A stretch of DNA of 64,000 nt from an uncultured Actinomycetes bacterium (GTDB lineage Bacteria; Actinomycetota; Actinomycetes; Nanopelagicales; Nanopelagicaceae). The translations under genes were made by a program, and so were the position numbers. The stretch is taken from contig CAINLV010000051.1 of assembly GCA_903850565.1 (NCBI GenBank), positions 1-64,000 on the forward strand. The letters are read 5' to 3'. Positions 1 to 64,000 of the stretch are shown piece after piece; within the stretch, counting starts at the first letter, position 1; every line of letters starts with the position of its first letter. The notes beneath the pieces were generated by a model. The model saw only the letters and a list, made by a program, of their open reading frames with translations. It searched no databases and was not told the DNA's origin.

Positions 1-1
1 A

Positions 2-256
2 CCCACACCCACACCCACACCCACGAGTACACGAAAGCCAACAGTGACACCAAAGCCAACAGTGACACCAAAGCCAACAGTGACACCAAAGCCAACAGTG
101 ACACCAAAGCCTTGGTTATCAAACAAGCTTTATGACAATGTGGAATTCTTTCCAAACTTTTGTAGTTTGTCGGCAAATTTTGATTCGGTACAGATCTTTA
201 TGCAAAACCTAATTCCTGGTCAGAGGATTATCGTGACTATTCGATCGGATAACTAA
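2..256 (+). CDS. C-terminal part of a Pro/Thr-rich repeat protein (partial)
   Basis: The frame is open to the window's left edge, so only the C-terminus is present. It reads as a Thr-Pro dipeptide run, then four copies of a KPTVTP hexapeptide, then about 47 residues of non-repetitive sequence ending IVTIRSDN. Such repeats usually form extended linkers in exported or wall-associated proteins. No LPXTG sorting signal or C-terminal membrane anchor is visible. The TAA stop overlaps the ATG of the next gene (TAATG), which suggests translational coupling with the membrane protein downstream. Function unknown; the N-terminal domains lie outside the window. Confidence 0.6.
   Translation, partial: PTPTPTPTSTRKPTVTPKPTVTPKPTVTPKPTVTPKPWLSNKLYDNVEFFPNFCSLSANFDSVQIFMQNLIPGQRIIVTIRSDN
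34..111 (+). repeat. 18-bp in-frame tandem repeat (four copies plus a partial)
   Basis: The unit aaagccaacagtgacacc occurs four times without mismatch from 34 to 105, followed by six bases of a fifth copy. It encodes KPTVTP. A separate acccac hexamer is repeated four times at 1-24. Identical copies of a unit divisible by three suggest recent slippage that would change linker length without breaking the frame. Confidence 0.9.
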
Positions 257-1950
257 TGGTTTACAAAATTCTCATCGTGGTTTATGTGTTACTCAATTTT
301 GCAACATTAGCTGCCGCTGCAGAAGAACCCCCGTTGCAACTTTATCAAACGATAACTCAAACCGAAGCGCAGGATCTCAACATTATGATTCCGGCTTCGA
401 CCACTTCTGGATTTAAGAGTTTAGAAGTTGAAGTAACTGGCATGGGGCAGAAGCCTCAACTCAGAAAAATTCTATTTTGCAAGGATTTCAAAGGCATTAT
501 CCATTGGGACAACTTATGTCCGGATTTGACTCGAGTTGCGGCACAGACCGTTCTAGAAACTGCAAAATCCAGAAGTGGGTTTCCCACCTATGACCCCCTC
601 TCAAACCCACATAGAACCACGGACACTGTGATTATTGCTTTTGCAGCACTTAATTTGATTACTGGGGCGAGGGCAATGACCACCAAAATATTAGGAAATG
701 AGGCAGTCCCAACCACGTCGGTGGAAAATGGGCCAGGTTATTTAGCCCAACTTTCACGAGGGGAAGTTTTAGTCGCCGGTTCCCAATTGGGTCGTGTAGA
801 CAAAGCAGAAATTTGGCAGAGTCCAACTACTCAAAAGATGGAAGGGTTTTTCACTAAAGTGGGTAAGAAAATATCTGGATTTTCGCCCTTGGGCACTCGA
901 ATTCTTTCCGACGGCAATTATCTTCGTTCGCTTTTTGGACCATTCTCATTATTGGTTTATCCCATTTCGATAGCAATTGGCTGTTATTCAACGAGAGTTT
1001 TTCATCAGCAGGCACTTCCACCCAGTCTAAATTTCATTCTCCTTATGATGACGATCGGAGTTCTCGATGCATTCGCTGGGATCCTTATATCAATTGCATT
1101 TACACTCTCGATACTTTTTGCGGGGCATCTAAATTCCATAAATTCGATCCTGACCGTAATGGGCGTATGTATGTTGGCTTTCACTCCTGTACTAGTGGCA
1201 GGAGCGTTCAGGCCCTTTCGACGTGAAGTTTGGGATTTCACCTCGCTTTGGGAGCGTATTACCGACTACTTACTCGCCAGCATTCTTACCGGTTGGGTTG
1301 TGGAACAGATAGTTTTGGGCTTGCCAGGCCTGTCTGGTCTCCAACTTCCGTTGACTGTGCATGCCCCTGAAATTGCATTTTGGGCAACAGGCTTGGTGAT
1401 TTTGCGATTTGCAGCTGAAGATATCTCAATTCGACTATTTCCTCAGCGACTAATTAAATTGGAACCTGAATATCGTGCACGCACAATCATGCAACAGTTT
1501 CTTGCAACAGTTTTCAAAGTGGCTATATTCGCCGTAATCGCAGGAAAGTTTGTTGGTTTCTCGGTGGAACTAGTAATCGGAGTTGGACTTTTTGCTCTGC
1601 CTTTGTTGATGGGGATTTTCGCCGATAAATTTCCAAAGTCAGCTGGCGTTCAAAAATGGATGCCTACAGGAATCATTGAGATGCTTGTAATGACACTGAC
1701 CGGATATATATTGGCGATACTGGTTCAACAACGTTATCCAAGCGCACGCACATATGTGCTTTTGAGTTTCGTATTGTTGAGCGTGCCAGGATTAATCTTG
1801 AAGATTTTGGCACTGTTTGGAAAAGAAGGAGCAAAAGACTGGAAAGTGACTAAGGTCGGAACGACACTGTATCGAGTATTAGGTATCGTGGTCTTAGGGG
1901 TACTGATTTACATTATTCTAAGTGGAATTCTGGTCTCTAATAATGTTTGA
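256..1950 (+). CDS. polytopic membrane protein with a signal peptide, function unknown
   Basis: A 564-residue protein. Residues 2-22 look like a cleavable signal sequence (hydrophobic core, then AAAAEE). Residues about 23-225 form a probably extracytoplasmic region with three cysteines. From about residue 229 to the end there are roughly nine or ten hydrophobic segments. I recognise no family. The start overlaps the stop of the repeat protein (TAATG) and the end overlaps the start of the WhiB-like gene by 8 nt, so the three are probably co-translated. A membrane component of a secretion or surface complex is possible but is only an inference from topology and neighbours. Confidence 0.7.
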   Translation: MVYKILIVVYVLLNFATLAAAAEEPPLQLYQTITQTEAQDLNIMIPASTTSGFKSLEVEVTGMGQKPQLRKILFCKDFKGIIHWDNLCPDLTRVAAQTVLETAKSRSGFPTYDPLSNPHRTTDTVIIAFAALNLITGARAMTTKILGNEAVPTTSVENGPGYLAQLSRGEVLVAGSQLGRVDKAEIWQSPTTQKMEGFFTKVGKKISGFSPLGTRILSDGNYLRSLFGPFSLLVYPISIAIGCYSTRVFHQQALPPSLNFILLMMTIGVLDAFAGILISIAFTLSILFAGHLNSINSILTVMGVCMLAFTPVLVAGAFRPFRREVWDFTSLWERITDYLLASILTGWVVEQIVLGLPGLSGLQLPLTVHAPEIAFWATGLVILRFAAEDISIRLFPQRLIKLEPEYRARTIMQQFLATVFKVAIFAVIAGKFVGFSVELVIGVGLFALPLLMGIFADKFPKSAGVQKWMPTGIIEMLVMTLTGYILAILVQQRYPSARTYVLLSFVLLSVPGLILKILALFGKEGAKDWKVTKVGTTLYRVLGIVVLGVLIYIILSGILVSNNV

Positions 1951-2269
1951 ATCTGGAGTTTCTCTACTTGAGCAAAGCCAAACAAATGTTGAACTGTCAG
2001 AGCTTCGAGCCATACTTCCTATTGCCGACCATTGGGATTGGCAATTCGCAGGTGAATGCGCGAATATGCCGAGCGGTCTCTTTTTTCACCCGGAGGCTGA
2101 ACGAGGCGAGCGACGTCGGAACCGCGAAATTTTCGCAAAAGCCATTTGTGCTGATTGCTCAGTCGTAGATAAGTGTCGCTCATTTGCCTTGGTTGCAAAA
2201 GAACCATACGGGATCTGGGGAGGACTCTCAGAAGATGAGCGAAAAGAAATTCTCAAGTCAAAAGAATGA
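1943..2269 (+). CDS. WhiB-family iron-sulfur transcriptional regulator
   Basis: A 108-residue protein with the WhiB cysteine pattern C39, C69, C72 and C78 (C-Xn-CXXC-X5-C), which holds a 4Fe-4S cluster, followed by the GIWGG turn at 90-94. WhiB proteins usually bind the primary sigma factor and adjust transcription. I chose the ATG at 1943 over the in-frame GTG at 1922 because it gives normal length and an 8-nt overlap with the membrane protein gene. There is no AT-hook after GIWGG, unlike the WhiB7 protein at 38.5 kb. Its place inside a membrane/surface operon suggests a dedicated regulator, which is an inference. Confidence 0.88.
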   Translation: MFESGVSLLEQSQTNVELSELRAILPIADHWDWQFAGECANMPSGLFFHPEAERGERRRNREIFAKAICADCSVVDKCRSFALVAKEPYGIWGGLSEDERKEILKSKE

Positions 2270-2374
2270 AGAAGTGGGAACCAAGTACAAGTACTAATCG
2301 AGTCTTACGTTCGACCCTCACTCGGGGCACTATTGTCACTTGCCGAATCCCTAACTTCTTAGAATGCTTACCTA

Positions 2375-3421
2375 ATGACAATTCGATTCCGCAGATCTTT
2401 GAAGATTGCACCTGGTCTTCGCGTCAATTTCAACAAGAATTCAACGAGTCTTTCTCTCGGTCCTCGGGGAGCGCATTACACAGTGAGCAGTTCAGGTAGA
2501 CAAACCATCTCGGCAGGAATTCCCGGTACCGGACTTTATGCTTACCAATCAATCAACCCGCAAAGCGCTAAACGCAATAGTTCCGTTCCAAAACCCGGAG
2601 CCCAAGAACAACAAACGGTCGGGCAATCTTCCCCAAAACCATCGCTATTTTCAAGTAGTGCCGAGAAGGCTTTTTATGGATTCCTAATGGATATTTACGA
2701 TCCGGATCACAAATATTCCCCACATGAAATAGTGGAAAAGGCGAAAGCTCTCAGAGAGCAATATGACTCGTTAATGTATCCGCTCAATTTACTTAGCTTC
2801 GTACATATTCTTTCGGCTGATGAATACCAGGACAAATTGATAGATGCTGGCGAGAAACTTTGGGCAGCTCGAGAATCTGCTTTCGGCGATCCTTTGGTTA
2901 GGAAATACTTTGTTGGAATATTCCCAGTTGTTACTATATGTGAAGGTATTTCCACCAGAGGAATATTTGATCTACAACAATTGGGCTTCATCTGGGTCGA
3001 AGTACTCCAAGATAAAGAAAAATATAATGAAGCACTGGCTGTCTTGCACGAAATGGAACCGACTCAACTCGTTGCGATTTCCATGGCGGATGTCGAGTTA
3101 AGCATGAAAGATTATTCAGGAGCTCTAGATACAACTTCAAACATCACCAATGAAGATGATGTAACTCTGATCTTGCTCGTTCTTCGCGGTATTGCTTTTC
3201 GCGAGCAAGAAATGTTTGACGCTTCTTTGGAGTGCTTGAAGCAAGCGTTAGCCAAAAAGAGCCGATCAAAAGCGGCGCTTCATAGGGCGCATTTCGAAAG
3301 GTCGATTACTTATCAAAAGATGCATAAGTATGCTTTAGCTAAAAAGGATCTCGAATTGATTCTTGTAGATGATCCAACCAACCCCGAAGTGATGGATCGC
3401 TTACGAAACCTGGACAATTAG
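2375..3421 (+). CDS. DUF4236 domain and TPR-like repeat protein
   Basis: A 348-residue protein. Residues 1-55 match the DUF4236 pattern (RFRRSLKIAPGLRVN, GPRGAHYTVSSSGRQTISAGIPGTGLY), a small glycine-rich N-terminal domain of unknown function. A Ser/Pro/Gln-rich linker spans about 60-100. The remainder is helical, with TPR-like repeats near the C-terminus (about 215-340). No signal peptide or membrane segment is evident. It follows the WhiB-like gene by 105 nt on the same strand and may share its operon. The role is unknown; DUF4236 with TPRs suggests a scaffold. Confidence 0.8.
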   Translation: MTIRFRRSLKIAPGLRVNFNKNSTSLSLGPRGAHYTVSSSGRQTISAGIPGTGLYAYQSINPQSAKRNSSVPKPGAQEQQTVGQSSPKPSLFSSSAEKAFYGFLMDIYDPDHKYSPHEIVEKAKALREQYDSLMYPLNLLSFVHILSADEYQDKLIDAGEKLWAARESAFGDPLVRKYFVGIFPVVTICEGISTRGIFDLQQLGFIWVEVLQDKEKYNEALAVLHEMEPTQLVAISMADVELSMKDYSGALDTTSNITNEDDVTLILLVLRGIAFREQEMFDASLECLKQALAKKSRSKAALHRAHFERSITYQKMHKYALAKKDLELILVDDPTNPEVMDRLRNLDN

Positions 3422-3546
3422 TTCTGAGGAAATCTCCAATTTTCCTATATTTTTCGGCTCTATTGCGGGCATCGAATAATTGGAAATCGCTTCACGGTCG
3501 TTTGATTCAGATAGATTCCACATCTAGCAAGTAATTCGCACCAGCA

Positions 3547-3585
3547 AAGGCAATCCCGATTAGATTCATCGGGGTTGCCTTTTCG
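3547..3585 (+). terminator. intrinsic terminator
   Basis: A 14-bp stem (3547-3560 with 3568-3581, one wobble pair) with a 7-nt loop is followed by TTTT. It ends the DUF4236/TPR operon 125 nt after its stop. The rest of 3422-3699 shows no gene. Confidence 0.8.
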
Positions 3586-3699
3586 CATAAACGAAACGCA
3601 GATCACACAAAAACCGCGAATATTTTGGGCGGTGGGTGAGGTTATTCAAGAAGAATCATCATTTCGCTGATTTAAAAGAGAAAAAGGTTGTCTGAATTC

Positions 3700-4284
3700 A
3701 TGCTTAAGCCCGCCGATTCATCCGTAACCCTTAGTCCTTTGATTGCTAACCGTTGGAGCCCTCGTTCATTTGACGGTGTTGCTGAAATTTCCGACCTGGA
3801 TATTGCCGCGATATTAGAAGCGGGACGATGGTCACCATCAACCAATAATCAACAGCCGTGGCGATTCATCGTTGCAAAACGAGGCGACTCCCACTTTGAA
3901 AATTTAGCAAAACACTTTGCCGGTTTCAACGCGACCTGGGCGCCGACGGCATCTGCCTTTATTTTGGTTGTCGCTGTAATGACAAACGAAGATGGCACAG
4001 CTCGTCCCTTTGCGCTCTACGACGCTGGCCTAGCAAGTGCATTTATGACTGTGGAAGCTAATCACTTGGGGATTGCGGTGCACCCGATTGCCGGATTTGA
4101 TCGCGAAAAAGTCAAAGCCGAATATTCGCTCCCGGACAATTTCTCCCAGACTGCGATCTTGGTATTGGGTAAGCAGGCACCTGCGGCCGAACTTCACAAT
4201 GCCGCCTTGGTTGAACGGGAAAAGGCGCCCAGAGTTCGCTTGCCTTTGACCGATATTGTTATTGCAGGGTTGCCTGCCGCTTAA
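3700..4284 (+). CDS. nitroreductase-family flavoprotein
   Basis: A 194-residue protein of the FMN-dependent nitroreductase fold. The N-terminal NRWSPRSFDG and the RWSPSTNNQQPWRF segment match the family's flavin-binding positions, and the C-terminal half has the LGIAVHPIAGFD region. Members reduce nitro groups, quinones or other electrophiles with NAD(P)H; the substrate cannot be read from sequence. I place the start at ATG 3700, about 12 nt after AAGG, rather than TTG 3688, which directly abuts that sequence. It stands alone between a terminator and a promoter, so is probably monocistronic. Confidence 0.85.
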   Translation: MLKPADSSVTLSPLIANRWSPRSFDGVAEISDLDIAAILEAGRWSPSTNNQQPWRFIVAKRGDSHFENLAKHFAGFNATWAPTASAFILVVAVMTNEDGTARPFALYDAGLASAFMTVEANHLGIAVHPIAGFDREKVKAEYSLPDNFSQTAILVLGKQAPAAELHNAALVEREKAPRVRLPLTDIVIAGLPAA

Positions 4285-4429
4285 GCCTTTTGGAGTATTT
4301 CATCACCGATTCCCCTCGATTCTCATTCGGTGAAATCCCCTCAAATTAGGAAGATTTTGAGACTCTTCACAGAAATTCACGCTCAAATTAACTCCACAAG
4401 TACCTTCCCGCTGCGCTTGTGGAATGTCT

Positions 4430-4458
4430 TTGCCCTTAGACTTGTTGAGCAATATGTA
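4430..4458 (+). promoter_or_regulatory. candidate sigma-70 type promoter
   Basis: TTGCCC and TATGTA are separated by exactly 17 bp, 49 nt upstream of the BaxI-like gene, which also has a strong AGAGGAG ribosome binding site. Predicted from sequence alone. Confidence 0.4.
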
Positions 4459-4507
4459 AGACCGCCTAGAGACATCTAGGTCCACCTAACATCTCAGAGG
4501 AGAAGTA

Positions 4508-5308
4508 ATGCAAAGTTCCAACCCAGTCTTTGGCCGGGTAGCGAATTCCCGTCGTGGATATGCCGCTATGGATAGCAACACCTTAACAACTACCGAACCA
4601 CGTACCGTCGAGGAGATCTACAACGCTCCTGCGGCTTCATCCATCCGAACTGGGCGAATGACCATTGAAGATGTCGTCGCTCGTACCGGGATGCTCTTTG
4701 TCATCTTGGTGGCCACGGGTAGTGCAGCTTGGTACTACAACCTCAGCAATGGATTCCTCCTCCTTGGCATGTTTGGTGGATTCGCACTGGCTATGGTTAA
4801 TACTTTTAGCAAGACCATCAAGCCACCGCTAGTAATTGCTTATGCAGCGTTTGAGGGCTTGGCATTAGGCGTCCTCAGTCACATGTATGAAAGTGCCTAT
4901 CCAGGAATCGTTTCCCAAGCAATCATTGGAACTCTGGCAGCTTTTGCTGGCGTCTTGTTTCTTTACAGCAGCAAGCGCGTCCGAGTAACTCCAAAATTCA
5001 CTCGCGTTGTTATGGGTGCAATGGTTGGTTATTTGGTCTTAAGTCTGGTCAGTATGGTTGGTGCCATATTCGGCGTCGGTCAAGGTTACGGATTCTACGG
5101 AGTCTCTGGACTTGGATTGTTATTGGCAGTCGGCGGAGTTGCTCTAGCTAGCTTCTTCCTGATTTTAGATTTCGATCAGATCGACAAGATGATCAAGGCC
5201 GGAGCACCACACGAAGAATCATGGCGTGCTGGTTTTGGTTTAATGGTTACCGTTGTCTGGCTATATCTTGAAATCTTGCGATTGATTTCAATCCTTCGTC
5301 GGGACTAA
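4508..5308 (+). CDS. Bax inhibitor-1/YccA-type membrane protein (BaxI_1 family)
   Basis: A 266-residue protein with a soluble N-terminus of about 55 residues and seven hydrophobic segments. The C-terminal FLILDFDQIDKMIKAGAPHEESWRAGFGLMVTVVWLYLEILRLI is characteristic of the actinobacterial Bax inhibitor-like family, with paired aspartates near the last helices. Relatives have been described as proton-sensitive calcium leak channels; this is not shown for this subgroup. The start follows a good AGAGGAGAAGTA Shine-Dalgarno context. A terminator shared with the convergent MFS gene lies just downstream. Confidence 0.88.
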   Translation: MQSSNPVFGRVANSRRGYAAMDSNTLTTTEPRTVEEIYNAPAASSIRTGRMTIEDVVARTGMLFVILVATGSAAWYYNLSNGFLLLGMFGGFALAMVNTFSKTIKPPLVIAYAAFEGLALGVLSHMYESAYPGIVSQAIIGTLAAFAGVLFLYSSKRVRVTPKFTRVVMGAMVGYLVLSLVSMVGAIFGVGQGYGFYGVSGLGLLLAVGGVALASFFLILDFDQIDKMIKAGAPHEESWRAGFGLMVTVVWLYLEILRLISILRRD

Positions 5309-5331
5309 AACTCTGGATTAGTAAAGTATAA

Positions 5332-5362
5332 GAAGTGGGTCTGCACAGTGCAGGCCCACTTC
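5332..5362. terminator. bidirectional hairpin between convergent genes
   Basis: A 13-bp stem (5332-5344 with 5350-5362, one wobble) and a 5-nt loop fill the space between the BaxI-like gene and the MFS stop codon at 5363. The T-run on the plus strand (TTTTTT) lies 9 nt beyond the stem. Confidence 0.65.
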
Positions 5363-6595
5363 CTATTTGCCTTTTTTAGGTCCGGAATGTTCTTTCAATG
5401 TGGCCGCCAGAATAAGAGCCGAGGAAAAGATAACGGCCGTTGCGATAAATGCGGCCCGATAGGAAATTAAGTCGGTGAGCGTTCCAAGGACGATTGGTCC
5501 CACGATCATTCCGGCGTCACCGGCCATTTGGAAGAGTGCTATGACTTGTCCACCTCTGCCACCAAACAAATCACCCACGATGCTTGCTGGCGCGGTTCCG
5601 ATGAAAGCGCCACCTAGACCGAAGAGAATCATGGCCAGGAAATAGAAGGAGACATGAGTAGCCGTTATCAATGCAAATAGGGCTCCCAAGAGAAAAGAAG
5701 TTCCCACCAAAATCGAAAAGCGTCGGCCACGATGATCGGATACTTTTCCAGCAAAGATGAGAAGTGCTCCTTGGGCTAGCGCTGAAACCGTGAAACCAAA
5801 TCCCACCATGGAGGTTGTGGAGTGAAGTTTTTCCGTCACAAAGAGCGGCAATATGGAACTTCGAAGTCCAAAGAGGGTCCAGTTGCTTAAGAAAACAATG
5901 ACAAGCACCACTCGATAGGGATAGCTCTTCAATGCATCCCGAATTGTAATTCGGTTTGTTGGATCCTGAATTTCTTGAATCTTGCGACCCAGATGTTTTT
6001 CCTTCAGGAAGGTTGTTGCCGTAAATGAAGCCATCAAAAGGGTTGCAGCATAAACAAAGAAAGGGGAGCGCAGCGAAATAGCGCTGAGGATTCCACCGAA
6101 CGCGGGACCAGCAATTCCGCCTAGAAGAAAACCGCTGTTATAAAAAGATTGCGCTTGAGCGCGTTGGGCGTCTGTGACTGATCGCATGAGCAGGGCGCTC
6201 GCCGAAACGGAAAACATGGAAGATCCCAAACCGCCAGCCGCTCGAAAAACTAATAGTTGAATGTAACTGTTGGCCAGGCCGCAGGCCAAGGAAGAGATGG
6301 CTACTAAAAACAGTCCAACAGCTAATACTTTCCGTTCGCCAAATTTATCTACCAATCGACCCGATACTAATCCGGAACTAAACCTAGACATGGCAAAAGC
6401 AGAGATGATCAAGCCGATGGCTGTTTTATTAACGCCAAAGGTGCGAGCGAAAAGTGGAATGGCGGGAATAATCAGGCCATATCCTACGGCGACAAAAAAA
6501 CCGACTACCGAAAGAACAGTTACTTCTTTCGGTAGTCGGTTTTCTTTAGAAGTTTTAACCGAGGGCCTCGCCGGCAGCTTCGGTCTGAGCAGCAT
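5363..6595 (-). CDS. MFS transporter (about 12 TM)
   Basis: A 410-residue major facilitator superfamily protein with about 12 membrane segments. The loop 2-3 motif SGLVSGRLVDKFGERKV and its pseudo-repeat ALIFAGKVSDHRGRRFS identify an MFS exporter-like protein; the substrate is unknown. The first usable start is ATG 6595, giving a 41-nt overlap with the upstream MFS gene; a further in-frame ATG at 6655 is less likely. No ATG, GTG or TTG lies between 6595 and the first membrane helix. The codons for helix 1 contain a perfect 20-bp inverted repeat with a T-run, which reads as the upstream gene's terminator. Confidence 0.82.
   Translation of the reverse strand: MLLRPKLPARPSVKTSKENRLPKEVTVLSVVGFFVAVGYGLIIPAIPLFARTFGVNKTAIGLIISAFAMSRFSSGLVSGRLVDKFGERKVLAVGLFLVAISSLACGLANSYIQLLVFRAAGGLGSSMFSVSASALLMRSVTDAQRAQAQSFYNSGFLLGGIAGPAFGGILSAISLRSPFFVYAATLLMASFTATTFLKEKHLGRKIQEIQDPTNRITIRDALKSYPYRVVLVIVFLSNWTLFGLRSSILPLFVTEKLHSTTSMVGFGFTVSALAQGALLIFAGKVSDHRGRRFSILVGTSFLLGALFALITATHVSFYFLAMILFGLGGAFIGTAPASIVGDLFGGRGGQVIALFQMAGDAGMIVGPIVLGTLTDLISYRAAFIATAVIFSSALILAATLKEHSGPKKGK
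6494..6543 (-). terminator. intrinsic terminator nested inside the next coding sequence
   Basis: Bases 6497-6516 and 6524-6543 form a perfect 20-bp inverted repeat with a 7-nt loop. On the minus strand it ends in seven T's (6494-6500). It starts 12 nt after the stop of the DHA2 exporter gene yet lies within codons 18-34 of the downstream MFS gene (numbered from the 6595 start). Confidence 0.85.
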
Positions 6596-8153
6596 GATGT
6601 TCGGCGCCGGTTCGCAATTTCGTTTCCCGTAGGAAGAGCGCAATAACAAAGCCAAGAGCAGTTACTGGAGCTGCAGCATAAAAGACCACATGGAAGGACT
6701 GGACGAAGGAGTGCAAGATCGAATCTCTAACAGCAGGTGGCAAAGTCTTCAGCACCGAGGTGTTGTTAGTGATCTGCTTTAACGCGCCAGCAGGAACATC
6801 AGCTAACGCCTTCGGATCCTTTGCCGCCAATCCGGCCAAACCGCTTTGAATGTAGTGTGCAGCGCGGTTGCTAAAAATGGAACCAAAGAGTGCAGTTCCG
6901 AAAGCACTTCCCAGGGAACGGAAGAAGGTATTCGAACTGGTTGCAACGCCCAAGTCACGGAATTCGACGGCATTCTGGAGCGCAATAACAATGGTCTGCA
7001 TGCTCAGACCCAAACCAGCACCTACGCAAATTGCGAAGATGGAGAGTCGCCAAAATGGTGTGGTTTCGTTCAAAGTAGTCATTGCCATAATGCCACCGGT
7101 GATGATTGCAAGACCAGCAACTGGATAGCGCTTGTAATGACCATGCTTGCTGATCATCTTTCCGCTGAAGATTGACATAGAAACAATGCCGAGCATCAAT
7201 GGAATCAATTTCAATCCAGCAGTAGTAGCTGAGTCGCCTTTTACAACTTGCAGGTAGAGAGGCAACATAACAATGGCGCCAAACATTCCGCCACCGATAA
7301 CGAAGCCGAGCAAAGATGTTATGGAGAAAGTGTGATTCTTAAATAAGCGCAATGGCAAAATAGGTTCTGGAGCGCGGGATTCTTGCCATAGAAAAGCTAA
7401 AGCCAAAATCAAACCGCCGACCAAGGACATAATTGTCTTGGAATCTTTCCAGCCATTTTGTGGTCCATAGACAGAGACGGCCAACAGAATGGAACACACT
7501 GCAAGAACCATAAGTAGCGCACCTAAATAATCGATCTTGTGTTCGCGCTTAACTTTAGGAATATGAAGCACTGCTGAAGTAATAACTAACGCAGCAATTC
7601 CGAACGGTAGGTTGATGTAGAAAATCCAACGCCAACCGGTAACACCGAAGAGGCTGGTGCGGTCCGAGAAGAAGCCACCAAGTAGTGGACCAGCAACAGA
7701 GGACAAGCCCCAGACTGCGCCGAAGTAACCTTGATAACGACCTCGCTCACGTGGAGAAATAATGTCGCCAATGATCACGAAGGTAAGGCTCATCAAACCG
7801 CCAGCTCCCAGACCTTGGATGGCACGGAAGGCGATTAATTGAGTCATGCTTTGTGAAGCACCGGCAAGGAAGGAACCAATAAGAAAGGTAACGATCGCAA
7901 ATTGAAATACTGGGCGGCGGCCATACAGATCGGAAATCTTTCCGTAAAGCGGTGTTGATGCGGTCGATGTTAGTAAATAAGCGGTGACCACCCAGGTGTA
8001 ATGATTAAGTCCGCTGAAATCTTCGACAATCTTTTTGAGGGCAGTGGAAACAATGGTTTGATCCAGTGCTGCTAGTAGCATGCCCATCATGAGTCCACTG
8101 AGGACCACCATGATTTCTTTGTGAGTCAGCGGTCCTGTTTTCGGTTGCGACAT
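6555..8153 (-). CDS. MFS drug exporter, DHA2 (EmrB/QacA) family
   Basis: A 532-residue protein with about 14 membrane segments. Motif C-like LAALDQTIVSTALKKI in helix 1, loop motif LYGKISDLYGRRPVF, and AIQGLGAGGLMSL with RERGRYQGYFGAVWGL are typical of DHA2 proton antiporters that export drugs and other amphiphiles. The C-terminal extension is typical of the family. The start has a clean AGAAGGG Shine-Dalgarno sequence. It is divergent from the DrrAB-like ABC exporter, separated by 155 nt that must hold both promoters. A minus-strand terminator follows immediately. Confidence 0.9.
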   Translation of the reverse strand: MSQPKTGPLTHKEIMVVLSGLMMGMLLAALDQTIVSTALKKIVEDFSGLNHYTWVVTAYLLTSTASTPLYGKISDLYGRRPVFQFAIVTFLIGSFLAGASQSMTQLIAFRAIQGLGAGGLMSLTFVIIGDIISPRERGRYQGYFGAVWGLSSVAGPLLGGFFSDRTSLFGVTGWRWIFYINLPFGIAALVITSAVLHIPKVKREHKIDYLGALLMVLAVCSILLAVSVYGPQNGWKDSKTIMSLVGGLILALAFLWQESRAPEPILPLRLFKNHTFSITSLLGFVIGGGMFGAIVMLPLYLQVVKGDSATTAGLKLIPLMLGIVSMSIFSGKMISKHGHYKRYPVAGLAIITGGIMAMTTLNETTPFWRLSIFAICVGAGLGLSMQTIVIALQNAVEFRDLGVATSSNTFFRSLGSAFGTALFGSIFSNRAAHYIQSGLAGLAAKDPKALADVPAGALKQITNNTSVLKTLPPAVRDSILHSFVQSFHVVFYAAAPVTALGFVIALFLRETKLRTGAEHHAAQTEAAGEALG

Positions 8154-8308
8154 TAAAAACCCTTCTACGTTCTTTTCGGCGCGATTATCTAAAAATAAAT
8201 CGGGGAAATCATTGAACTTTCAACGATCAGTTTACTACGGTCTCGCCTACGTTACTTCATCAAATCTTGGATATGCGCCGGTAATGGCATTAGGGCTATG
8301 GTTTAACG

Positions 8309-9265
8309 GTGAAAAGTATTCTTGCCGAAAATCTCACAAAGACATATCCCAAAGGTCAGGTCAAAGCGCTTGATGATCTGAGCCTAGATGTTGAAGAAGG
8401 CACGGTCTTAGCCTTGCTCGGGCCTAATGGCTCTGGGAAAACCACGACGGTTCGTATTCTTGCTACGTTGTTGAACCCAGACTCAGGGCGCGCGCTGGTT
8501 GGTGGCATCGATGTCACTGAACATCCGGATCAAGTTCGCCAAATCATTGGACTGTCAGGTCAGTACGCAGCGCTGGATGAAACTTTAACTGGCTGGGATA
8601 ACTTGACCATGTTCGGTCGCCTCTATCACCTCTCGGGAACCGCGGCGAAAGCGCGAGCAACCGAATTACTAGAACGATTCTCACTCACTGACGCTGCTAA
8701 GCGCCCGATTCGAACTTATTCCGGTGGTATGCGCAGGCGGCTGGATTTAGCGGCATCGCTGATAATTAAGCCAAAAGTTCTTTTCCTCGATGAACCCACT
8801 ACCGGTCTGGATCCACGTGGCCGCCAGGAGATGTGGGGAGTCATCGACGAACTAGTCAAAGGTGGCGTCACCCTTCTCCTTACGACTCAATATCTGGAAG
8901 AAGCAGATCAATTAGCCGATGACATCGCAGTTATTGATCATGGCAAAGTTATTGCTCGCGGAACTTCAGATCAATTGAAGAGTACGGTCGGTGGCGAGCG
9001 CTTAGAGCTGGTGGTTGAGGCACAATTTGTAGCTCGCGCTACCGAACTAGTCGCAACAACTCTGGGTGTCCCGCCGCACATCGATGAAAGTATGCGCCGA
9101 ATAACGGCGCCAGTAACGGATGGCGGTGCATCGCTCATTCGAATCTTGCGGGCTCTGGATGAACAACAAATCCATCCATTAGATATCGCTCTTAAGCGGC
9201 CTTCGTTAGATGACGTCTTTATCTCGCTCACAGGTCATATTGCCGAAGAGGTGAAAAATGATTGA
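8309..9265 (+). CDS. ABC exporter ATP-binding protein, DrrA family
   Basis: A 318-residue ATPase with Walker A GPNGSGKT at 38-45, signature YSGGMRRRLDLA near 137, Walker B VLFLDEPTTGLDP near 157, and the H-loop position replaced by Q (TTQYLEEAD), as is common in DrrA-type proteins. The C-terminal domain of about 80 residues (LELVVEAQF onward) fits the DrrA group, which pairs with ABC-2 permeases to export drugs or lipids. Start is GTG. It overlaps the permease gene by 8 nt. Close to two MFS exporters, so the region is rich in export functions. Confidence 0.92.
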   Translation: MKSILAENLTKTYPKGQVKALDDLSLDVEEGTVLALLGPNGSGKTTTVRILATLLNPDSGRALVGGIDVTEHPDQVRQIIGLSGQYAALDETLTGWDNLTMFGRLYHLSGTAAKARATELLERFSLTDAAKRPIRTYSGGMRRRLDLAASLIIKPKVLFLDEPTTGLDPRGRQEMWGVIDELVKGGVTLLLTTQYLEEADQLADDIAVIDHGKVIARGTSDQLKSTVGGERLELVVEAQFVARATELVATTLGVPPHIDESMRRITAPVTDGGASLIRILRALDEQQIHPLDIALKRPSLDDVFISLTGHIAEEVKND

Positions 9266-10055
9266 AACAATTGTTGATTGTCTAATCATCACTAAGCGCC
9301 AACTCTTGCAGTTGGTCCGCGTTCCTGAAGTCCTTATTTTCGCAATCATCCAACCGGCAATGTTCGTCCTTCTCTTTAGATATGTTTTTGGTGGCGCCAT
9401 TTCGGCCGGCGTTCCTGGTGGTTATGTTCAACTGCTTATGCCAGGAATCTTTGTTCAGACCGTTGCCTTTACCTTGGCCGGTACTGCCGTTGGACTAGCC
9501 GAAGATATGCAAAAAGGTTTGATAGATCGCTTCCGTTCCTTACCTATTGCCAGGTCCGCAGTTGTTATCGGAAGGACCCTGGGTGATTCAACTCAAAACA
9601 TTGTCACCTTAGTTGTGATGGGGCTGGTGGGCTTTGCCGTTGGTTGGCGGCCATCATCGGGAATTGTGAAAGTCACCCTGGCTTTCTTTTTTCTCCTGCT
9701 CTTTGGTTTCGCTATGTCGTGGATCGGTGTTCTCATTGGGCTCTCCGTTAGAGAAGCTCGGGTTGCTCAGAACTTGGTCTTTATCTCAGTCTTCCCATTG
9801 ACCTTTTTATCTAACGCTTTTGCTCCCACAACAGGCATGCCGCGGGTGCTGCAATATTTCGCCGAATGGAATCCCGTCTCCACAATGGTGGCCGGTTGCC
9901 GTGAACTCTTTGGAACGCCAAATAAGTTTGGTGCCACGGCCAGTTCTTGGCCCAGCGAGCATCCACTTTGGATGTCCTTGATTTATATGGCCTTGATTGT
10001 GGCGGTCTTTCTGCCACTGAGCGTGCGAAAATATAAGAACGCGGCCTCGAAGTAA
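9258..10055 (+). CDS. ABC-2 type permease, DrrB family
   Basis: A 265-residue protein with six hydrophobic segments and the ABC-2 signature region (FRSLPIARSAVVIGRTLGD). It contains FLSNAFAPTTGMPRVLQYFAEWNPVS, typical of DrrB-like permeases. It should form the membrane channel for the ATPase encoded immediately upstream, with which it overlaps by 8 nt. Substrate unknown. The stop lies only 16 nt from the convergent greA stop, and no hairpin is visible between them. Confidence 0.9.
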   Translation: MIETIVDCLIITKRQLLQLVRVPEVLIFAIIQPAMFVLLFRYVFGGAISAGVPGGYVQLLMPGIFVQTVAFTLAGTAVGLAEDMQKGLIDRFRSLPIARSAVVIGRTLGDSTQNIVTLVVMGLVGFAVGWRPSSGIVKVTLAFFFLLLFGFAMSWIGVLIGLSVREARVAQNLVFISVFPLTFLSNAFAPTTGMPRVLQYFAEWNPVSTMVAGCRELFGTPNKFGATASSWPSEHPLWMSLIYMALIVAVFLPLSVRKYKNAASK

Positions 10056-10071
10056 TTCACCAGCAATTTAG

Positions 10072-10560
10072 TTAGGCGAAAAACTGCGCTTCTAACACTG
10101 CGACGCTGATGTTCTTTCCATTGGGCGCCAAGTAGGTCACGGTCTCTCCGACCTTGGCTCCGAAAACGGCTTTGCCTAACGGTGATTTTTCACTGTAGAC
10201 ATCGATATCCATGTCGGCAGAAACAATCTCACGGGAACCGAGCAGAAATTTCATTTCGTCCCCGCCCATATCGATGGTGACCATCATCCCCAATCCGACG
10301 ATGCCAGATTCGCTGGGAGGTGGAGTGCCAATGTGGGCGTTATCTAACATGTGCTTGAGCTGTCGGATTCTGCCTTCGATCTTGCCTTGCTCTTCTCGCG
10401 CTGCGTGGTAGCCGCCATTTTCTTTGAGGTCACCTTCAGCCCGAGCAGCCTCAATCTTCTTAATGATGTCGGTGCGCTTTGGACCTTCAAGTTCGGCAAG
10501 TTCAGCCCGGAGGCGATCGGCGGCATCTTGGGTCAGCCACGTTTGGGTTGGGTTGCTCAT
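10072..10560 (-). CDS. greA: transcription elongation factor GreA
   Basis: A 162-residue GreA. The N-terminal coiled coil (about 8-78) carries the acidic tip with DLKENGGYHAAREEQG, which reaches into the RNA polymerase secondary channel and promotes cleavage of backtracked transcripts. The C-terminal FKBP-like domain ends SPLGKAVFGAKVGETV. Length is normal. It lies beside the DUF4307 gene as in Mycobacterium (Rv1080c/Rv1081c). Confidence 0.96.
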   Translation of the reverse strand: MSNPTQTWLTQDAADRLRAELAELEGPKRTDIIKKIEAARAEGDLKENGGYHAAREEQGKIEGRIRQLKHMLDNAHIGTPPPSESGIVGLGMMVTIDMGGDEMKFLLGSREIVSADMDIDVYSEKSPLGKAVFGAKVGETVTYLAPNGKNISVAVLEAQFFA

Positions 10561-10589
10561 AAGGGTGAAGGTTACTAGTTCTAGGTCAA

Positions 10590-10988
10590 CTACGGCCGAC
10601 AGGATTCGATTCCCGCGTTAACGGCCTTAAGGCGAGTCGGGATGGCCACCGTTCGGGTGATGGAGCGCACCCCAGCTGGGATGGAATCGGTGAGTTCGCC
10701 GACAACATTGGCCGAATAGTCGCGGGCAATGAGTCGACATTGGTGGGCCAGGTTTTTGCTCTTGAATACCAACGAATAGGTGACCTGGATGCTCCTGGTA
10801 TCCGTGGCGGCGAAGGAAACGAGCGAACTTCGGGTTTCCGGGTGGGAATAGTGATTGGCACTCCAGAAGAGCCAACTGCCACCCACCACCGCCACCGTGA
10901 TCGCGGGATAGACCCAAGCCGGCCGATTACGGTCTTTTATTCCATATCTGTCTCGTAGAAAGGGGTCGGTGAAATTCTCTTGGCTCAC
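10590..10988 (-). CDS. DUF4307 membrane-anchored protein
   Basis: A 132-residue protein. A short cytoplasmic N-terminus (FTDPFLRDRYGIKDRNRP) is followed by one membrane helix (about 25-43) and an external domain of about 90 residues with two cysteines, C102 and C130. This layout and the position directly upstream of greA match the actinobacterial DUF4307 family (Rv1081c-type). No biochemical function is known. In mycobacteria the divergent neighbour is the mycothiol amidase gene mca; here mca is absent and a tiny membrane ORF and SURF1 follow instead. Confidence 0.85.
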   Translation of the reverse strand: MSQENFTDPFLRDRYGIKDRNRPAWVYPAITVAVVGGSWLFWSANHYSHPETRSSLVSFAATDTRSIQVTYSLVFKSKNLAHQCRLIARDYSANVVGELTDSIPAGVRSITRTVAIPTRLKAVNAGIESCRP

Positions 10989-11017
10989 AAGTAAGAAGTC
11001 TAGGCAATAATAAGAAC

Positions 11018-11155
11018 ATGTCTTCCAATCAATCAGTAGATGTTGGTCTCGCCGGTTCGCTCACCATGATTGTCCTGACCATAGGGGTCACCTTGCTCTT
11101 GGTGAGTTTCTATCGTCGCTACAAGCGCTTGCAAAATCGTAATGATGGCGAGTAA
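11018..11155 (+). CDS. 45-residue single-pass membrane protein
   Basis: ATG 11018 opens a 45-codon frame: a polar N-terminus, a hydrophobic stretch (about residues 9-30, LAGSLTMIVLTIGVTLLLVS) and a basic tail YRRYKRLQNRNDGE. It overlaps the SURF1 start by 14 nt, which suggests co-translation. Its place after a DUF4307 gene resembles the small membrane gene near mca in mycobacteria (Rv1083 position). There is no Shine-Dalgarno; an AATAAT hexamer six bases upstream may allow a leaderless message. Function unknown. Confidence 0.6.
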   Translation: MSSNQSVDVGLAGSLTMIVLTIGVTLLLVSFYRRYKRLQNRNDGE

Positions 11156-11888
11156 GCGGAATCGCTTAATCAGCACTGGCCTGCTTGTCCTCTGTCTTGC
11201 TGGCGCCTTCGTTGAATTAGGAGTCTGGCAATTACACCGGGCTCAAGAAGTTGCCCGACTAAATCGCCCGAAGCCGGAACTGCCAATAGTCACCTTGAGT
11301 ACCATCGCTGCGCCGGGAGCGAACCTTGGTGCTTTGGCTATTAATAGATTGGTCAGATTTTCGGGAAGATATTTAAAGAGTTATCAGGCCGACTATCAAA
11401 AAGGTATTCCCTTGGCTGCCAACACCCCAGCAGAGGCGCAAGTGGTCACATTGGTGGTGGGACTTTTCCAAGTTGATGTGTCAGCGAACTCTCCTGCTTC
11501 AAGCGAGGCTATCTTGGTGGTTCGTGGCGTGGGCACCGGCAGTGAACCATTGCCGGATGGTCAGGTCACTATTGAAGGCCGACTAAATCCGCGGCAGACC
11601 GATGATCACACCAATGGCGATGCTTCCCATTTGTCACGAATTGATCCAGCCTTGGTTGCTGGAACCGCCAACCTCGACCTCTTCGATGGGTATGTTGTTG
11701 CAACTTCGGAAAAGTCAGCAGCGGGCAGCCCGATTTCATTTACTCGAATCGCAGCACCCCCAGCCAAAGGTCAGATTGCTGGCTTCTATTGGCAACATAT
11801 TTCATATGTATTTATTTGGTGGTTTCTAGCGCTACTAGTGCTAGCCGCACCAATTCTTTCAGCCAGAGAAAGTAAGGTTCAACCATGA
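11142..11888 (+). CDS. SURF1-family cytochrome oxidase assembly protein
   Basis: A 248-residue protein with the SURF1 layout: an N-terminal membrane helix (about 9-27, ending GVWQLHRAQE), a periplasmic loop domain with VRFSGRYL, VVRGVGTG and the VTIEGRL strand, and a C-terminal helix preceded by GFYWQHISYVFIWWF. SURF1 proteins assist insertion of heme a into cytochrome c oxidase. Two adjacent ATGs (11142, 11145) could serve as the start. The 3' end overlaps the DUF3817 gene by 4 nt. Confidence 0.85.
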   Translation: MMASKRNRLISTGLLVLCLAGAFVELGVWQLHRAQEVARLNRPKPELPIVTLSTIAAPGANLGALAINRLVRFSGRYLKSYQADYQKGIPLAANTPAEAQVVTLVVGLFQVDVSANSPASSEAILVVRGVGTGSEPLPDGQVTIEGRLNPRQTDDHTNGDASHLSRIDPALVAGTANLDLFDGYVVATSEKSAAGSPISFTRIAAPPAKGQIAGFYWQHISYVFIWWFLALLVLAAPILSARESKVQP

Positions 11889-12229
11889 GTGCTCAAGTTC
11901 CCAATAAATCATTGACCAATGCGTTGCTTCGATTTCGAATAATGGCCATATGGGCCGGCGTTATGTCCTTGCTCCTTTGGTTCGTGCAAGTGCCAATTCA
12001 TATCTTTTCGCACAATACTGGTCTCCAAGATAAGTTGGTCTGGATTGCCCTGGTGCATGGATATACATATCCGCTTTATGTCTTAACCGCATTTCACTAC
12101 AGCATTAAATCTAGAAAGAGTTTCCCAGCCACAATCGCTTTTATTTTGGCAGGGACACTTCCAGTAGCTTCATTCATCGCCGAACGCCGTGCCGTTAATG
12201 AATATCGATTGAAGTATCCGCAAAACTAG
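11885..12229 (+). CDS. DUF3817 membrane protein
   Basis: A 114-residue protein with about three membrane helices and the DUF3817 pattern: FRIMAIWAGVMSLLLW at the start, LVWIALVHGYTYPLYVLTAF in the middle and AGTLPVASFIAERR near the end. DUF3817 genes are common next to SURF1 and respiratory genes in actinobacteria. Function unknown. It shares an ATGA overlap with SURF1 and is followed after 15 nt by the prenyltransferase gene, so all are probably one operon. Confidence 0.85.
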   Translation: MSAQVPNKSLTNALLRFRIMAIWAGVMSLLLWFVQVPIHIFSHNTGLQDKLVWIALVHGYTYPLYVLTAFHYSIKSRKSFPATIAFILAGTLPVASFIAERRAVNEYRLKYPQN

Positions 12230-12244
12230 ATTTCGCAACTAACA

Positions 12245-13051
12245 ATGAAAATTATTCTGAAGCGATATGTAAAACCGGCAATAAAGAGCGTCATATACCC
12301 ACTTTATGAACGTCGGTTGCTTCGCCAATTGGATTTTCAGCAAACCCCAGCCCATGTTGGCGTTATTTTGGATGGCAATCGTCGCTGGTCCAAGGCAAAC
12401 CCGTCTGAAAGTGGTGACACTTCATCGGCCAGAGGACATCAGGTAGGTGCCTCCAAAATTGTTGAGTTGTTGGATTGGTGTGAGCAGGCGCAAGTAAAAG
12501 TAGTTACCTTGTGGTTGCTCTCCAATAAAAACCTCAGTCGTGCCCCAGAAGAGTTGGAACCATTGCTGGCCATCATTGGAGCAACCGTTGATGATTTGGC
12601 TTCTAGAAAACGTTGGGAAATTCGCCCAGTGGGATCTCTTGAATTATTGCCAGCCACATTGCAAAAACAATTAGCCGATGTAGCCCTGGCTACAAAGGGC
12701 ATCAAAGGTGTTCACGTCAATGTCGCAATTGGTTATGGCGGCCGTTCTGAGATTGCCGATGCGGTGAAAAACTTGATTATCGAAAAAACCAAATTGGGAA
12801 AGAGCCCTCAGGAAATTGCCGAAGCAATATCGGTGGATGAGATCGGAAGTCATCTCTACACCGCTGGATTACCAGATCCAGAGTTGGTTATTAGGACCTC
12901 GGGGGAGCAGCGCTTGGGCGGCTTCCTGCTCTGGCAGAGTGAAAATTCAGAGTTCTATTTCTGCGAGGCATATTGGCCCGACTTTCGAAGGGTTGATTTT
13001 TTGAGAGCGCTGCGGGACTTTGCTCAACGTCACAGGCGTTTTGGGCTGTGA
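12245..13051 (+). CDS. uppS: cis-prenyltransferase (isoprenyl/undecaprenyl diphosphate synthase family)
   Basis: A 268-residue enzyme that adds isopentenyl units in cis to an allylic diphosphate. Motifs: VGVILDGNRRWSK (catalytic Asp and diphosphate-binding Arg), GHQVGASKIVELLDWC, TLWLLSNKN, the GYGGRSEIADA box and the C-terminal DPELVIRTSGEQRLGGFLLWQ. Position next to greA and upstream of phoH matches mycobacterial Rv1086, a short-chain Z-FPP synthase, so product length could be short rather than undecaprenyl. The product feeds cell-wall lipid carriers. The last codons are duplicated just after the stop. Confidence 0.9.
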   Translation: MKIILKRYVKPAIKSVIYPLYERRLLRQLDFQQTPAHVGVILDGNRRWSKANPSESGDTSSARGHQVGASKIVELLDWCEQAQVKVVTLWLLSNKNLSRAPEELEPLLAIIGATVDDLASRKRWEIRPVGSLELLPATLQKQLADVALATKGIKGVHVNVAIGYGGRSEIADAVKNLIIEKTKLGKSPQEIAEAISVDEIGSHLYTAGLPDPELVIRTSGEQRLGGFLLWQSENSEFYFCEAYWPDFRRVDFLRALRDFAQRHRRFGL

Positions 13052-13082
13052 CAGTTGTTGCGAGTCACAGGCGCTTTGGGCT
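13029..13082 (+). repeat. 19-bp direct repeat duplicating the 3' end of uppS
   Basis: Bases 13029-13047 and 13064-13082 match at 18 of 19 positions (period 35). The second copy, read in the same register, again encodes SHRRFGL and a stop, so it looks like a remnant tandem duplication of the gene's tail. Bases 13083-13202 show no gene. Confidence 0.75.
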
Positions 13083-13202
13083 TTAATAACTAGAAATTAA
13101 CTTTCGCCTTGCGCGTGTCGCCAAAGGAAAAGCTCCCGCCAGTTCTACCTTGTAAGTGTTTCTATTCCCGATCACAACTACAGAGATTGCGAGTCCAAGC
13201 AC

Positions 13203-14525
13203 TTGGCAAAGAGCCAAAAGAGCGGTCGTAAGACTTATGTATTGGATACCAGTGTCCTGCTTGCGGACCCGGTTGCGCTTGGTCGATTCGCCGAGCATGA
13301 AGTAATTATTCCCATCGTGGTTATCGGGGAGTTAGAAACCAAACGCGATCATCCAGAGCTGGGTTATTTTGCTAGAGCTGCGCTTCGGACCTTAGATGAC
13401 CTGCGAGTTTCCCACGGTCGACTAGATGAACCCATCAAAATTAACGACCTGGGTGGCACGGTAAAGGTCGAGCTCAATCATTCCGATGTGAGTTCGCTCC
13501 CGGCCGGATTCTTGCGAGATGGCTCCAACGATTCCCGAATCTTGGCAATTGCCCGGAACTTGATGGCCGAGAGCCGCGAGGTGGTTCTGGTTACGAAGGA
13601 CCTGCCCCTGCGAGTCAAGGCATCTTCAGTGGGAGTGGAGTCGGAGGAGTACCGCGCCGAGCTGGCCTTGACCAGCGGATGGAGCGGGATGGTGGAGGTA
13701 GATGTCGGTCATTCGGTTATCGATTCCCTCTACGAAAATGATGAGGTTGTTCATGAACTGGGGGCGATCCACCCTTGCCATACCGGGATCGTTATGCACT
13801 CCGAAAAGGGAAGCGCGCTCGCCCGAGTGACTCCCCGAAAGACCATCCAACTGGTTCGAGGAGATCGGGCCGCCTTTGGACTTCATGGCCGCAGTGCCGA
13901 ACAGCGGATTGCCCTGGATCTTCTTCTAGATAATGAGATTGGAATTGTTTCCTTGGGCGGCCGAGCTGGAACTGGAAAAAGTGCGCTGGCACTCTGTGCC
14001 GGTTTAGAAGCGGTCTTGGAAAAACGACAACATAAGAAGGTCGTTATCTTCCGACCACTCTATGCCGTGGGTGGTCAGGAGCTCGGATACCTGCCTGGTT
14101 CGGAAAGTGAAAAAATGTCACCGTGGGCGCAAGCAGTTTTCGACACTTTAGGTGCCTTGGTGAGCGAACATGTCATTGATGAAATCGTCGAACGCGGACT
14201 TATTGAAGTGCTACCACTGACCCACATTCGCGGACGATCACTTCATGACTCTTTTGTCATTGTCGATGAAGCCCAGTCCTTAGAGCGCGGAGTTTTGTTG
14301 ACCGTTCTCTCCAGAATTGGACAAGGATCTCGAGTTATTTTGACCCACGATGTTGCCCAACGAGATAACTTGCGCGTTGGTCGTCATGACGGTGTTGTTG
14401 CTGTTGTGGAATCGCTAAAAGGTCATCCACTTTTCGCACATGTCACTTTAACCCGGAGCGAGCGCTCTCAAATTGCCGCCCTGGTCACCGAGATGCTGGA
14501 AGAGCCAATTAACTTCCAAGGCTGA
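13203..14525 (+). CDS. phoH2: PhoH2-type PIN domain and P-loop ATPase/helicase
   Basis: A 440-residue two-domain protein. The N-terminal PIN ribonuclease-like domain begins [11 protein letters not shown], has [10 protein letters not shown], and carries further acidic residues at DSRILAIA and VVLVTKD. The C-terminal PhoH ATPase has Walker [16 protein letters not shown] (about 250-264) and Walker B FVIVDEAQ. In mycobacteria PhoH2 unwinds and cleaves RNA in a toxin-antitoxin-like pair. No short antitoxin frame is evident upstream here. The start is TTG; no better in-frame codon exists before the PIN motif. Confidence 0.9.
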
Positions 14526-14808
14526 TTGTCACCTTTGTGCGGATAAAAAATCGGACATAACGGACTAGAGGGCATAACGGACAAATAGGATTTTCCTGCG
14601 CACCACCTGATACTTTAATTTTCGCTTTTCCTGTGAAAATAATTTAATTTCGACGCTAAGCAGGTTTTGATTTGCCCGTGCTGGTATCGGCTGACATTCT
14701 TTAACCCTCCCCAATAACCCTTAGCCCTTGATTAGGGCAGGTTGTTGTGTGACTAAATTGGTCCGGAAGATGTGTTGAGTAACGAGTTGTGGAAGTGGAG
14801 GTGAACCG
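14526..14808. other. intergenic region with short direct repeats
   Basis: No gene found. A 10-bp repeat cataacggac occurs at 14556 and 14573, with a third CGGAC at 14552. A small gccct/agggc hairpin lies near 14730. It must carry the promoter of the transglycosylase gene, whose Shine-Dalgarno is a strong GGAGGTGA. I saw no match to the c-di-AMP (ydaO) riboswitch that sometimes precedes such genes. Confidence 0.4.
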
Positions 14809-15468
14809 ATGTTTAAGTTATTTCATATTCGAAAGAGCTACATGCCCGTCGGCATCGCCTTTCTGATTTGGATGATCTCTTCGGTCGACACCACCTTCGC
14901 TCAGGTCGCTTTTGAAAAGCTAGTGACCCTGCCGGACACCTCAACATCGGTTGATCAATCCGCTCCCGTTCTCCAAGCCCCGGTCACTGACCCCGGTGCT
15001 GATGCCCTGCCAGTGGTTGAACCTTCAACTAACCCGATTTCCCAAGTAGTCGTCGCGCCAACTTCTCCAATCATGATCGACTTCTCTGGAGTAGCTTCAG
15101 TTAATGCCCGAGAGATGGCCTTCGTCTCGGTTGCGCTCAAGCAAGTTGCCTTGGCTAAGACGCCACGAGGGGCAAAAATAGTTGCCAAGGTTTTGATTGC
15201 GGCAAAGTACAAATGGAATACCAAAGAGGTCAGCTGTCTTACCGCGCTTTGGAATAGCGAAAGCCATTGGAACTACAAGGCTCGCAACAAACTCTCTGGT
15301 GCCCACGGAATTGCGCAGGCGCTACCTGCCACAAAGATGGAAAGTATTGCCACGGATTGGCGAACCAACCCGGTTACCCAAATCAAGTGGGGTCTGAACT
15401 ACGTCAAGGTTCGCTATGGAACGCCTTGTAAGGCTCTGGCTCACAAACGTTGGAGCGGTTACTACTAA
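14809..15468 (+). CDS. secreted lytic transglycosylase-like protein
   Basis: A 219-residue protein. Residues about 12-31 form a signal sequence ending TTFAQ. A Pro/Thr/Ser/Val-rich linker follows (about 45-95). The C-terminal domain of about 85 residues has SCLTALWNSESHWNYKARN, with the catalytic Glu in NSESHW, then GAHGIAQALPATKM and IKWGLNYVKVRYGTPCKALAHKR, the pattern of small actinobacterial SLT-like domains that cleave peptidoglycan. One cysteine at each end of the domain may form a disulfide. Likely wall turnover. Confidence 0.85.
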   Translation: MFKLFHIRKSYMPVGIAFLIWMISSVDTTFAQVAFEKLVTLPDTSTSVDQSAPVLQAPVTDPGADALPVVEPSTNPISQVVVAPTSPIMIDFSGVASVNAREMAFVSVALKQVALAKTPRGAKIVAKVLIAAKYKWNTKEVSCLTALWNSESHWNYKARNKLSGAHGIAQALPATKMESIATDWRTNPVTQIKWGLNYVKVRYGTPCKALAHKRWSGYY

Positions 15469-15487
15469 ACCGTTCTTCCTAGAAAAA

Positions 15488-17140
15488 CTAGACCGGACGT
15501 ACGCCAATCGAAATTGGCTTTGAAGTTTCGGCATAGAAATCATTGCCCTTGTCATCGACGACGATAAAGGCGGGGAAATCTTCGATCTCAATCTTCCAGA
15601 TCGCTTCCATCCCAAACTCCGGATAATCCAGAACTTCTACCTTCTTTATGCAATCTTGGGCTAACCGAGCCGCAGGTCCGCCAATGGAGCCCAAATAGAA
15701 ACCGCCATGGCTCTGGCAGGCCTGGGTGACCGCCTTGGAGCGGTTGCCTTTGGCCAACATAATCATGGATCCGCCAGCGGCCTGGAATTGATCAACATAG
15801 GAATCCATTCGACCAGCAGTGGTCGGTCCAAAGGAGCCTGAGGCATAGCCCACCGGGGTCTTGGCCGGTCCTGCGTAATAGACAGCATATTTCTGGAAAT
15901 ACTCCGGCATCGGCTGGCCGGCATCTAGGAGCTCTTTGATTTTGGCGTGAGCGATATCGCGGGCGACTACCAAAGTTCCGGTCAGGGAGAGCCGAGTCTT
16001 GACTGGGTATTTGGAAAGCTCTCTCAAAATATCGGCCATAGGGGCGTTGAGGTCTACTTTCACAACTTCATCATCTAGATGTTGGTCGGTGGTATCTGGC
16101 AAAAAGTGGGCTGGCTCCAGCTCCAACTTTTCCAGGAAGACGCCATCCTTGGTGATCTTTCCCTTCGCCTGTCGGTCTGCCGAACAGGAGACCGCGATTG
16201 CTATCGGCAGGGAGGCGCCGTGTCGTGGCAATCGAACTACCCGGACATCGTGACAGAAATACTTTCCACCAAATTGCGCACCAATTCCCAAGGTGCGGGT
16301 GAGCTTGAGAACTTCTTCCTCTAAATCCAAATCTCGAAAACCATGACCAGTTTGTGCATCTCCGGAGGTAGGGAGCGAATCTAAGTAATGAGTACTGGCC
16401 AGCTTTGCCGTCTTCAAGGTGAATTCAGCAGAAGTCCCGCCAATGACAATTGCCAAGTGGTACGGAGGGCAGGCTGCGGTTCCCAAAGAGCGCAACTTCT
16501 CATCCAACCAATTCATGAGCGAAGTGGGATTGAGAATCGCTTTGGTCTCTTGATAGAGGAAGGACTTATTGGCGCTTCCACCACCTTTGGCAATGAAGAG
16601 GAAGTTGTATTCATTGGCATGCTCTTTATCTGAGTAAATTTCAATTTGAGCCGGCAAATTATTTCCGGTGTTCTTTTCATCCCAGGTGGTGACTGGAGCC
16701 ATCTGCGAATATCGAAGGTTTAGCGTGGTAAATGCTTCATAAACGCCCCTGGCGACGTTCTCTTCATCCTTGCTTGAGGTCAGAGTGCGTTCGCCTTTCT
16801 TGCCCATGACTAACGCTGTTCCCGTGTCTTGGCACATTGGCAAGATGCCTCCGGCAGCAATATTGGCATTCTTGAGCAAATCTAGGGCGACGAAGCGATC
16901 GTTGGGGGAGGCTTCTGGATCGTCCAAAATGCTTGCCAATTGGGTCAAGTGATCAGTGCGCAAATAATGGGAGATGTCATGGATGGCGGTACTGGTCAAG
17001 GTTTCAATTGCCGAACCATCGACATGCAGAAATTCCATGCCCTGCGCGGTAAAGGTAGATACGCCTTCGGTGGTCAGTAGTCGATATTCGGTGGTGTCTG
17101 CGGCAAGCGGCAGCAGGTCGCGATAATTGAACTCAGGCAT
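15488..17140 (-). CDS. fumA: class I (iron-sulfur) fumarate hydratase
   Basis: A 550-residue single-chain class I fumarase that interconverts fumarate and malate in the TCA cycle. Cluster cysteines appear in [29 protein letters not shown] and the [13 protein letters not shown] segment. The C-terminal beta part contains [31 protein letters not shown]. The start is set at ATG 17140, giving [12 protein letters not shown] and an 8-nt overlap with xseB. Use of an oxygen-sensitive fumarase at this locus matches Mycobacterium (Rv1098c). Confidence 0.95.
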
Positions 17141-17345
17141 CTGAAGGCTCCGATTGTGAGGGCCGGGCCGCATCCAGTTTTGCTTGCGCACCATCTAGCC
17201 ATTCCTGGCAGATCTTGGCGAGGACTTCGCCACGCTCCCAGAGCTTTAGTGACTCTTCTAAAGTGGCGCCACCACTTTCTAATTGTGAAACAACTTCTAC
17301 GAGTTCATCACGAGCGCTTTCATAGGAAATTTTCTTCTCAACCAT
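17133..17345 (-). CDS. xseB: exodeoxyribonuclease VII small subunit
   Basis: A 70-residue helical protein with the XseB core [52 protein letters not shown]. Several copies bind each XseA subunit to form exonuclease VII, which degrades single-stranded DNA. It follows xseA by 9 nt and overlaps the fumarase start by 8 nt, forming an xseA-xseB-fum operon. Confidence 0.94.
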
Positions 17346-17354
17346 ATTCGTAAT

Positions 17355-18554
17355 CTACTCCGCTAATGCCGCCAGTTCGCCTTCGGCAAGGCGAATCTTG
17401 ATCACTTCGCCTGAAATCACATTCTTTGGATTTCGCAGGATTTGGCCATCACTTTTTTGGACGACGGCATAGCCACGATCCAAAGTAGCTTGTGGGGAGA
17501 GGGCCCGGACTTGGTAATTGAGATTTGAAATCTCTTCCCGCCCCAGTAGTAGCCGGGCGCTGGTGCTGCGGAAACTGCGATCTAATAAACCGGAGATAAC
17601 TTCGCGCCGCGAGGAAATTAAAGTGAAGGGGTCTTGCAGGACCGGGCGATCGCGCAGTCCAGTAATTCGTGACTTTTCAAAGGTGAGCAAACTAGCGATG
17701 GTTCTAAAGGCACGTTGTTGAAGGTTGGTAATTTTCTGCAACTCTTCGGCCATATCTGGGACAACTTTTTTTCCAGCATCGGTCGGCGTCGAAGCCCGCC
17801 AATCGGCTACCAAATCCAAAAGAGGTGCATCCTTTTCATGGCCAATGGCGCTGACAATTGGGGTTTTGGCACCAGCTACCAAGCGAACTAAACCTTCGTC
17901 TGAGAACGGAAGTAGGTCTTCAAAGGAACCGCCACCTCTGGTGATGATGATGACTTCAACATCTGGATTGGCATCTAACTCTTTTAGAGCCGTAGAGACT
18001 TCGACCACCGCAGCGGCACCTTGCACCGCAACTTCGCGGATTTCAAATCTGACTGCAGGCCAACGTCGTTTGGCATTTTCAACTACATCTTTTTCGGCAT
18101 CGCTATTTCTGCCGCAAATCAATCCAATTGCTTTTGGTAAAAAAGGTAACGATTGCTTTCGGTCAGTGTCGAATAAACCTTCAGCCGCTAAAACCGATTT
18201 CAGATGTTCCAAGCGAGCCAATAATTCACCGACACCGACTTGTCGAATCTCTTTGACATTGAGCGAGAGTGAACCATTTTTCGAATACCAAGAAACTTTG
18301 GAATGCATGACGACCCGAGCATTTTGGGCCAAAGGTTGAACCGCATCCAATACTGACCTGTGGCACATAATGGAAAGGCTCATATCGGCACTGACGTCTC
18401 GAAGTCTCATGAAGACCATGGGGGCGCCGGGTCTGACCGTGACCTCGGAGAGTTCGCCTTCAATCCAGACTGGACCCAGTTTGGCCAGGTATTCACCAAT
18501 CGACTGCGAAATGACGCGGACTGGGACCGGATTTTCACTTGAAGTTTCGAGCAT
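17355..18554 (-). CDS. xseA: exodeoxyribonuclease VII large subunit
   Basis: A 399-residue protein. The N-terminal OB-fold (about 10-110) has [25 protein letters not shown]. The catalytic region has [38 protein letters not shown] and [28 protein letters not shown], the XseA signature. A short C-terminal segment ([14 protein letters not shown]) ends the protein. It degrades single-stranded DNA bidirectionally with XseB. The start lies only 26 nt from the divergent ispH start, so the promoters must overlap or lie inside coding sequence. Confidence 0.95.
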
Positions 18555-18580
18555 GGATCGATCCTAATAGGATTGCCGAC

Positions 18581-19546
18581 ATGGCTAAAAGAGTTCTCCT
18601 TGCCGCGCCGCGTGGATACTGCGCTGGCGTTGACCGCGCCGTTGTCACGGTGGAAAAGTCCTTGGAGCTCTACGGAGCACCTGTCTATGTCCGCAAGCAG
18701 ATCGTTCATAACAAGCATGTTGTGGCCACCTTAGAAGCCCGTGGCGCGATCTTTGTAGAGGAAACCGATGAAGTTCCAGAAGGTTCAATTGTGGTCTTCT
18801 CTGCCCACGGTGTCTCGCCAGCAGTGCATGCCCATGCAGCCGAGCGAAATTTAAAAACTATCGATGCAACCTGTCCGTTGGTGACCAAAGTTCATCATGA
18901 AGTAAAGCGATTTGCTTCAGAGGATTTGGATATCTTTTTGATTGGCCATGAAGGCCATGAAGAAGTAGAAGGTACTGCTGGTGAAGCACCTGCTCATGTG
19001 GTGGTTGTCGATGGTTTAGAAGCCGTAGATAAAGTTCAAGTACGCGATCCCAACAAAGTCGCTTGGTTGTCACAGACCACACTAAGCGTTGATGAAACTC
19101 TGGCCACGGTCGCTGGACTTCGTAAGCGTTTTCCAAATTTGATGGACCCACCTAGCGATGACATTTGCTATGCGACCCAAAACCGCCAAGTTGCCATTAA
19201 AAAGATTGCGCCCGAATCGGATTTAGTAATTGTCGTAGGCTCAGTGAACTCTTCGAACTCAGTCCGTCTAGTTGAAGTTTCCTTGGAATATGGCGCCAAA
19301 GCCGCCTACTTAGTGGATTTTGCGGCAGAGGTAAAAGAAGAATGGTTGGTTGGCGTAGAGACTATTGGGGTTACTAGTGGCGCATCAGTGCCGGAAATAT
19401 TAGTAAGCGATTTATTGAAGTGGTTGGCAGAGCGCGGTTTTTCCGATGTGGAAACCGTTACTGCAATGGAAGAGCATTTACTTTTTGCCATCCCACCAGA
19501 GTTGCGAAAAGATCTTCGCCAAGCTGGGTTAAACGAATCACACTGA
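18581..19546 (+). CDS. ispH: 4-hydroxy-3-methylbut-2-enyl diphosphate reductase
   Basis: A 321-residue IspH (LytB), the last MEP-pathway enzyme, making IPP and DMAPP. The three cluster cysteines lie in [11 protein letters not shown] (C14), [14 protein letters not shown] and [11 protein letters not shown]. HxxH-type substrate residues appear in FSAHGVSP and [12 protein letters not shown]. The ATG at 18581 gives the usual [16 protein letters not shown] start. It ends in a 9-nt convergent overlap with the next gene. It supplies precursors for the prenyltransferase in the same neighbourhood. Confidence 0.96.
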
Positions 19547-19960
19547 TTTCGAAGTTTTACGATTTTCGCTGCGCATTTTAAGAAGGTGAATGATCCAGCC
19601 GATTCCGGCGCCGATCACCAGAAATGGTGCGACCCCAGCCAAACTGGTTACTAAATCCAAACCAATTTTTGTGACTTTTAATCCGACTCCGCCAACGGTA
19701 ATCATCAGAAAAATTGTCGCGACTAGAAATGATATTGGCGGATTAACAACCGCTGAATACGAAGTTCCGTTGCGTCCTAGGTAGAGTCCACCAGCAAAGG
19801 CGATAAGCAAGGCAACCCCGGTTATGACGCCAACTTTGGTGAATCGATACTCAATGAATTCGGCCAGCAGGATCAGCAGAAACTGCAGGACAATCACGCC
19901 AGGAACGGTTAGTCCCGGTCCTTTGATTGGCTTGGGCAGCGCCTTTAAATCCGCGGTCAT
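19538..19960 (-). CDS. small four-helix membrane protein, DUF6542-like
   Basis: A 140-residue protein with four predicted membrane helices and a basic C-terminal tail ([12 protein letters not shown]). The N-terminal [19 protein letters not shown], followed by a second helix, GLYLGRNG and [15 protein letters not shown], resembles DUF6542 proteins often found beside xseA/ispH in actinobacteria. Function unknown. It has a GGGAGAA Shine-Dalgarno and a 19-nt gap after rmuC, so the two are probably co-transcribed. Confidence 0.7.
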
Positions 19961-19979
19961 GGTTCGTATTCTCCCTTAT

Positions 19980-21209
19980 TTAGTCGCTAAGTTCCGAATC
20001 GGAATCTTCATCATCATCTAGTAGGGCGGCTTCCAGTTCCAAGGGAGTGTCGCCACCGGCAATCTTGATGATCCGGAGGTCATCTTCTATCGCATCAATC
20101 GCCTTTAATTTCGATGTGGCTGGTACTCCTAGCGAGACCATCTTTCGGGCCGGACGGAGCATGTTCTCTTCGGCACTTTGGATGAGGTCGTTATATGCGC
20201 CCTCAGTGGATTTTATAGATTGTCCAAGTTTGGCGATCTTCTGATGGACGCGCCCTACCCGCTTGAGAAGTTCACCAGCAAGTTCAGTAATGGCAGCCGC
20301 GTTGTGCGCCATATCGGATTGGTTAAATACAAATGCCACTGTACGAAGTAACGCCATCATGGTTGTGGGTGTTGCGATGGTGACCCCTTTTTCGAATGCC
20401 TTATTGAGAAGTGAAGGATCGGCCTCCATCGCCTCCGAAAGAATGGATTCGAATGGCGCGAAGAGAACTACGTAATCCGGAGACTGCGAGATCTCCGAGT
20501 AACCGCGTTTGGCAAGTGCATTGACATGGCCCATCAAATCTTTCGCGTGGGCTTGCATGAATTCGCTTCGCTTTACTTTGTCGGTCTCAACGATGCCCTC
20601 TATGAAGCGGTCGAACGGGAATTTAGAATCGATGAAGATTTCTGCACCACCCGGAATGGCAATCTTGATATCGGGCTTGCTGATCCGGGCATCGGTGGTT
20701 CGGTAATCTTGTTTGAAGAAATGAATGCCTTCCAACAGGCCAGAATCTTCCAAAAGTCGTTCCAATTGGGTCTCGCCATATTTTCCGCGAGTAGCGGGAT
20801 TGGAAAGTGCTCCAGCTAACTTTGCAGTTTCCAAGAGCAAACTTTCATTACCTACCTTCATATTTTCCATCTGCTCTTTAAGTCCGGCTTCGGCCTTTAC
20901 TCGGTTGAGTTCGGCATCGCGTGATTGCGCCGTGAGGGTGGCCATATTCTCGTTGACCGCTTTTAAGGTTTCATCCAGGCGAATATTTTGGGCGTTCTCG
21001 TTCGAAAGCGCACTCAGTTGCGAAGCCAAGAGGGAAGCCCGGGCTTGCTCGGCAGCGATATTGGCCATCTGGGTCTGGACGTTGGCGTTGAGCGTGGCGA
21101 TTTGAGCCGCACTCTCTTGAGATTTCACCTTCGAGCGCAAGATTCCGATCAAAACGCCTAAGGCGAGGCCTACGATCATTCCAAGAAGGATTGCTATGCC
21201 TGAATTCAT
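19980..21209 (-). CDS. rmuC: RmuC-family recombination-limiting protein
   Basis: A 409-residue protein with an N-terminal membrane helix (about 3-24), a coiled coil (about 30-125) and the RmuC nuclease-like domain: RGKYGETQLERLLEDSGL, KPDIKIAIPGGAEIFIDSKFPFDRF (PD-(D/E)XK-like core), YVVLFAPFESILSEAM and TTMMALLRTVAF. RmuC limits DNA inversions at short inverted repeats. I chose ATG 21209 because the helix then starts at residue 3. An acidic tail (LLDDDEDSDSELSD) ends the protein. Confidence 0.92.
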   Translation of the reverse strand: MNSGIAILLGMIVGLALGVLIGILRSKVKSQESAAQIATLNANVQTQMANIAAEQARASLLASQLSALSNENAQNIRLDETLKAVNENMATLTAQSRDAELNRVKAEAGLKEQMENMKVGNESLLLETAKLAGALSNPATRGKYGETQLERLLEDSGLLEGIHFFKQDYRTTDARISKPDIKIAIPGGAEIFIDSKFPFDRFIEGIVETDKVKRSEFMQAHAKDLMGHVNALAKRGYSEISQSPDYVVLFAPFESILSEAMEADPSLLNKAFEKGVTIATPTTMMALLRTVAFVFNQSDMAHNAAAITELAGELLKRVGRVHQKIAKLGQSIKSTEGAYNDLIQSAEENMLRPARKMVSLGVPATSKLKAIDAIEDDLRIIKIAGGDTPLELEAALLDDDEDSDSELSD

Positions 21210-21260
21210 AGCCCTATCGTGGCAGGAAGAGGTGACAATCACGCGTAGGCTCTACTCCTC

Positions 21261-22334
21261 GTGAGCCTATCTATTGGAATTGTCGGACTACCCAACGTCG
21301 GTAAGTCCACCCTCTTTAATGCCCTGACGAAAAATAACGTCCTGGCAGCCAACTATCCCTTTGCCACTATTGAGCCAAATACTGGCATCGTGGCAGTTCC
21401 CGAACCTCGGTTGGCCGAACTGGCAAAGATTTTTGGTTCCGAAAAACTTTTACCTGCTCCGGTCACCTTCGTGGATATCGCTGGAATTGTCCGCGGCGCT
21501 TCCGTCGGTGAAGGCTTAGGAAACCAATTCCTGGCCAACATTCGCGAGAGCGATGCCATCTGCCAGGTCATCCGAGTCTTTCGAGATGAAGATGTTGTTC
21601 ATGTCGATGGCGCCGTAGATCCAGCCAAGGATATTGAGACCATTGCAACTGAACTCTGTTTAGCCGATCTGCAAACAATTGAGAAAGCAATTCCGCGGTT
21701 AGAAAAAGAAGCCCGAGTTAATAAAGATCGCGTTCATGTTATTGCTGCCGCAAAAGAGGCGCAGGCAATCTTGAATGAAGGAAAATTGCTCTACGGATCG
21801 AAAATGGATATTAGCGAAATCAAAGAATTGCAATTGATGACCGCCAAACCATTTATTTATGTCTTCAATGTTGATGCTGCTGAACTCTCAGATGACAAAC
21901 TTCGAAAAGAGTTGCAAGAGTTGGTTGCACCATCTGATGCAATTTTCTTAGATGCAAAGACTGAAGCAGAACTTTCGGAATTGGATGAAGCAGATGCGAT
22001 GGAGTTGTTGCAATCCATCGGTTTGGAAGAACCCGGGCTAGCGACTTTGGCCAGAGTTGGGTTTCATACCTTGGGGCTACAGACCTATCTAACCGCAGGA
22101 CCAAAGGAAGCCAGAGCCTGGACAATTCATAAAGGCGACACCGCGCCAATGGCAGCTGGTGTCATTCATACTGATTTTCAAAAAGGCTTTATCAAAGCCG
22201 AAATCGTCGCATATGATGATTTGATTGCTGCAGGCTCCATGTCTGAGGCAAAGGCTCGAGGCAAGGTTCGTATGGAAGGCAAGGAATACATCATGGCTGA
22301 TGGCGATGTCGTGGAGTTTCGATTTAACGTTTAG
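21261..22334 (+). CDS. ychF: YchF/EngD-type ribosome-binding ATPase
   Basis: A 357-residue Obg-family P-loop protein. G1 is GLPNVGKST (8-16), the NYPFATIEPN switch follows, and G3 is FVDIAGIVRGAS, with hydrophobic residues where classic GTPases have Gln. A helical insertion and the C-terminal TGS domain (LQTYLTAGPKEARAWTIHKGDTAPMAAGVIHTDFQKGFIKAE) complete it. YchF binds ribosomes and hydrolyses ATP. The start is GTG with no Shine-Dalgarno; a TAGGCT hexamer 9 nt upstream may indicate a leaderless transcript. Confidence 0.95.
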   Translation: MSLSIGIVGLPNVGKSTLFNALTKNNVLAANYPFATIEPNTGIVAVPEPRLAELAKIFGSEKLLPAPVTFVDIAGIVRGASVGEGLGNQFLANIRESDAICQVIRVFRDEDVVHVDGAVDPAKDIETIATELCLADLQTIEKAIPRLEKEARVNKDRVHVIAAAKEAQAILNEGKLLYGSKMDISEIKELQLMTAKPFIYVFNVDAAELSDDKLRKELQELVAPSDAIFLDAKTEAELSELDEADAMELLQSIGLEEPGLATLARVGFHTLGLQTYLTAGPKEARAWTIHKGDTAPMAAGVIHTDFQKGFIKAEIVAYDDLIAAGSMSEAKARGKVRMEGKEYIMADGDVVEFRFNV

Positions 22335-22373
22335 TTACAAGAACGTCGAAGTAATACCTAAAAGGAGCATCTA

Positions 22374-25300
22374 GTGCGCACTTTCTCACTTCGGATAACA
22401 ATGGCCTTGGCAATGATCCTGGGAGTTCTTACTTCAAACGTGGTGATTTCCACTTCGCATGCAGATACTTCTAGTGAAGTAGTAGTCCACGTTTCCGGTG
22501 TTTATCGAACGCTGGCAGTTGAGCATTTGTTGCTAGACGGTGCCGAACAAACCATGGTGGGCACCGATGACTACGGTTCCTTTGCCTTGGTTTCACCACC
22601 AGTTAGCGGCATGTTGAACCTGAGTTACATCGGACGAAAATTTGATCCAATTGATGTAACAAATGTAAAAGAAGTTTGGTTACCGATTCAAGGAACTGCC
22701 GTCGTTACATCTCGCGCAGTAGCACAAGGATATGTTGCAATTTATCTTCCTGAGGCAATCGCTGCTGCGCCGGCAGTTAGTGGTGACCTTTCTGGAAATT
22801 TAATTGCCGGAGCTACTGCTAATGGATACCGACAGTACCAAGCCCCGATAGCAAATACTGCTAAAACTATTTCGGTCACCCTTCCGGGTGAGGCAACCGC
22901 CCATAAAGTTGATATACAAATGTGGGGCGCCGTCTGGTTGAAGCCCAATGATGTTGTCAATTACTACTCTCAGAGTTTCGCGGATGGATTTGCCACTATT
23001 CACTATCACCGACCTGATGCAAAATATGACGGTTGGGTAATGCACTTGTGGGATGGATACAGTCCCACGGCACCCGCTATTACTTGGAGCAGCGGCATGG
23101 TTTCTTCGGGCACTGATGCATGGGGCGTTTTCTGGAAAGTTCCATTAGCAAAAGATGCCCAGAAAATGTCGTACATCATTCATAAAGGTGATACCAAGGA
23201 TGTAAATGCCGACCAGGCTTTGGATCTAATAAATACCGGTGGCGAAGTTTGGTTTATTTCCGGCAATGCAAATTCCGAAGGGGTCCATGTTTACACAACC
23301 CCGGTGTTCAAAGGCGTAGATGCGGATCTAAAAAAGACCAAGGCAATTTGGCTGACACCAAATACAATCGCATGGCCTTACCCACGAACTGGGCCAAATC
23401 AAAAATTCACATTGTTAGCCTCAAAGAGCGCCGGAATTGATGCCGCAGGTCTTAACGCAGACACGGTGAAATACCCATTAACGTGGAACGATAATTTATC
23501 TGAAGCGCTTCTTACTCAATTTCCGTACCTGAGCAAATATGCGTCCTTAACAGTTCCCGACGCCGCTATAAAAGATGTGAAAGATTTGATGAAGGGTCAA
23601 CTGGCAGTGTCTTCTACCGATGACACCGGCGTAGATCTGCTCAAATTGACCGGAGTTCAACTTGGCGATCTTTTGGATTCGGTCTACGACTACAACGGGA
23701 AGTTAGGGATTACCTTTGCTGGAGACATACCCACACTCAAGGTGTGGGCTCCAACTGCCCAAACTGTGACTCTGGTTCGCTACCTCAAAGATGGCTCTGC
23801 GGAAAGAACCCTCCTCACTTTGGATTCGGACACTGGCGTTTGGACCGCTGTTGGTAAAGCAGATTGGAAGAACACATTCTTCAATTATGAAGTCAATGTC
23901 TATTCACCAATTGCCGGAGCCTTTGTCACAAATACCGTGATTGATCCCTACTCGGTCGCACTTTCCACGAACAGCAAGACCAGCATGATTGCCGATCTCA
24001 ACGATCCCGCCACCATGCCGGCTAATTTCAAGACTTTAGTGAAACCGAAGTTAAACTCCATTGCCGACACCAGCATTTATGAATTGCAGGTGCGAGATTT
24101 CAGTGCGACAGATGCCTCCGTTCCTGTCGCTCAGCGCGGAAAATACTTAGCATTTACAGCTAAGAAATCTAACGGCATGAAACATTTGGCTGACCTAGCC
24201 AAGGCCGGCCTCACTCACATCCACCTTCTGCCTATATTTGATTTCGCAACAGTTAACGAAAATCCAAATATGCAGTCGGAACCAAATCTTGCTGCCCTGA
24301 AAGCTGCAAAGCCAGTCAGCGATACTCAACAAAAAATAGTCTCTAGTTCGTCCGGAACAGATGCTTACAACTGGGGTTATGACCCGCTCAGTTTCAATGT
24401 TCCCGAAGGTTCTTATGCATCCAATGCAGAAGGCGCCACACGAACCAAGGAACTTCGAAGTGCGGTCGCCTCACTCAATTCCGTAGGCCTTCGAGTCATT
24501 ATGGATGTGGTTTATAACCACACCAATGCTTCCGGACAATCCGCCAATTCCACTTTCGACAAGATTGTTCCTGGTTATTACTACCGACTGGCTGCAGATG
24601 GCACAGTCTTTAACTCGACATGTTGTGCCAACACGGCAACTGAACGCAAAATGATGGCTAAATTTGTTCGGGAATCTATTTTACTTTGGGCTACTCAATA
24701 CAAGATTGATGGCTTCCGATTCGACATCATGGGCCACATGCCAAAGGAACTTTTGGTCAACATCCGCAAGGATTTAGATGCCTTGACTTTGAAGAAAGAT
24801 GGCATCGAAGGTTCAAAGGTTGTTCTCTACGGCGAGGGCTGGAATTTTGGCGAAGTAGCGAGCAATGCGCGCTTTGTACAAGCTACTCAAGCCGAACTAG
24901 CGGGAACCGGGATAGGTACTTTTAACGATCGACTCCGAGATGCAGTTCGGGGCGGCGGAACATTCGACACGAATCCAAATATCCAAGGATATGGTTCTGG
25001 GCTTTATACCAACTTCAATGGAGATCTCGATGCCAATGGAAATATTCCAGGGCAGAAATTAAAGTTATTGAGTCTTACCGACCGCGTAAAACTTGGATTG
25101 GTTGGACAGTTGGCTCAGTACCAATTGGTGGATTCCACAGGTGAAAAAGTTGCCGGCGCCGACCTGGCCTATAACGGTCAAGATTCCGGTTACACAGCAT
25201 CGCCAATTGAATCCATCAACTATGTCGATAGCCATGACAATTTAATTCTCTTTGATTCCTTGGCATATAAATTGCCACTGAAAACGACCGCTGCAAATCG

Positions 25301-25967
25301 GGCTCGGTACCAAGTATTTTCGCTATCCACTTCTTTGCTCAGTCAAGGTATTCCGTTTATGGCAGCTGGTTCGGATCTACTTCATTCGAAATCTCTGGAT
25401 AAAGATTCATACGATTCGGGGGACTGGTTCAACGCGATTGACTGGACCGGGAAAGACAACGGACTAGGACATGGATTGCCAAACTTTGAAAAGAATGGCG
25501 CCCAATATTCATGGGCCACGAAAGTTCTGAACACACCAACCGTTAAGCCGCTACAAGTAAATGCATTGGCAGCAAGTGCCATGATTCAGGATCTGCTCAA
25601 ATTACGTTATTCATCACCCTTGTTTAGATTAGGTACCGCAAAGAATGTGATGGATCGGGTCCAGTTCTTGACTGACGGCCCAAACCAAATTCCTGGTGTG
25701 ATTGTCATGCGAATCGTGGATCAAGGCGCGAAGGGATATAGCAAACTGGCCGATTTGGATAAGAAAGTGAAGTCAGAGATCGTGGTCTTCAATGGCAGCA
25801 ATGCCAAAGTTTCCATAGCCTTCTCCCAACTTAAGGGACTTTCGATTTCGCTCAATCCAATTCAGAAAACCAGTTCTGATCCCACAATCAAGAGTGCGAC
25901 TTTCACCGCTTCCAGTGGCACCCTTTCAGTTCCTGCCATATCGACCGCGGTTTTCACGGAGAATTAA
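22374..25967 (+). CDS. pulA: secreted type I pullulanase (GH13)
   Basis: A 1197-residue exported enzyme that cleaves alpha-1,6 links in pullulan, starch or glycogen. The N-terminal signal sequence ends near STSHADT. Repeated carbohydrate-binding-like modules (pullulanase-associated, about 35-330, with YDGWVMHLWDGY) precede a CBM48-like domain (LKVWAPTAQTVTLVRYL). The GH13 barrel has YNWGYDPLSFNVPEGSYAS, VIMDVVYNHT, GFRFDIMGH (nucleophile Asp), VLYGEGWNFG (acid Glu) and YVDSHDN. A C-terminal beta domain closes it. The start is GTG after an AGGAG site. No sugar transporter is adjacent. Confidence 0.93.
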   Translation: MRTFSLRITMALAMILGVLTSNVVISTSHADTSSEVVVHVSGVYRTLAVEHLLLDGAEQTMVGTDDYGSFALVSPPVSGMLNLSYIGRKFDPIDVTNVKEVWLPIQGTAVVTSRAVAQGYVAIYLPEAIAAAPAVSGDLSGNLIAGATANGYRQYQAPIANTAKTISVTLPGEATAHKVDIQMWGAVWLKPNDVVNYYSQSFADGFATIHYHRPDAKYDGWVMHLWDGYSPTAPAITWSSGMVSSGTDAWGVFWKVPLAKDAQKMSYIIHKGDTKDVNADQALDLINTGGEVWFISGNANSEGVHVYTTPVFKGVDADLKKTKAIWLTPNTIAWPYPRTGPNQKFTLLASKSAGIDAAGLNADTVKYPLTWNDNLSEALLTQFPYLSKYASLTVPDAAIKDVKDLMKGQLAVSSTDDTGVDLLKLTGVQLGDLLDSVYDYNGKLGITFAGDIPTLKVWAPTAQTVTLVRYLKDGSAERTLLTLDSDTGVWTAVGKADWKNTFFNYEVNVYSPIAGAFVTNTVIDPYSVALSTNSKTSMIADLNDPATMPANFKTLVKPKLNSIADTSIYELQVRDFSATDASVPVAQRGKYLAFTAKKSNGMKHLADLAKAGLTHIHLLPIFDFATVNENPNMQSEPNLAALKAAKPVSDTQQKIVSSSSGTDAYNWGYDPLSFNVPEGSYASNAEGATRTKELRSAVASLNSVGLRVIMDVVYNHTNASGQSANSTFDKIVPGYYYRLAADGTVFNSTCCANTATERKMMAKFVRESILLWATQYKIDGFRFDIMGHMPKELLVNIRKDLDALTLKKDGIEGSKVVLYGEGWNFGEVASNARFVQATQAELAGTGIGTFNDRLRDAVRGGGTFDTNPNIQGYGSGLYTNFNGDLDANGNIPGQKLKLLSLTDRVKLGLVGQLAQYQLVDSTGEKVAGADLAYNGQDSGYTASPIESINYVDSHDNLILFDSLAYKLPLKTTAANRARYQVFSLSTSLLSQGIPFMAAGSDLLHSKSLDKDSYDSGDWFNAIDWTGKDNGLGHGLPNFEKNGAQYSWATKVLNTPTVKPLQVNALAASAMIQDLLKLRYSSPLFRLGTAKNVMDRVQFLTDGPNQIPGVIVMRIVDQGAKGYSKLADLDKKVKSEIVVFNGSNAKVSIAFSQLKGLSISLNPIQKTSSDPTIKSATFTASSGTLSVPAISTAVFTEN

Positions 25968-26124
25968 GCGCAGATTGGGTATATACCAGCCTGTCGGTTA
26001 AACTCTGAGCCTGATTGGAACGGTTTCCAGTCTGAGATCCCTGGTCTCATGAGAATTTTCATGTATGCCCTTTGTGTCTTTTATCAAGCAGTGTCCGTTG
26101 TCTATAGAGTGGAATTTAGGGTCA

Positions 26125-28038
26125 ATGTCTAACATCGAATTCGCGCAGCCGAAAAATCCGAACCTTACTGGTGAGCTAAAGAAGCGCGACGAACTTCGTA
26201 ACGTTGCCATCATCGCTCACGTTGACCATGGCAAGACCACCCTCGTAGATGCCATGTTGTGGCAGTCCGGTGCATTCGCTGCCTACAAGGAACAAGGCGA
26301 AGGCAAGGACCGAGTCATGGACTCGATGGACCTTGAGCGCGAAAAGGGAATTACCATTTTGGCCAAGAACACCGCAGTAAAGCGCGGCGCTCAGATCGTT
26401 AACATTATTGATACTCCAGGCCACGCAGACTTTGGTGGCGAAGTAGAGCGTGGCTTAGAAATGGTCGATGGCGTCATCCTTTTGGTAGATGCTTCTGAAG
26501 GCCCACTTCCACAAACACGTTTCGTTCTCCGCAAAGCACTAGAGAAGAACTTGCCCGTTATTTTGTTGATCAACAAAGTTGACCGTCATGACTCTCGAAT
26601 TGCTGAAGTTGTTGACGAGACTTATGAACTTTTCTTGGACTTAGATGCCAACGAACGTCAGATTGAATTTCCAATCGTTTATGCCTCCGCAAAAGCTGGT
26701 CGTGCATCTTTAAATCGCCCAGAAAATGGCGAAATGCCAGATCACGAAAACTTAGACATTCTTTTCGACACAATCTTTAACACGATCCCAGCTCCGGTTT
26801 ATCATGAAGGTGCACCGCTGCAGGCACACGTCACCAACTTGGACTCATCTCCATACCTAGGCCGACTTGCTTTGTGCCGCGTTCGCGAAGGCGTTATCAA
26901 AAAGGGCCAGATGGCGCTTTGGATGAAGACCGATGGAACTACCGAGCGAGTAAAGATTTCCGAACTACTTATCACTGAAGGTTTAGAGCGCGTTCCAGCG
27001 CTAGAAGCTGGCCCTGGCGACATCATCGCTGTTGCTGGTATTGAAACCATTACCTTGGGCGAAACCCTGGCTGATCCAGAGCGACCATTTGCCTTGCCAC
27101 CAATCATCGTTGATGAGCCAAGTATCTCTATGACCGTAGGTATCAATACCTCGCCACTGGCAGGTCAAAGTGGAACTAAGTTAACCGCGCGCTTGGTAAA
27201 GAATCGTTTGGAAGCTGAACTTGTTGGAAATGTTTCGCTTCGAGTCTTGAACACCGATCGTCCAGATACATGGGAAGTACAAGGTCGAGGCGAACTTCAG
27301 CTTGCAGTCTTGGTTGAAATTATGCGCCGTGAAGGTTTTGAACTCACAGTGGGTAAGCCACAGGTTGTTACCAAGATGGTCGATGGAAAACTCCACGAGC
27401 CAATGGAACGTTTAACAATCGATGCCCCAGAAGATTTCCTTGGCGTTATTACTCAATTAATGGCGCTTCGAAAAGGCCGCATGGAACAAATGGTTAACCA
27501 TGGCACCGGTTGGATCCGTTTGGATTACAAGGTTCCTTCTCGTGGCCTGATCGGTTTCCGTACTGAGTTTCTTACTGAGACTCGTGGAACTGGATTACTC
27601 CACCACGTCTTTGATGGTTACGAAGCTTGGCATGGGGAAATCCGCACCCGTCAATCCGGTTCGTTGGTTTCAGATCGTCGAGGCGTCGTAACTTCTTATG
27701 CCCTCTTTACTTTGCAAGAGCGCGGCAGCATCTTCGTTGAAGTTGGTGCCGAAGTTTATGAAGGCATGGTTGTCGGCGAAAACGCTCGCCCAGAAGACAT
27801 GGATGTCAACGCGGTTCGCGAAAAGAAGTTGACCAATATGCGTTCTGCTGGCGCAGATGAATTGGAACGGTTGATTCCGCCAAAGATTCTCAACATGGAA
27901 CAAGCCTTGGAATATTGCCGCGAAGATGAGTGCATCGAAGTAACGCCTAAGTTGGTCCGAGTCCGTAAGGTCAATTTGGATCAAAATGAGCGTGCTCGGG
28001 CTACCGCGCGAACCAAGAAAGCCAATATCAACGCCTAA
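26125..28038 (+). CDS. typA: translational GTPase TypA/BipA
   Basis: A 637-residue ribosome-associated GTPase. G1 is [12 protein letters not shown], switch I contains [16 protein letters not shown]3 is [16 protein letters not shown] and G4 is NKVDR. EF-G-like domains III and V and the BipA-specific C-terminal domain follow ([45 protein letters not shown]). BipA assists late ribosome assembly and stress adaptation. I set the start at ATG 26125 (MSNIEFAQ), because the upstream extension to 26065 is not family-like. Confidence 0.95.
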
Positions 28039-28065
28039 GTCAGTGGTAGGGGGTTAAATAACCCT

Positions 28066-31000
28066 ATGGTTTCTACGCGCCCGCTCCGACTGATTCGTCG
28101 GCCTGTTGTTGAAGAAATTCGCAACGCGGATGCAGAACAAGAACAAGTTATCGCCACTGTCGGCAAGCCATTGCTGGTCACTGGCGGACCGGGAACTGGT
28201 AAGACGGCCACTCTTGTAGCATCGGCAATCTCCAGAATCTCCAACGGGCAGAACGCCGATTCTTTACTTATCTTGGCTTATGGCAGAGAACGCGCTTCGC
28301 AGATTCGCGACAAAATTGCCTTAGGTTCAGGCGCCACAACTCTGGAGCCCTTGGCTCGTACCTTTCATTCCCTGGCATTTTCAATTCTCAATGATGTATC
28401 CGCCGAAGATCCTCGTAGGTATGTGCTGATCTCTGGCGCCGAACAAGATTCGTTTATCCGCGACTTGTTGGCCAGTGAAATTACTGCCACCAATATCGAT
28501 TGGCCAGCAGAGATAAAACTTGCCCTTCCAACTCGTGGCTTCGCCAAAGAAATTCGCGATCTTATTTTGCGAGCAACCGAACGCGGTTATACGCCGGAAA
28601 CTTTAACGGCTAAAGGCAAGGAGCTTAACGAGCGCTTCTGGAGCGCCGCCGCGGACTTTTGGTTGGATTATCAGAACGCAATGACCTCTCAGTCACTCTT
28701 TGTTGCTGATGCGCCTTATCGAATTGATCCCAGCGAAGTCATCTCCGAAGCCATACATAAACTGGTCTCCGATCCAAAGTTACTGGCCAGGTACCGAAAG
28801 AAATTCACAACAATATTGGTAGATGAATTTCAAGAAAGCGATAAAGCCCAGCGCGCACTTTTAAAACTTATCGCCCCCGCAGATTTAGTAATCTTTGCCG
28901 ATGCGGATTCTGCCGTTGGAAGATTTAGAGGTGCAGATCCAGAAGGTGTCGCAGACTTTGCTGATGAATTAGCTTGCGCCAGCGTGACTTTGGTGACCAA
29001 TCACCGAAGCAACTCAGATATTTCGCAATTTTCTGAAGTCCTGATCGGTGCCACTCGTAAACTTGATGACACAGAAATAAAGGTAAAAGCATCCGGCATT
29101 CAAGCCATATCTCTATCCAATCAGAGTGAATGCGCCAACGTTATTGCACACACATTTCGATCGGCCCATCTTCGTGAAGGAATTCCGTGGTCGGAAATGG
29201 CAGTCATCGTTCGTTCTCCAGGTGGTCAGATTGCATCGCTGCAACGCGCCTTCGCCCTCAATTCCATTCCAGTTTCCATTGAGTCTGACGCATTAGCACT
29301 TGCCGATAACCCCGCCATAAAGCCATTTCTATTGGTCGCCCAAATTGCGCTCGGGATTATTTCGCTTCGACCTTCCTACTGGCCAGAAATTCAGGAGCTT
29401 CTCCTTTCTGAAATCGGTGGCGCTGATTCGCTCTCGTTGCGACAGATTAGAACGGCTATGGCCAAGGCCAGACAAGTGGAGTTTTCTGAAGGAGAAAAAT
29501 CGGAAGACGATTCTGCTCCTGCAGCACTTCCTACCGTTACTGAAATGATTCTCGAAGCAATTGACGATCCGACTTTGGATCCTTCCCACCAATTCCTACC
29601 GCTGTACCGAATTGGCTCTTTGATCCGGGCGGCAAAAAAATCGCAGAAGATGAAGGGATCGATTAGTGATCTGCTCTGGGCTATCTGGAGCAATGCGCAG
29701 AATTTTGATGGGCAATTAATCTCACAAGCATGGCGTGATCGCGCCTTGCAAGGTGGGGCACGAGGAGCGGCAGCAGACCGCGATCTCGATGCCATGATGG
29801 AACTTTTTGAATCCGCGCGCAGGTTTAGCGACCGAATGCCAGGCAGTTCGGCGCAACAATTCCTCAATCAAGTGCTGGGCGAAAAAATCCTCGGGGATAC
29901 CATCACCGCAAAAGGTCAGCGCGAGAATGTGGTCTCTATCATGACGGTTCATTCGGCCAAGGGGCAGGAATGGGAAATCGTTGCATTGGCTGGTTTGCAA
30001 GAAGGAGTTTGGCCCAACTTGCGCCAACGCGGTTCACTACTTGGTAGTGAGCGGCTTGTGGAAGCCGATCGTTCCCAAGTCACCGCTGCGGCACAGTTGC
30101 TGGCATCTACCAGTAGCGCATTAGCAAAGGATGAACGTCGACTACTTCATGTGGCCATCAGCCGAGCAAAATCCAGACTTTTGATCACCTCTTTTCACAG
30201 CGAAGATTCCGAGCCATCTTCCTATTTCGATGAAATCACTTCTTATCTTGATGAGAAAAATGGCGAAGCAGAAAATAGTTACCAAATCCCACGGTCCCTT
30301 ACCCAACAAGCCCTGGTATCTGCACTTCGCAGGCAAATCCGAACTTCCCATGAATCCGAATCTGCTGAAAGCGAAGCGCAATTTTCTGCTGGGCTATTAA
30401 AGACTTTGGCTACCGCTGGTATTTGGGGTGCAAATCCCGATAACTGGTTGGGGTTGGCTGACATCAGCAGCAATGACCCGATCGTTGCGCCAGGAAATGA
30501 TATTTATGTTTCACCTAGCAACTTGCAAAGTTTCTCTGAGTGTGGCTTGAAATGGTTCCTAGAAAAAAGTGGCGGTCGAGACGGTGAATCAACTGCCCAA
30601 ATCTTGGGTTCGGCAATTCATGCGCTGGCCGCACAACTCATGACCTCTTCAGAAATCACTTTGCCAGAATTGCAGAAGCAGTTGGAATCAGCATGGACTT
30701 TAGTCGATGCTGGTAAAGGCTGGGTAAACGACCAGCAATATGGAAAAGCTGCAGAGATGTTAGAAAAATTCTTTGACTGGCATCGGGAGGATTTGGATTC
30801 GCGAAAATTATTGGGCACGGAAGTTTCGTTTAAAGTTCGAATCGGATCGGTAATTCTTAATGGTTCGGTAGATCGGCTAGAACTCACGGCAGAAGGTGAA
30901 CTCTTTATCGTTGATCTGAAGACTGGAAAATCTAGTTCAGTTATTCTCAAAGATATCAAGGATCACAAACAATTGATGGGGTATCAATTGGCAGTGCTAG

Positions 31001-31257
31001 AAGGTGGCTTCACGGAATTTCATCCGGAACCTGTTTCAGGCGGCGCTGAACTAGTTTTCTTAGGCGATGATGGAAGTTTTAAAACTCGCCCACAAGGCAA
31101 GTTAGTTCATGAGGAGATGAAAGCCGAAGTCATCGCCATGGGAGCAGAAATGGCTGCGGCTACCTTTGTCGCCAAAATTAATAAGAGATGTTCAAATTGT
31201 GGCGTTAAGTCCAGCTGCCCTATTCAAACCCAAGGTCGGTCGGTGATGGATAAATGA
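28066..31257 (+). CDS. adnA: AdnA-like helicase-nuclease subunit
   Basis: A 1063-residue UvrD-type SF1 helicase fused to a RecB-family nuclease. Walker A is GGPGTGKT (40-47), Walker B ILVDEFQES, then TNHRSN, TVHSAKGQEWEIV and LLHVAISRAKSRLL. The nuclease core GSVDRLEL and FIVDLKTGK lies near 932-955, with QLMGYQLAV after it. Cysteines in FSEC (about 827) and CSNCGVKSSC (1042-1051) fit a 4Fe-4S cluster as in AddB/AdnA. Size, order and neighbours match mycobacterial AdnA (Rv3202c), which resects double-strand breaks with AdnB. It overlaps adnB by 4 nt. Confidence 0.9.
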   Translation: MVSTRPLRLIRRPVVEEIRNADAEQEQVIATVGKPLLVTGGPGTGKTATLVASAISRISNGQNADSLLILAYGRERASQIRDKIALGSGATTLEPLARTFHSLAFSILNDVSAEDPRRYVLISGAEQDSFIRDLLASEITATNIDWPAEIKLALPTRGFAKEIRDLILRATERGYTPETLTAKGKELNERFWSAAADFWLDYQNAMTSQSLFVADAPYRIDPSEVISEAIHKLVSDPKLLARYRKKFTTILVDEFQESDKAQRALLKLIAPADLVIFADADSAVGRFRGADPEGVADFADELACASVTLVTNHRSNSDISQFSEVLIGATRKLDDTEIKVKASGIQAISLSNQSECANVIAHTFRSAHLREGIPWSEMAVIVRSPGGQIASLQRAFALNSIPVSIESDALALADNPAIKPFLLVAQIALGIISLRPSYWPEIQELLLSEIGGADSLSLRQIRTAMAKARQVEFSEGEKSEDDSAPAALPTVTEMILEAIDDPTLDPSHQFLPLYRIGSLIRAAKKSQKMKGSISDLLWAIWSNAQNFDGQLISQAWRDRALQGGARGAAADRDLDAMMELFESARRFSDRMPGSSAQQFLNQVLGEKILGDTITAKGQRENVVSIMTVHSAKGQEWEIVALAGLQEGVWPNLRQRGSLLGSERLVEADRSQVTAAAQLLASTSSALAKDERRLLHVAISRAKSRLLITSFHSEDSEPSSYFDEITSYLDEKNGEAENSYQIPRSLTQQALVSALRRQIRTSHESESAESEAQFSAGLLKTLATAGIWGANPDNWLGLADISSNDPIVAPGNDIYVSPSNLQSFSECGLKWFLEKSGGRDGESTAQILGSAIHALAAQLMTSSEITLPELQKQLESAWTLVDAGKGWVNDQQYGKAAEMLEKFFDWHREDLDSRKLLGTEVSFKVRIGSVILNGSVDRLELTAEGELFIVDLKTGKSSSVILKDIKDHKQLMGYQLAVLEGGFTEFHPEPVSGGAELVFLGDDGSFKTRPQGKLVHEEMKAEVIAMGAEMAAATFVAKINKRCSNCGVKSSCPIQTQGRSVMDK

Positions 31258-34200
31258 TTTCCGCAAAGTATTCGGCTACCGAAATTTTCCAGGCTCTCAT
31301 CGATTATGAGACGAAGAAATTTGGCAAGACCAAAATATTTCTGCCGACGCCGGAGCAGATTCTCATCATTGAATCCGACCCCGCCAGTCCATCAGTCGTT
31401 ATCGCTGGCGCCGGTTCTGGAAAGACAGAAACTATGGGTGCCAGAGTCTTATGGTTAGTGGCAAATGGTTTCGTACGCCCTGATGAAATACTGGGTTTGA
31501 CCTTTACGCGCAAAGCAGCGGGGGAGTTAGCGCTTCGCATCCGCCGCCGATTGCGCCTGCTGCAAAAAGTTAATTTGCTCCCCGCTGCCACCAGCGACAA
31601 TCCCATGGATCTTGCAGTGACGGTCTCTACTTATCATTCCTATGCTGGCAAGATTTTGTCTGAGCATGGCATTCGGATGGGAATCGACAGCGGAACAGAC
31701 CCCATGGGTCAGGCAGCCACTTGGCAGATTATTAATGACATTGTCAGTAATTTTGAGACCACCGATTATGAATTAACGCACGGAGTAAACGACATCATCA
31801 AGAAGGTCGCCAGCCTGGCTGGTCAAATCGGCGAACACGCCAGTTCAACTCAGGCAGTACGTGAACACGCCCTCATGCAACTAGAAAAGTTATTAACTAC
31901 AACTGGCCGCAATGATGATGTTCGGCTGGCTATAACCTCACTTGAAGAACAAATTTCTATCCTTCCTATGGTTGACCAACTTGACCAATATCGAAGAAGT
32001 AATGGCACTCTCTCTTTTGACGATCAGATGAGCTTGGCGGCCGAACTTGCGGTTACCTTCGATGAGATCGGTATCAACGAGAGAAATAAATACCGGATTG
32101 TCTTGTTGGATGAATATCAAGACACCTCCTTTGGCCAAGTTCGCTTCCTCTCGCACCTCTTTAGCGGCGGACATCCCGTGACTGCCGTGGGAGACCCCAA
32201 CCAAGCCATTTACGGTTGGCGTAGCGCCAGTCCAGAAACGATCGGGAATTTTCCACGCCACTTTCCGAGCGCATCCGGAGCCCCGGTTGTTACTTACAAA
32301 CTATTAACCACCTTTCGAAATGATGAGCAAGTTCTAAAACTGGCCAACAAAATGATCTCGGAAATTGCCATTGCTCAAGGCAAACCTGCTGCTGTGGATT
32401 TGCTTCACCTTCGCAATGGTGGCGGTCCGGGCTTGATTAAAACTGCGTTAGTGCCTACGGCCTTTGAAGAAGCTGAACTTATCGCCGAAGAAATCTCCGC
32501 AATCTGGAATGACCCTGGGCGCATGTTACAAGCGGAGGCAGATCGTTCAACATGTGCGGTGCTAGTTCGCTCCCGAAGTCAGATTGAAGATATCGAAGAA
32601 GCACTGCGTGCCGCTGGCCTTCCCGTTGAAGTTCTGGGATTGGGTGGCCTGATTCATCTGCCAGAAGTGGCCGACATCATCGCTTTGCTTAGGATCCTCA
32701 CCTTTGCTGATGCCGGTAGTTCCATGATGCGCCTTCTGACTGGACCGCGGCTAGCTCTTGGTCCAAAAGATTTAGTCGCGCTGGGCTCTTTTGCTCGATC
32801 TTTAGTTTCTGATCAGAACAATTCTCGCGGTAAATCGCTTGAGGCAGTTCTTGTCGGCGATATTGATGCCGGCGCTATGGAAGCTGAAGACTTTCCGGTT
32901 GGCTCCATTATTGAAGCCTTAGAAACAATTGAAGCAGCGCCTGTTCAAAAATTTTCTGAAGTTGGCTTTGCGCGGTTGGTGAAGTTCTCCCAAGAACTCA
33001 AGAAGTTGCGCCGAAACGTTAATGGTTCTATTACTGATGCCATCGTTGAAGCGGAACAATTTCTCCACTTAGATGTTGAAGTTCTGGTCCGGGATGGTTG
33101 GGAAGCTGGCCGAGCCAATATCGATCAATTCTTAGATGAAGCAGCTAAGTTTTCCAAGTCTGGCGGATCCCTGGCGACTTTTCTTCGTTGGTTGGAGATT
33201 GTCGATTCGGAAGAGAGTGGCTTGAAAATTGAGAGCGTTCAAGTCAGTCACTCTGCGGTACAGATACTGACTATCCACCAAGCCAAAGGTGCCGAATGGG
33301 ATTGCGTAGTGGTCCCGGGCCTGGCAAAAACTAAATTTCCGGTCAGCGGCAAAGGCTTAAATATTTGGACTCGCAACGCAGGAGCACTTCCCATTTTGCT
33401 ACGCGGAGATAGTGATCAATTTATTGATTTTACTTATCCAAATATGGATCCACCGCCGAAGGCGGTCACCGTTAAAAAGGCACTGGCGGTGCTTGAAGAT
33501 AATGCAAAAAAGATGCGTCTGGAAGAAGAACTCCGTTTGGCCTATGTAGCCTTCACGCGTGCCAAAAGTTTTCTGCTCTGTACAACTTCCTGGTTTCGCA
33601 CTGGCGGCGCTGCGGTAGATCCAAGCCAACTTTTCTTCTGGGCTGAAGAAGTTGCCCAAGAATTAAATCCGCAAGCTCCCATAATTAACTGCGAAAAACC
33701 AGATGGCAATAACCCCCTGAAAGAAAACCCAAAGAGTGGAATTTGGCCGCAACGCACACAATGGCAAGATTTCGTCACCACAGACGCCGCCACTGTTCGT
33801 GCTGCTTGCGAGATCGACATTGATCAGATACTGGCTCATCCAGCAGAACTAAGCCAGACTCGACTTTCGCTCCTACAGGATGCGCAGGCGCTATTGGCCG
33901 AAATCCAATTGCGTAAGTTGCCAGCCCAAGTATTTCTTCCTTCTAGGCTTTCGGTGTCAACGCTCATCGCTTTGGCCAAGAATCCAGATGAATTGGCGAT
34001 CAATATTCGCCGCCCCATGCCCAATCACATTGATAAATATGCACGACGAGGCACTGCATTCCACCTCTGGATTGAGGAAAGATTTACCTCCCCAGTTTTA
34101 TTTGATGATGAGGTCTTCTTTCCGGATCAGCCAGCGCCACTGGATGACATTCCGCTGGCAGAACTTCAAGAGAAGTGGCTTGCAAGCGAGTGGGGTAATA

Positions 34201-34526
34201 AAGTTCCCTTCGCAGTTGAAGTTCCCTTCGAAATGGTCTTGGCTGGCGTATTACTTCGCGGCCGAATCGACGCTGTCTATAAGGATGGAGATCGCTTCCA
34301 AGTTGTGGATTGGAAGACTGGCCGCGAAAAATCTGGTGATGATCTTGAGAACGCGGCAATTCAATTGGCGATGTATCGATTGGCATATGCCAAGTTAAAT
34401 AATCTAGATGTGAAAGATATCGGTGCGGCTTTTTACTATGTCGGAAGTGACAGCACGGTAGCTGTTGCGGACATGCTCTCGGAGAGAGAGTTAATTGAGA
34501 TCATTACTACCGTGGGATCTGAGTAA
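31254..34526 (+). CDS. adnB: AdnB-like helicase-nuclease subunit
   Basis: A 1090-residue partner of AdnA. The SF1 motor has GAGSGKT (52-58), TFTRKAAGEL, IVLLDEYQDTSFGQ, the TFRND motif IV, TIHQAKGAEWD and LAYVAFTRAKSFLL. The C-terminal RecB-like nuclease has RRGTAFHLWIEERF, GRIDAVYKDGDRFQVVDWKTGRE (about 1002-1025) and AIQLAMYRLAY. All motor motifs are intact, as expected for the lead translocase. AdnAB replaces RecBCD in mycobacteria for end resection. The ATGA junction with adnA ensures paired synthesis. The 3' end overlaps the convergent phosphatase gene by 20 nt. Confidence 0.91.
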   Translation: MISAKYSATEIFQALIDYETKKFGKTKIFLPTPEQILIIESDPASPSVVIAGAGSGKTETMGARVLWLVANGFVRPDEILGLTFTRKAAGELALRIRRRLRLLQKVNLLPAATSDNPMDLAVTVSTYHSYAGKILSEHGIRMGIDSGTDPMGQAATWQIINDIVSNFETTDYELTHGVNDIIKKVASLAGQIGEHASSTQAVREHALMQLEKLLTTTGRNDDVRLAITSLEEQISILPMVDQLDQYRRSNGTLSFDDQMSLAAELAVTFDEIGINERNKYRIVLLDEYQDTSFGQVRFLSHLFSGGHPVTAVGDPNQAIYGWRSASPETIGNFPRHFPSASGAPVVTYKLLTTFRNDEQVLKLANKMISEIAIAQGKPAAVDLLHLRNGGGPGLIKTALVPTAFEEAELIAEEISAIWNDPGRMLQAEADRSTCAVLVRSRSQIEDIEEALRAAGLPVEVLGLGGLIHLPEVADIIALLRILTFADAGSSMMRLLTGPRLALGPKDLVALGSFARSLVSDQNNSRGKSLEAVLVGDIDAGAMEAEDFPVGSIIEALETIEAAPVQKFSEVGFARLVKFSQELKKLRRNVNGSITDAIVEAEQFLHLDVEVLVRDGWEAGRANIDQFLDEAAKFSKSGGSLATFLRWLEIVDSEESGLKIESVQVSHSAVQILTIHQAKGAEWDCVVVPGLAKTKFPVSGKGLNIWTRNAGALPILLRGDSDQFIDFTYPNMDPPPKAVTVKKALAVLEDNAKKMRLEEELRLAYVAFTRAKSFLLCTTSWFRTGGAAVDPSQLFFWAEEVAQELNPQAPIINCEKPDGNNPLKENPKSGIWPQRTQWQDFVTTDAATVRAACEIDIDQILAHPAELSQTRLSLLQDAQALLAEIQLRKLPAQVFLPSRLSVSTLIALAKNPDELAINIRRPMPNHIDKYARRGTAFHLWIEERFTSPVLFDDEVFFPDQPAPLDDIPLAELQEKWLASEWGNKVPFAVEVPFEMVLAGVLLRGRIDAVYKDGDRFQVVDWKTGREKSGDDLENAAIQLAMYRLAYAKLNNLDVKDIGAAFYYVGSDSTVAVADMLSERELIEIITTVGSE

Positions 34527-35358
34527 TCTCCACAGTTATTGGCAAGTGATCGCTGACAGGTGGGACACCTACAAAATTGATTGGCTCGCTTTCTGTATTC
34601 CTGAGGGATTGCCGATCCAGGAGAATGTAATCGAACTGCACTTTGGCGCCCCATGCGGGGTAGGTCATTCTTGTATTAAGCGATTTCCAAGAAGAAAATC
34701 TCTGCGGAATGTTAAACGGCAAATTGAGATCGCCCATCACTAGGAAACGTTCACCCGGCAACTTGCGCAGCCAACGTTGAACTTTCCACAGTTGATAGAG
34801 ATTTACGAAAGGAACAAAGGAGAGATGCGTGACGGCGATGGTGAATCCATTTTCCAATTCGGCAGCCAAAGCAACGCGTGGCTCATCTTTGACATAAAGA
34901 AATCGCACGCCTTTCTCTGAAGGCACTGCCAGCGGTAATCCGATGGGGGAGCGACCTAGTTGCAATAAGTGCCAATTGGTCACCGGGATTTTAGATACCA
35001 GTCCAACGCCATATGAAGGTTCGCCCTCGTCTTCGCAAGATTCGTTCGTGGATAGCGCAACTTCACGTCCCGTTAATTTTCGCCAGCCTTCGCCCGGAGT
35101 ACCTACGATGGTTCGGGCAAATCCCCAGCTCGATGCCGCCAGGTGCTTGGCGATTTCAGCAATTTGGGGCTGGTGGCCCGATCTGGGTTGGCCAGAATCA
35201 ACCTCTTGAAAGGCGATCACATCTGGTCCACCCTCCGGTTGGCCAGTTAGGTATTGGGAGAGCGAGAGCAACTGGGCCTTTTGGGCTGATTCATCGGCCG
35301 CATTGGTTTGGGGCGGGATTGCCTGCCCATGGAGCAAATTCCAGGAAGTGACCTTCAT
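34507..35358 (-). CDS. endonuclease/exonuclease/phosphatase-family hydrolase
   Basis: A 283-residue EEP-fold metal-dependent phosphoesterase. Motifs in order: VTSWNLLHG, DVIAFQEVD (metal-binding Glu), AVTHLSF, FLVMGDLNLP and VSDHLPITVEI (catalytic Asp-His). Substrates in the fold range from AP sites in DNA to phospholipids and cannot be told apart here. There is no signal peptide. It starts 28 nt from divergent nudC and ends inside the 3' end of adnB, so it sits within a repair block. A DNA or RNA substrate is possible but unproven. Confidence 0.85.
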   Translation of the reverse strand: MKVTSWNLLHGQAIPPQTNAADESAQKAQLLSLSQYLTGQPEGGPDVIAFQEVDSGQPRSGHQPQIAEIAKHLAASSWGFARTIVGTPGEGWRKLTGREVALSTNESCEDEGEPSYGVGLVSKIPVTNWHLLQLGRSPIGLPLAVPSEKGVRFLYVKDEPRVALAAELENGFTIAVTHLSFVPFVNLYQLWKVQRWLRKLPGERFLVMGDLNLPFNIPQRFSSWKSLNTRMTYPAWGAKVQFDYILLDRQSLRNTESEPINFVGVPPVSDHLPITVEITQIPR

Positions 35359-35386
35359 AAAGTCAGGCTAGTAGGGTCGCCCTGTG

Positions 35387-36409
35387 ATGTCAGAAGATAC
35401 GAGCTTTCCCGCCCCGCAGCGCCCCATTTTGAACCTGCCTTTTTCTCGGGCAGTAGTAGATCGAGCCGCCCACCTTCGAATGGATGCGTCCGAGCTGGAA
35501 AAACTCTGGGACCGGGCACGGATTATCCATTTCGCATCCGGCAAATTTAGAGTCGTAGCCCAGGAAGTGCGCCGCGCGATTGAAGCCGATGGAACCGCGC
35601 AACGGAACCAACTGGCCGATAAATTGGAATTTTTAACGGGCGCACAGGTAGAAGATCTTTCGCAATTAGATGAATTTTCCAATGGTGATCGATTCTTTCT
35701 CGGCATGGATGGTGAGCAACCATATTTTGCATGGAGCGCTGAAGTTATGGACATTGATCAATTCGAGCAATATCAAACACTTCGAGATGTCGGTGGAGAT
35801 TTATCGGATTTGGAAATTGGGTTAGCAGTTCATGCACAAGCCCTAGCGAATTGGCACGCCAAGCACCCGCGATGTTCGTTATGTGGAGCACCAACAAAAC
35901 CGGCACTGGGTGGTTCGGTGCGGCGGTGCACTACGGATGAAACTGAACATTATCCGCGTAACGATCCAGCGATCATTGTTTTGATAAAAGATAAGCGGGA
36001 TCGAATTCTTCTGGGTCGGCAGAAAGTGTGGCCACCAATGCGCTTTTCCACATTCGCTGGTTTTGTGGAGCCGGGTGAATCTTTCGAGCAATGTGTAATC
36101 CGCGAGGTTCAAGAAGAAGCCGGAATTCACGTCACGGAAATTCGATATCTTGGTTCGCAGCCGTGGCCATTTCCAGCATCGTTAATGATCGCTTTCGAAG
36201 CAGTCACCGATGAGCCAGACCTTGCTCGTCCAGATGGACAAGAGATTGAAGAAATTCAGTGGCTTACTCGCGATGAATTGCGCAATGCCGTTCACAACAA
36301 AACTTTGCTCTTGCCTCCACGCATTAGCGTCGCCCGTCAGATGATTGAAGCCTGGTATGGAGCCAATGCCAAACGCGATCTCTCAGGTGGAGAAGTTTGG
36401 CGTTCGTGA
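35387..36409 (+). CDS. nudC: NudC-family NAD+ diphosphatase
   Basis: A 340-residue Nudix hydrolase. Order: N-terminal domain, zinc ribbon HPRCSLCGAPTKPALGGSVRRC, the Nudix box GFVEPGESFEQCVIREVQEEAGI and the NudC signature SQPWPFPASLM. It cleaves NAD(H) to NMN(H) and AMP and can remove NAD caps from RNA. Only three of the four usual ribbon cysteines are present; the fourth position reads Asp (CTTD). ATG 35387 is preferred, with GTG 35384 directly before it. It is followed 1 nt later by the best uvrD2 start, as in Mycobacterium, where nudC and uvrD2 are neighbours. Confidence 0.93.
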   Translation: MSEDTSFPAPQRPILNLPFSRAVVDRAAHLRMDASELEKLWDRARIIHFASGKFRVVAQEVRRAIEADGTAQRNQLADKLEFLTGAQVEDLSQLDEFSNGDRFFLGMDGEQPYFAWSAEVMDIDQFEQYQTLRDVGGDLSDLEIGLAVHAQALANWHAKHPRCSLCGAPTKPALGGSVRRCTTDETEHYPRNDPAIIVLIKDKRDRILLGRQKVWPPMRFSTFAGFVEPGESFEQCVIREVQEEAGIHVTEIRYLGSQPWPFPASLMIAFEAVTDEPDLARPDGQEIEEIQWLTRDELRNAVHNKTLLLPPRISVARQMIEAWYGANAKRDLSGGEVWRS

Positions 36410-36410
36410 A

Positions 36411-38084
36411 GTGGCGCTAGATCTGGAAGCGATTCTTGAAGGGTTAGACCCCGATCAGCAAGAGGTGGTGAAGTCCATCCGCGGTCCGGTCTGCGTTATT
36501 GCTGGAGCGGGAACTGGCAAAACTCGCGTCGTTACCCATCGAATCGCCTACGCAGTGGGCAGCGGCATCACTGATGCTTCGCACACATTGGCGCTGACTT
36601 TTACGGCACGAGCCGCCGGTGAAATGCGGGCCAGACTTCGAGCGTTGGGTATTCCCAATGCATCTGCGCGGACCTTCCACTCTGCGGCGTTAAAACAGCT
36701 GATGTATTTCTGGCCGTACTCACTTGGCGGTTCTTTTCCTTCGCTGCTGACGATGAAATCAGGATTCATCGGCGAAGCCATTGGCCGAGCGGATGTACCG
36801 TTGGCGCCACAGGCGGCAGTTCTTCGCGATATTGCCGGTGAAATTGAATGGGCGAAGTCGCTAGAAATTCCACCAGATGAATATGTCGAAAGCGCGTTGG
36901 GTGCGGCTAGGACAATCCGATTGCCCAATAACAAAGCGAACAAAGCGGCACTGGAAGATGTTTCGAAGGTCTATCAAGCCTATGAGACCTTAAAGCGACA
37001 AGAACGAACTATTGATTTCGAAGATGTTTTGCTTTTGACGGTGGGCATGTTGGAAGAAGATCGCGACGTCCGAGATCGCATTCGAGATCAATTTCGCTAT
37101 TTCACCGTCGATGAGTATCAGGATGTTTCGCCGTTGCAGCAACGGCTGCTTAATTTGTGGTTGGGTAATCGGGATGATCTCTGCGTGGTGGGGGATGCGG
37201 CGCAGACCATTTACTCTTTTGCCGGTGCATCTTCTTCGTACCTATTAACTTTCCCAAAGCGATTCCCGGAAGCGAAAGTTATTCGACTGACTCGTGGATA
37301 CCGTTCTACTCCAGAGATTATTACATCGGCCAATGCCGTGCTGCGACAGGGAAATCTACACAATGAAAGTGGATTTGAACTTTCCTCGGTAAACGAACAT
37401 GGCGTCGCGCCTGCAACTCATGGCTATGAAAATAGTGATTCAGAAGTAGCAAGCGTCGTAGATCGCATTGAGGCTCTGGTCGCTGCTTCTAAATCCTTTG
37501 GCGATTTGAATGATGTGGATCTATCTGGCCATTTAGAGATTGCAATCTTGGCCCGAACCAATGCGCAATTGACGCCCTTCGAACAGGAATTGCGTCGAAG
37601 AAAGATAGCAACGCAAATAAAATCCTCTGAACGTTTCTTTGAGCGCGTAGATGTGCGCGACGCAATGCGCGTTATTCGAAGCGCATCCGTTCTTCCCACC
37701 GAAGGAGGAGATTGGTATTCCGATCTTTCTTCGGTTCTTCGCCCATTTGGTGAGGCCGATTATGTCCATGCCTTCCTGCGGTTAGGCAGAGAATTAAGGA
37801 ACAATGGCGCGGCCAGCTTACGAACTTTTCTTCGTGAATTAGAAGATCGGGCCGAACAAAATAACCCACCTACTTTGCCTGGCGTCATGCTCGCAACGCT
37901 GCATTCGGCGAAAGGGTTGGAGTGGGATCATGTCTTCCTGGTCGGCGTCAGCGAAGGATTCCTACCGATGGGTAGTGACATTAATGAAGAACGGCGCCTT
38001 TTCTATGTGGGATTAACGCGAGCAAAAAGTCAGGTACATCTTTCTTATTCTGGAACTCCAAGCCCCTTCTTGCAGGTCCTGTAA
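36411..38084 (+). CDS. uvrD2: UvrD2-like SF1 DNA helicase, short form
   Basis: A 557-residue 3'-5' helicase. Walker A is GAGTGKT (32-38), then LTFTARAAGEMRARL, the VDEYQDVSPLQQ Walker B, VGDAAQTIYSF, TRGYRSTPEI, TLHSAKGLEWDHVFLVG and RRLFYVGLTRAKSQVHLSYSG. GTG 36411 gives the family's usual 10-11 residues before GLDPDQQ; ATG 36366 would overlap nudC by 44 nt. It ends soon after motif VI, so it lacks the HRDC and tetracysteine regions that complete mycobacterial UvrD2 (about 700 residues). whiB7 follows. Confidence 0.9.
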   Translation: MALDLEAILEGLDPDQQEVVKSIRGPVCVIAGAGTGKTRVVTHRIAYAVGSGITDASHTLALTFTARAAGEMRARLRALGIPNASARTFHSAALKQLMYFWPYSLGGSFPSLLTMKSGFIGEAIGRADVPLAPQAAVLRDIAGEIEWAKSLEIPPDEYVESALGAARTIRLPNNKANKAALEDVSKVYQAYETLKRQERTIDFEDVLLLTVGMLEEDRDVRDRIRDQFRYFTVDEYQDVSPLQQRLLNLWLGNRDDLCVVGDAAQTIYSFAGASSSYLLTFPKRFPEAKVIRLTRGYRSTPEIITSANAVLRQGNLHNESGFELSSVNEHGVAPATHGYENSDSEVASVVDRIEALVAASKSFGDLNDVDLSGHLEIAILARTNAQLTPFEQELRRRKIATQIKSSERFFERVDVRDAMRVIRSASVLPTEGGDWYSDLSSVLRPFGEADYVHAFLRLGRELRNNGAASLRTFLRELEDRAEQNNPPTLPGVMLATLHSAKGLEWDHVFLVGVSEGFLPMGSDINEERRLFYVGLTRAKSQVHLSYSGTPSPFLQVL

Positions 38085-38129
38085 TTTATTGGTTTGCATT
38101 TTTTCCCTCGTGTCGTTTACCCTACTCAC

Positions 38130-38149
38130 TTACCATTAAAAAATGGTAA
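38130..38149. promoter_or_regulatory. palindrome in the whiB7 promoter region
   Basis: ttaccatt (38130-38137) and aatggtaa (38142-38149) form a perfect inverted repeat around aaaa. gtttacc at 38115 and ggtaaac at 38145 pair as well. The surrounding 38085-38160 is AT-rich, consistent with a WhiB7-type autoregulated promoter, but I cannot assign -35 and -10 hexamers with confidence. Confidence 0.4.
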
Positions 38150-38185
38150 ACAGAATCATTACGGCGTTCTGAAAGGGGTAGCAAA

Positions 38186-38386
38186 ATGAAGCAATTCTCA
38201 ATGTTTGACGCTACTTCTATGCATCGCCTCGCCATCGTCTCAGGCGTGGCTTCACAGTCAAACCCTCAAACCCATACCTGGCAAGGCTCAGTCGCATCAT
38301 TGAATTTTGCGGCCACAGCCAATTACGCCAACTACACAAATTTTGCAAAGTATGGAAACCGCGGATCTTGGAGATATATCGGATAA
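38186..38386 (+). CDS. whiB7 leader peptide (upstream ORF)
   Basis: ATG 38186 follows a strong GAAAGGGG site and opens a 66-codon frame. The peptide is polar and aromatic, ending NYANYTNFAKYGNRGSWRYIG. It resembles no protein family. Its stop codon lies inside a 6-bp hairpin and is followed within 20 nt by an intrinsic terminator, then by whiB7. In Mycobacterium and Streptomyces, ribosome stalling on a whiB7/wblC leader ORF by translation inhibitors prevents termination; the layout here is the same. The peptide itself probably has no function beyond timing ribosomes. Confidence 0.75.
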   Translation: MKQFSMFDATSMHRLAIVSGVASQSNPQTHTWQGSVASLNFAATANYANYTNFAKYGNRGSWRYIG

Positions 38387-38445
38387 CCCGATAGAACAGC
38401 CAAGAGGCCGCAAATCCATAAAAGGATTTAGCGGTCTTTTTTATT
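38377..38445 (+). promoter_or_regulatory. whiB7 transcription attenuator
   Basis: Hairpin 1: tatcgg (38377-38382) with ccgata (38388-38393), spanning the leader ORF stop. Hairpin 2 is the terminator at 38404-38444. A ribosome finishing or stalled in the leader would cover hairpin 1 and change folding. accgc at 38358-38362 can pair with gcggt in the terminator's 3' arm, a possible antiterminator. The mechanism is inferred from known whiB7/wblC leaders. Confidence 0.7.
38404..38444 (+). terminator. intrinsic terminator in the whiB7 leader
   Basis: aggccgc and aaatcc pair with ggattt and gcggtct across a one-base bulge (13 bp in total, loop ataaaa), followed by TTTTTT. It lies between the leader ORF and whiB7, with no gene that it would otherwise end. 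Confidence 0.85.
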
Positions 38446-38507
38446 TTCCCCGTTCAAAACCGAATAACCAAAGAAAGAACCACAAGAGATAAATGGAGGT
38501 GAGAACA

Positions 38508-38876
38508 ATGACCGTTCTCTTCAGCGAACTGCTGGTACCAGGATGGGCCCAAGGCCCGGATGCAAAGATCGGGCTGTCTGCTGTGACCGCACCGTCGGAT
38601 ACATCAGATTCACGAAATGGCACGGGGCTTAATTTGCCTTGCCATTCCGTAGACCCGGAAACATTTTTCGCCGAAACTCCAGCCATGATCGCCTTTGCGA
38701 AGTCGCTCTGCAGTGAGTGCCCAGTTCGTCTTCAATGTTTAGAGGGCGCTATCTCTCGCCAAGAACCTTGTGGCGTATGGGGTGGGGAACTCTTCGATGA
38801 TGGAGTACCGGTATTGGCAAAGCGAATGCCAGGCCGACCACGCCTGCAACGAAATGATGTTGAACTAGCTGGTTAG
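38508..38876 (+). CDS. whiB7: WhiB7 antibiotic-response transcription factor
   Basis: A 122-residue WhiB protein. Cysteines C45, C68, C71 and C77 bind a 4Fe-4S cluster, GVWGG is at 89-93, and an AT-hook PGRPR lies at 108-112. The AT-hook after the GVWGG turn distinguishes WhiB7, which binds the primary sigma factor and an AT-rich element upstream of target promoters. It induces intrinsic resistance to ribosome-targeting antibiotics. ATG 38508 is 7 nt after GGAGGT, so the in-frame ATG at 38493 is unlikely. The position after uvrD2 matches Mycobacterium. Efflux genes in this window could be targets, but no site was identified. Confidence 0.92.
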   Translation: MTVLFSELLVPGWAQGPDAKIGLSAVTAPSDTSDSRNGTGLNLPCHSVDPETFFAETPAMIAFAKSLCSECPVRLQCLEGAISRQEPCGVWGGELFDDGVPVLAKRMPGRPRLQRNDVELAG

Positions 38877-38895
38877 GACTTCGCGTTCTAACCAG
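38868..38895. terminator. hairpin between whiB7 and the convergent CPBP gene
   Basis: ctggttag (38869-38876) pairs perfectly with ctaaccag (38888-38895) and the stem extends by three pairs towards a 5-nt loop. It contains the whiB7 TAG stop. No long T-run follows on either strand, so termination is likely but not certain. Confidence 0.55.
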
Positions 38896-38908
38896 TTACA
38901 CAAAGGTT

Positions 38909-39721
38909 TCATTCCTCTTCGAGGAGGCCAAACTTTTTCATGACCCGGTGCAGCTTCTCCTTGTTCCCATGATCGCTGGCTTGAATGAGCGCCCAACCAC
39001 CACCAATAAAGATTATTGATTCCACCGCAACACCAACCCAGTCGGTTCGACCGGTTACTTCGCCAACATATTGGGCTTTGGTAAGAAACTGCATGGGAAG
39101 ATCAGAGAGCCCGTGAAATAGGACGGGAACCCAAATGCTGCCCGTATAGAGCATCAGGCCGCAACAGAGGTAGCCAAAGGCGGCAGCGGTAACTATTTGA
39201 CCAGAGGTGTAGGCGAAGGATTGTCCGCCCCAGATTGCATTGCCTACGTGGAGCAAGCCGAAGTGGATTGAAGAGATACCGGCGGCAATCCCAACCCCAT
39301 GTTTTTCTATGGCGGCGAAGATAAGCCCGCGGCTAAAGAGATCCTCGTCGATCCCAATAAAGAGAGCGAAAAGAAAACCTTCCAAAATTTGAAGAAGGGA
39401 TGCGTTAAAAAGATCATGGCTCAGATTCCGAGGAACCATGAGAAATGCAACGATTCCTAGCCCAATCAGGAGCCGTTTCCGATCCAGTCTAAAAGTGAAT
39501 CGGGCAAGAGCGCCGGGATAGAAGATCTTGATGAGCAATACCCAGAATAGGGATGAGATGGTTCGGATGGCGATGTTGTTCCAAAAAGCGGAGAAGGGCA
39601 TTTTGTGAATCGGTATCTCCCCGATCCCCCAAACCGAGAGAGCTGTTGCCAACAAAACCGCGACACCGGTCTTGAGGTAGCTCCGATTCAGGGCTTCCAC
39701 CTTTCGCCACATTGATTGCAT
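38909..39721 (-). CDS. CPBP-family intramembrane metalloprotease
   Basis: A 270-residue protein with about seven membrane helices and the three CPBP (Abi/type II CAAX protease-like) motifs: DEDLFSRGLIF in place of EExxxR, HFGLLH (FxxxH-type) and LFHGLSD (HxxxD). The first motif has Glu-Asp instead of Glu-Glu. Bacterial members process prenylated or membrane proteins, and some protect against bacteriocins. Its start overlaps the small zinc-ribbon gene by 34 nt, and a TPR gene precedes both, suggesting one operon. The substrate is unknown. Confidence 0.85.
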   Translation of the reverse strand: MQSMWRKVEALNRSYLKTGVAVLLATALSVWGIGEIPIHKMPFSAFWNNIAIRTISSLFWVLLIKIFYPGALARFTFRLDRKRLLIGLGIVAFLMVPRNLSHDLFNASLLQILEGFLFALFIGIDEDLFSRGLIFAAIEKHGVGIAAGISSIHFGLLHVGNAIWGGQSFAYTSGQIVTAAAFGYLCCGLMLYTGSIWVPVLFHGLSDLPMQFLTKAQYVGEVTGRTDWVGVAVESIIFIGGGWALIQASDHGNKEKLHRVMKKFGLLEEE

Positions 39722-39807
39722 TGAAAATAGTAGTTACTAAAATTCCACTTTTGTTGAATATCGGTTGATCGACACATGGGGCATTGATGATTGGCTACAT
39801 TTCCCAC
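39688..39807 (-). CDS. 39-residue zinc-ribbon protein
   Basis: From GTG 39807 a 39-codon frame encodes CPMC at residues 9-12, then aromatic residues (WNFSNYYFQ) and CNQCGERW at the end. The paired CxxC knuckles about 20 residues apart are a compact zinc ribbon, unlikely by chance. It sits between the TPR stop and the CPBP start, overlapping the latter by 34 nt, so it would be co-translated. Longer in-frame versions exist upstream but lie inside the TPR gene. Function unknown. Confidence 0.55.
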   Translation of the reverse strand: MGNVANHQCPMCRSTDIQQKWNFSNYYFQCNQCGERWKP

Positions 39808-39837
39808 AATATCCGCCTTAATAATTCTGGTTAGTAC

Positions 39838-39864
39838 AACTATCCGAGGATTTCTCGGATAGTT
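39838..39864 (-). other. 11-bp hairpin over the TPR gene stop codon
   Basis: aactatccgag (39838-39848) and ctcggatagtt (39854-39864) are a perfect inverted repeat with loop gattt. It includes the TPR gene's TAG stop. No T-run follows on the minus strand, so it may limit read-through or shape processing in the operon. Confidence 0.6.
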
Positions 39865-40787
39865 GCGATACGAGCTTCGGTCTTCTGTGCTGCCTCGAAT
39901 TGATTTAGGTTGAGGTGAAGCACTTGATATTCCTTCTGGATTTCTAGGGTCAGCTCCCAGTCGCTGGCCGATGAAGCCATGCAATCAGCTTCGAAGAGTT
40001 CGTTGGCCGCGGAGTCAAAATCTCCGAGAGCCATATGTGCCTTTGCCTTTGTAAATGATCCCTTGCACATATATTGATCATCTTTTCGAAGTGATGCGAT
40101 GGAATAACACTGTTCTGCGCTCGACAAGGCAGATTCGTTCAAGCCCAACTTCATATAACACTCTGCCAAATTCCAGTCGGTTCGAGATATCAAGGGGAGA
40201 TCTTCTCTTTTTACTAGGATTTGGCGGCATTGGGTAAATAGGTCGACTGCTTCTTTATATCTGCCGAGCTTGAAGGTGAACTCTCCGGCAACGTAGAGGT
40301 CCATTGCTAGGAATTCGTAATCTCCATTGATGTCATCGGATTGAGCTGCTTCTAGAAAGCTTTTCAAACCAAGTTCATATTCCCCTGCGGCTCCGTACCA
40401 GACCCCCTGTGTTCGCAAGGTATCTTCAACGAATTGATATGAGCAATCCCGTTGAAGTGCGATTGCTTGATTGAGCAATTCCGCCGCTTCTTTTTCTCTA
40501 TGTAGTTCTACTAGTGCAGATCCGATAAGAAATATCGTTTCTGCCATTTCCACTCCAGGTATCGCTGCTCCCAGAGCTTCATAAATAGCTTGAGCTTCTT
40601 GCGCTAGCGTTAGCGCTTCTTGACCGAAATGTCGACGTAATGCATCTCTAGCAAGCCCTGACAAAATTTGAGCTCGTTCTTCACCTTCTGATCGTGGATA
40701 CCTATCCCACATTGACTCTGTAGATTGGTCTTCGTCCTCTTCTATCGCTCCTCCTTCTCTTGCATGGATGAACATATATTTTGCCAC
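39840..40787 (-). CDS. tetratricopeptide-repeat protein
   Basis: A 315-residue soluble, helical protein with about six TPR-like repeats (for example AGEFTFKLGRYKEAVDLFTQCRQIL and AECYMKLGLNESALSSAEQCYSIA). There is no signal peptide and no catalytic motif. Eight or so cysteines are scattered through it. Such proteins scaffold complexes or sense ligands. It is first in a likely operon with the zinc-ribbon and CPBP protease genes and follows a 61-residue ORF by 27 nt. A peptide-sensing or regulatory role for the protease is a guess. Confidence 0.8.
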   Translation of the reverse strand: MAKYMFIHAREGGAIEEDEDQSTESMWDRYPRSEGEERAQILSGLARDALRRHFGQEALTLAQEAQAIYEALGAAIPGVEMAETIFLIGSALVELHREKEAAELLNQAIALQRDCSYQFVEDTLRTQGVWYGAAGEYELGLKSFLEAAQSDDINGDYEFLAMDLYVAGEFTFKLGRYKEAVDLFTQCRQILVKREDLPLISRTDWNLAECYMKLGLNESALSSAEQCYSIASLRKDDQYMCKGSFTKAKAHMALGDFDSAANELFEADCMASSASDWELTLEIQKEYQVLHLNLNQFEAAQKTEARIATIREILG

Positions 40788-40814
40788 TGACTTTCCCGGT
40801 GCCTGCGATCGTAC

Positions 40815-41000
40815 TTATGCGTAGACCCCAAAGGTGACAACCGCATGAGCATGCATTGCCCGCAAAAGATCTACGTGCTCTAGGAAGTTAATCGTTGAAC
40901 TCCAACCACAGGTACAAATCGCCTGAAAATGGTCAGCACCAATGTTGAGAATGCATCCCACATGTTCTGCTCTAATTGCTTCGAAATTGCTTTTTTCCAT
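40815..41000 (-). CDS. 61-residue hypothetical protein
   Basis: ATG 41000 opens a 61-codon frame that includes the cysteine- and histidine-rich stretch HVGCILNIGADHFQAICTCGWSSTINF. A CxC plus an upstream Cys and His could bind metal. It is 27 nt upstream of the TPR gene on the same strand. There is no clear Shine-Dalgarno. I recognise no family, so it could be a spurious frame, but its position and ordinary codon use favour a gene. Confidence 0.5.
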   Translation of the reverse strand: MEKSNFEAIRAEHVGCILNIGADHFQAICTCGWSSTINFLEHVDLLRAMHAHAVVTFGVYA

Positions 41001-41258
41001 GTAAATCGGCCCAATCTGGACCTCTAACTAACTCTGAGATCCGCACTTCTAGCAGTGTCGTTCATTGCTAGCAGGTCTTCCACTGGTTCCACCGTGCGCG
41101 GTTGCGCGGTTGGCGCCAAGCAAGCCAGAGGGCTTATCGCTTGGTCTTCTAATGACCTTTGTAAAAGATAACACAGAACAATGACATTTCTAAATTACTT
41201 CTACATATGTATAGACACGCGAAGTTGCAAAATGTTGTGTTCTAATCAGAAAATTTTA
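41001..41258. other. intergenic region with three stem-loops
   Basis: No gene. Stem-loops: ctagca/tgctag at 41049-41071, and ccaagc-aagcc with ggctt-atc-gcttgg at 41116-41144 (11 bp, 3-nt bulge). A GC-rich stretch with repeated gcgcggt lies between. Bases 41160-41255 are strongly AT-rich. On the minus strand this is the leader of the 61-residue/TPR genes. Confidence 0.5.
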
Positions 41259-41684
41259 TTAAGAATTCGCTTCCAAATTAAACATCCAACGAATTCCATA
41301 TTTATCTAAACAAACTCCCCAATATCCCCAGGGCTCCTCATGCGGATCTGCTTTCTCGGTAGCGCCTTGTGAAAGTTCGGCATAGACACGGTCAATCTCT
41401 TCGCGGGTTGCAAAGTTCAAACTCAATGTCGTGTTATTTCCTACTTTGACCATATGGCCCATCGAGGCCAACATGTCGGTCGCAAATATTTTATGTCCGC
41501 CAAGAATTTCTAGAGATGCATGCATAACGCCATTGCGTTCATTTTCTGGTAACTGACCGGCCATCGGAGTATCTGAAAAGCGAATCATGGAGAGTTCGCC
41601 CTCCGGGTTGAAGATGGAGCGATACCAAGTGAAGGCCGCTTCGGTTTGAAGAGGAAAATTCAGATATGTTCCAACAAATGCCAC
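41259..41684 (-). CDS. VOC-superfamily (PhnB-like) protein
   Basis: A 141-residue glyoxalase-like protein of the PhnB/3-demethylubiquinone methyltransferase-like group: GTYLNFPLQTEAAFTWYRSIF, VMHASLEILGGHKIFATDML, TTLSLNFATREEIDRVYAELSQGA and the C-terminal WGYWGVCLDKYGIRWMFNLE. VOC proteins are metal-dependent enzymes or binding proteins; this subgroup has no fixed substrate. It appears monocistronic. Codon use matches the neighbours. Confidence 0.85.
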   Translation of the reverse strand: MAFVGTYLNFPLQTEAAFTWYRSIFNPEGELSMIRFSDTPMAGQLPENERNGVMHASLEILGGHKIFATDMLASMGHMVKVGNNTTLSLNFATREEIDRVYAELSQGATEKADPHEEPWGYWGVCLDKYGIRWMFNLEANS

Positions 41685-41821
41685 CGGGCGCTCCGCTCTC
41701 TTGGGTCAGTCCTGCCGACCAGTTTGAGATGGGAATTTACGCCACCTGCCAAGGGCCATACAAGTTAATCGGAGCTGGCCGGCAACCGACTAAGCCCACA
41801 AGTGGCTAAATAACTGCTTAA

Positions 41822-43189
41822 ATGGGCACTATGACTCAACCTCCCGCAGACCCATCCCGCGGCAAAGAGGTCTTTGACCTTGATCGCGCCCACGTTTTTC
41901 ACTCCTGGTCCGCCCAGGGTCAGATTTCACCATTGCCAGTTGCTGGGGGAGAAGGCAGCTATTTTTGGGATTTCGATGGCAAGAAGTATTTAGATTTTTC
42001 CTGCCAGTTGGTATTTACCAATATTGGTTTCCAGCACCCAAAGGTCGTGACGGCGATTCAGGAGCAGGCTGCTTTGCTCACAACCATTGCGCCGCAACAC
42101 GCGAATGAAGCCCGCGGCGAAGCAGCGAAGCGGATTACCGCACGCGCTGGCAAGAACCTGAACAAGGTCTTCTTCACTAATGGTGGTGCTGATGCAGTAG
42201 AAAATGCCATTCGAATGGCTCGACTTCATACCGGTCGCAACAAAGTCCTATCTTTTTATCGTAGCTACCACGGAAATACCACCGCAGCCATAGCTTCCAC
42301 CGGTGACCCTCGCCGTTGGCCCAATGAGTACGCCACTGGACATGTGCATTTCTTCGGTCCTTATCAGTATCGCTCCGCGTTCTGGGCTAAAGATGAGGCA
42401 GAGGAGAGTAAGCGCGCCCTGGAACATCTAGAACAAGTAATTATCTTCGAAGGAGCAGCCACCATTGCGGCAATCTTGATTGAATCCGTGGTTGGTACTG
42501 CTGGTGTATTGGTTCCTCCGGCCGGATACCTCGAAGGCGTTCGAGCCTTGTGCGATAAGTACGGCATTAAATGGATTGCAGATGAAGTCATGTCCGGATT
42601 TGGCCGAACTGGTAAATGGTTCGCCTATCAACATTGGGCCGCTGAGCCGGATCTAATCGTCTTCGCAAAAGGCGTGAACAGCGGTTACGTTCCACTTGGC
42701 GGGGTGATTATCAGCGATGAGATCGCGGCAACCTTTAACGACCGAGTATTTCCTGGTGGGCTCACCTACAGTGGTCACCCACTAGCTACCGCTGCTGCTG
42801 TTGCAACACTGGATGCAATGAGTGAAGAAAAGATTGTTGAGAACGCTGCCACCATTGGCGAAACCGTGATCAAGCCCTTACTCATGGAGTTAATGGCAAA
42901 GCACAAGGTCATTGGCGAAGTCCGTGGTCTTGGCGTTTTTTGGGCTATGGATTTAGTGAAAGACCGTGCGACCCGTGAACCTTTAGCACCTTATGGTGCC
43001 AGCAGTCCGGCAATGAATGAACTGGTGGCAGCCTGCAAGAAATTAGGGTTGATGCCGTTTAACAACTACAACCGACTTCATATTTGCCCTCCCTGCAATG
43101 TCAGCGAAGCCGAGGTTCGTGAAGGCTTTGCAATTTTGGATCAAGCTTTTACGGCAATTGCCCACCACTACACAGGAAGCGATGCGTGA
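41822..43189 (+). CDS. class III omega-amino acid aminotransferase
   Basis: A 455-residue PLP enzyme. FFTNGGADAVENAIRMAR binds the cofactor phosphate, RSYHGNTTAAIASTGDPRRWPNE is a family motif, and WIADEVMSGFGRTGKW carries the Asp that pairs with the pyridine nitrogen. The Schiff-base Lys is in IVFAKGVNSGYVPLGGV. It is closest in pattern to omega-amino acid (beta-alanine or taurine) to pyruvate transaminases. The dehydrogenase 6 nt downstream suggests the product is malonate or methylmalonate semialdehyde. ATG 41822 and ATG 41831 are both possible starts. Confidence 0.88.
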   Translation: MGTMTQPPADPSRGKEVFDLDRAHVFHSWSAQGQISPLPVAGGEGSYFWDFDGKKYLDFSCQLVFTNIGFQHPKVVTAIQEQAALLTTIAPQHANEARGEAAKRITARAGKNLNKVFFTNGGADAVENAIRMARLHTGRNKVLSFYRSYHGNTTAAIASTGDPRRWPNEYATGHVHFFGPYQYRSAFWAKDEAEESKRALEHLEQVIIFEGAATIAAILIESVVGTAGVLVPPAGYLEGVRALCDKYGIKWIADEVMSGFGRTGKWFAYQHWAAEPDLIVFAKGVNSGYVPLGGVIISDEIAATFNDRVFPGGLTYSGHPLATAAAVATLDAMSEEKIVENAATIGETVIKPLLMELMAKHKVIGEVRGLGVFWAMDLVKDRATREPLAPYGASSPAMNELVAACKKLGLMPFNNYNRLHICPPCNVSEAEVREGFAILDQAFTAIAHHYTGSDA

Positions 43190-43195
43190 AAATAA

Positions 43196-44701
43196 GTGAG
43201 AAGTAGTACTAGTAGTAAAACAATTAGTCATTACATCAACGGTAAAGTTTTTGAAGGCTATTCCGAACGAGGTGGCGAAATCTTCAATCCGGCAACGGGG
43301 GAAGTTACGGCAACTGTTAATTTTGCTACACCGGAAATCCTGGATGAAGCAGTAACGGCCGCAATTATTGCCGGTCAAGAGTGGGGAAAGACTTCGTTAA
43401 CCAAGCGAGTTCAAACTCTCTTCGCCTTTCGCGAAATTCTCAATGCCCGAAAAGAAGAGTTGGCCGCTGTTATTACTTCCGAACACGGCAAGGTTTTAAG
43501 TGATGCTTTAGGAGAAGTTACTCGTGGACTTGAAGTAGTGGAATTTGCCTGTGGCATTCCGCATCTACTTAAAGGCGGATATTCCGAAGGCGTTTCCACC
43601 GGTATCGATGTGTATTCCATTCGGCAGCCATTGGGCGTTGTTGGAATTATTTCGCCTTTCAATTTCCCTGCCATGGTTCCCATGTGGTTCTTCCCAGTAG
43701 CCATCGCAACAGGCAATGCGGTAATTCTCAAGCCTTCCGAGAAAGATCCTTCGGCGGCGATGATGATTGCGCAGATGTGGGAGCAAGCAGGATTACCCGC
43801 TGGAGTATTTAACGTAGTTCATGGAGACAAAGTTGTCGTTGATGCCATGTTGGAGCATCCTGGTATTAGCTCCATTTCCTTTGTGGGTTCCACTCCAATT
43901 GCAAAATACATTTATGAGACCGGCACCAAACATGGCAAGCGAGTTCAAGCTTTGGGTGGAGCCAAGAACCACATGCTGGTTCTTCCCGATGCCGATTTAG
44001 AATTAGCAGCCGATGCGGCAGTTAACGCTGGCTTTGGATCGGCCGGCGAGCGTTGTATGGCAATTTCAGTATTGGTTGCCGTCGAACCAGTGGCCGACAA
44101 AATCATTGAAAAAATCAAAGAGCGAATGGTCAAACTCAGCACCGGAGATGGCACTAAAGGAACCGATATGGGGCCCCTGGTTACTCGCGTGCATAGGGAT
44201 AAAGTCGCTGGATATATTGAGTCTGGCGTAACGGACGGTGCTGCCCTTGTCGTTGATGGCCGAAACCCCGAAGTCAATGGCTCGGCAAATGGATTCTGGC
44301 TTGGGCCAACACTTTTTGATCAGGTCAAACCCAATATGAGTATTTATACCGATGAAATTTTCGGACCCGTTCTTAGTGTGGTTCGCGTTAAATCCTATGA
44401 AGAAGGCGTGAAGTTAATCAACGATCACATTTATGGAAATGGCACAGCGATCTTCACCAACGATGGTGGCGCTGCTCGCAGATTCCAGAATGAGATTCAA
44501 GTGGGAATGATTGGGATCAATGTCCCAATCCCAGTGCCTGCCGCTTATTACTCTTTCGGAGGTTGGAAGTCATCGCTCTTTGGTGACACACATGCGCACG
44601 GAAGTGAAGGCGTCCATTTCTTTACCAGAGGCAAGGTCGTTACTAGCCGTTGGTTGGACCCAAGCCATGGTGGCATTAATTTGGGGTTCCCGCAGAACTG
44701 A
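43196..44701 (+). CDS. mmsA: CoA-acylating methylmalonate-semialdehyde dehydrogenase
   Basis: A 501-residue aldehyde dehydrogenase. ISPFNFPAMVPMWFFPVAIATGNAVILKPSEKDPSAAM, FVGSTPIAKYIYETGTKHGKRVQALGGAKNHMLVLPDADLE and GFGSAGERCMAIS (catalytic Cys) are diagnostic of MmsA/IolA, which makes acetyl- or propionyl-CoA, CO2 and NADH. The Glu usual in other ALDHs is replaced within the GGAKNH segment, as in this family. The start is GTG, 6 nt after the aminotransferase, so the pair likely degrades beta-alanine or 3-aminoisobutyrate. Confidence 0.93.
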   Translation: MRSSTSSKTISHYINGKVFEGYSERGGEIFNPATGEVTATVNFATPEILDEAVTAAIIAGQEWGKTSLTKRVQTLFAFREILNARKEELAAVITSEHGKVLSDALGEVTRGLEVVEFACGIPHLLKGGYSEGVSTGIDVYSIRQPLGVVGIISPFNFPAMVPMWFFPVAIATGNAVILKPSEKDPSAAMMIAQMWEQAGLPAGVFNVVHGDKVVVDAMLEHPGISSISFVGSTPIAKYIYETGTKHGKRVQALGGAKNHMLVLPDADLELAADAAVNAGFGSAGERCMAISVLVAVEPVADKIIEKIKERMVKLSTGDGTKGTDMGPLVTRVHRDKVAGYIESGVTDGAALVVDGRNPEVNGSANGFWLGPTLFDQVKPNMSIYTDEIFGPVLSVVRVKSYEEGVKLINDHIYGNGTAIFTNDGGAARRFQNEIQVGMIGINVPIPVPAAYYSFGGWKSSLFGDTHAHGSEGVHFFTRGKVVTSRWLDPSHGGINLGFPQN

Positions 44702-44707
44702 TTTCGT

Positions 44708-44854
44708 CTACTTTTTACCAGACTGCAACGCCTTGATTATTTGCTCGTACATACTTGCCGCAAATTCATCTATTTGCGTGTCATCGAAATTTGCGATCTC
44801 CTCAGGAATTGGAAGGTAGTGCCGTTGCGGGTTTGTTGATTGGGCTTCAGTCAT
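44708..44854 (-). CDS. 48-residue hypothetical protein
   Basis: ATG 44854 follows GAGAGGAAACCATT, a good Shine-Dalgarno at proper spacing. The 48-residue product is soluble and acidic in the middle (LPIPEEIANFDDTQIDEFAASMYEQII) with a basic tail ALQSGKK. It ends 6 nt from the convergent mmsA stop. I recognise no family; it is too short for most gene finders, but its start context and codon use look real. It is preceded by a leader that can fold. Confidence 0.6.
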   Translation of the reverse strand: MTEAQSTNPQRHYLPIPEEIANFDDTQIDEFAASMYEQIIKALQSGKK

Positions 44855-45031
44855 AATGGTTTCCTCTCACACTTCCCATGCGATTTACATAGGCAGCTCT
44901 TCCTTTAGGGCCACCGTCACGCGAGCGGGCGGTTGGCAGAAGTTCTGCTAAAGGGCAGATGAACTTCTTCTTGAGCAAGGTAAATATAACACCGTGGTCT
45001 GACAATGGATCTTCTCTCAATTGATTTCAAA
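44855..45031 (-). other. structured leader of the 48-residue ORF
   Basis: On the minus strand this spacer holds a TATATT hexamer near 44985, a hairpin gaagtt/aacttc with inner ctgc/gcag (44940-44968), and GC-rich gccaacc/ggtggc complementarity (about 44911-44938). No riboswitch class was recognised. Confidence 0.4.
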
Positions 45032-45982
45032 CTAGTGCGAAGCTAAAACCAATTCCCGAGCGAAAGCGGCCCAGATTTCCGGAGTTCGTGTATCCGGTAG
45101 GTAGCCACCTGCCCCACCCATCAGGATTGGCATCTTAGGAAAAGTGTCTCGGACTTTATGGGCCACTGCGACATATCCGGCAACTGAATATTCCAAGTTA
45201 GTAAGGGGGTCCTCTAAATGACCGTCTGCACCGCAAGCGATGAAGACCAGATCGGGTTTAAAAGTTTGGGCCAAAGTGATGAACCGATTTACACCTGTCA
45301 TCAGCGCTGAATCATCACTGCCTCGGTCTTCACCATATGGATCAGTATGGAGCGGATGATTGAAAACCAAATCTTCTGGATGGTCTTCTTTTCCAGTACC
45401 AGGGAATATTCCAGACTCATGAATCGAAAAGGTCAAAACATTTGGGTTATCGGCGGTTAAGTTTTCAGTTCCATCGCCATGATGTGCGTCGATATCTAAG
45501 ATCGCCACTTTAAGCCCATATTGTTTTGTTGCAATATCAGATGCAATGGCAAAGTCATTAAATACGCAGAAGCCAGATGAGTGATCCCATTGGGCATGAT
45601 GTTTTGCCCCCGGGAAATGGATCGCTGTGCGTGCGCCTTTGGTGATTAGTGCATCCAAGGCAACCAAAGTTCCGCCCACAAAGGTTGAGGCAAGTTCGGC
45701 CAATTCCGCTCTCTCCCCAGCCCACTCGCCACTTCGATGTTTATCTACAACCTTTTCAATGTAGCTAGGGGAGTGAACCTTCAGCAATTCTTCTCGCGTT
45801 GCTAAGCGCGGGGCTTCTTCTACGAATGGTTCGCCCGCAAGTGTCATGTGAGCGGCGAACTGGTCGCGCGCGTTGATGAAACGTCGGCCCTGGGTTGGAT
45901 GGGTGGGATCAAAGATCCAGTTCGAGTAATTGTCGCTATGAACGAGAAAAGCCTTGCGTTCTGAATTGTTGATATTTTCCAT
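45032..45982 (-). CDS. histone deacetylase-family (AcuC/APAH-like) amidohydrolase
   Basis: A 316-residue zinc amidohydrolase of the arginase/deacetylase fold. Zn ligands are in AILDIDAHHGDG (Asp and His) and ACGADGHLEDPL (Asp); the catalytic His pair is in FPGAKHHAQWDHSSGFCVFND and the glycine-rich MGGAGGYLP loop follows. Bacterial members deacetylate proteins, acetylpolyamines or acetoin-pathway enzymes. It starts 32 nt after sbcC on the same strand and is probably co-transcribed with sbcDC. The substrate is unknown. Confidence 0.9.
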   Translation of the reverse strand: MENINNSERKAFLVHSDNYSNWIFDPTHPTQGRRFINARDQFAAHMTLAGEPFVEEAPRLATREELLKVHSPSYIEKVVDKHRSGEWAGERAELAELASTFVGGTLVALDALITKGARTAIHFPGAKHHAQWDHSSGFCVFNDFAIASDIATKQYGLKVAILDIDAHHGDGTENLTADNPNVLTFSIHESGIFPGTGKEDHPEDLVFNHPLHTDPYGEDRGSDDSALMTGVNRFITLAQTFKPDLVFIACGADGHLEDPLTNLEYSVAGYVAVAHKVRDTFPKMPILMGGAGGYLPDTRTPEIWAAFARELVLASH

Positions 45983-46014
45983 TGAATCCTTATCTATTAG
46001 TTTTGGTGAATTTC

Positions 46015-48669
46015 TTATTCCATTTCCCCGACAGAAATGCGAACACTGCTGGGTCCACTGCCATTGAATCGTCTAACTTCAAGTCTGGTGGGAATTTCAC
46101 TCTTCATCGCCTCGACGTGGCTGATTACTCCGATGACACGGTCGTTGGATCGGATCTCATTTAAGACGGCAAGAACTTCATCTAACTTCTCGCCGGAGAG
46201 TGAACCAAAACCTTCATCTATAAAGAGAGTGCCTAGTTCGATCCCTCCTTGATCGGCCTTCACAATTTCAGCCAATCCCAGAGCGAGAGCAAGGGAGGCG
46301 TAGAACATTTCTCCACCACTCAAGGTTTCCGCCGCCCGTTCTTTGCCAGCGGAGTAATCCATGATTGTGATCCCAAGTCCAGCCCTACGCTGATGACCAG
46401 TTTTTTCTTCATTAAGCCGAAATTCGTACTTGTGTCCACTTATCTGAGCTAGATGTTGGCTTGCTACGTTCAGGATCGCTTCTAGTCTCTCTTGTAGCAC
46501 GAAGTTGGTAAGGGAGAGCCCGAAAGTATTATCGCCCTTAGATTGTTTGGCTAAATCTAGGACCGGTTGCCCAAATTCTCTTATGGTGTCGATAGCTTCC
46601 CATTGTCCGAGAATTGTGCTTTGAGCGATTTCTATTTCTAGATTGGTTCGTTCGGCAGCTCCAACTTTTCGATCAATGTCGGCACGTTGATTCTCAAAGA
46701 GAGCCAATTGTTCACGACGTTCGGCCACTTTGAGATCTATTTCCGCAACCTCCGGTAAGTCTTGAAGATCTGCCTGCGCCAGCAATGCTTTAGTGCTGGT
46801 TACCTCATTGTGATGCTGGGCGACTTTCTCCTTGCCAGCCTCAGTATCAATCGCGATTGCGGTTCGCAAATCAGTGATGGTCTCGATTCCAATCTCAACC
46901 ATCTTGGTCTTTAGTTGCTTGTCGAAATCTGCGATTTCCTTTGAAAGACGTTCTAAATCGCGGATATGGGGCTGGTTTTCCTCCAACACCGAAATCTCTT
47001 CACGGGCGGATGCGAGATCAGTCTTTATACCTTCACTCTTCTCAGCCTGGGCTTTCAGCAATGCGATGGAATTTTCAATTTCAGCGGAAGATTCCGTTGG
47101 CTCAGTGCTCAGCTTCGCATATTCAGATTCGGAAATGGCCAACTTTGTGTTGTGGCCAATTTCCTCGTTGAGCTTTGCCTCGAGTTCTCTTTCTTCTTCC
47201 AGAAGTACTTCCGGATCAAAATCTTCTTCTGCCGATGCCAACTTTGGATGGCTTTCAGAACCGCAGACCGGACATGCTTGTCCATCTTGGAGAGTGCTAG
47301 CCACGAGTGGGGCAAACAAATCAGCTTGGCGCTTTCGGCAATCCTTTAGTTCGGATTTTATGCCTTCAACTAAGGCTGAAGATTCCAAAAGGTCTTTTTG
47401 GGCTTTTGGTAAAGATTTGATTGCCTTTTCAATATCCTTTGCTTGCTTCAGCAATTTCTTTTTATCATCGATCTTGATTGAGATGTCAGCATTTGCATGA
47501 TCTTCTTTTGCAAGCACTTCAATCTTCGCTTTGATTTCAACAATTTTTGCTTTTATCGCACTTGAATCTAGACCGGTAAAGTCTTCTGGAATTCCAGCCG
47601 TTATTGCAGATGCTTCAACACTCTTTTCATCAAAGAACCCGAGAATAGGCTCTAAGGGAGCGATTTGGTTTCGCAACGCGATTTGGGAAGCAATTAGATC
47701 AATCTCGGCCTGTTTCTTGAGGAGGAGATCTAACGCGGATTGATGACCATTTCGAGACTTTATTCTCACTTTTACTTGATCGAGCTCGGTAATCTCTTTG
47801 CGAATAGGTTCAATCTCTTTATCTAAGGTCGCATATTCTTCGGTGAGATGTTCTAGATCTACAGTTAAATCAGCGCATACTTCGAACAACATCCGGTCGC
47901 GAACCATCGCAGTTTCAAGTGGATCAATGAAAAGTTTCTCTACTTCTTGGAAATCCCATGAATCTTCGCCACCTTCATGTTTTTCCTTAAGGTTCTTCAC
48001 GTGCCTACTGATGTCTTGATATCGAACTTCTATTTCCTGCTCGATCTCAACACGTCTAGTATTAAAATATTCTTGCATGTCATCGTAAAAATAGGTCTTG
48101 AAAATGCTTTGCAATAATTCTTTGCGCTTATCGCTGGTGGCTTTCAAGAACGTGGCAAAGTCACCTTGGGGGAGCACAACAAGTTGTGCAAATTGCCCGG
48201 CGTTCATGCCAATGATTTCATCAACCTTGCGTGCGACTTCATCGATTCGAGTTAAACCTTCATGAACCGGATTGATGAATTCCAATCGGGCAGAAGCAGC
48301 ACGAGTGGTTAGTCCTATACCTCGGGCCTTTGGAACATCGTAGGCTGGAGTTCGTTGAATTCGATATTCCGCTCCACCATTTGAGAACTCAAGAACCACC
48401 CTTGTTTCTTCATCGGGGGTGCAATAGTGGCTGCGGACGCGTTCGGCATAAAGGGCAAGGCCACTCTTATTGGCACCGTCACTGCTGCCAGCTTGATGAG
48501 CAGTAGTCCCGTATAGCACCCAGACGATGGCGTCGATGATGGATGTCTTACCGGAACCGGTGGGACCCTCCAACATGAAAAGCCCATCCTTTGACAGGGT
48601 ATCGAAATCTATAACTTGATTGGTCTTAAATGGTCCGAAGCCAGATATTTCCAAGCGATGTAATCTCAT
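46015..48669 (-). CDS. sbcC: SbcC SMC-like nuclease subunit
   Basis: An 884-residue Rad50-like ATPase. Walker A GPTGSGKTSIID is near residue 36. Long coiled coils (about 180-700) flank a zinc hook CPVCGSESHP near 466. The C-terminal half-ATPase has ETLSGGEMFYASLALALGLAEIV (signature) and GTLFIDEGFGSLSGEKLDEVL (Walker B and D-loop). With SbcD it opens hairpins and trims DNA ends. It overlaps sbcD by 4 nt (ATGA). Confidence 0.95.
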   Translation of the reverse strand: MRLHRLEISGFGPFKTNQVIDFDTLSKDGLFMLEGPTGSGKTSIIDAIVWVLYGTTAHQAGSSDGANKSGLALYAERVRSHYCTPDEETRVVLEFSNGGAEYRIQRTPAYDVPKARGIGLTTRAASARLEFINPVHEGLTRIDEVARKVDEIIGMNAGQFAQLVVLPQGDFATFLKATSDKRKELLQSIFKTYFYDDMQEYFNTRRVEIEQEIEVRYQDISRHVKNLKEKHEGGEDSWDFQEVEKLFIDPLETAMVRDRMLFEVCADLTVDLEHLTEEYATLDKEIEPIRKEITELDQVKVRIKSRNGHQSALDLLLKKQAEIDLIASQIALRNQIAPLEPILGFFDEKSVEASAITAGIPEDFTGLDSSAIKAKIVEIKAKIEVLAKEDHANADISIKIDDKKKLLKQAKDIEKAIKSLPKAQKDLLESSALVEGIKSELKDCRKRQADLFAPLVASTLQDGQACPVCGSESHPKLASAEEDFDPEVLLEEERELEAKLNEEIGHNTKLAISESEYAKLSTEPTESSAEIENSIALLKAQAEKSEGIKTDLASAREEISVLEENQPHIRDLERLSKEIADFDKQLKTKMVEIGIETITDLRTAIAIDTEAGKEKVAQHHNEVTSTKALLAQADLQDLPEVAEIDLKVAERREQLALFENQRADIDRKVGAAERTNLEIEIAQSTILGQWEAIDTIREFGQPVLDLAKQSKGDNTFGLSLTNFVLQERLEAILNVASQHLAQISGHKYEFRLNEEKTGHQRRAGLGITIMDYSAGKERAAETLSGGEMFYASLALALGLAEIVKADQGGIELGTLFIDEGFGSLSGEKLDEVLAVLNEIRSNDRVIGVISHVEAMKSEIPTRLEVRRFNGSGPSSVRISVGEME

Positions 48670-49859
48670 TTGTTCACCTGTGTCATTTCCGATTCAACGT
48701 GGCTACAACATTGATCAATTGCTTCAATTGTTCTTTCAGAGGGATCTTCGCCCGTGATTTTTTGAACAAATCGAAATGCCACATCCTGTGGCGTCATTTT
48801 GTTTAGTTTGATCGCAATTTGCTCACCGTCGGATTTTGCCCGAACCGTTGTTAACCGATCCAACTCCATAATATTTGGAAATTTCCTTCGCAAAGTTTCC
48901 ATAACATTTAACGGAAACTCTGGGTCGGTAAGGACGACTTTCACCCAATGATCGGAATTTGGATATTTATTCGACAGGATTTCCGCCAAGGAGTCTTGGT
49001 ATTGCACCATTTTCCGAAGTTGAGGAATTTCCCAATCTGGACCAGATTCTTCAGAAACTCCGGAAGCATTCATGGTGACCAGACGAGCAACCTTCTTGTG
49101 ATCTCGTTCTGAAAATGAGAATGGGATTGGGGAACCGGAGTAGCGGATTACGGTACCTTCAGGACTGGTTACATTTTGGGCTCCGTGTAGATGTCCCATG
49201 GCGACATAATCAATTCCGCTAAAAACAGCGGCATCTGCCATCTGGAGCGAACCAACTTTCGTATTTCGTTCGCTGTCAGATGAGAGTCCGCCAGCAACAA
49301 ATGCGTGGGCCGCAACCAATGTTCGAATCGGCTTTGAAGAATTTGCTCGTCTACTTTCTATGTCCAGCTTTATCTGGCGGATTGCTTCTGCTATTACTGC
49401 AGTGTGGTTTGGTTCCACTTGCCATTGGTGCTCTTGCTGGCCAGCATCAATGTCCGGTTCCAGATAAGGAATTCCATAAGCTAGCAACGTGAAATCATCG
49501 GATTCCATAACGACTGGTATAGCGACTTGATTTAGTCTGGTTCTAAAGTGCAATCCAAGTCCAGTCATGAATCGAGTGTTAGTACCCAAACGCACTCGGC
49601 TGTCATGATTTCCTGATGTGATCAGAAGTGGAATATTCATAGCTTGCAATCGCGAAAGCACATCTTCAAAAAGTTCAACCGCATCCGTAGGCGGAATTGC
49701 TCGGTCATAGATATCGCCGGAGACCACAATTAAATCTGGCTTCTGATCGGGCAATAAATCTGCGATGAATGCGTCAAAAAACTTTTCATGGGATTGCACA
49801 AGAGGTGCACTATTTAAACGGCGTCCAATATGCCAGTCAGATGTATGAATGATTCGCAT
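48666..49859 (-). CDS. sbcD: SbcD exonuclease subunit (Mre11-like)
   Basis: A 397-residue metallophosphoesterase. Motifs: SDWHIGRRL, VVSGDIYDRAIPP, TSGNHDSRVRLG, VAAHAFV and YVAMGHLHGAQ, giving the Asp/His/Asn metal ligands. A C-terminal capping domain follows. It is the nuclease of the SbcCD complex. It is first in the minus-strand sbcD-sbcC-deacetylase operon, divergent from the DnaQ-like gene; the 173-nt spacer should carry both promoters. Confidence 0.95.
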   Translation of the reverse strand: MRIIHTSDWHIGRRLNSAPLVQSHEKFFDAFIADLLPDQKPDLIVVSGDIYDRAIPPTDAVELFEDVLSRLQAMNIPLLITSGNHDSRVRLGTNTRFMTGLGLHFRTRLNQVAIPVVMESDDFTLLAYGIPYLEPDIDAGQQEHQWQVEPNHTAVIAEAIRQIKLDIESRRANSSKPIRTLVAAHAFVAGGLSSDSERNTKVGSLQMADAAVFSGIDYVAMGHLHGAQNVTSPEGTVIRYSGSPIPFSFSERDHKKVARLVTMNASGVSEESGPDWEIPQLRKMVQYQDSLAEILSNKYPNSDHWVKVVLTDPEFPLNVMETLRRKFPNIMELDRLTTVRAKSDGEQIAIKLNKMTPQDVAFRFVQKITGEDPSERTIEAIDQCCSHVESEMTQVNK

Positions 49860-50032
49860 ATCGATATGGTACTTGTGACCACTGACGGGCCGAAGGAGGG
49901 AACAACTCTTAGAAAATGATCCGACTATGTCTTTCGCTCATGGTTCACCTAAGGTAGGTTTCAATTCCGAGCAAATTGAAAATTCCTTTTTTATCTGGGA
50001 ACAATTCGGACAAGCTTAGGTAAGGGGAGCGT

Positions 50033-50656
50033 ATGGCCGGTGGCTTCTTCAACTATGGATCTTTTGCCGGTCCGGTTGAATTAGAGCCAATCTATGCGTT
50101 AGTTGATTTGGAAACTTCTGGTTTCAATCCTCCGCAAGCGAAAATACTTGAAATCGCCATTCTCAAGATTGATGCTCAAGGCAAGGTTTTGGACCAGTTT
50201 TCAACTTTGATCGATCCGGGCGACAACAATGTCGGACGTACCGAAATCCATGGAATAACGCTGGAAATGATCAAAAAAGCACCTAGTTTCGCTGAAGTGA
50301 GAGGCCAAGTTCTTGAAATTCTGGGAGGTGCCATTTTGGTGGCCCATAATGCAATGTTTGAAGAACGATTCTTGGAAATTGAACTAGCCGATGCCACTCC
50401 GGGAATGCCGATGGTTCCCGCTATAGACACCCTTTGGTTGGCAAGGCAGACACTGTCTCTCCCAGATTACAAACTTGACACAGTCGTTCGCAGTTTTGAT
50501 CAAACGATTGATAACGCCCACACCGCCATGGGAGATGTTCTGGCTATGGCGAAATTCCTGCCGCAGATGCTGGCAAAAACTAGGACTATCAAGTTTGAAA
50601 GTAACCATCGTCCTTTGCCTTCCTTTAATTCGGTGGGCAAGGCTCGCCCGCGTTAA
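50033..50656 (+). CDS. DnaQ-like DEDDh 3'-5' exonuclease
   Basis: A 207-residue single-domain exonuclease. Exo I DLETSG (Asp, Glu), Exo II VAHNAMFEERFL (Asp replaced by the Asn/Glu context NAMFEE) and Exo III DNAHTAMGDVLAMAK (His, Asp) define a DEDDh nuclease of the epsilon/oligoribonuclease type. It has no polymerase or UvrC-like extension, so proofreading partner or free repair enzyme are both possible. The start is supported by GGGGAG. It is divergent from sbcD and 134 nt upstream of the NERD helicase, adding to the repair cluster. Confidence 0.85.
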   Translation: MAGGFFNYGSFAGPVELEPIYALVDLETSGFNPPQAKILEIAILKIDAQGKVLDQFSTLIDPGDNNVGRTEIHGITLEMIKKAPSFAEVRGQVLEILGGAILVAHNAMFEERFLEIELADATPGMPMVPAIDTLWLARQTLSLPDYKLDTVVRSFDQTIDNAHTAMGDVLAMAKFLPQMLAKTRTIKFESNHRPLPSFNSVGKARPR

Positions 50657-50790
50657 ACAAGATTCACCGGTTTTCAATAACTCAATTCTTTCCAAAATGA
50701 CTGGTCAGATTTCCCTCACTATTGTCGGTTTTGGGTCAGAGTGAAAGGATTGCAAAATGCGACCTACAGCCGATTGTGGATAGGTCCTCA

Positions 50791-52395
50791 ATGTCACCCA
50801 TGCTTTGGCCCGAAAATCCCGTCTTCGAATCCCCTGCCGAAAAAGTTGTTTTTGAGCAATTGAAAATATTACTGGGAGAAGATTGCGCTTTATTTTCAAA
50901 TTTACGTTTTTACGATGAGCAAGATGGTGATATCGAAGTCGATCACATCGCATTGATTCCAGGATACGGAGCAATAATTATTGAATCGAAGGGCGGTCAA
51001 TTAAGTTTTAATGGTCAGTGCTGGCTGCAAAGTAATAGCAAAGGCCCGCACAAAGTCGATCCTCATGGTCAAGTATTGAAAAACCAATATGCATTTAAAA
51101 TCTATTTGCGGAACAGATGGAATCTTGGGAATTTAAAGTGCGAATGGTTGATTGCATTTCCAGAAACCGTTATCGGGCGCAGTGGCGACCCATCAATTCC
51201 AAGAAATCGCATTCTTGATAAGAGCGAAATTCAAAATGTTGTTTCCGATGCCAAGAAAATTCTCTCAGCGAATGCCAACGTTCGATTGCCTCGAGATCCC
51301 CATTGGGTTGAAGTGGCGTATGACGCAATTAGGGGGCACGCCTCACAGGAAACAGATCGCCAGATTTATCTCCAAAACAACCACGAATATGTACGTCAAC
51401 TAACTCACGAACGAAAAGCGATTTTGGATGTTCTCCAAAGTAACAACCGTATTTTTGTTTATGGTCCGGCTGGTTCAGGTAAGTCCTGGATGGCCTTTGA
51501 TCAAGTTTCTAGATGGCTCCAACAGGGACTAAAAGTTGGAATTGCTACTTATAACCGTGGGATAGCCTCGTATATGGAACGCAAATCACAGGAACTTTTT
51601 CACGACTATCGCCCCGCGTTTGTTGGAACATTCCACGAATATATGCGCCAGTTGGCAGCAACCCAAGGAGATACTTTTGGCATAAATGAAAATTGGAGGT
51701 CTTTTGAACCGCAAATAATGCAAGCCATTACTCAAATGCCTGAAGACCAGAAATTTGACGCCTGGGTTGTAGACGAAGCCCAGGATTTTGAAGCGGAGTG
51801 GTGGAACATTATTAAGGCGACTTTGAAAGACCCAGATCAGGGCAAGATCGCCATTTTTGCCGACCCCGAGCAATCTGTATATGGCGAACACACCATACCC
51901 ATAGCTGGTTTTGCACGAGTTCAATTAAAAGAGAATTTACGGAATAGTCAAGAAATTGCCAAGATTGTTAGCAAAATTGTGGATCAGCCTCTGGTTGCCA
52001 GAGGTCCACATGGATTTGAAGTCGAGTTTGTAGTTTCAGAGAGTGTTGAAGATGTCTTAAACGATGCTGATGATGCTGTAGCAAGGATGACGGACGAGGA
52101 AATATGGGACTTGGGGCAGATTGCACTTTTGACCACTAAATATCGGCACCCAATTCACGAAGATAAAGCTCAAGATCCAACGAGTTACTGGAATGAGTTT
52201 TGGAATTCAGATGATGTCTTTTACGGAACGGCGAAAGGCTTTAAGGGACTCGAAAGATCTGTCGTAGTTCTGGCTATAAACGGATTTCATGAAACTGCTG
52301 ATATCAATGACCTGCTCTATGTTGGGATGACTCGGGCAAGAGATAGGCTGGTAGTAGTGGGAACAAAAGAAGTTCTGGCACGGTTAATGCCTTGA
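50791..52395 (+). CDS. NERD-domain SF1 helicase
   Basis: A 534-residue two-part protein. The N-terminal NERD domain (about 1-130) has FESPAEKVVFEQL, DIEVDHIALIPGYGAIIIESKGG and a PD-(D/E)XK-like Asp ... ExK arrangement, suggesting nuclease ability. The C-terminal UvrD-like motor has GPAGSGKSWMAF, VVDEAQDFEAEWW, LKENLRNSQEIA, GTAKGFKGLERSVVVLA and LLYVGMTRARDRLVVVG. Such fusions are widespread, and some occur in defence islands. I chose ATG 50791 because MSPMLWPENPVFES resembles other NERD starts; TTG 50722 is also in frame. Confidence 0.85.
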   Translation: MSPMLWPENPVFESPAEKVVFEQLKILLGEDCALFSNLRFYDEQDGDIEVDHIALIPGYGAIIIESKGGQLSFNGQCWLQSNSKGPHKVDPHGQVLKNQYAFKIYLRNRWNLGNLKCEWLIAFPETVIGRSGDPSIPRNRILDKSEIQNVVSDAKKILSANANVRLPRDPHWVEVAYDAIRGHASQETDRQIYLQNNHEYVRQLTHERKAILDVLQSNNRIFVYGPAGSGKSWMAFDQVSRWLQQGLKVGIATYNRGIASYMERKSQELFHDYRPAFVGTFHEYMRQLAATQGDTFGINENWRSFEPQIMQAITQMPEDQKFDAWVVDEAQDFEAEWWNIIKATLKDPDQGKIAIFADPEQSVYGEHTIPIAGFARVQLKENLRNSQEIAKIVSKIVDQPLVARGPHGFEVEFVVSESVEDVLNDADDAVARMTDEEIWDLGQIALLTTKYRHPIHEDKAQDPTSYWNEFWNSDDVFYGTAKGFKGLERSVVVLAINGFHETADINDLLYVGMTRARDRLVVVGTKEVLARLMP

Positions 52396-52427
52396 ATCTA
52401 TTAGAGGTGCTTTAGTTAGAGGCGAAC

Positions 52428-53822
52428 CTACCCAACCACCACCGGCGCCAACTCCGGAAGCCAAGCAATGGCTTCGGCCAAGAATTTTCCTTCAGCTTCT
52501 AACTGACAAAAGATGCCAGTTGTTCCCAAAGTAACTCGGTGGATCAACATGTATTCCGGAGGCAGGTTTAATTGAAAACCAATTTTTGCAGTTGGATTTC
52601 GTGGGTCACCAACGCGTTGAGTCTGATCGCGCAACCATTCACGGGAGTAGCGAAACGTTTCGGTACGAAGCGGCTCCACTAAGGGGATGAGGAAATCCAA
52701 AACCAACTGGGGATCGACATCTACATCGGGAAGAACGAAACCATCTTCCTTGAATCCTTCGTAAAGTGCTGTGGCATCGCCTTCTAATGCATTCTTGAGC
52801 AAACGCTTGAATGGTTCCGGGAATCCATTGGGTAAACGATTACAAGCACCGAAGTCCAAAACTCCAAGGCGGCCATCATCTAGCAGGCGGAAATTTCCAG
52901 GATGGGGATCGGCATGTAGAAGGCCAGCCCGAATGGGGGAGGTGAAATGGAATCGCGCCAACTTCATGCCGGCGTTATTTCGCTGCGCTCTGGTTCCTTT
53001 TGCGATGATTTTGGAAAGTGGCGTGCCTTCCATCCATTCGCTCACAATCACTTTATCTGAAAAGGTAACTACCTTGGGGATTGCAATATCTGGGTCACCG
53101 TCATAAACCTGGGAGTACTTCTGCTGTGCTTCTGCCTCGTACTTGTAATCGACCTCTTCAATGATCCTGGCGCGTAACTCTTCAAGCAGCGGCTTCATAT
53201 CTAGTCCGGGCATAAAGAGCTGAAAGATCTTTCCGAATCGTTGAATTTGATTTAGGTCAGAAATCAGTGCTTCCGCTGCGCCTGGGTATTGAATCTTTAC
53301 GGCAACGGTTCGGCCATCTTTCCATTGCGCTTTATGGACTTGACCAATCGATGCTGATGCAGCGGGCTTGTCATTGAAAGATGCGAAATTATCACGCCAA
53401 TCTTCGCCCAGCTCTTTTGCAAGGACGCTATGAACAACACGCGCGGGCAATGGGGGAGCGGATTCTTGTAGTTTGGTTAACGTTTCGCGGTAGGGCTTGG
53501 CAATTTCTTCAGGGAGGGCGGCCTCGAAGACCGAGAGCGCCTGACCGAACTTCATGGCCCCACCTTTGAGCTCACCTAAAACTTTAAATACCTGCTCTGC
53601 CGTCTTTTCTTGAATTTCGCCGAAGACCATAGATCCAGATTGCCCAACTAACTGCCGTCCAAAACCAATGGCGCTGCGACCGGCCAAGGACAACGGAAGC
53701 GCGGCTAATTTCGCAGTTCGCGATGAAGTAGATCGGGGGATCGATTTATTTTCTTTAGTTTTATCGGGCACTGCGCCATTGTTATATAACTTCGAAACAT
53801 CCGCAGAGCGAGTGAGGCTCAT
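52428..53822 (-). CDS. ABC1/UbiB-family atypical kinase
   Basis: A 464-residue ADCK/UbiB-like protein. The KxGQ motif is in GGAMKFGQALSVFEAALPEEI, followed by ASIGQVHKAQWKDGRTVAVKIQYPG (ATP-binding Lys), the VDYKYEAEAQQ Glu, LLHADPHPGNF catalytic loop and GVLDFGACNRL. In mycobacteria the equivalent gene lies next to whiB7. Members act in isoprenoid lipid or quinone metabolism as ATPases. The start ATG 53822 overlaps the E1-like gene by 41 nt. No C-terminal membrane helix is obvious. Confidence 0.9.
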   Translation of the reverse strand: MSLTRSADVSKLYNNGAVPDKTKENKSIPRSTSSRTAKLAALPLSLAGRSAIGFGRQLVGQSGSMVFGEIQEKTAEQVFKVLGELKGGAMKFGQALSVFEAALPEEIAKPYRETLTKLQESAPPLPARVVHSVLAKELGEDWRDNFASFNDKPAASASIGQVHKAQWKDGRTVAVKIQYPGAAEALISDLNQIQRFGKIFQLFMPGLDMKPLLEELRARIIEEVDYKYEAEAQQKYSQVYDGDPDIAIPKVVTFSDKVIVSEWMEGTPLSKIIAKGTRAQRNNAGMKLARFHFTSPIRAGLLHADPHPGNFRLLDDGRLGVLDFGACNRLPNGFPEPFKRLLKNALEGDATALYEGFKEDGFVLPDVDVDPQLVLDFLIPLVEPLRTETFRYSREWLRDQTQRVGDPRNPTAKIGFQLNLPPEYMLIHRVTLGTTGIFCQLEAEGKFLAEAIAWLPELAPVVVG

Positions 53823-54903
53823 GGTAAATGTGTTCTGGGTTACATGGCTCAAAGAGGTTGATTCGTAATGATTTTCCGATTAGTTCCGTACTCTCAGTAT
53901 CAGCAAGTTCGCAGATATAAAGTGCAATAAGCCCAGTTAGGAATGCAGTTGCAGCCGCGGGGATTTCCGGTGCGGAATCTAGAATCGCCGACATTTCAAT
54001 CCGATGGGAAAGATCGTCCTCACCTATTCTTTTCAAGGAAACACAGCGTAAACATGGGCTTTTTCCAGGAAGAACCAATGGACCGATTTCTATCTGCGAT
54101 TCGTAGAGGTGGGAAATTTGTAGATGAGCAGTTCCTTCGCTCATCCACCGCTGCAGATAATCTGGTTGTGCCATTTCGGTGCTGATAATCAGCGAAGGTC
54201 GTTCTGGAAAAGTATCCGACTCGGAATTTTCCCATTGCGAGTTTCGGGAAACCATTTCTATCGCCTGACTTTTTCGGCTACCAATATCACTGACTCGAAG
54301 CGCCATCCCACAGAGGTCAATGGGCTTTACTATTTCTTGAGCGAAGCTCTTATCAATGTTGCGCATCAAAGCGCGATCACCAGCGATGATTTTGGTATTG
54401 GTGAAACCACTGGCCTGCAGAATGGAGAGCAGACCTATCGCTAAACGTTTGGTGCCGAAGATTAAAATCGAAAAATCTCGTCGCGCTTTTTCTAGCGGGC
54501 GGACTCCTACTGATGGGACCAGGCGCCAACTGGATAAGGATTCCTCTGGTTGTAATCGCTCGCTCAAGTTTCGTTGACTTTGGTTGAGGTCGATTGCAAA
54601 AGAGATTTCGGCACTCTCTTGTAAATGTATAAAGCCGGCCATTACCAGTTCCCGCATCGCCTGAACCAGATCATCTTCGAAATCTAAGGCGCGTTCGAGG
54701 AAGTAGGCAACGGGTAATTGACCATTGACCACTTTGAGAAGCGAGGCAATTGGTGAATCGGAATAGAGAAGACCTCTGATCGGGGTGCCAATGTAGAAAT
54801 CCCGCGCGGGGTTGATATCCAACAAAATGCGAACCCCTGCCTTGAGCCGGGGAAAGAAGGCGCGATAAGTTTGAATCCAAAGCAAAGTTGCGGGGTCCAT
54901 CAC
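53782..54903 (-). CDS. orphan ThiF/E1-like protein (RiPP leader-binding, cyclodehydratase-type)
   Basis: A 373-residue protein resembling the E1-like partner of YcaO cyclodehydratases. The N-terminal part (about 15-110) looks like a winged-helix leader-binding (RRE) fold. The middle is a degenerate Rossmann domain (FSILIFGTKRLAIGLLSIL) lacking the full glycine-rich ATP loop. The C-terminus has zinc-type cysteines C284/C287 (CLRC) and C367/C369 (CGC). No YcaO, dehydrogenase or precursor peptide is seen nearby. It is tightly linked to a UbiB-like kinase gene, suggesting a function other than toxin synthesis. Confidence 0.65.
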   Translation of the reverse strand: MMDPATLLWIQTYRAFFPRLKAGVRILLDINPARDFYIGTPIRGLLYSDSPIASLLKVVNGQLPVAYFLERALDFEDDLVQAMRELVMAGFIHLQESAEISFAIDLNQSQRNLSERLQPEESLSSWRLVPSVGVRPLEKARRDFSILIFGTKRLAIGLLSILQASGFTNTKIIAGDRALMRNIDKSFAQEIVKPIDLCGMALRVSDIGSRKSQAIEMVSRNSQWENSESDTFPERPSLIISTEMAQPDYLQRWMSEGTAHLQISHLYESQIEIGPLVLPGKSPCLRCVSLKRIGEDDLSHRIEMSAILDSAPEIPAAATAFLTGLIALYICELADTESTELIGKSLRINLFEPCNPEHIYHEPHSLCGCFEVI

Positions 54904-54929
54904 TGGGTAAGGATCTCCAAGTAGAAAGT

Positions 54930-55037
54930 TTGAGATCGCGTTCGGACCGGTTCATTGTGGAGAACGGCATTGCTGCCAACGGATTGCGGTTGGCCGATTA
55001 CCAAGATGGTCACTTAATCCTGCGCTGGGAAAAATAA
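54930..55037 (+). CDS. possible 35-residue ORF divergent from the E1-like gene
   Basis: TTG 54930 opens a 35-codon frame, RSRSDRFIVENGIAANGL then RLADYQDGHLILRWEK, ending directly before the hairpin at 55040. Codon choice looks gene-like and it fills an otherwise empty spacer, but there is no ATG and no clear ribosome site. It may be chance. Confidence 0.25.
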   Translation: MRSRSDRFIVENGIAANGLRLADYQDGHLILRWEK

Positions 55038-55063
55038 AACGCCCCCAGCAAAAGCTGGAGGCG
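55031..55063 (-). terminator. intrinsic terminator after the DUF5679 gene
   Basis: cgcccccagc (55040-55049) pairs with gctggaggcg (55054-55063) with one wobble and a 4-nt loop. On the minus strand it is followed by TTTTATTTTT. It ends the DUF5679 transcript. Confidence 0.88.
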
Positions 55064-55085
55064 CCTTATTACATCTTGTGAGTTC

Positions 55086-55244
55086 TTATGCCTTGCCCAA
55101 AATACGATTGACCTTGGTGCCACAGACTGGACAAATACCCTGTGCCATGCGGCGACCAGAATCAGAGACTTTCACGTGTCCTTCAAAGGAACGCTTCTCC
55201 TTGCACTTTACGCAGTAGGCCTCACCCTTATATTCCTCGGCCAT
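55086..55244 (-). CDS. DUF5679 zinc-ribbon protein
   Basis: A 52-residue protein: AYCVKCKEKRSFEGHVKVSDSGRRMAQGICPVCGTKVNRILG. The two CxxC pairs (C11/C14 and C37/C40) make a zinc ribbon. The lysine- and arginine-rich surface and ending resemble ribosomal or nucleic-acid-binding ribbons. DUF5679 is common in actinobacteria near whiB7. ATG 55244 follows a strong AGGAGGG site; the 8-residue longer frame lacks one. Flanked by terminators on both sides, so probably transcribed alone and strongly. Confidence 0.88.
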   Translation of the reverse strand: MAEEYKGEAYCVKCKEKRSFEGHVKVSDSGRRMAQGICPVCGTKVNRILGKA

Positions 55245-55269
55245 ATTGACCCTCCTATCGCCGCACACT

Positions 55270-55292
55270 CAAAAGTCGGGAGCCTCCCGTCT
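55270..55292 (-). terminator. hairpin upstream of the DUF5679 gene
   Basis: cgggag (55277-55282) and ctcccg (55284-55289) pair around one base, extended by aag/ctt; outer cgcac/gtgcg can extend it to 55262-55302. On the minus strand TTTT follows, so it probably ends the YgjP-like transcript. It could also be part of the DUF5679 5' leader. Confidence 0.5.
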
Positions 55293-55365
55293 TAAGCGTG
55301 CGTATGAGAGCACCCTACCCCGATTTACGCGTGGAAAGTCGAATTTGAGCCTGAAATGTGGATTT

Positions 55366-56028
55366 TCAATCGAAAATAGGCGAACTTTTACCTCCGGGCA
55401 GGTCGTTCAGTCCCGCCTCGTAGCCATCGAGATAGGCCTGAGCCCGATCTCCCTCTGGAAAGCGCTCCAGCAGGGCGGTGAAGGCTTTGCCATGGTCAGG
55501 AATCCGCAAGTGGATCAATTCGTGGAAGATCACCCAATCCAAAACATAAGCCGGAACGGTGGCCAAACGGTCAGAAAGTCGGATGGTCCGATCTACCGTG
55601 GTGCAGGAACCCCATCGATCCTTCATCTTCCGCCAGGTGATACTGGCTGGGCGCTCGCTAAATTCAGGGAGCAGATTGGCAAGGAGCTGGTCGGCTTTGG
55701 CAGTTAGCTCTGATTCACTGCGCAGCGATCGGGATTCGCGAGTCAAAAGCATGGCGATCATCTCCGGGATTAGCTCGGCTTCTTGGCGCTTGGTCGTTCT
55801 GGCCGGGATATGGATTTCAATAATTCCATTTCGCCGAAGGGCGCTGATGCTCTTCTTGCGCCTGGTACTTCGGATGATTTTGTAATCTGGCACTGCGGGA
55901 TCGAGAGTTGAAGGCGTACTAGTGGTCTGACGCGAGGTGCTGGGGTGGCGACGGTCTGTCGATTCTTTTTTCACAGCGGCGAAGATATCTTCGAAGAAGG
56001 TGCCTTGAATAAAGTTTTCCACCGACAA
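55366..56028 (-). CDS. YgjP-like M48/DUF45 metallopeptidase
   Basis: A 220-residue protein with the WLM/DUF45 zinc site VIFHELIHLRIPDHGKAF (HExxH plus a downstream His) and the typical RKMKDRWGSCTTVDRTIRLSDRL preceding it. A low-complexity Ser/Thr/Arg linker (about 22-45) separates the N-terminus. YgjP-like proteins are putative metal-dependent peptidases with unclear substrates. The frame starts with TTG 56028 after GGGGG; the GTG two codons later is an alternative. The position near whiB7/Zincin_2 genes is conserved in actinobacteria. Confidence 0.87.
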   Translation of the reverse strand: MSVENFIQGTFFEDIFAAVKKESTDRRHPSTSRQTTSTPSTLDPAVPDYKIIRSTRRKKSISALRRNGIIEIHIPARTTKRQEAELIPEMIAMLLTRESRSLRSESELTAKADQLLANLLPEFSERPASITWRKMKDRWGSCTTVDRTIRLSDRLATVPAYVLDWVIFHELIHLRIPDHGKAFTALLERFPEGDRAQAYLDGYEAGLNDLPGGKSSPIFD

Positions 56029-56305
56029 TTGAAGTTATCCCCCTTTTCTCCACAGAGTTATCAACAGAAATCCGCTGATCACGCGATAAGGCTAGACCTT
56101 TGTTCTTGTTGAAGTGTAATTAAATCGCCTGTATGGAGAAACTTTAATTCAGCAATATTTCGCGAAGATGAAATCTAACTGCAGAACATTTGGAGTAAGA
56201 AAATATTTGTCAATAAGAATAATCAAATATTTACGCCATTATTTTCACATTTCATACGCTCAGGCTCGGTTGATAATCCGCGCTTCTTGTCGTAAGTTTC
56301 AACCA
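56029..56305. other. intergenic region with DnaA-box-like and palindromic sites
   Basis: No coding gene supported. Near 56037-56072, ttatccccc, tctccacag and ttatcaaca resemble the DnaA box TTATCCACA with one to three mismatches. aaatatttg (56201-56209) and caaatattt (56224-56232) form a perfect 9-bp inverted repeat in AT-rich DNA. It should contain the promoter for the RNA candidate at 56306 and for the YgjP-like gene. Confidence 0.4.
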
Positions 56306-56387
56306 CGAAGTCCTCGGATAACCGTTCAGTGTCTGCAAGGGGAAGGCAGACAAAGAATCGTGCGCCCGGGGACTTCGCCTTTTTATT
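56306..56387 (+). ncRNA. candidate small RNA with terminator
   Basis: cgaagtcctcgg (56306-56317) pairs over 12 bp (one wobble) with ccggggacttcg (56366-56377) and is followed by CCTTTTTATT. Inside, gtctgc/gcagac (56331-56336, 56346-56351) encloses a purine-rich AAGGGGAAG loop. No plus-strand gene lies upstream that needs a terminator, so this is likely the 3' end of an independent RNA; its 5' end is unknown. No known RNA family was recognised. The purine loop could pair with C-rich targets. Confidence 0.5.
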
Positions 56388-56405
56388 GGCTAATTTATTG
56401 GCTAA
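56382..56405 (+). repeat. 12-bp perfect tandem duplication
   Basis: tttattggctaa occurs twice in tandem (56382-56393, 56394-56405). The first copy overlaps the T-run of the RNA candidate's terminator. Confidence 0.9.
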
Positions 56406-56420
56406 TTACATCTGAACTAT

Positions 56421-57725
56421 TTATAACAACCCAGATAAATCGTCGGGAACTGTGGTGCTCTCGAGGAATTTCTCAACATCGGCAAGGTCGGCGGCAGTTG
56501 GTAGAAAAGCTGGATCTTCCCAACGGCTATCCCGACCCTCAACCGAGCGTAATACAAAGACTTCAGCCCAAAAATTGGTGCATTCTCTGGTCAATCGTGG
56601 GGTGACTTCCAAACCTAATAGCGTTGCAAATAGTTGTTGCGTGGGCGATGAAGCCGCTCTTCGTCGACGAAGCGTTTCTGTTAACGCAGGCAAAGAGGGA
56701 ATTCGCTCACCTGCTGTTGTGGTGACGACGTGATCAATCCATCCTTCGATGAGCGCCAAAATCATTTCCAATTTTGCAAGTGCGCGATCTTGTTCTGCAG
56801 ATTGTTCCGGAGTAAAGAGCCCTTGGCTGATCGCAGCGGATATTGATTCGGGATTATTAATATCTAATTCACCAGAGTTAACCGCGGTTTCTGCCTGGCG
56901 TTGTACTGATTCCAAATCAACGCGAATGCCACTGCCGTATGCGGCAAATGCTTGATAAATATAGTCAGATAGCCACGGCGTATGAGTGAATAATCGCGCT
57001 GCTGCTGCTTCGCGAAGAGCTAGAAAAATTCGAATTTCTCGCTCTGGAATATCTAAGCCTTCACCCCATGCGGCAATGTTCTGCGGGATTAAATGGGTAT
57101 CGATCTTTGTATAGAGCGGGATAGCAACATCATGAGAACCGGTAACGCTGGTGGCCAATAGCCCAATCGACTGACCCAATTGCGTTGCAATCATTGATCC
57201 CATAAATGAACGCAAGAGAGATCCGATTCCCTGCAACATCTCCGGCGACTCAATACCGTCAGGAAGACTGAATTGGCCGCCCATCGCAGCTCCTGAATCC
57301 GTAATCACTTTTGAAAGCGCGGTGGCCATACCTTCGGCTAACGGCTCTACTAATTTTTGCCAACCGGAGAGGGAAGCATCTAACCAATCGCGGCGACTCC
57401 ATGCCGGTTGCAAAGTCTGAGAAGTTGCTGGAAAGAAAGTTGCTTCATCCATCCAGATATTTGCAATATCGATTGCTTCTTTAATTTGGGCGGACTCGTT
57501 GGTCCCGACAAATTCTTCGGGATGGCTGGCTAAAAATTTACGAGCGGTTTCGCGAAGTGTTTCAAGCGAAATTAGTGGCCCGTTGCCTGAACCGGCGGAG
57601 AAAAGCGTTTGTGGTGAAATCCCAAAGTGGGCGAACTGCTGAAAGAGCGCATCGAAATTTGGCTGACCTTTGGCGGAATCGTCCGAATCGCCATCGTCAG
57701 GTGTAAAGCCGAAATTTCCACTCAT
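56421..57725 (-). CDS. Zincin_2 (DUF2342) family protein
   Basis: A 434-residue protein of the actinobacterial zincin-like family (Rv3195 type). Features: SLETLRETARKFL, FPATSQTLQPAWSRRDWLDASLSGWQKLVEPLA, MGSMIATQLGQSIGLLATSVTGSHDVAIPL and LPQNIAAWGEGLDIPEREIRIFLALREAAAARLF-type helix. The last segment reads EAAAARLF, where I expect a His in many relatives (AAHARLF), so catalytic activity is doubtful. The start ATG 57725 follows AAGAAAGG; the longer upstream frame is not family-like. It is divergent from the small membrane gene, as in other actinobacteria. Confidence 0.85.
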   Translation of the reverse strand: MSGNFGFTPDDGDSDDSAKGQPNFDALFQQFAHFGISPQTLFSAGSGNGPLISLETLRETARKFLASHPEEFVGTNESAQIKEAIDIANIWMDEATFFPATSQTLQPAWSRRDWLDASLSGWQKLVEPLAEGMATALSKVITDSGAAMGGQFSLPDGIESPEMLQGIGSLLRSFMGSMIATQLGQSIGLLATSVTGSHDVAIPLYTKIDTHLIPQNIAAWGEGLDIPEREIRIFLALREAAAARLFTHTPWLSDYIYQAFAAYGSGIRVDLESVQRQAETAVNSGELDINNPESISAAISQGLFTPEQSAEQDRALAKLEMILALIEGWIDHVVTTTAGERIPSLPALTETLRRRRAASSPTQQLFATLLGLEVTPRLTRECTNFWAEVFVLRSVEGRDSRWEDPAFLPTAADLADVEKFLESTTVPDDLSGLL

Positions 57726-57838
57726 TTGAAAACCTTTCTTAATAACCGTCATCACCATAACCTGCTTTCCTTCAAAAACCTTCCCAATTCCCTTAAAAAT
57801 TCGATGAATCGGCCGAGTGAGGCTTGATTGGCTAAGGT

Positions 57839-58174
57839 ATGACCATGACTTCCGCTCACACAACATCTGCCACCTTCTCTGCGCTGATCTGGTGGGTGGT
57901 TCCCGCTGTCGCGCTGATGGGTGCGATGGGCTATGTTGTTTGGGTCTCAAAATTTCAAGTCAAGTTCGATAATGAAACAAATCGCTCAGTTTCTAAGTTC
58001 CAAAACTTCCAACAAAGTTTTCAAGGTGGCAGCGTCGTGATTGCTCCGAATGCGCAACCGGCCGAAGTTTCCGAACCAGAAGCGGTAACCAATTGGCACA
58101 CCCCGGAGCCGCTAATAAGCGCCGAACCAATTGTGATTCGTCCAGATAGCGATGCCAACTCCCAAGGTTTGTAA
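57839..58174 (+). CDS. small single-pass membrane protein
   Basis: A 111-residue protein with one membrane helix (about 15-37, LIWWVVPAVALMGAMGYVVWV) and a polar tail of about 75 residues rich in Gln, Ser, Glu and Pro. No known domain. The N-terminus has two nearby Met codons. It precedes the YlbL-like protease gene by 24 nt on the same strand and may be co-transcribed. An accessory or substrate of the protease is possible but only from position. Confidence 0.7.
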   Translation: MTMTSAHTTSATFSALIWWVVPAVALMGAMGYVVWVSKFQVKFDNETNRSVSKFQNFQQSFQGGSVVIAPNAQPAEVSEPEAVTNWHTPEPLISAEPIVIRPDSDANSQGL

Positions 58175-58198
58175 TAGATCAGTGAAAGTCCGTAGCTG

Positions 58199-58984
58199 AT
58201 GTATCGCCAGAGAATCCCGTTCATTTCCGTAGCCGTCATGGTCGTTGCCGGTTTGTTGGCTTTCTTCGCGCCTCTGCCTTACGCCGTGATCAAACCCGGA
58301 CCCACGCAAAATGTGCTCGCCTCCGCCATAAAGATTTCGGGCGTGAAAAGTTTTTCACCTTCAGGAAAATTGCTCACCACAACGGTGCTCGTTTCCAATC
58401 CAGGTGCGCGAATGATGGGCGCCGAAGTCATCATCAACTGGGTCGAAGGGGATTCGGTGATCCTGCCCAGAATCGCTCTCTACCCCAAGGAAGTAAGCAC
58501 CAAAGAGGAGTTGCAGGTGGGCAAGAAGGAGATGCTCAGTTCCCAAGCTGATGCAACCACCGCTGCGCTAGCTTGGATTGCGCGCACCCATACCGCTGCC
58601 CAACTTCACGCTCTGGGCCTAGATCGGCTCACCGGTGGCGATATCGCCATTAAATTGAAAGAAACTGGCGGGCCAAGCGCTGGATTGGTCTTTGCCTTGG
58701 GCATTGTGGCCAAAGTTGAACCAGAAGATTGGATTCGCGGCCGAACGATCGCCGGTACGGGAACCATCGATGGAGCCGGAAATGTGGGTCCAATTGGCGG
58801 AATCGACCAGAAATTAATCGGCGCCAGGCGTGCCGGGGCTACTTTGTTCTTGGTTCCCACCGACAACTGCGCTGATATCACTCGTGTGCCAAAGGGAATG
58901 ACCATCGTGCCGGTCAGTTCCTTGGTGCAAGCGATTGCGGTACTGCGAGCACCTGGCACGTCCTACGCCTCGTGCCCGCGTTGA
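58199..58984 (+). CDS. YlbL-like membrane-anchored Lon-domain protease, PDZ-less
   Basis: A 261-residue protein. The N-terminal helix (about 8-28) ends FAPLPYAVIKPGPTQNVL, typical of YlbL/Rv3194c. The C-terminal Lon-type serine protease domain has TGGPSAGLVFALGI (catalytic Ser) and GGIDQKLIGARRAGATLFLVP (catalytic Lys). Most relatives are about 340 residues with a PDZ domain between these parts; here the segment is only about 60 residues of helix, so the PDZ is missing. It probably acts outside the membrane in protein quality control. Confidence 0.87.
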   Translation: MYRQRIPFISVAVMVVAGLLAFFAPLPYAVIKPGPTQNVLASAIKISGVKSFSPSGKLLTTTVLVSNPGARMMGAEVIINWVEGDSVILPRIALYPKEVSTKEELQVGKKEMLSSQADATTAALAWIARTHTAAQLHALGLDRLTGGDIAIKLKETGGPSAGLVFALGIVAKVEPEDWIRGRTIAGTGTIDGAGNVGPIGGIDQKLIGARRAGATLFLVPTDNCADITRVPKGMTIVPVSSLVQAIAVLRAPGTSYASCPR

Positions 58985-59055
58985 ATTTGGCTTCGAACTT
59001 CTCAACCAATTAACTCCAAACCTCACGGAAAATCTCAACTAGGTAGAGTACGAAC

Positions 59056-61935
59056 ATGAGTTCTTTCCAATTTCCCAATAATCCGTTTAACCGACCTAAT
59101 GCAACTGGAGGACCGGCTAAACGCCGCGGTCCACTTCCATTCACCATCCTCACCTTGGTGGTGTTGGCAGTAATTTTGGTGGCATCTAGCGGTTTCTATG
59201 CCGATTTACTCTGGTTCCGTTCGGTGAACTTCACCAGTGTCTGGCGCACGGTTCTATTTACTAAATCAGAACTCTTTATTGGATTTGGTTTGATTACATC
59301 GCTGGTGATTACCGCCAACGTTGTGATTGCCTTCAGGAAGCGCCCGATCTACGTACCGATCTCCATCGAAGCCGACAATTTGGAACGCTACCGCGCTCAG
59401 CTTGAACCGATTCGTCGTTTTGCAGTTCTTGGTATCGCCGTTGTTCTCTTTTATTTTGCGGGAACTTCCGGAACTAGATTGTGGGAATCATGGTTGCAAT
59501 TTAAGAACTCCACACCTTTTGGCACCAAGGATGCGCAGTTTGGTTTAGATATTTCGTTCTTCGCTTTTAAATTACCGTTCTGGCAATCGCTGATCGGTTG
59601 GGCAATTTCCACGATCATCATTTCGATTCTCGCCTCTGCAGTTGTTCATTATCTTTACGGTGGAATTCGTCCTCAAGTACAGCATGAACGCACCACGGTG
59701 GCTGCTCGAGTCCAGCTCTCCGTTCTGATGGGCGCGCTGGTTCTTCTCAAGGCTGTTGCTTACTGGTTCGATAGATATTCATTAGCTCTCAAAGAGGGCA
59801 AGCTCATCACCGGACTGACCTACACCGATGTGAATGCCGTTCTTCCAGCTAAGGCAATATTGGCCGGAATCGCTGTTATCTGCGCACTTCTCTTCTTTGC
59901 CAATATCATCCGAAAATCTTGGCTCTTGCCAACAGCCGGAGTTGTTCTTATGGCTTTGTCTTCACTTTTGATCGCCGGTATTTATCCAGCAGCAATTCAA
60001 CAATTCCAAGTAAAGCCAAGCGAATCTTCAAAAGAGGCGCCATACATTCAGAAAAACATTAACGCCACCCGCGCGGCCTACGGAATTGCAGATGCAAAGA
60101 TTGTTGACTATCAAGCCACCAGCACGACAACTGCTGGCCAATTGACCAACGATGCGCAAACAATTTCTAACATTCGACTTATGGATCCAAGCCTGCTCTC
60201 ACCAACATTCCGACAGTTGCAGCAGATCAAGCCTTATTACACCTTCCCGGATTCATTGGATATTGATCGCTACAAAATAAATGGCGTACAGCGCGACACC
60301 GTTGTATCTGTTCGCGAATTAAATATCACCGGAAACCCCAGTCGAAACTGGATTAACGACCACTTGGTTTACACACACGGATTTGGCTTTGTTTCGGCAT
60401 TGAGCAATACCGTTGATGCTGATGGAAAGCCAAATTTCGTTGTTGGAAATATTCCACCAACCACCGGCCTTGGAAAATTTGAGCCGCGCATTTACTTCGG
60501 CGAAAATGTTCCTGACTACTCCATCATCGGTGGCGCCGCTGGTTCCGCACCAGCTGAACTGGATTATCCAGATGACACCTCTGCCAATGGACAAAAGAAC
60601 TACACCTATGTCGGTAAAGGTGGAGTCCCAATGGGGAACCTCTTTACTCGCTTACTTTTTGCAATCAAGTATCAAGACCAAAAAATTATTCTTTCTAACT
60701 TGATTAACTCAAAATCCAAAATCCTTTATGACCGAAATCCACGTGACCGGGTTGCAAAAGTTGCCCCTTGGTTAACCCTGGATGGAAACCCATATCCAAC
60801 CATCGTCGATGGAAAGATCCTGTGGATCGTTGATGGTTACACCACTTCAGCTGGCTACCCATATTCCAAGAAGACCAACCTCAACGGTGCTACAACAGAT
60901 GCGCTGACCAATAATTCGCAGTCAGTTACGGCACTTGATAATAAGAATGTGAATTACATTCGTAACTCTGTGAAGGCAACAGTTGATGCGTACGATGGCA
61001 CCGTCACTTTGTATCAATGGGACACCACAGATCCAGTTTTGAAAACCTGGAGTAAGGCTTTCCCAAATACCGTTCAACCAAAGAGTTCGATGTCGAAGGC
61101 GCTTCTTGCGCACATTCGTTATCCAGAAGATCTCTTCAGCGTTCAACGAGACATCTTGGGTACCTATCACGTTGAAACCGCTGGTGCTTTTTACGGCGGT
61201 CAAGATTTCTGGAAAGTTCCTAGCGATCCATCAACACTTGGCGCCAACTCTGGAAATCAACCTCCATACTATTTAACACTTCAAGTGCCTGGCGAAAAGA
61301 ATGCAGCTTTCTCGCTGACAACTTCCTTTGTTCCTCGCGGTGGGCGTCAAAACCTGACGGCATTCGCGGTCGTGAATTCTGACTACGGTCCGAACTACGG
61401 AAAGATCACGGTTCTGCAATTGCCTCGCTCTACCAACATCTCTGGTCCATCTCAGGTTGCTTCTAACTTCGAAGCCAAGCCGCAGGTGGCCCAAGCGCTC
61501 TCCTTGTTACGACAGGGCGGGTCAGATGTTGTGTTGGGTAACTTGCTGACACTTCCAGTCGGAGGCGGATTGCTTTACGTGCAGCCGGTCTATGTTCGTG
61601 CAACCGCAAACTCGGCATCCTTCCCATTGCTGCAGAAAGTTCTGGTTTCCTTCGGCGATCAGATTGGTTTCGATGACACTTTGAAGGGTGCATTGGATCA
61701 GGTCTTTGGTGGCAACTCTGGAACAACTTCGGTGACCACGGGAACTGGTACGGGGACTACAACCACTACTGGCAGCTCTTCGCTGAAAGCGGCGCTAGCC
61801 AGCGCTCAGGCAGCTATGGCCGATTCTCAGACAGCGCTGAAGGCCGGCGACTTCACCGCTTATGGCAAAGCACAAGATCGGTTAAAGGCAGCTATCTTGG
61901 CGGCCATTAATGCAGAGAACGCGGCAAAGAAGTAA
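59056..61935 (+). CDS. UPF0182 family membrane protein
   Basis: A 959-residue protein of the Rv3193c type. The N-terminal third has seven membrane helices, with ASSGFYADLLWFRSVNFTSVW and FGTKDAQFGLDISFFAFKLPF as family motifs. The large external domain includes YIQKNINATRAAYGI, NPSRNWINDHLVYTHGFG and HIRYPEDLFSVQRDILGTYHV. A Thr/Gly/Ser linker and a final helical Ala-rich tail complete it. Function unknown. TAGAGT lies 6 nt before the ATG with no Shine-Dalgarno, suggesting a leaderless transcript. Confidence 0.92.
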   Translation: MSSFQFPNNPFNRPNATGGPAKRRGPLPFTILTLVVLAVILVASSGFYADLLWFRSVNFTSVWRTVLFTKSELFIGFGLITSLVITANVVIAFRKRPIYVPISIEADNLERYRAQLEPIRRFAVLGIAVVLFYFAGTSGTRLWESWLQFKNSTPFGTKDAQFGLDISFFAFKLPFWQSLIGWAISTIIISILASAVVHYLYGGIRPQVQHERTTVAARVQLSVLMGALVLLKAVAYWFDRYSLALKEGKLITGLTYTDVNAVLPAKAILAGIAVICALLFFANIIRKSWLLPTAGVVLMALSSLLIAGIYPAAIQQFQVKPSESSKEAPYIQKNINATRAAYGIADAKIVDYQATSTTTAGQLTNDAQTISNIRLMDPSLLSPTFRQLQQIKPYYTFPDSLDIDRYKINGVQRDTVVSVRELNITGNPSRNWINDHLVYTHGFGFVSALSNTVDADGKPNFVVGNIPPTTGLGKFEPRIYFGENVPDYSIIGGAAGSAPAELDYPDDTSANGQKNYTYVGKGGVPMGNLFTRLLFAIKYQDQKIILSNLINSKSKILYDRNPRDRVAKVAPWLTLDGNPYPTIVDGKILWIVDGYTTSAGYPYSKKTNLNGATTDALTNNSQSVTALDNKNVNYIRNSVKATVDAYDGTVTLYQWDTTDPVLKTWSKAFPNTVQPKSSMSKALLAHIRYPEDLFSVQRDILGTYHVETAGAFYGGQDFWKVPSDPSTLGANSGNQPPYYLTLQVPGEKNAAFSLTTSFVPRGGRQNLTAFAVVNSDYGPNYGKITVLQLPRSTNISGPSQVASNFEAKPQVAQALSLLRQGGSDVVLGNLLTLPVGGGLLYVQPVYVRATANSASFPLLQKVLVSFGDQIGFDDTLKGALDQVFGGNSGTTSVTTGTGTGTTTTTGSSSLKAALASAQAAMADSQTALKAGDFTAYGKAQDRLKAAILAAINAENAAKK

Positions 61936-61961
61936 TTCTCGCGCAGTACGAAGTCCTCGTT

Positions 61962-61990
61962 TTGGGTTATTGGTGACAATCGCCTAAGAT
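61962..61990 (+). promoter_or_regulatory. tRNA-fMet promoter
   Basis: TTGGGT and TAAGAT are spaced by exactly 17 bp, and TAAGAT ends 12 nt before the mature tRNA. This is a good sigma-70 type promoter for a stable RNA. Confidence 0.6.
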
Positions 61991-62002
61991 TGGGACTTCC
62001 GA

Positions 62003-62076
62003 CGCGGGGTGGAGCAGCTCGGTAGCTCGCTGGGCTCATAACCCAGAGGTCATAGGTTCAAATCCTGTCCCCGCTA
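62003..62076 (+). tRNA. initiator tRNA-fMet (CAT anticodon)
   Basis: A 74-nt tRNA without encoded CCA. Initiator features: the first position cannot pair with position 72 (C1:T72), A11:T24 in the D stem, and three G:C pairs (GGG/CCC) next to the CTCATAA anticodon loop. The T loop reads TTCAAAT. A promoter and a terminator flank it. The 3' end borders a helix-turn-helix/integrase module, so it is a probable integration site. Confidence 0.95.
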
Positions 62077-62101
62077 CTTTGAATACCGTTCTAGGTTAGG
62101 T

Positions 62102-62139
62102 CAATGGCTTCCAATTTATTTGGGAGCCATTGGCATTTT
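62102..62139 (+). terminator. intrinsic terminator after tRNA-fMet
   Basis: caatggcttcc (62102-62112) pairs with gggagccattg (62122-62132) over 11 bp with one wobble, followed by GCATTTT. Confidence 0.75.
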
Positions 62140-62421
62140 CATTGAAAACAAAGGATTTTTCGATCATTTCTGTTCATTTCTAAAATTCGTGTTGCATGCA
62201 CTCCGTAGAGAAATATCTTCCTTTTTTTATCTACATTTCTCTCCTTTTTTATGCACTTCTGATGAAGCAACGAAGTGCGCCTGGGGCAGCCCAAAAAAGC
62301 CCGAAATATATGGGTTTTTCGCGTATTCGAGCCTACCCACTGATGCCAAAGGGCGAGTTCCCGGGGGAGCCGATGGGCCTCATAGCCCAACGAGGGGCAC
62401 CTTCATGAAAGGCACTTCCCT
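62140..62421. other. non-coding region at the element boundary
   Basis: No gene supported. AT- and pyrimidine-rich to about 62260, then GC-richer. tgggcctcatagccca (62374-62389) is a small hairpin that resembles the tRNA-fMet anticodon arm. It should hold the promoter of the helix-turn-helix gene. Confidence 0.4.
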
Positions 62422-62856
62422 ATGACTCTTTACATCAATGGCGTAGAACACCTCACAATCAAAGAAGCGGCAGAACGCTGCGGTCGACATCATGACACCA
62501 TCAAGCGCCGCGTTGAACGGCGAGATTTTCCCAATGCTTTCCAAGGGCAAGACCGTAATCGATCTTGGTTGATACCAACACCTGATTTAGTAGAGGTTGG
62601 ACTTCTTGAACATTTGCAACGGAGCAATCAAGATTCCAGTGCAATTACTCCAATTCCGCAGCAATCAGAGAAACCAAACTTTCTTATACCTACATCCATA
62701 AGCGAAGAAATGGGCGTGGGCAGTAATCAAGTGTTTGATCTTGTCCAACGATTGGGACAAAAAGATGCAGAACTTGCCGCAGCTCGCGCGTGTGCTGATG
62801 AGCGTTTGGCCACGATCACACTTCTTAGTGGTCTAATTGCAGGAGGCGTTCGCTAA
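62422..62856 (+). CDS. helix-turn-helix DNA-binding protein (excisionase/MerR-like)
   Basis: A 144-residue protein. Residues about 9-55 form a winged helix-turn-helix (HLTIKEAAERCGRHHDTIKRRVERRDFPNAF then SWLIPTPDLVEVG), as in excisionases and HTH_17 proteins. The C-terminal region is Gln/Ser/Pro-rich, then a coiled coil (VFDLVQRLGQKDAELAAARACADERLA). The AAAGG ribosome site is about 13 nt upstream. Its TAA overlaps the integrase ATG. It may control excision or copy of the element. Confidence 0.75.
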   Translation: MTLYINGVEHLTIKEAAERCGRHHDTIKRRVERRDFPNAFQGQDRNRSWLIPTPDLVEVGLLEHLQRSNQDSSAITPIPQQSEKPNFLIPTSISEEMGVGSNQVFDLVQRLGQKDAELAAARACADERLATITLLSGLIAGGVR

Positions 62857-64000
62857 TGGGACGCCACCTTACCGGTTCGATTCATCAAACGGAAGCAAAA
62901 ACGTGGAGAGTGTCCATCCCCGCGCAACGTGGGTCGAAATCCCGAAGGACTCGAACCTTCGATACGAGAGCACAGGCCAAAGCTTGGCTTAACAGTTCAG
63001 TTAAGGAACTCAAAAATGTCGAGAAAACGGATTCAAATGTTTCACCAAGGAAACCTCAAAAAAGTGCGAACTGCTCTACTGGCGGAACGCTACTCGAGAA
63101 TGTTTCCAACGATTGGCTCAATCTCCATTTTCGGAGATTGCAAAGGGCGCAACGCTCGCGAGAGGCATCGGCAACTTTTGCGATCAAGCAGTTTCTTGGG
63201 TATGCAAAGAGCCAAGAATGGAAAAGCGGCGCAGATGTAACTTATTCGGGATTTCTTGAATACTTTGAGCACCTAGCAAATATGAATTCTGCCCCGGATG
63301 TAATACATCTCGCCAGCAAATCCTCACGGCCCTTTAAGAATGGACATGGCTACGATGGCGATGTTTTAAGAAATAGGTTTCAAGACATCGTACGTATGTT
63401 GGACTATGGCCAAGTTAGCGGAAATTGGACGCTAGATTTCAAGCCAAGCACGGTCACGCTTCCGAATGTCGTCCGTGATATCGAAGGCGATATCAGACGC
63501 GCTGTGACGTGGCAAGAATGCGTTCTTATCGCGCAAGAATTGCATGTTGTCCATCAATTCACCATGTGGCTATTGCGCATCTTCGGACTTCGTATTAGCG
63601 AGGCGTACGGAATCCTCGTTCGAGATGTCAACTATCTGGGTGATGAAATGACCATCTCCATCAAGAGACAGGGCGGCGGCGGACAATACATTCGAAACGA
63701 AAGCCTTGATTGGGAAGAAGTTATTACCCGCGACGAGACAAAGACCCGGCAGGGACGAAGAGTATTAATCGTTCCCCGATCATTGGTACCCCTGATTGAG
63801 AAGATCATCGAAGTTTTCCATACAAACGAAGATGAATCGGTTCAGTATGATCATCCATTGATTCCAGGACTTCGAGAGATTAACAAACCAAAGAAGGCGG
63901 GATTTGAGCACGCTTTAAAGAATGCCGCTGGGTTTCACCGTATCGACCTGAGTTTTGATAATGGCGTTAGCAAGGATTTAGCAACACACGATTTTCGGAA
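62856..64000 (+). CDS. int: tyrosine recombinase/integrase (3' end beyond window)
   Basis: ATG 62856 opens a frame that stays open for 381 codons to the window's edge. The N-terminus (WRVSIPAQRGSKSRRTRTFDTRAQAKAWL) resembles the arm-binding domain of integrases, and a core-binding helical region follows. The catalytic domain has box I LRIFGLRISEAYG with the Arg at residue 246, a beta-hairpin TKTRQGRRVLIVP with the catalytic Lys region, and box II THDFR (His378, Arg381). The tyrosine nucleophile lies beyond 64000. It probably integrates at the adjacent tRNA. Confidence 0.88.
   Translation, partial: MGRHLTGSIHQTEAKTWRVSIPAQRGSKSRRTRTFDTRAQAKAWLNSSVKELKNVEKTDSNVSPRKPQKSANCSTGGTLLENVSNDWLNLHFRRLQRAQRSREASATFAIKQFLGYAKSQEWKSGADVTYSGFLEYFEHLANMNSAPDVIHLASKSSRPFKNGHGYDGDVLRNRFQDIVRMLDYGQVSGNWTLDFKPSTVTLPNVVRDIEGDIRRAVTWQECVLIAQELHVVHQFTMWLLRIFGLRISEAYGILVRDVNYLGDEMTISIKRQGGGGQYIRNESLDWEEVITRDETKTRQGRRVLIVPRSLVPLIEKIIEVFHTNEDESVQYDHPLIPGLREINKPKKAGFEHALKNAAGFHRIDLSFDNGVSKDLATHDFR

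Follow-up and report, generated by a model that had tools for sequence, protein, structure and literature searches.

Genes at the start of the contig

The window, which is the whole 64,000-nucleotide stretch that was analyzed, carries four consecutive genes on the forward strand within its first 3,421 positions. Inspection of the contig (C51) placed its base 1 at the start of the window, and the first gene is therefore truncated by the contig end. The C-terminal piece of this surface-protein gene is present (positions 2–256, 84 aa, stop codon TAA at 254–256), and its 5′ part lies beyond the contig end. The piece includes a Pro/Thr stalk, marked by a 6-bp repeat (1–24) and an 18-bp repeat (29–111), with TPTP and TVTPKP repeats in its 84 residues. 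It closes with a conserved C-terminal tail (170–253) ending in FMQNLIPGQRIIVTIRSDN, recognized by a tail model, an alignment of 28 tails and the alignment to fused domains described below. A DNA search of the same assembly for the 5′ part returned only a 25-nt repeat match, situated inside another contig (C41) in another TP-spacer gene.

The second gene (256–1950) encodes a 564-residue polytopic membrane protein, hereafter MEM. A hydrophobic, signal-like N-terminus and many hydrophobic segments confirm the original prediction of a signal-peptide-bearing polytopic membrane protein. The stop codon of the first gene and the start codon of MEM form the junction TAATG (254–258), the last A of TAA being the first base of the ATG. 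At its other end, MEM overlaps the WhiB gene by 8 nt (1943–1950, ATGTTTGA), with the WhiB ATG at 1943 and an alternative possible start, GTG, at 1922. Both overlaps, claimed earlier, are real; no other examined locus shows the second. The external segment of MEM (about residues 22–90, positions 319–525) contains Cys75 and Cys88, and the structure model places the first membrane helix after it at residues 118–145 (607–690). Because this modelled helix is taken as the first membrane span, the external part comprises about 95 residues instead of the 200 predicted originally.

The third gene (1943–2269) encodes a WhiB-family regulator (Whib domain, 70.2 bits, cut-off 23.6) with the four conserved Cys present in its sequence. 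The product of the fourth gene (2375–3421) combines an N-terminal DUF4236 domain (73.7 bits, cut-off 27) with TPR_2 (30 bits, cut-off 27). This gene does follow WhiB, as had been stated; the two do not overlap, and 105 nt (2270–2374) separate them.

The overlap of MEM with WhiB in the window would fit a WhiB-controlled, redox- or signal-regulated surface system of four genes, which was the first interpretation of this locus. However, its relatives make such a system hardly credible. Neither WhiB nor DUF4236 was detected next to any of the 30 other aligned MEMs, for which the downstream sequence extends over at least 2 kb in 28 cases and over 873 and 1,462 nt in the other two. Both are also missing from the 45 fetched loci of MEM relatives (phmmer on called open reading frames; tblastn), and phmmer detected WhiB in 0 of 18 fetched neighborhoods of DUF4236 homologues, one of which (G072) holds a divergent MEM homologue. 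A similar WhiB occurs somewhere in 223 of the 296 genomes of the family, and the one in the window is among five in this genome. On the basis of these absences, WhiB was rejected as a conserved module member, as was DUF4236 as a conserved adjacency, and only the first two of the four genes are conserved as a unit. WhiB may be co-transcribed with MEM in this one genome. A WhiB promoter scan gave matches at chance level, and WhiB may or may not have a promoter of its own. As a separate observation, MEM and DUF4236 occur together in 19 of the 296 genomes, with about 9.5 expected if they were independent and with genome size and completeness uncontrolled.

A conserved tail paired with a membrane-protein family

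The claimed tie between the repeat surface protein and the membrane protein extends well beyond the window. At 29 of 31 aligned MEM loci (27 by alignment, plus L055 and L067), the gene directly upstream of MEM ends in the same tail of about 25 residues, with the consensus GLKPGQKIKVTVK. In the remaining two, one MEM has no tail nearby (L063) and the other has it 8 kb off (L050). In all 28 loci where a tail-bearing upstream gene could be aligned, the junction ranges from an overlap of 8 nt to a spacing of 2 nt, a recurrence beyond chance, and the two genes may be translationally coupled. The tail in the window matches the tail model with E 2.6e-10, its own row being included in the model. Across the 296 genomes, the model gave 37 matches at E<1e-5: 32 lie within ~45 nt upstream of MEM, 4 are second copies within proteins already counted, and for 1 the distance to the MEM of its contig is 8 kb. 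Each of the 30 genomes that gave such matches also carries MEM. MEM itself is present in 55 genomes; in 25 of these, where many MEMs are fragments or divergent, no tail reaches E<1e-5. The computation shows one tail protein per MEM, a one-to-one pairing in fixed order. Both this pairing and shared ancestry are well supported.

MEM is an undescribed membrane-protein family. Scans of the 31 MEMs against Pfam and NCBIfam gave weak, scattered matches only (best E 0.00029, to TauE in one member, and 0.0074, respectively), and no PDB sequence matched any of them. The membrane part is modelled as alpha-helical, with more than seven long helices, and the external segment, modelled without the tail, is poorly ordered (block pLDDT 36–67, residues 31–90). 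In fold searches, the membrane part matched no known structure clearly. A ThiT-type S-component fold (best Z 7.1, rmsd 5.2, 136 aligned) was rejected, since this Z lies within what unrelated helical models give. The searches leave room for a relation to GPCRs, translocons or transporters. No MEM relatives were found in viral contigs, with a degenerate-pattern search, or in plasmids, and on these grounds a mobile element was rejected.

A short conserved C-terminal signal beside a dedicated membrane protein could mean that MEM is an enzyme that processes the tail as a sorting signal, either cleaving it or attaching it to a wall precursor or a lipid, in the way that exosortases and rhombosortases act on their signals. 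Consistent with such a role, the membrane part has charged or polar residues that are invariant in the 31 aligned MEMs (R319, R322, R323, E333, R334, D337, R384, E388, K461, Y539 and R540); they are also more numerous than a bare anchor requires, which counts against MEM being purely an anchor. However, no His or Ser is invariant among the 31, and the sole invariant Cys pair (75 and 88) is external. That each MEM has a single tail protein instead of numerous targets also argues against an enzyme, as do the homologues described below in which surface and membrane parts stay one chain. Of the 28 tails, just one (L044, 1.84) reaches the hydropathy expected of a membrane helix (19-residue window >1.6). 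Altogether, we regard an enzymatic MEM as unlikely. The LPxTG-type motif is absent from the conserved part of all 28 tails; an LP.[TS] string occurs in one (L062), outside the conserved tail.

The partners of MEM are adhesin-like, with open frames of up to about 3,600 aa. Their size, the overlapping neighbor genes and the many membrane helices would suit a MEM that exports a giant adhesin, either as a channel or as a dedicated secretion factor, with the tail as export signal. Yet each of the 6 complete partners inspected has its own N-terminal signal-like segment, and fused homologues make it unlikely that MEM exports its partner, because there both parts form one chain. This leaves the export role with a small chance of being correct. 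The fold searches, lacking a clear match, are silent on it either way.

The window MEM belongs to a clade of seven rows with six other MEMs (support 100/100), and the partners of all six carry the ice-binding domain PF11999. The adhesins of this clade therefore probably carry an ice-binding head, and the truncated protein of the first gene may do so as well. PF11999 was not found in the assembly of the window; it has a match in 28 of the 296 genomes. In two relatives, ice-binding proteins with LPxT-type ends adjoin the module and represent a separate route.

Fused homologues and the putative split domain

In related bacteria, MEM is fused to a surface protein, and both belong to one polypeptide that has the MEM membrane region at its C-terminal end. 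Examples are a protein of 2377 aa with fn3 repeats and one of 969 aa with TIG. In seven fused proteins the surface and membrane parts are joined via one beta-sandwich domain; the other 4 of 11 (L211, L213–L215) have no recognized domain at the junction. One natural fused domain is modelled as a confident 8-strand sandwich (block pLDDT 92–98, residues 11–110), with the adhesin extender repeat 6xi3 among its best structural neighbors (Z 9.1, rmsd 3.3, 93 aligned).

A profile alignment of 27 pairs of tail plus MEM external segment with the seven fused juxtamembrane domains gave Prob 95.9, E 6.2e-9 and a score of 51.1 over 86 columns. Aligned alone, the tail matched columns 16–40 of the fused domain and MEM columns 60–101, in this order. 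None of 300 permutations of tail plus MEM reached 51.1 (maximum 36.5), and swapping the halves gave 34.2. In a single free alignment, 12 tails and the mature N-termini of 11 MEMs fell on adjoining parts of the fused domain, separated by 2–3 positions at the place where the fused homologues are joined. In the modelled domain the tail corresponds to strands 25–31 and 38–44, and MEM to those from 48 on. Compared as sequences, both halves are shown by this computation to be collinear with one domain of the fused homologues. Two results weigh against the split domain. Among permuted tails alone, 1 of 300 scored above the real one (a 5-column match, score 131.7), and the tail model, run on the 11 fused proteins, had its best match at the domain junction in just 4, with bit scores near zero.

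GLxPG hairpins are found in FnIII-like repeats, and the tail and external segment might be independent domains that resemble the fused domain because of generic beta hairpins. Control GLxPG-like hairpins, picked by motif from open reading frames >400 aa in the fetched loci and including some that are not surface proteins, matched as well as the real tail in 5 of 100 draws when joined to MEM (mean 44.4). In contrast, the real tail alone outscored the hairpins alone in 100 of 100 draws, and the two neighboring genes match consecutive parts of a single domain, correctly ordered and with a short gap at the fusion joint. Independent domains are accordingly quite improbable. The charges of tail and external segment are anticorrelated (r −0.85, n 27). 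This charge complementarity was rejected as evidence, because the correlation faded with phylogenetic contrasts (r −0.31, p 0.11) and tail charge also anticorrelates with other MEM regions.

We propose that the first two genes are a cis-encoded display module in which the adhesin tail completes a half-domain of MEM, tethering the adhesin without sortase; on balance, this is probably the case. The upstream gene would encode a secreted adhesin with a signal peptide, an exchangeable head and repeats, a Pro/Thr- or Ala/Lys-rich stalk and the short C-terminal tail. The overlapping downstream gene would provide the polytopic MEM with its short external segment, each adhesin having one dedicated MEM. 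Tail and external segment would be two parts of one Ig/FnIII-like beta-sandwich domain, with positions 170–253 contributing the first part (two strands) and 319–525 the remaining strands. After secretion, the two strands of the tail would insert into the incomplete domain of MEM, and this physical complementation, suggested by the alignments, would hold the adhesin on the membrane. Either form, split or fused, may be the ancestral one.

MEM could also be a receptor besides an anchor, an extension of the tethering model that is tentative and unlikely. Load on the adhesin, from ice, particles or other cells, or loss of the adhesin would pull the tail strands out and change the state of the membrane part, which may then signal. 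Such a receptor would be a gene-level bacterial counterpart of adhesion GPCRs, with heads, including ice-binding ones, exchanged between lineages.

If the tethering model is true, Gram-positive bacteria can keep giant adhesins attached to their surface without sortase, and two overlapping genes have a natural split domain in common. The partners listed from the gene pairs would show directly what these cells may bind, including ice, and the tail/MEM pair could find use as a natural tool for protein ligation or display. The module is found in freshwater actinobacteria of the acI lineage; IMCC26077 is acI-C1 (PMC5301498). In the literature searched, we found no publication on Nanopelagicales with a giant protein, a surface protein or ice-binding, and no account of an adhesin tail/MEM system. 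The terms acI, freshwater actinobacteria and adhesin do co-occur in one paper of that literature.

Relation to known systems

In the Sortase/LPXTG, PEP-CTERM/exosortase and GlyGly-CTERM/rhombosortase systems, which are enzymatic and many-to-one, the motif is followed by a membrane helix. They resemble the present module in that exported proteins end in a conserved C-terminal signal and have a partner in the membrane. Here, however, the relation is one-to-one between adjacent genes, and 27 of 28 tails have no membrane helix by hydropathy. The 28 tails do not show the motif, membrane helix and basic end that together mark LPXTG/sortase substrates, and in place of the many substrates of PEP-CTERM/exosortase the tail proteins (E<1e-5) lie beside MEM, with one 8 kb away. 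Two-partner secretion (TpsA/TpsB) involves an outer-membrane beta barrel, whereas MEM is modelled as alpha-helical.

Ice-tethering IBPs are described with a signal peptide and membrane anchor (PMC9957290). The DUF3494/PF11999 adhesins and MpIBP likewise carry an ice-binding head on an extended stalk, as do the adhesins of the six nearest relatives. Here, the role of anchor would fall to a second protein that completes a split domain, and not to a helix of the same chain.

SpyTag/SpyCatcher is a split CnaB domain. Its tag and catcher are parts of one split Ig-like domain, as is proposed here for tail and external segment, but that split is engineered and an isopeptide bond is formed. A SpyTag-like isopeptide through a tail lysine was rejected as the general link: lysine is missing from the last 30 residues of the window tail and of one other (L042), so that such a bond cannot be general. 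For SpyTag/SpyCatcher we refer to PMC6539128.

The GAIN domain belongs to one self-cleaved chain, the last strand of which remains with the membrane part. In adhesion GPCRs and polycystin-1, as would be the case here, a large adhesive ectodomain sits on a polytopic membrane protein via a split beta-sandwich. The difference is that two genes, not one self-cleaved chain, encode the parts here, and it is the adhesin that would carry the first strands. The GAIN domain context is given in PMC11458180. No sequence or fold relation of MEM to a GAIN-type membrane part was found, and, with regard to seven-helix receptors, the membrane part of MEM is modelled with more than seven long helices.

In donor-strand complementation, as in chaperone-usher pili, an incomplete Ig-like domain takes up a strand from a second protein, and the two are firmly joined without a covalent bond. 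The incomplete Ig-like domain of MEM would likewise be filled by strands of the adhesin. Unlike in the pili, there would be two strands, they would come from the C-terminus of an adhesin and enter a polytopic membrane protein, and the lineage is actinobacterial. A further distinction is that the domain proposed to be split here is still intact in the fused homologues.

Locus at the contig end and the MEM family

The window starts at base 1 of contig C51 (own genome 2.03 Mb, 115 contigs); gene 1 (2–256, + strand) is therefore only the C-terminal piece, 84 aa, of a surface protein, and its Pro/Thr repeats lie exactly at the contig end. The last base of its TAA stop is the first base of the ATG of MEM (256–1950, +), a 564-aa polytopic membrane protein with a short external segment, whose end overlaps a WhiB gene (1943–2269, +) by 8 nt. 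The overlaps named in the original prediction are thus confirmed in the sequence. The chain does not extend to the DUF4236-TPR gene (2375–3421, +), which begins 105 nt beyond WhiB without overlap. The proposed membership of WhiB and DUF4236 in the system did not hold up, as phmmer searches of the called ORFs and tblastn detected neither of them at 45 other MEM loci; the downstream sequence compared at the 30 other aligned MEMs covers at least 873 nt each. Across the family, 51 of 296 genomes encode a DUF4236 protein, also in other surroundings. The only other DUF4236/MEM neighborhood seen is L156 (418–6532; G072:C19), where two DUF4236-TPR genes are followed by a divergent MEM homologue. A second WhiB-family match lies at 38640–38786 of the window (five in the genome). 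Another TPTPTP-spacer gene (L002, G000:C41:47416–50440), with a product that resembles a secreted peptidase by eye, has a 25-nt repeat in common with the window start.

MEM homologues were found in 55 of the 296 family genomes and 10 of the 17 genera. Among named records, the relatives are chiefly MAGs, together with two chromosome-level genomes, LanE43 and IMCC26077, the latter an acI-C1 freshwater strain (PMC5301498). The 31 MEMs aligned, a set from which fragmentary and divergent members in the 55 genomes were excluded, have a mean column identity of 46%. MEM falls outside every Pfam, NCBIfam, and PDB-sequence family, and the literature searched yielded no paper on it. Its invariant charged residues suggest that it is more than an anchor; a transport, signaling, or enzymatic role is possible. 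A class-wide sample of 394 genomes gave MEM matches in 19, eight of them from four other families. Three MAG records titled Bifidobacterium breve (L084, L087, and L096) carry the module and are probably mislabeled, their counterparts (G270, G269, and G263) being placed in the window's family. Divergent MEM homologues are also flanked by a SipW-like signal peptidase gene on one side and a DnaJ-collagen-repeat gene on the other (L072:2211–5756, L074, and L075:6709–10876; the latter gene was recognized by Pfam in L072 and L075, and by likeness only in L074); L075 additionally encodes a small exported protein upstream. These loci are a second surface system using the MEM membrane family.

Pairing of the tail gene with MEM

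Immediately before MEM, in the same orientation, lies a gene encoding a protein with a shared C-terminal tail of about 25 residues. Such a gene precedes 27 of the 31 aligned MEMs in the tail alignment, as well as those of L055, at a contig edge, and L067, where it occupies a reading frame absent from the ORF calls; L063 has no tail-bearing gene. In L050 (G269:C12), the tail gene lies 8 kb upstream of MEM on the same contig, and an unrelated gene precedes MEM; this is either a rearrangement or a naturally occurring test of trans action. All 28 junctions with an aligned tail (the 27 and L014) range from an 8-nt overlap to a 2-nt gap between stop and start: 1-nt overlap in 7, 4-nt in 17, 8-nt in 3, and a 2-nt gap in 1, counted from the earliest start codon in every ORF (L044–L046 at their ATG).

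A profile of the 27 tails gave 37 matches at E < 1e-5 in the 296 genomes: 32 at most about 45 nt upstream of a MEM, four second copies in the same proteins, and one in L050. MEM was present in all 30 genomes with such matches. Since the profile was built from MEM loci, matches at MEM are expected, and the informative result is that no strong matches occur elsewhere. With one tail per MEM in this search, the pair is not a many-target sorting system. No tail match at this threshold came from the remaining 25 MEM genomes, whose MEMs include contig-edge fragments and divergent members. The surface proteins of L012, L056, L057, and G229:C144 carry a second tail-motif copy about 140–210 nt before the terminal one.

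The complete or long partners, with open frames of up to about 3,600 aa, have domains typical of adhesins: TIG, fn3, and SWM repeats, Listeria-Bacteroides repeats combined with a glycine-rich domain, BspA-type LRR together with DUF4082, concanavalin-like and glycine-rich domains, and ice-binding heads (PF11999). Among the 14 scanned, only L058 lacked any family. The tree of 40 MEM regions puts the window within the clade of L041–L046, its nearest MEM relatives (7 rows, 100/100), beside L041 (97/92). All six partners in L041–L046 have PF11999 heads, so gene 1 probably formed the C-terminus of an ice-binding adhesin. Counting against this, PF11999 was not found in the window's own assembly by a search that matches 28 of the 296 family genomes. 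Further PF11999 proteins with LPxT-type ends adjoin the module in L041 (7074–8675, G143) and L043 (11525–14088, G238), giving ice-binding heads two routes of display at a single site.

A domain probably divided between two genes

G632, one of the genomes from other families, carries the split form of the module, its 3,313-aa ORF having the tail at the end. In others of these genomes, and in three paralogous proteins of the window's family, the MEM membrane region makes up the C-terminus of one longer polypeptide; surface repeats and a stalk are present in several of these. Nine fused rows lie on one side of one branch of the tree (100/100), whose midpoint root gives no order of split and fused forms. 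Seven of the 11 fused proteins examined have juxtamembrane domains that resemble each other, about 108 residues long.

A profile of the 27 joined pairs of tail and external segment (MEM cut manually after the signal peptide) aligned with this fused domain over 86 columns (Prob 95.9, E 6.2e-9, score 51.1), with a gap of 2–3 positions at the joint. The tail alone fell on columns 16–40 and the segment alone on columns 60–101. Permuted tails joined to the real segment never reached 51.1 in 300 trials (maximum 36.5), and swapped halves scored 34.2. The permuted segment alone never scored as high (0/300), and the permuted tail alone did so once in 300, a 5-column artifact. A harder control used 58 GLxPG-like hairpins, motif-picked from all ORFs above 400 aa in the fetched loci, some not from surface proteins: alone, none of 100 draws equaled the tail, and joined to the segment, 5 of 100 reached 51.1. 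Therefore, the tail match is specific but not overwhelming, most of the signal coming from the external segment. In a free alignment of seven fused domains, 11 mature MEM N-termini, and 12 tails, the tails and N-termini fell on adjoining parts. The reverse search with the fused-domain profile matched external segments within positions 39–101 and tails within positions 12–42; E-values were weak in nearly all cases (0.00044 for the best MEM, 0.93 for the window tail). The tail profile had its best match at the domain junction in 4 of the 11 fused proteins, with scores near zero.

The model of MEM alone (31 rows, mean pLDDT 72) has a helical membrane part and a poorly ordered external segment, and fold searches found no convincing structural relative. 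For the natural fused domain in L071, the model (30 natural rows) has pLDDT 92–98 over residues 11–110 and consists of eight strands followed by a helix and the first membrane helix; it shows how the joined domain folds, not the split parts in complex. By the free alignment, the tail corresponds to strands 25–31 and 38–44, and the strands from residue 48 onward correspond to MEM. The best structural neighbors of the L071 domain are beta-sandwiches, among them 6xi3, a large adhesion protein extender repeat (Z 9.1, rmsd 3.3, 93 aligned), and RbmA (Z 9.1, rmsd 2.9, 99 aligned), with Z values just above those from unrelated models; Foldseek gave no match at E < 0.001.

Proposed mechanism and known principles

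Both adhesin and MEM have signal-like N-termini where the start is present. We propose that the adhesin is translated first and then MEM, via the overlapping stop and start, which would yield matched amounts, and that outside the membrane the tail would complete the half-domain of MEM, holding the adhesin. The variation of head and repeats while tail and MEM stay the same fits an exchange of heads. Strand complementation and split beta-sandwiches are known as a principle; as far as we could see, their use in this way is undescribed.

Follow-up and report, generated by a model that had tools for sequence, protein, structure and literature searches.

A whiB7/wblC-type uORF attenuator with covarying alternative helices very probably drives whiB7 in the Nanopelagicaceae

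The whiB7 gene of an uncultured actinobacterium of the family Nanopelagicaceae is very probably autoregulated and driven through a uORF transcription attenuator of the whiB7/wblC type. We analysed a stretch of 64,000 nucleotides (the window), in which a promoter, a 66-codon leader ORF, a hairpin over its stop codon, a terminator and whiB7 can be read from the sequence in this order (Table 1). The locus is a well-conserved case of a known attenuator, whose function under translation inhibition we infer from homology and anatomy. What is new here is the family-wide covariation of the RNA helices, the conservation of leader composition without conserved sequence, and the alternation between SD-led and near-leaderless leaders. 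The earlier note on this DNA had recognized that a moderate-GC actinobacterium carries a whiB7 attenuation module here, with a 66-codon leader, strong ribosome site, stop hairpin, 13-bp terminator with six T's and whiB7 with its AT-hook, in that order. Both the list of parts and the class stand, leader and terminator being conserved and covarying in relatives. The module was also called complete; the named parts are indeed all present, but that description lacked the antiterminator, whose inner helix the stop hairpin forms. The precedent invoked, leader-ORF attenuation in Mycobacterium and Streptomyces, is established for whiB7/wblC, both for termination after the uORF (PMC4128351, Dinan 2014) and for an antiterminator on antibiotic or starvation (PMC11550727, PMC13393426, PMC13236596).

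Table 1. Features of the whiB7 locus, with positions in the window.
Feature	Position	Strand	Basis
uvrD2-type helicase gene, 5' of whiB7	36366..38084	+	Pfam UvrD-helicase 1e-52
AT-rich block (ATTTATTGGT) adjoining the -35 upstream; putative WhiB7 AT-hook site (autoregulation)	38084..38093	+	conserved A/T-rich block in family loci
Promoter: -35 TTGCAT 38094-38099, 18-nt spacer, -10 TACCCT 38118-38123	38094..38123	+	spacing conserved in family
5'-terminal RNA hairpin TTACCATT-AAAA-AATGGTAA, near predicted transcription start	38130..38149	+	fold z = -3.0
Leader ribosome-binding site AAAGGGG, 7 nt 5' of ATG	38172..38178	+	sequence
Leader ORF (uORF), 66 codons plus TAA (38384-38386): MKQFSMFDATSMHRLAIVSGVASQSNPQTHTWQGSVASLNFAATANYANYTNFAKYGNRGSWRYIG	38186..38386	+	ORF; family-wide leader ORFs; composition constraint; slow codon position 2
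Antiterminator 5' strand, within leader ORF: TATGGA 38351-38356, GCGG 38361-38364, TCTTGG 38366-38371	38351..38371	+	fold; matched partner test
Stop-codon hairpin TATCGG-ATAAC-CCGATA, enclosing the leader TAA; inner helix of antiterminator	38377..38393	+	matched partner test
Antiterminator 3' strand: CCAAGA 38400-38405, CCGC 38408-38411, TCCATA 38415-38420	38400..38420	+	fold; matched partner test
Intrinsic terminator: hairpin 38404-38438, 13-bp stem, one bulge; T tract (six T's) 38437-38442	38404..38442	+	-19 kcal/mol; matched partner test
whiB7 ribosome-binding site GGAGG	38495..38499	+	AGGTGAGAAC-ATG context kept in family
whiB7, 122 aa	38508..38876	+	Pfam Whib; PDB 7kif match; start by conserved context

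The gene downstream of the terminator is identified as whiB7/wblC by the predicted WhiB domain (Pfam Whib, 2.6e-15), four Cys ligands, GVWGGE turn and C-terminal AT-hook PGRPR of its product. WhiB7 of M. tuberculosis (PDB 7kif) matches it with an E-value of 3.9e-24, the alignment running through the AT-hook GRPR. A start at 38493 had been given previously; we replaced it by 38508, because the AGGTGAGAAC-ATG context is conserved in the family. The window protein has a Cys in EPCGVWGGE (38760-38790) at the position of the Trp in the EPWGVWGGE of Mycobacterium- and Streptomyces-like proteins. Among 107 distinct WhiB7 sequences, the residue before GVWGGE is Cys in 48, Trp in 36 and Ala or Val in 21; this Cys is possibly an extra cysteine near the iron-sulfur site. 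An NCBIfam search with WhiB7 and the leader gave no match, and an Rfam search of the region returned no covariance-model match up to E = 1. The terminator hairpin was missed by a simple terminator scan, probably owing to its bulge.

Among Nanopelagicaceae genomes, whiB7 is present in 179 of 201, and in 96 of the 99 good ones. At the threshold used, at least three near-complete genomes (G008, which is 98% complete, G013 and G192) gave no whiB7 match, possibly reflecting lineage losses. Upstream DNA was taken for about 90 family loci, 72 of which had usable upstream sequence. Those relatives that carry names are freshwater actinobacterial MAGs, including a Candidatus Nanopelagicales bacterium and the single cell SCGC AAA028-A23, in keeping with membership of the acI group. 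Four public MAGs in the set (L080, L082, L085, L088) bear the name Bifidobacterium breve or Streptomycetaceae bacterium in their records and are apparently mislabelled. All 72 usable loci have a leader ORF and, after its end, a terminator of about -18 to -26 kcal/mol, so that the arrangement in the window is not a chance one; the terminator of L044 was placed by eye, the scan having chosen another hairpin, and the leader stops of three loci were re-assigned by hand. The conservation in relatives that the earlier note had proposed as a check is therefore there in every usable locus. In cleanly assigned loci the distance from stop to terminator is 18-25 nt. The uvrD2 coding sequence ends immediately 5' of the leader in several relatives, as it does in the window. 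Genera g6, g11 and g14, added later, have both leader and terminator; in g6 and g14 the leaders are short, about 27-29 codons, and the antiterminators weaker or unclear. One very short leader from g6 (L124) ends ...AFWYAMIPPTE and one from g14 (L122) ends ...AFWYGATPPTPEL, each before the conserved terminator. We found no study of whiB7 in Nanopelagicales in the literature searched. The antibiotic-stress switch of whiB7, described in actinobacteria from soil and in pathogenic ones, is now seen in nearly every genus of a streamlined lake family, and this family-wide presence argues for an ancestral sensing of translation trouble rather than of clinical drugs.

Folding of the window RNA revealed the element on which the switch turns, namely a helix between the leader 3' codons and the terminator 5' arm. 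The codons TATGGA/GCGG/TCTTGG pair with TCCATA/CCGC/CCAAGA and enclose the stop hairpin, and the 3' strand of this antiterminator shares bases with the terminator 5' arm. If the leader 3' end is unoccupied, the emerging RNA folds best into the antiterminator, which over the full stretch is slightly ahead at -32.8 kcal/mol, the best terminator state having -30.7 kcal/mol; these energies refer to naked RNA at 37 C and lie only 2 kcal/mol apart. With a ribosome placed on the stop codon, the terminator alone remains (-20.8 kcal/mol). Antiterminator and terminator are thus predicted to be mutually exclusive, and their computed energies in the window are nearly equal.

Since the register of the antiterminator shifts by 1-2 nt between genera, we dropped column-wise pair counting on a MAFFT alignment and tested the pairing by partner swap, in which the 5' strand of one genome is paired with the 3' strand of another and no alignment is needed. 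For the extended antiterminator, own partners gave -24.2 kcal/mol and swapped ones -19.4 kcal/mol (n = 44, z = -9.8, 0 of 20,000 permutations). With one genome per genus (n = 13), a version that lessens but does not remove the effect of relatedness, z was -4.7 and none of 50,000 permutations, which preserve composition, was as good. The covariation that had been suggested as a check for the two hairpins was clearly positive in the matched partner test, both for the stop hairpin (z = -6.8, 0 of 20,000) and for the terminator (z = -11.0). Compensatory sets can also be seen by eye in the antiterminator, such as ATGGA:TCCAT (L001) versus ACGGA:TCCGT (L038), CTTGG:CCAAG versus CCTGG:CCAGG and GCGG:CCGC versus GAGGCC:GGCCTC, and in the stop hairpin, which occurs as ATCGG:CCGAT, ATGG:CCAT and AGGC:GCCT. 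All three helices are species-matched within genomes.

These parts suggest how the locus would work. A WhiB7-type promoter (AT block, TTGCAT, 18 nt, TACCCT) would give a transcript beginning with the leader ORF. During healthy translation, a ribosome reaching the leader stop would cover the stop hairpin together with the codons at the leader 3' end; the terminator 5' arm would thereby be left free, the terminator would fold and transcription would end near 38442, before whiB7. If ribosomes stalled in the leader body, or did not initiate, the leader 3' codons would pair with the terminator 5' arm around the stop hairpin. Because its 5' arm would then be occupied, the terminator could not form, and RNA polymerase would read through, so that WhiB7 would be made and could boost its own promoter. 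We infer here the read-through on translation inhibition, the autoactivation by WhiB7 and the identity of the inducing drugs or starvation signals.

The promoter is itself conserved in the family and consists of an A/T-rich block (typically TTAATTA), three bases, TTGC, 18 nt and TACCCT. Of 44 family loci, nearly all have this block before TTGC, and 43 keep the 18-nt spacing. WhiB7 acts at AT-rich blocks of this kind through its AT-hook; the autoregulatory signature, an AT-rich block next to the -35, is present, and the site in the window is a putative one for WhiB7 binding. Close to half of the loci are leaderless or nearly so, their leader ATG following the -10 by 6-9 nt (up to about 20). In the remaining loci, including the window, the 5' UTR is longer; it usually contains a ribosome site and begins, at the predicted 5' end, with a hairpin. 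The mean fold z at the 5' end is -1.44 in relatives with a long 5' UTR (n = 23) and +0.54 in those with a short one (n = 21). In the window (38130-38149) and in L008, L035, L039, L046 and L085, the hairpin stands at the predicted transcript start and its sequence is unrelated between genera; leaders starting 6-9 nt after the -10 are without it. The 5' hairpin may protect the RNA.

Across the genome, the whiB7-type promoter has a single mismatch-free match, at whiB7 itself; the next-best match falls within a long open frame on another contig, and a looser pattern found no second such promoter in the window. A whiB7 regulon sharing the same promoter motif was therefore rejected, as only whiB7 matches without mismatch, though the search leaves room for weaker WhiB7 sites. 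The efflux genes that had been proposed as nearby targets, two MFS genes (5363-8153) and a DrrAB-like pair (8309-10055), identified by reading the sequence rather than by family search, do not bear out that proposal: they lie about 28-33 kb upstream, and no whiB7-type promoter was seen at them.

What the leader itself senses may be reflected in its composition. Leader bodies are almost free to vary across the family, and yet their make-up is constrained: counts from related sequences, and hence descriptive, show W (log2 1.3), T, H, A, S and Y enriched and D, E, L, I and V depleted, with Trp in 42 of 42 leaders and His in 41 of 42. The bias is found at codon position 2, with position 3 and folding energy like those of ordinary genes, which indicates an effect at the level of the peptide. 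On the same grounds we rejected base composition, and likewise an avoidance of RNA structure, as the cause of the amino-acid make-up. Between related leaders, codon position 2 is also the slowest to change, and synonymous changes are weakly in excess (0.31 versus 0.25), consistent with amino acids exchanging freely while the overall composition stays fixed. Relative to flanking genes at the same loci, the codon ACA is used at 0.43 against 0.22 expected and TCA at 0.55 against 0.32. In the window leader body (38189-38353), up to the last ten codons, 6 of 7 serines of the TCN type use TCA, compared with 0.20 in flanking genes. We tentatively suggest that the leader senses through its composition rather than its sequence (Ala/Thr/Ser, Trp, His and Tyr being abundant, acidic residues nearly absent, Leu scarce and codon choice biased towards ACA/TCA), such that many kinds of translation trouble would stall the ribosome upstream of the switch, and that lineages toggle between a near-leaderless form and an SD-led form capped by a 5' hairpin. 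If the composition reading is true, drugs with residue-dependent stalling and shortage of costly amino acids would both be sensed. Natural variation in the family separates what the RNA needs (three helices) from what the peptide needs (composition), making the question of what whiB7 leaders sense a testable one.

The same composition would be expected of an amino-acid starvation attenuator, in which the leader would chiefly respond to uncharged tRNAs (Trp, His, Tyr, Thr, Ser, Ala). Besides the enriched residues, the near-universal Trp and His, the bias at position 2 rather than 3 and the roughly twofold use of ACA and TCA relative to flanking genes, the uORF-dependent induction of whiB7 on amino-acid starvation (PMC11550727, PMC13393426) speaks for it. 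However, no amino acid dominates the leader or forms a run, and in other bacteria whiB7 leaders react to a wide range of ribosome inhibitors. Starvation as the main signal is rather doubtful, and it is compatible with, not opposed to, the uORF attenuator explanation.

Another candidate is a drug-specific arrest peptide of the ermC/ermB leader type, in which a C-terminal sequence stalls the drug-bound ribosome and the peptide itself matters. The C-terminus [GA][TS]W[SR]x[I]G directly before the stop does recur in most of the family and across most genera, and leaders carry aromatic clusters upstream (AFxY, FATK). The window leader ends NRGSWRYIG, so that the aromatic run WRYIG pointed out in the earlier note is present. 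However, the Trp codon TGG lies within the antiterminator and ATCGG-TAA within the stop hairpin, and some genera have kept the RNA element while changing the peptide (EATGGSTR, TPGSYIG and GTREIAG before the stop); in L025, a one-base shift of CCTGGAG gives the reading TPGASIE. Because the conserved codons lie in helices and the genera with changed peptides kept the RNA element, the run is best explained as mostly a by-product of RNA pairing, not as an arrest motif. No conserved arrest peptide independent of RNA pairing was found, the conserved C-terminal codons coinciding with the helices. A ribosome halted on the last codons would, moreover, cover the antiterminator strand and favour termination. 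The arrest peptide is thus improbable. A ligand riboswitch or other RNA-only attenuator with an incidental ORF would suit the strong, conserved alternative structures and the poorly conserved leader-body peptide, but it is very improbable given the lack of an Rfam match and of any aptamer-like element seen apart from the switch helices, the ORF kept at this place in all genera seen, the slow codon position 2 and the constrained amino-acid composition.

The uORF attenuator explanation also fits what is known of other actinobacteria, a similar fold being found in other actinobacterial whiB7 leaders. Attenuators of this kind are reportedly described for the Streptomyces wblC uORF by Lee, Lee and Roe in 2022 (Mol Microbiol 117:179), and for the Mycobacterium whiB7 uORF by Poulton in 2024; the mycobacterial uORF reportedly links whiB7 to alanine starvation. 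For comparison we used genomes that we provisionally label Streptomyces-like (f3/g19) and Mycobacterium-like (f4). Streptomyces-like wblC loci have the same order of promoter, uORF, terminator and whiB7 as the window, and in them, too, the uORF 3' end and the terminator 5' arm form a helix that encloses a stop hairpin. Their promoter (AT-rich block, TTGCGC, 18 nt, TAGGTT) follows the same TTGC-18-TAnnnT plan as that of the family. The leader body differs, with the end WAFRGPEPWSDPA in place of the NRGSWRYIG of the window, and the window helices are less G+C-rich. The description of the window leader peptide as unrelated was too strong, since its C-terminus recurs in most of the family and CCTGGAG and the W/S at -5/-4 are common to the family TWSxIG and to Streptomyces-like leaders, which end ...PWSDPA. 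This likeness points either to a shared ancestry of the leader 3' end or to one RNA constraint acting on both. Mycobacterium-like loci share the plan, with uORF, stop hairpin and a terminator 5' arm (GGCCACGGA) pairing with the uORF (TCCGTGG); unlike the window leader, theirs are Ala-rich, end VDRSFI or VERSLV and are without the TGGAG element. The ilvB1, trp and his leaders likewise couple a leader peptide to an alternative terminator and antiterminator. In contrast to these, the window leader has no run of one regulatory amino acid, and it controls a stress regulator, whereas they control a biosynthetic operon.
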